In this document: positions 1 to 9,680 of the stretch, piece by piece
Layout of the letters: every line of letters starts with the position of its first letter
Position numbering within the stretch: position 1 is the first letter of the stretch
DNA from: a bacterium
Lineage (GTDB): Bacteria > UBA9089 > CG2-30-40-21 > SBAY01
Assembly: GCA_040757115.1 (NCBI GenBank)
Contig: JBFLYA010000141.1
Span: 1-9,680 of the forward strand
DNA length: 9,680 nucleotides
Direction: 5' to 3'
Position numbers and translations under genes: made by a program
Notes under the pieces: model-generated
The model's input: only the letters and a program-made list of their open reading frames with translations
What the model was told of the DNA's origin: nothing
Databases searched by the model: none

Positions 1-3000
1 CTTGATCGGGCAAGCCCAAGCGGCAGAGTGCTTATCAATAATGATGATACCTATGTGGCAACCAGAACAGTAACCCTTAGCTTTACTTATGCAGACCAGA
101 TGAGTGGAGTAGATAAGATAAGGTATGGGACTTCAAGTGCCGGGTTAATATTAGTGTCCTGGGGGACACCGACACAAACAGCGACTATCGAATTATCCGC
201 AGACGGCACACAGACTATTTATTATCAGATAAAGGACATCGTAGGCTGGATAAGTGGGACGATTACGGATAGTATCATCGTTGATACTCGGCGACCAGTT
301 GTAGGAACAATAACCATTATCTATCCTACTATTATAATCTATCCTCAAGGAACTCAGACACGGGCAAAAGAAGGTGATGCAGTTACTATTAAAGCAGAGA
401 TTACTGATGCAGGGACAGGAATTATTGAGGTTACTCTTGATGCCACACTTTTGTGTGGACAGAAGAATATACCGATGAATTATGACGGAGCTGGAGTTTA
501 TACCACTCAAGTTATACTTTCTGGAACTCCAGCAGGGACAGAAACTTTGGCATTATTTACTATTACTGCTCAGGATAAAGCATTAAATACAGGAACAAAT
601 ACCAGTGTGGTATTCATAGATAATAAATACCCTGAATTTGGCACTATCACTTCTAATAAACCTACTTATATGAATACAGATGAGATAAGATTGACAGTAA
701 CTATGGATTCGGCTGCATATACATTAACGGCTGATTTTTCTCCTATTGATAGTACTTATCGGATAGGAATGGAACAGGTTACTTTAGACGGAGCAACATA
801 TACGATTAGATATACTATTGGAAGTTTAAATACTCATCCTGATGGTGCGTATTCTATCTGGATAAGTGCAAGAGACCAAGCGGCAAATATTGATAAATTA
901 AGTATAAGTCTTGAGTTAAAGAATGAGACTCCAGTTCAGCGTTTAACTGCAGAACCGAATGTAGTAAGAGATGGAGATACAATAACCTTTACATACTTAG
1001 GTGTTAAAGCAGGATTAGTAGCAATTATTCCTCTCTATAGAATTCAGGTGCTTGATAATCAGGCAGTTGCCACTATTACTTTACATGATGATGCTATCCC
1101 ACCGGATGAAGTAGCCAATGATGGTGTATATACAGGAACTCATACAATTTCTGGTTCAAATACGGTTGCTGATGGGTCATATAAGATATTTGGATATGTA
1201 TACGACCCATCAACTCCTGCAATAGTATTAGAGCCGTGGACTACAGTTACTTTAGATAAGGGGACTCCTACAGTTTTTCTTGGGACTATTGTTCCTCGAT
1301 TAACAGTGAATTACTTAACTATAATGGGAACAGCCACAGACCAACTTTCAGTAATTCATGTAGAGTATGATTTAGATGATAGTAATATCTGGCTTCCTGC
1401 GGAGTCAAACGATGGATTATTTGATGAAGGTACAGAATCATTTACTATAAAATTGTCCAATCTTGAAGAAGGGACTCATACAATAAAAGTAAGGGCTATA
1501 GATGCAGTAGGTAATGAGAGTGAGTTAGCTATTGGAACATTCAGTGTTGATACTCATGGACCTGTGGTAACTAATGTTCAGATTACACCACCAATTACTA
1601 ATATTTCACCAATGATTACAGGGACAGTAACAGATGAATACAATGCACCGGTATTGGTTAATTTCTATCTTGATAAATATTATGGTACTAATACACCAGT
1701 TTGGGGGACAATGACAATTGGTTCTCCAGGTTCATTAACATCAGATATATATGGGACAATAAATGTAGAAAGTTTAACAGATGGGATACATATAGTTTAT
1801 CTTCAGGCAAAGGATGATTTTGGTAACTGGGGACCTGTGACAGAGGTATCATTTAGATATTCGAGGACAGAATTATTAGTCTATATATCTAATATAGTTC
1901 CAGACCCAAGGGCGACTAAGTCAGTTACTATTACTGGTTATGTGCTATCTACAGCGGCTAAGATAGAAGGAATATCATATAAAGTTAATGCAGGGAGTTG
2001 GGTATTGATAGGGACACCTACCGATGGGATGTATGATGAATTAAAGGAGGAGTTTGAGATAATTAATCCTCCTGGTGTTGACGAAGGGACAAATACGATT
2101 ATAGTAGCAGGTTCAGACACTACAACTAATGTTGGTTATGGAAGTAAGACTTTTGTAGTTGATTTGACTGTACCTTATGGGAGATTTACGATTAACTACG
2201 ATGCCACCTATACCACCACGAGGAATGTAACCTTAACCGGGTTTGAGTATGACGATGGTGCAGGTAGTGGCATAGACCAGATACGATTCAGGAATGAGGT
2301 AGATACCTTCTGGACGGTGTGGCAGGATATAATCGATATGCGGACATGGATGTTATCGGCAGAAGGTAGTGGCGAGACACGGACAGTGCATATGCAGGTT
2401 AAAGATAAGGCAGGCAATATGGCAACTTACACCGATACCATATTGTATGATAAGACAGCACCATCAGGCACAATCACGATACTTGGACAGGATAGGAGAG
2501 AAGAATATGCCACAGCAACTACGGTTGCTCTGGTGATAAGTGGGTTGCCAATAGATATAGACCAGATGCGGTTCACTAATAATGGAGATATATGGAGTGA
2601 ATGGGGCACAGCGACTATGGGGACATTAACCTGGCAACTTGATTTTGGATTAAAGCCAACAGAGGTATTAACAGATGGGACACGGACAGTCTGGATGGAG
2701 GTAAAGGATATATCAGGGAAGACAGCGATATACTATGATTCCATCATTCTTGACACAACAGCACCAGCTGGGGCAATTACCATCAAGGCAGGAGATATTT
2801 ACAGCACAGGGACAGGCGTGAGTATCCTATTGGAGTATAGTGATAATATGAGTGGGGTAGTGAGATTGTTGTATCGAGAGGATGGGACAGAGACCTGGAG
2901 TCAGATAAATATTGGCACATTGACCAGTGGAGCGACAACTACCACTGTTACTTTAACTGGAGGAGATGGGATACGGACGGTTTATTATCAGATAGTGGAT

Positions 3001-5922
3001 GTTGTCAGATGGAATTCCGGGACGATAAGCGATAGCATTATTTTAGATACAACTTTACCTGTTACTACTCTCAATGGGATAATCAGTGTTCAAGTAAAGA
3101 ATGATATAATCATTACTGGGACAGCAACCGATATCCTAAGTCAAATAGTTAGAGTAGAGTATCGTATAGATTCTGGCAGTTGGATTCAGGCAGAGTCTAA
3201 CGATGGCAAATTTGATTCTGGGACAGAGGCATTTAGTATCATATTAGTAGAATTACCAGAAGGGACACATACCATTACCGCCCACGCAATAGATGCCGCT
3301 GGCAATATTGGTCTATCGACTTCTACTACATTTTTAGTTGATACACAAGGACCTATGCTTTCTAATATTCAAATTACACCTCAGATAACCAATAAATCGC
3401 CAGTAATTACGGGGACAGTAACAGATGAATACAATGCACCAATAGAGGTAAGATATTGGATAGATACATACTATGGCACAAATACACCCAATTATGCGAC
3501 AATGACAATTTTATCACGAGGACGGTTACAGTCAGATATTACAGGGACGATTAATGTCTCTGGATTGGAAGAAGGGGAACATACAGTCTTTATTCAATCT
3601 ATGGATTCAGTTGGCAACTGGGGAGAGGTAGCAATATCCAAATTTATTTATTCCAGAACAGGGTTAATTGTTGAGATTACACAAGCCCCAGCTGAAATTA
3701 CCAATCAAGGCACTGTTAGTATTAGTGGACTTGCATATAATATTACAGGGGTTAAGATTATAGAAATTAGGTGTATGTTAGATGATAAGAATATAGGCAC
3801 TTATACCTATGATACTATTGTTGCCAAATATGTTTTTGGGACAATTACTGGCTTTGTTGACGGAACACATACCATATCTATTATTGCTAAAGATGCGGCG
3901 CTAAATCAGGCCACTGCCACTACAAAATTCTTTGTTGACCGCACAAAACCAACTATTGGGACTATTAATGTTATATATCCAACTGGACAAACACGGGTTA
4001 AAGAAGGAGATGTTGTGACCATCAAAGTAGAAGTTACTGAGACAGGGACACCGTCAGGTATTTCTCAGGTGCTATTAGATGCAAGCAATATAGGAGGAGA
4101 GGCTAATCAGGTAATGAGTCATAATGGCGATACTTATACCGCACAAGTAACCCTATCTGATACTTCCCCTAATATAGAAATAGAAAGATTGATTACAATA
4201 AAGACTACAGACCGGGCTAATAATTATAACGAGGGCACTCAAACTGTATTTATAGACAATAAACCACCTGTATTCTACTCTATTGATAGTAACAAGGATA
4301 TTTATAAAGATGGAGAGACTATCATTCTAACGATTAAATTAGATTCTGGTTCTTATACCTTACGGGCAGATTTTTCAGATATAGATAGTACCTATCAGGT
4401 TGGCTCTGAAACAAGGGCTTATAATGATGGAACTTATACAATAACCTATACAATTAGTCTGAATAATACCATTCGTGATGGTAAATATTCCATTCCAGTT
4501 TTTGCCACAGACCAGGCGAATAATATTACAGAAAGGCATATTAGCATTGACCTCAACAATCTTGCTACAGGTGTATTTACTGCTCAACCAGATGAAGTAA
4601 AGAATGGGGATACAATAATATTTACCTATACTCTTCCACAAAATGGTAGTTTTACTGCCTGTATAATTAATCTATTCAACCTTGATAGCACAGTTTCTGG
4701 TACGGTAACGATGAGTGATATGGGTAATGGAATTTATAAGCTTATACACCTAATAAGTTTAGCCAATACCTGTACCAGTGGGACTAAGATAATCCACGCA
4801 AATATTTATGATACTAAAGGTAATCTATTTGGTTCAGATACAGTGGCAGTTGTTTTAGATAATCAACCGCCGGAAGTTTTAGGTACAATTTCACAAAATA
4901 TCCGACCAAAACCAGTAGAAAAGGATGGTAGATTAGAGATTTATGTGGCAGAGATAGAAATATTTGGGTCTATTACAGGGGAGGCAAGATTAGTCTGGTG
5001 GAAGAGTGGGAATATAATAAGCAATAAAGTTATTATGGTAGATAGTGGGTTTTACTTTAATCATGTGCCGGTAGAAATGGGAACAAATCCTGTAACTATT
5101 TTTGTTGAGGATGAAATTGGCAATGTCGGTAGTAAGACAGTTGTCCTTTATCGGATAGAAGGTAAGGTATCTAAACCAGTTGGTGAGGCAGGTGGTGTCG
5201 TCGAAAATCCTGATGGCACTAAGGTAGAAATTCCATCTAATGCATTACTGGTTGTTATAAATATTAGTATTAATACCTTACCAGCAGAGATAGAGGCAGA
5301 AAAGAAACCAGTGAACGATAATATCCAATTATTAGGTATTCCGCATGAATTTGGTCCTTCAGGGATAGTATTTTATCAGCCAGTTAAGATGGTTTTTGTT
5401 TATACTGATGTTGACCTTGAACGATTTGCCGCCAAAGTAGGAAGACCGATTGATGAGAGTGAATTAAAGATATTTTTCTGGGATGAAGAAAGGCATGATT
5501 GGATTAAAGTAGGTGGTGTTGTAGATGCCAATAATAATACAATTTGGGTTTATGTTAATCACTTCACGATTTATGACCTTGGGATAGATACTGCTCCGCC
5601 ACCTACACAACCAGCAGTTTATATCAATAGAAATCCATTTAAGTTTGGTGAAGTAACAGAATTTATGGCTGATTTACCAAATAATACAAGCAAAGTTACT
5701 GTCCGCATATTTGACCTTTCAGGGGACTTAGTGCGGGTAATAACAGAAGACCAGTCTTTAAGGGATAAGAAAGGACAATCGAGTGTTAATTTAGGTAGTT
5801 GGGATGGAATGAATGATTTTGGGAATTATGTCGGTAGTGGGATTTATATCTATCAGGTAATTATAACTTTCACAGATGGTAGCACTTATGTGAAAACTAA
5901 ACCAATTGGAGTGGTGAAGTAA
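1..5922 (+). CDS. Giant Ig-like repeat surface protein with ZU5-like and FlgD-like C-terminal domains (5' partial)
   Basis: The frame is open from the first base, so the true start lies left of the window; the GTG at 28 is only an internal codon. At least 1973 residues are visible. Numbering from that GTG, residues about 1-1711 are tandem beta-sandwich, Ig/cadherin-like modules recognised by recurring DxxGN turns (for example DAVGNE, DSVGNWG, DEIGNVG) and linkers such as ILDTTLPV or VDTHGPV. Residues about 1712-1855 look like a ZU5 domain: GGVVENPDGTKVEIPSNAL near its start, FGPSG in the middle, VNHFTIYDLG at its end. Residues about 1866-1964 match the FlgD-like Ig fold or T9SS-type sorting domain, with NPF, VRIFDLSGDLVR, WDG and GSGIYIYQV. 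A secreted or cell-surface adhesin or scaffold is inferred; no enzymatic motif was seen. No clear terminator follows the TAA. Confidence 0.93.
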   Translation, partial: LDRASPSGRVLINNDDTYVATRTVTLSFTYADQMSGVDKIRYGTSSAGLILVSWGTPTQTATIELSADGTQTIYYQIKDIVGWISGTITDSIIVDTRRPVVGTITIIYPTIIIYPQGTQTRAKEGDAVTIKAEITDAGTGIIEVTLDATLLCGQKNIPMNYDGAGVYTTQVILSGTPAGTETLALFTITAQDKALNTGTNTSVVFIDNKYPEFGTITSNKPTYMNTDEIRLTVTMDSAAYTLTADFSPIDSTYRIGMEQVTLDGATYTIRYTIGSLNTHPDGAYSIWISARDQAANIDKLSISLELKNETPVQRLTAEPNVVRDGDTITFTYLGVKAGLVAIIPLYRIQVLDNQAVATITLHDDAIPPDEVANDGVYTGTHTISGSNTVADGSYKIFGYVYDPSTPAIVLEPWTTVTLDKGTPTVFLGTIVPRLTVNYLTIMGTATDQLSVIHVEYDLDDSNIWLPAESNDGLFDEGTESFTIKLSNLEEGTHTIKVRAIDAVGNESELAIGTFSVDTHGPVVTNVQITPPITNISPMITGTVTDEYNAPVLVNFYLDKYYGTNTPVWGTMTIGSPGSLTSDIYGTINVESLTDGIHIVYLQAKDDFGNWGPVTEVSFRYSRTELLVYISNIVPDPRATKSVTITGYVLSTAAKIEGISYKVNAGSWVLIGTPTDGMYDELKEEFEIINPPGVDEGTNTIIVAGSDTTTNVGYGSKTFVVDLTVPYGRFTINYDATYTTTRNVTLTGFEYDDGAGSGIDQIRFRNEVDTFWTVWQDIIDMRTWMLSAEGSGETRTVHMQVKDKAGNMATYTDTILYDKTAPSGTITILGQDRREEYATATTVALVISGLPIDIDQMRFTNNGDIWSEWGTATMGTLTWQLDFGLKPTEVLTDGTRTVWMEVKDISGKTAIYYDSIILDTTAPAGAITIKAGDIYSTGTGVSILLEYSDNMSGVVRLLYREDGTETWSQINIGTLTSGATTTTVTLTGGDGIRTVYYQIVDVVRWNSGTISDSIILDTTLPVTTLNGIISVQVKNDIIITGTATDILSQIVRVEYRIDSGSWIQAESNDGKFDSGTEAFSIILVELPEGTHTITAHAIDAAGNIGLSTSTTFLVDTQGPMLSNIQITPQITNKSPVITGTVTDEYNAPIEVRYWIDTYYGTNTPNYATMTILSRGRLQSDITGTINVSGLEEGEHTVFIQSMDSVGNWGEVAISKFIYSRTGLIVEITQAPAEITNQGTVSISGLAYNITGVKIIEIRCMLDDKNIGTYTYDTIVAKYVFGTITGFVDGTHTISIIAKDAALNQATATTKFFVDRTKPTIGTINVIYPTGQTRVKEGDVVTIKVEVTETGTPSGISQVLLDASNIGGEANQVMSHNGDTYTAQVTLSDTSPNIEIERLITIKTTDRANNYNEGTQTVFIDNKPPVFYSIDSNKDIYKDGETIILTIKLDSGSYTLRADFSDIDSTYQVGSETRAYNDGTYTITYTISLNNTIRDGKYSIPVFATDQANNITERHISIDLNNLATGVFTAQPDEVKNGDTIIFTYTLPQNGSFTACIINLFNLDSTVSGTVTMSDMGNGIYKLIHLISLANTCTSGTKIIHANIYDTKGNLFGSDTVAVVLDNQPPEVLGTISQNIRPKPVEKDGRLEIYVAEIEIFGSITGEARLVWWKSGNIISNKVIMVDSGFYFNHVPVEMGTNPVTIFVEDEIGNVGSKTVVLYRIEGKVSKPVGEAGGVVENPDGTKVEIPSNALLVVINISINTLPAEIEAEKKPVNDNIQLLGIPHEFGPSGIVFYQPVKMVFVYTDVDLERFAAKVGRPIDESELKIFFWDEERHDWIKVGGVVDANNNTIWVYVNHFTIYDLGIDTAPPPTQPAVYINRNPFKFGEVTEFMADLPNNTSKVTVRIFDLSGDLVRVITEDQSLRDKKGQSSVNLGSWDGMNDFGNYVGSGIYIYQVIITFTDGSTYVKTKPIGVVK
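301..1281 (+). repeat. Protein-coding block A of the giant gene (first copy)
   Basis: This block encodes several Ig-like domains starting near TITIIYP, with TRAKEGDAVTIK, FIDNK (613-627) and DGDTITFTY as landmarks. The same landmarks recur in the same order about 3.64 kb downstream in block A' (TRVKEGDVVTIK, FIDNK at 4249-4263, NGDTIIFTY). The copies are clearly homologous but well diverged at the nucleotide level, so the duplication is old. Confidence 0.75.
1282..2169 (+). repeat. Protein-coding block B-X of the giant gene (first copy)
   Basis: The block contains MGTATDQL, PAESNDGLFDEGTESF, LEEGTHTIKVRAIDAVGN, GTVTDEYNAPV and KYYGTNTP, then FRYSRTELLVYI and a further Ig module ending VVDLTVP. 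It pairs with 3064-3945. Bases 1621-1649 are identical to 3412-3440, an offset of 1791 bases (597 codons), so the phase is kept. Confidence 0.8.
2170..3057 (+). repeat. Tandem C-module array (three copies) of the giant gene
   Basis: Three consecutive modules of about 98-100 residues span roughly 2170-2460, 2460-2760 and 2760-3057. Each runs from a GxxTI strand, through an SGxxxxRF/RL core and an RTVxxQVKD or RTVYYQIVD strand, to an exit linker (ILYDKTAP, ILDTTAPAG, ILDTTLPV). A fourth copy lies at the left edge (about 1-290, ending IIVDTRRP). This is the centre of the mirror-like order A-B-X-C-C-C-B'-X'-A'. Confidence 0.75.
3064..3945 (+). repeat. Protein-coding block B'-X' of the giant gene (second copy)
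   Basis: This is the second copy of 1282-2169: TGTATDIL, QAESNDGKFDSGTEAF, LPEGTHTITAHAIDAAGN, GTVTDEYNAPI, TYYGTNTP and FIYSRTGLIVEI occur in the same order. The X' module ends FFVDRTKP. The phase is preserved, so the duplication extended the protein without breaking it. Confidence 0.8.
3946..4872 (+). repeat. Protein-coding block A' of the giant gene (second copy)
   Basis: This is the second copy of 301-1281, with NVIYP, TRVKEGDVVTIK, FIDNK, TLRADFSDIDSTY (compare TLTADFSPIDSTY in block A) and NGDTIIFTY. Here block A' follows B'-X', whereas block A precedes B-X, so a simple tandem duplication does not explain the order. Confidence 0.75.
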
Positions 5923-5935
5923 AGTTCCTTTTAAG

Positions 5936-5985
5936 AATTTCACGCAAAGGACGCAAAGAAGCGCAAAAGGACGCAAAAAAGGTTG
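5936..5985 (+). repeat. Left arm of CGCAAAG-type inverted repeat
   Basis: The arm begins with TTTCACGCAAAGG and has four CGCAAA units spaced by purines. Its reverse complement recurs at 6189-6243, and together the arms enclose the GxxExxY remnant. The match is imperfect but spans about 50 bases. Confidence 0.75.
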
Positions 5986-5994
5986 AACGAACTT

Positions 5995-6181
5995 ATGACA
6001 GAGAATGAGATATCATATAAAATCATCGGTGTTGCTTTAGAAATCCATAAAAAATTAGGACCAGGTTTTGTTAGAGTCAGTATATGAGAATGTTTTAGCC
6101 TATGACCTTATAAAAATAGGAATGAATGTTAAAACACAAGTTCCAATACCTTTACTTTACGAAGAAGTCAAGGAATTGTAA
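5995..6181 (+). pseudogene. GxxExxY family (PDDEXK_3-type) protein, N-terminal remnant, frameshifted and truncated
   Basis: From the ATG at 5995 the protein reads MTENEISYKIIGVALEIHKK and continues LGPG, a good match to the start of GxxExxY proteins, but it hits TGA at 6085-6087. Removing one T from the TTTT run at 6066-6069 restores GLLESVYE, which is the family-defining G-x-x-E-x-x-Y motif, followed by NVLAYDLIKIGMNVK, TQVPIPLLYEEVK and a TAA at 6179-6181. About 60 of the usual roughly 125 residues remain. The second half, which carries the D...ExK residues of the nuclease-like fold, is missing. The family's function is not established; PD-(D/E)XK relationship is family knowledge. No convincing ribosome binding site was seen. 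The remnant is certainly inactive. Confidence 0.85.
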
Positions 6182-6188
6182 ATAAGTT

Positions 6189-6243
6189 GTGAACCTTTGC
6201 GATTCTTTGCGTGAGGTCTTTGCGATTCTTTGCGTGAAATCTT
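6189..6243 (-). repeat. Right arm of CGCAAAG-type inverted repeat
   Basis: Read on the minus strand it begins AAGATTTCACGCAAAG and contains four CGCAAAG units, matching the arm at 5936-5985. It also contains an internal direct duplication of about 25 bases (TTTGCGATTCTTTGCGTGA occurs twice on the plus strand). Confidence 0.75.
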
Positions 6244-6290
6244 TAACAACAAGGAATTATCTGTGATTTCCTGCAAAGATTCGTAGAAAA

Positions 6291-6304
6291 AAAGGAGGTA
6301 GGAG
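6291..6304 (+). promoter_or_regulatory. Strong ribosome binding site for the 6308 gene
   Basis: AAAGGAGG at 6291-6298 ends nine bases before the ATG at 6308, and a second GGAG follows at 6301-6304. This fixes the start of the next gene. No convincing promoter was seen between here and the inverted repeat, so transcription may come from further upstream. Confidence 0.8.
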
Positions 6305-6307
6305 TAA

Positions 6308-6715
6308 ATGTTTATTTTAGAATTATTTAAGAAGATGGGGATAGCGGTAACCGATACTATTCTTCTCCCAATCAATTTTACCCGAGATACAGTGACAAAG
6401 TTTAATCTTCAGACTATCAGACGAACTTTACAAATTGTATCAGCCGCAGAGTATGCTACCGCAAGTAGGGCATTCCCTGAGAATTTAGATGTGCCGGCGT
6501 TTAAAAGATACCTATCCCCAATTCCAAAGGTAATGCTTAAACTATCTATTAAGGAAGGTAATGACAGTAATCAGGTAACGGTTGTGGAATCAGGCGACCT
6601 TAAACCAACAGGAGATGGCAAAGTAGGTGGATATGTTTATAATTCTCTGACAGGTGATATAAAGATAAACCATACAGAAAAAGATATAGCCGGTACACCG
6701 TATAATGAATATTAA
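6308..6715 (+). CDS. Small protein with pseudopilin-like C-terminal motif
   Basis: This is a complete 135-residue protein. Residues 36-75 (QTIRRTLQIVSAAEYATASR, then FPENLDVPAFKRYLSPIPK) resemble the helix and loop of type IV pilin or type II secretion pseudopilin head domains, which often read as a YP/FP segment followed by YL..IPK. Residues 107-121 (GGYVYNSLTGDIKIN) closely resemble the GWxYdxxTGxIxxN strand at the end of such heads. The usual prepilin leader (a G/A-F-T-L-x-E site with a long hydrophobic helix) is absent: the N-terminus MFILELFKKMGIAVTDTILL is short and only weakly hydrophobic. It may be a leaderless relative, a soluble domain, or an unrelated protein with a chance motif. 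It sits between two repeat elements and is probably transcribed on its own or with the gene at 6999. Confidence 0.75.
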   Translation: MFILELFKKMGIAVTDTILLPINFTRDTVTKFNLQTIRRTLQIVSAAEYATASRAFPENLDVPAFKRYLSPIPKVMLKLSIKEGNDSNQVTVVESGDLKPTGDGKVGGYVYNSLTGDIKINHTEKDIAGTPYNEY

Positions 6716-6734
6716 TCTGAAGCCTCTTGGGTTT

Positions 6735-6937
6735 AAAAAATTGCCACCTGTGCGGTTAAATGTAAAATGGATAATGTAAAATGAGAAATGTAAAATGAAA
6801 ATGTATAACTGAAAGGTAATGAGTCTTGCGAAGTACTAAAATTTCCCATTTTTCATTTCCTATTTTACATTTTACATTTATTTTTCCTTTGCGTCTCTGC
6901 GATGAATTAGTCTAATCGCACAGGTGGAAAAATTGTA
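6735..6937. repeat. Nested inverted-repeat element (outer CCACCTGTGCG arms, inner ATGTAAAATG arms)
   Basis: The outer arms at 6736-6758 and 6913-6934 share CCACCTGTGCG(G/A)TTA in opposite orientation, with A/T-rich ends. The inner arms at about 6758-6803 and 6841-6885 are built from ATGTAAAATG and GAAATG units and are also inverted. A single CGCAAAGG-type half-site (6886-6905 on the minus strand) lies between the inner and outer right arms. This fills the gap between the pseudopilin-like and PorV-like genes. A small non-autonomous element inserted in an older hairpin is the simplest reading; the outer arms alone could once have been a transcription terminator stem. Confidence 0.7.
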
Positions 6938-6986
6938 GTAACTATTTACCCAAATGAAGTGCAAGGTAACCGAAATTGAAATAAGT

Positions 6987-6993
6987 GAGGTGA
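6987..6993 (+). promoter_or_regulatory. Ribosome binding site that decides the PorV-like start
   Basis: GAGGTGA sits five bases before the ATG at 6999. The alternative ATG at 6954 in the same frame has no Shine-Dalgarno sequence and would put 15 polar residues ahead of the signal peptide. Confidence 0.7.
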
Positions 6994-6998
6994 TTCCG

Positions 6999-7871
6999 AT
7001 GACAAAATGGTTAGTGACTCTCATTATTTTCTTAAGTTTTGTAGAAGAGGGTCTTAGTCTGCCAATAGACTTACAGTTAGGTGCCAGACCGCAAGGTATA
7101 GGTGGGGCTTTTGTGGCTATGGTAGATGATGTCAATGCCGTTTACTGGAATCCAGCCGGATTAACTCAAATTAAAACCTTCGAAGCGGCATTTATGCATG
7201 TGAACCCTTTTAGTATAGAGGAAGCAAGTATTGATTTCTCATCATTAGCCATACCAACAGGTCAGACAGGTGCGTTTGGTGTTAGCTGGATACACCAGGG
7301 AGCAGAATTAGAAGAGGGTAGGGGACAAACATATAAAAAATCTGATATGTCAGAAAATATCTTTGTGTTGTCTCTTGCCCGTAAGATTATGCCTGAACTT
7401 TCCTGTGGGGTAAATATTAAAAGATTAAGAATAGACTCTGAGATAGGTGGTGGCGGTGGATTTGGGTATGATCTGGGATTACTTTATACAACACAACATA
7501 TTGCCTTTCTGAATAACCTTTCTTTTGGAATGATGGCTCGAAATGTGTTTACTGATTTAAAAGATGAATCTGTCCCTGCGACTTTGAGAATGGGTGCAGC
7601 AACAAAGGTGTATTATGACCGAGTAGGCATAGCGGCTGATATGGAAAAGAAAAAAGAAGTCAACAAAGAGAAAAATTCATATCAATTCCATTTTGGTGGT
7701 GAATATGCCATAACCCGCACTATGTTAGTTCGCTTAGGTAATGATGATGGGGATTGGACTTATGGAGTAGGATTTCTGCTTTACAACTGGGAATTAGATT
7801 ATGCCTTCTATCGCATCAAAGAATATGACCTCGATTATTCCCACCGTATCTCTGCAACAATAAAGTTTTAA
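6999..7871 (+). CDS. PorV/PorQ-like (UPF0164 family) outer-membrane beta-barrel protein
   Basis: This is a complete protein of 290 residues from the ATG at 6999. Residues 1-20 (MTKWLVTLIIFLSFVEEGLS) are a plausible Sec signal peptide. Residues 27-55 carry the family signature: LGARPQGIGGAFVAM, then DDVNAVYWNPAGL. The WNPAGL block is diagnostic for PorV/PorQ/UPF0164 and related FadL-fold barrels. The rest alternates amphipathic strands (GAFGVSWIH, FGYDLGLLYT, DWTYGVGFLLYNWELDYAFY), and the protein ends HRISATIKF with a terminal Phe typical of Bam-inserted barrels. PorV is the outer-membrane shuttle component of type IX secretion in Bacteroidota; relatives occur in many other phyla where the role is unproven. 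It lies downstream of a giant protein with a FlgD/T9SS-like C-terminal domain, which makes a secretion role plausible but not shown. Confidence 0.88.
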   Translation: MTKWLVTLIIFLSFVEEGLSLPIDLQLGARPQGIGGAFVAMVDDVNAVYWNPAGLTQIKTFEAAFMHVNPFSIEEASIDFSSLAIPTGQTGAFGVSWIHQGAELEEGRGQTYKKSDMSENIFVLSLARKIMPELSCGVNIKRLRIDSEIGGGGGFGYDLGLLYTTQHIAFLNNLSFGMMARNVFTDLKDESVPATLRMGAATKVYYDRVGIAADMEKKKEVNKEKNSYQFHFGGEYAITRTMLVRLGNDDGDWTYGVGFLLYNWELDYAFYRIKEYDLDYSHRISATIKF

Positions 7872-7883
7872 TTATTGTGTAGA

Positions 7884-7949
7884 TGAAGAAAAGAAGACAA
7901 AAGTCAGAAGACAGAGGACAGAGGAGGAAACAGAGAAGGTGAAGAAAGG
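7884..7949 (+). repeat. Purine-rich AGACAGAGG-type intergenic repeat
   Basis: The stretch is almost pure A/G with C only in units such as GTCAGAAGACAGAGGACAGA. The same units recur at 8165-8226 inside the 8129-8362 element, also on the plus strand. It lies directly between the PorV-like stop and the short ORF at 7960 and encodes nothing recognisable. Confidence 0.65.
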
Positions 7950-7959
7950 AATGAATTAA

Positions 7960-8124
7960 ATGTCCATAAAGGTAGATGAGTTTATAAAAAAGAAGCTTAA
8001 AAGACTTAAAGGTGTAGGGAAAGAAATATTTCCCATCCTTGTTACCCATATGATATCAGAACCAGATGCAGAGGAATATGTAAAGGAAAAGGGCATTACC
8101 CTTTATTATTCCTATGATTTTTAG
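7960..8124 (+). CDS. Short 54-residue ORF, probably the C-terminal remnant of a larger protein
   Basis: The ATG at 7960 directly follows an in-frame TAA (7957-7959), and a purine-rich AAGAAAGGA at 7942-7950 could serve as ribosome binding site. The protein starts MSIKVDEFIKKKLKRLKGVG, continues KEIFPILVTHMISEPDAEEY and ends KGITLYYSYDF before the TAG. The FPILVTH...EYxKEKGIxLYYSYDF pattern reminds me of the last strand and helix of restriction-endonuclease-like DUF proteins (coiled-coil plus PD-(D/E)XK type) found in uncultivated bacteria and cyanobacteria; this is recollection only, without a named family. The intact reading frame and natural-looking composition argue for a former or current gene. 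A repeat immediately upstream may have replaced the missing N-terminal part. Confidence 0.5.
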   Translation: MSIKVDEFIKKKLKRLKGVGKEIFPILVTHMISEPDAEEYVKEKGITLYYSYDF

Positions 8125-8164
8125 TAACTATTCAGCCACTGATTCACACGGATTAGCACGGATA

Positions 8165-8226
8165 AATACAGAGGGCAGAGGACAGAGGGCAGAAGGCAGA
8201 GGATAGAAGACAGAGGTCAGAAGCAA
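8165..8226 (+). repeat. Purine-rich AGACAGAGG/AGAGGGCAGA repeat inside the MITE-like element
   Basis: Imperfect tandem units such as ACAGAGGGCAGAGG and AGAAGACAGAGGTCAGA relate this tract to 7884-7949. The pattern is low complexity and non-coding. Confidence 0.6.
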
Positions 8227-8229
8227 GTT

Positions 8230-8260
8230 GTCCCCTGCTGGCGGGGGATTAAGGGGGTGG
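8230..8260. repeat. GC-rich hairpin (CCCC-GGGG type) repeat
   Basis: TCCCCTGCTGGCGGGGGA can fold as a short stem and is followed by TTAAGGGGGTGG. It is far richer in G/C than its surroundings. I recognise it as similar to a widespread intergenic phrase in uncultivated genomes. It has no T-run and is not a normal terminator. Confidence 0.5.
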
Positions 8261-8461
8261 AAGTTAGGAGGAGAAAAGCCCTTCAGCCTGATTACAAACA
8301 CGGAAAACGGACACGGATTACGAATTTTCAGTGTTTCATCTGTGTCCATCTGTGGCTGAATAATTGCCTTTTCCTATGCATCATAATTTATCCAGAGCCT
8401 TCTTTGAAGAGAAAAAGAGAGAATAACTGGCTATACTTTTAATTTCGTGCAAAAGTTTTAG

Positions 8462-8490
8462 TTGACAAATTCAAAAAAGATTATTATAAT
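8462..8490 (+). promoter_or_regulatory. Consensus sigma70-type promoter
   Basis: TTGACA at 8462-8467 and TATAAT at 8485-8490 are perfect consensus hexamers separated by exactly 17 bases. Transcription would start near 8497 and read a leader of about 60 bases into the zinc-ribbon gene. No operator-like dyad was seen around it. Confidence 0.85.
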
Positions 8491-8559
8491 AACTTCAACA
8501 GGGTTTAAAAGATTTGAAAATAAAAGGGAGGGAAGTAAATAAAAGGAGATGTGTTGCTG

Positions 8560-9018
8560 ATGGTTAATTGCCCTTATCCTAAATGTGGTAGAGAAGTTGA
8601 ACCTGCACCAAATTTTTGCCCCTCTTGCTATGAAAAGATTATTCTCTGTCCAATCTGTAGAACTACAAACAGGAATTTAGCTACATTCTGCCATAAGTGT
8701 GGCAGGGAATTACAAGAAAGCCCGGATTATAAGATGTACAAAGCTAATCCTCAACTTACTGGTTTCTCTCCGGTGAATTCCCCCCCAGAAATTGAAGAAC
8801 TAAACCTACAATGGCAGACAAACATAAATGCCGAAGTCTTCTCCTCTTTAACTACTGCCTATGGCTATATCTTTGTCTGTTCAAAAGATGGTATAGTGCA
8901 TATCCTTAGACAATCTAATGGGCAAGAAATTTGCCGCCTTTCGATTCAAGAGCCTCATGAAACAAATTTGACTCCTGCTATCTTTAACTGGAGTTTCGTT
9001 AATTTAAGGAGCCATTGA
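8560..9018 (+). CDS. Double zinc ribbon plus PQQ-like beta-propeller protein, truncated
   Basis: From the ATG at 8560 the open frame has 152 residues. GTG 8551 and TTG 8554 are in frame and closer to the GGAG at 8545-8548, so the start is uncertain by a few codons. Residues 4-47 form two zinc-ribbon units: C4/C9 with C20/C23, and C30/C33 with C44/C47 (CPICRTTN ... FCHKCG), the DZR type. Residues about 60-140 begin a PQQ/WD-like propeller (LQWQTNINAEV, YGYIFVCSKDGIVHILRQSN), where repeats pair a visible DG turn with an outgoing strand. A full propeller would need several hundred more residues. The frame ends LTPAIFNWSFVNLRSH, and related sequence continues out of frame, so this is probably a broken gene. 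Despite that it has a perfect promoter and may still be translated as a zinc-ribbon fragment. Confidence 0.75.
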   Translation: MVNCPYPKCGREVEPAPNFCPSCYEKIILCPICRTTNRNLATFCHKCGRELQESPDYKMYKANPQLTGFSPVNSPPEIEELNLQWQTNINAEVFSSLTTAYGYIFVCSKDGIVHILRQSNGQEICRLSIQEPHETNLTPAIFNWSFVNLRSH

Positions 9019-9145
9019 GGCTATCTGAATCCTTATCAATCTGTTTATTTTGCTCAAAGATGGCAAAATTAGGCTCAAAAGTCTGATGATTTTCGACCTG
9101 TGAAATAAGTTGACCTGGGAAAACAAAATTATACTCCACTGCTTG
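9019..9145 (+). pseudogene. Decayed continuation of the PQQ-propeller gene
   Basis: In another frame the DNA reads ILINLFILLKDGKIRLKSL then MIFDL, a TGA, and NKLTWENKIILHCLV ending at TAA. LLKDGKIRLKSL and FDLxNKLTWE resemble PQQ-repeat strands (skDGkvyaLd ... tGklxW). At least two disabling changes are needed to join it to the open frame before it. The assignment rests on motif likeness only. Confidence 0.45.
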
Positions 9146-9187
9146 GTGTAAGAAAAGGAGATAAGGAGATTAAGGAGATAAGGGGAT
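9143..9187 (+). repeat. GTGTAAGAAAAGGAGATAAGG repeat, copy 1
   Basis: The copy starts TTGGTGTAAGAAAAGGAGAT and continues with GGAGATTAAGGAGATAAGG units. It is closely related to 9425-9475 on the same strand and to 9501-9547 on the opposite strand. It directly abuts the end of the minus-strand GxxExxY fragment. Confidence 0.7.
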
Positions 9188-9188
9188 A

Positions 9189-9377
9189 TTATTCTAATTC
9201 CACTCTTCTAAAATCTGCCTTTTCTTTAGCAAAGTTTACAAGAATAGCCACCTTTACACCTGTAGCTTTTAAATAAGAGCGAACCTGAGCATAATGAGCT
9301 TTGCTTAATTCCTCCACCGTTTTTAGTTCTACTATTACCTTGCTTTCTACAAGAATATCCAATCTGTGTTTCCCAAT
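9189..9377 (-). pseudogene. GxxExxY family (PDDEXK_3-type) protein, C-terminal half only
   Basis: The minus strand reads EIGKHRLDILVESKVIVELK, then TVEELSKAHYAQVRSYLKAT, then GVKVAILVNFAKEKADFRRV and ELE before a TAA at 9191-9189. This matches the second half of GxxExxY proteins: RxD-LLVE-x-K-VIVE-LK carries the D...E-x-K residues of a PD-(D/E)XK-like active site, followed by the usual YLKATGxKVxxLVNF strand-helix. Upstream on the minus strand an in-frame stop (TAG, near 9402-9404) cuts it off and no start codon or first half is present. The fragment itself has no frameshift, so its loss of the 5' half may be recent. The plus-strand remnant at 5995-6181 holds the complementary first half of a family member. 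Confidence 0.82.
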
Positions 9378-9433
9378 TTCTGGTGGTGTCTGAAGATAAC
9401 GCTAATAGTGAAATCTATGCAGATTTGGTGTAA
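9377..9433 (+). pseudogene. PQQ-repeat-like coding fragment
   Basis: One plus-strand frame reads FLVVSEDNANSEIYADLV and stops at TAA. The pattern vvvSEDn..sEIYA-DL is close to a PQQ propeller strand (vyvgSeDgkiYAlDl). It probably belonged to the same broken propeller gene that begins at 8560; the GxxExxY half and repeat copy 1 lie between. The stretch is short and the call tentative. Confidence 0.4.
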
Positions 9434-9547
9434 AAAAGGGGATAAGGAGATAAAGGGAGATATGGAGATTATTCATAGTCCTTTCCAAAATTTTAGAATG
9501 AATTTATCTCCTTATCTCCATAATCCCCATATCTCCTTTTCTTACAC
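9425..9547. mobile_element. Hairpin-forming MITE-like element made of two inverted GGAGATAAGG repeats
   Basis: The left arm (9425-9475) begins GGTGTAAAAAAGGGGATAAG, and the right arm (9501-9547), read on the minus strand, begins GTGTAAGAAAAGGAGATATG; both run into GATAAGGAGATAAA-type units. The arms are about 47-50 bases with a 25-base centre around CCAAAATTTTAG. No obvious target-site duplication was found. It lies between the broken PQQ gene and the next gene. Confidence 0.65.
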
Positions 9548-9587
9548 TATTTCAACCTTTATGCTAGTACTGTGTTAAGTAAATTTT

Positions 9588-9618
9588 TTCACAGTTTTTT
9601 CTAAAGTTTTGCTGATAA
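9588..9618 (+). promoter_or_regulatory. Possible promoter for the gene starting at 9668
   Basis: TTCACA (9588-9593) and TGATAA (9613-9618) preceded by TGC form an extended -10 pattern with a 19-base spacer. Each element is one or two changes from consensus and the spacing is long, so the support is modest. It lies just right of the hairpin element and about 50 bases before the start codon. Confidence 0.35.
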
Positions 9619-9652
9619 AATGACGATAATTCCACGTGGGCATAGAAATTTT

Positions 9653-9680
9653 AAGGAGGAAAGAATTATGCAAAAAAGAT
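9653..9680 (+). CDS. Start of an unidentified gene (3' partial), with ribosome binding site
   Basis: AAGGAGGA at 9653-9660 lies seven bases before the ATG at 9668-9670; the coding part itself starts at 9668. Only MQKR is visible before the window ends, so the product cannot be named. The Lys/Arg-rich start would suit a signal peptide, but four residues prove nothing. Confidence 0.6.

Follow-up and report, generated by a model that had tools for sequence, protein, structure and literature searches.

The window, a stretch of 9,680 nucleotides, is contig C141 of a bacterial genome of 4.3 Mb in 462 contigs (G000, hereafter the window genome). Between 5925 and 6256, two inverted arms of short tandem repeats enclose what is left of a GxxExxY gene, and further repeat-bounded units lie downstream:

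5925-5981, forward strand: left arm, consisting of TTCCTTTTAAGAATTTCA and then four CGCAAA(G/A) units at 5943-5949, 5952-5958, 5962-5968 and 5972-5978
5995-6191, forward strand: GxxExxY (PF13366) remnant, with about 58 N-terminal residues, a one-base frame change and then GIVNKL*, as defined by alignment with relatives from the same order
6187-6256, reverse strand: right arm, with four CTTTGCG units at 6195-6201, 6206-6212, 6218-6224 and 6229-6235, and TGAAATCTTTAAC at its outer side
6736-6935, no strand: gene-less MITE-like unit with outer inverted ends CCACCTGTGCGRTTA and inner tandem inverted arms GTAAAATG
8124-8367, no strand: gene-less unit with IS66-type ends GTAACTATTCAGCCACTGATT...CTGTGGCTGAATAATTGC and inner arms of the CACGGAT type
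9146-9547, reverse strand: second repeat-armed unit, in which inverted arms of the GTGTAAGAAAAGGAGATAAGG type (arm score 72) enclose the C-terminal half of a GxxExxY gene at 9201-9377

Local alignment gives 5925-6256 as the extent of the whole inverted repeat; the original prediction, 5936-6243, had the position right but fell slightly short in length. Within this repeat, 5931-5949 pairs with 6228-6246 (19 nt, 89%), 5951-5967 with 6219-6235 (17 nt, 94%) and 5951-5976 with 6187-6212 (26 nt, 81%), and the tandem heptamers of both arms stand close to the gene. The arm score of 44 exceeds the maximum of 32 reached among 1000 dinucleotide shuffles; pairing and score thus bear out the proposal that inverted arms of the CGCAAAG type surround the remnant. 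About 1.1% of random positions in the window genome score as high, because this genome holds very many such units, and this figure is what speaks for a chance inverted repeat beside a decaying gene in a genome rich in repeats. Yet the focal score was never attained in the shuffles, both arms and the remnant are conserved in relatives from the same order, together with target duplications, and the association of arms with GxxExxY genes is strong over many phyla. We consider a chance origin of the arms ruled out by the shuffles and by the duplications beside close relatives, and give it almost no probability.

The remnant starts with MTENEISYKIIGVALEIHKKLGPGF at 5995, changes frame by one base into ESVYENVLAYDLIKIGMNVKTQVPIPLLYEEVK and reaches GIVNKL* in the first frame again. 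Joined across the frame change, it matches the PF13366 profile with an E-value of 1.3e-9 (38.8 bits, cut-off 22). The catalytic middle, which carries the D, ExK and QxxxY motifs, is deleted from the focal copy, and the gene is dead because this region is missing. It had been described as family-recognisable but dead, which is correct, although 'internally deleted' is more exact. As the gene belongs to PF13366 and the site is intergenic, with no rRNA found by Rfam in the window, the unit does not qualify as a 23S rRNA intervening sequence.

Units of this kind abound in the window genome. The one at 6736-6935 has more than ten near-identical copies in the window genome and in genome G001, with no match at the same site in G001. 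There are 65 matches to PF13366, of which about 20 are near full length and many are fragments of one end. An arm score of at least 36 was found at 40 of the 62 testable GxxExxY matches, against 5.4% of random places, these genome-wide statistics resting on individual stretches, many of which had been picked for GxxExxY. The repeat unit varies with the protein subfamily, the types found in the window genome being CGCAGAG, CGCAAAG, CACGAATT, GGGGATAAGG, GGAGAAATGG and GGGAAAA. Two diverged GxxExxY copies within the genome have a dN/dS of about 0.08, which indicates that the protein was under purifying selection while the copies multiplied. In four copies (L016-L019), the N-terminus has been replaced by repeat-array sequence of the GGTAATTGG type, giving the fusion ...NHQLPESNSVRYLFNTTLGPGF. 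A further unit (L070, C16 3778-3993) has AAATTCC tandem arms within TATAGCASTTATTARTC ends, which look like those of a TA-duplicating (IS630-like) MITE, and is absent at that place in G001.

Other genomes show what can occupy the focal site. In G001, the flanks are 96-97% identical and another short repeat fills the gap; in G003, from the same family, a PF05635 gene between GACTAAA tandem arms is found there (L062:2779-3280, G003:C382). The expected empty site was therefore seen only in part: the focal GxxExxY unit is absent from both genomes, but the sites are not clean, each holding a different repeat unit. The focal arms have eleven matches in G005, a genome from the same order. Several of these are units of about 200 bp that contain both focal-type arms as well as an MTENEISYKI-like start joined to the same C-terminal tail. 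In five such relatives the ends are of the type GTAACTACTCA...TGAGTAGTTAC, an IS66 type, and three of the five have exact 8-bp target duplications (CTTTATTT, AATTGAAG and TATGTTCT). Relatives of the focal unit are thereby shown to have moved by transposition, within IS66-type ends and generating 8-bp target duplications, and the focal unit belongs to a family with a history of transposition. At the focal copy, neither an intact end of the GTAACYRTTCA type nor an 8-bp duplication is visible. The layout of a cassette or MITE, as suggested originally, is strongly supported by arrays that enclose GxxExxY genes or gene-less units and by these close relatives with their duplications. We conclude that the unit at 5925-6256 is probably a MITE-like copy, inactive and with an internal deletion, of a nuclease cassette bounded by repeat arms, on which the nuclease would act.

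The IS66-type ends bring in a different candidate for the moving enzyme. The GTAACYRTTCASS end occurs 655 times in the window genome, compared to once in a reversed-pattern control, and a broken IS66 transposase gene sits between such ends. Among 224 IS66-ended units in the G000 and G001 stretches, 58 have an exact duplication of 8 bp, where 0.003 were expected, and none has one of 9 bp or more. Similarity to GxxExxY was found in 46 of the 224, in some over the full length, including one full-length gene with a duplication. For one gene-less unit, comparison of G000 with G001 revealed a clean empty site, the duplication being AATCTCTT; the two genomes often have different units at the same intergenic sites. 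Other types of end are also present, for example TATAGCASTTATTA with a probable TA duplication. Many G000 contigs start or end near GTAACCGTTCAGGCTA (e.g. C4:37-52, C6:108-123, C10:107-122), as if broken at a longer repeated element with such ends, perhaps intact IS66 copies.

Since the movement demonstrated in the window genome's lineage accompanies IS66-type ends and 8-bp duplications, an IS66 transposase could be the mover. The units would then be IS66-type MITEs and nothing more: a transposase of this family would recognise the GTAACYRTTCA-type outer ends, and GxxExxY and the tandem arms would be passive cargo. The number of ends relative to their control, the exact duplications, the flanked transposase gene and the presence of such ends on the multi-copy G005 relatives all agree with this. 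In many phyla, however, the arms around GxxExxY genes start with TTYACC, and the loci read there lack such an outer end; nor is there a clear one at the focal copy, and passive carriage leaves the existence, the mirror symmetry and the subfamily-tracking of the inner arms unexplained. We therefore judge the IS66 transposase to be an unlikely sole explanation, though one to be taken seriously.

The distribution of the arms over many phyla was examined in a sample of 80 loci, picked by similarity to the window genome's proteins, so that the CRCRRAG type is over-represented. An arm score of at least 40 was obtained at 39 of the 78 testable GxxExxY genes; among 1144 control positions within these loci, 2 reached it. 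The GxxExxY loci come from no fewer than ten bacterial phyla and from some archaea; outside the window genome's genus, about one quarter to one half of the genes fall short of the threshold used for strong arms. A typical arm starts with TTYACC and contains three heptamers (CRCRRAG) separated by spacers of 1-3 nt. The median unit length is about 500 bp, and an intact cassette, of about 450-500 bp, consists of one GxxExxY gene between two inverted arms. CACGAAT arms were also found with relatives of the window genome's CACGAATT-type protein in one archaeon and in Cloacimonadota.

The two arms of an element resemble each other in a specific way. Spacer lengths agree in 78% of cases, as opposed to 30% if elements are mispaired, and the identity of the heptamer units is 0.90, compared to 0.77 for mispaired arms; the bases of the spacers agree only to 0.59. 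Between different genomes, arm k-mers track protein distance (Mantel rho -0.436, p 0.001, 95 elements), a covariation to which common descent of arms and gene may also give rise.

In a scan of 650 kb, made up of regions selected around GxxExxY genes, arrays of three or more units formed 54 inward-facing pairs, compared to 0 in the reversed-sequence control. GxxExxY genes are enclosed by 25 of these pairs, and a further 28 are short with no gene inside. The remaining pair surrounds a different small gene (L122:685-1217), in which a PD...ExK-like stretch can be made out by eye and for which Pfam gave no match; it may represent another nuclease family carried by cassettes of this kind. Apart from this gene, no arms were seen around unrelated genes among the 54 pairs, in line with the expectation that they belong to GxxExxY. 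Two loci, L116 (85-217, 655-787) and L112 (88-158, 581-652), have complete, near-identical gene-less hairpin units on both sides of a GxxExxY gene, an arrangement like that of a composite transposon.

Cassettes also occur within tight operons. An example is fabD-[cassette]-fabG in Sphingomonas parapaucimobilis, the fabD-fabG gap being 11 bp in a relative. The same gap contains a lone array, GAGACGCCAAGACGACAAGACGGAG, in L310 (G284), perhaps the scar of a former cassette. For cassettes without IS ends, neither a target duplication nor a clear insertion footprint was found, the longest word shared between 18-nt flanks being only slightly longer than after permutation (3.90 vs 3.65). Spread by plasmids or phages was considered and rejected, as a search with one query protein retrieved GxxExxY from no more than 8 of 72,556 plasmid records and from 0 phage records. 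Taken together, these comparisons show that the arms and the gene belong together as one unit in many phyla, and that copies of this unit multiply, shorten internally and lose the gene. The family of repeat-armed cassettes is widespread and apparently undescribed; an open-access literature search for GxxExxY, the repeats or repeat-armed S23/nuclease units returned nothing relevant.

The same architecture is found with a second protein family, PF05635, a four-helix bundle. The window genome has 26 matches, mostly between inverted short-tandem arms of many different units, and 14 of 18 other genomes also encode members of the family. An arm score of at least 30 was found at 21 of 29 tested PF05635 genes and at 1 of 296 controls. 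PF05635 genes outside rRNA that are boxed by inverted short-tandem arms of varied units were seen at L166-L191 and L338-L367. Proteins of the S23/PF05635 type are encoded by 23S rRNA intervening sequences, units of about 430 bp in which they lie between inverted repeats that are cut by RNase III, and the origin and mobility of these sequences are a long-standing open question (PMC4990558).

This parallel raises the possibility that the arms act in RNA, pairing in the transcript, where cleavage by RNase III would render the insertion harmless, and that they are kept as an RNA stem. The layout shared with PF05635 genes, the RNase III-cut inverted repeats of known intervening sequences (PMC4990558) and the location of cassettes within operons such as fabD-fabG are compatible with it. 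If the arms were kept for pairing in RNA, G-U-compatible mismatches should be in excess, but they are about as frequent as those of the A-C type, both for GxxExxY (120 vs 116) and for PF05635 (29 vs 26), and the heptamers are much better conserved than the spacers. The lack of a G-U bias argues for a function in DNA, and together with the well-kept heptamers and their equal spacing it favours arrays of DNA-binding sites. The RNA-stem explanation is thus disfavoured, and we consider it improbable.

Intact GxxExxY relatives match TIGR04256 with an E-value of 2e-41, are about 120-130 residues long and conserve the D, ExK and QxxxY motifs. A PDB sequence search for the family gave no match. The structure predicted for one intact relative (L138, pLDDT 95.7) has the Cas4 protein SSO0001 as its best structural match (4ic1, Z-score 9.9 over 99 residues); others, such as the Holliday junction resolvase Hjc, follow at Z-scores around 7 and were not counted as functional evidence. 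Intact GxxExxY proteins are thus predicted to be minimal Cas4/RecB-like PD-(D/E)XK nucleases.

We infer that this nuclease is the protein that binds the arrays. It would recognise the heptamers on DNA as a symmetric oligomer, which would explain why the array sequence tracks the protein subfamily, and may process either the ends of the cassette or a cruciform into which these ends fold. Deletion copies such as the focal unit could have been moved in trans by the nuclease of intact copies or, alternatively, by an IS66-type transposase, once a cassette had acquired such ends. In its most general form, which we put forward tentatively and hold to be possible rather than probable, this would make GxxExxY cassettes a new class of minimal mobile elements, present in some archaea as well as in many bacterial phyla. 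A single Cas4/RecB-like nuclease would recognise the inverted arrays of three heptamers at the ends and bring about the copying of its own element, with no need for a recombinase of the DDE, HUH, serine or tyrosine type. S23/PF05635 elements, 23S rRNA intervening sequences among them, would form a sister class built in the same way.

GxxExxY proteins are widespread and their family, PF13366 (PDDEXK_3), has so far had no assigned function. If a mobile cassette carries these genes as its cargo, or is driven by them, many 'hypothetical' genes would have one explanation, and many of the scattered short repeats CACGGAG, CGCAGAG and CGCAAAG in genomes would gain the same one. The layout shared with PF05635 genes also offers a handle on where 23S rRNA intervening sequences originate. 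The focal unit is a decayed member of this widespread cassette family, which we place conservatively among MITE/IS-like elements.

Several known systems share some of these properties. With the nucleases of the Cas4/RecB/lambda-exonuclease group, GxxExxY has the predicted fold and the D, ExK and QxxxY motifs in common; unlike them, it resides in a cassette without a CRISPR or recombination partner gene, and its matches to Cas4 profiles are weak. Each end of a Tn7-like element carries an array of short, repeated binding sites, and the system includes a PD-(D/E)XK enzyme, TnsA. The cassettes resemble these ends in layout only, being far smaller and having neither a DDE transposase nor another partner gene. 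Like the cassettes, 23S rRNA intervening sequences consist of one small gene between inverted repeats, and PF05635 genes outside rRNA share the tandem-repeat arms, but the encoded protein is unrelated (a four-helix bundle, not a nuclease), the repeat units are more varied and the classical representatives are located in rRNA. IS66-family MITEs are likewise short and multi-copy, with inverted ends, 8-bp target duplications and a lost or deleted gene, and in the window genome the same ends are found around an IS66 transposase gene. Cassettes read outside the window genome's lineage lack such ends, however, the focal copy has no intact one, and what sets the cassettes apart from these MITEs is a second symmetric layer inside the ends, formed by the tandem heptamer arms and the nuclease gene.
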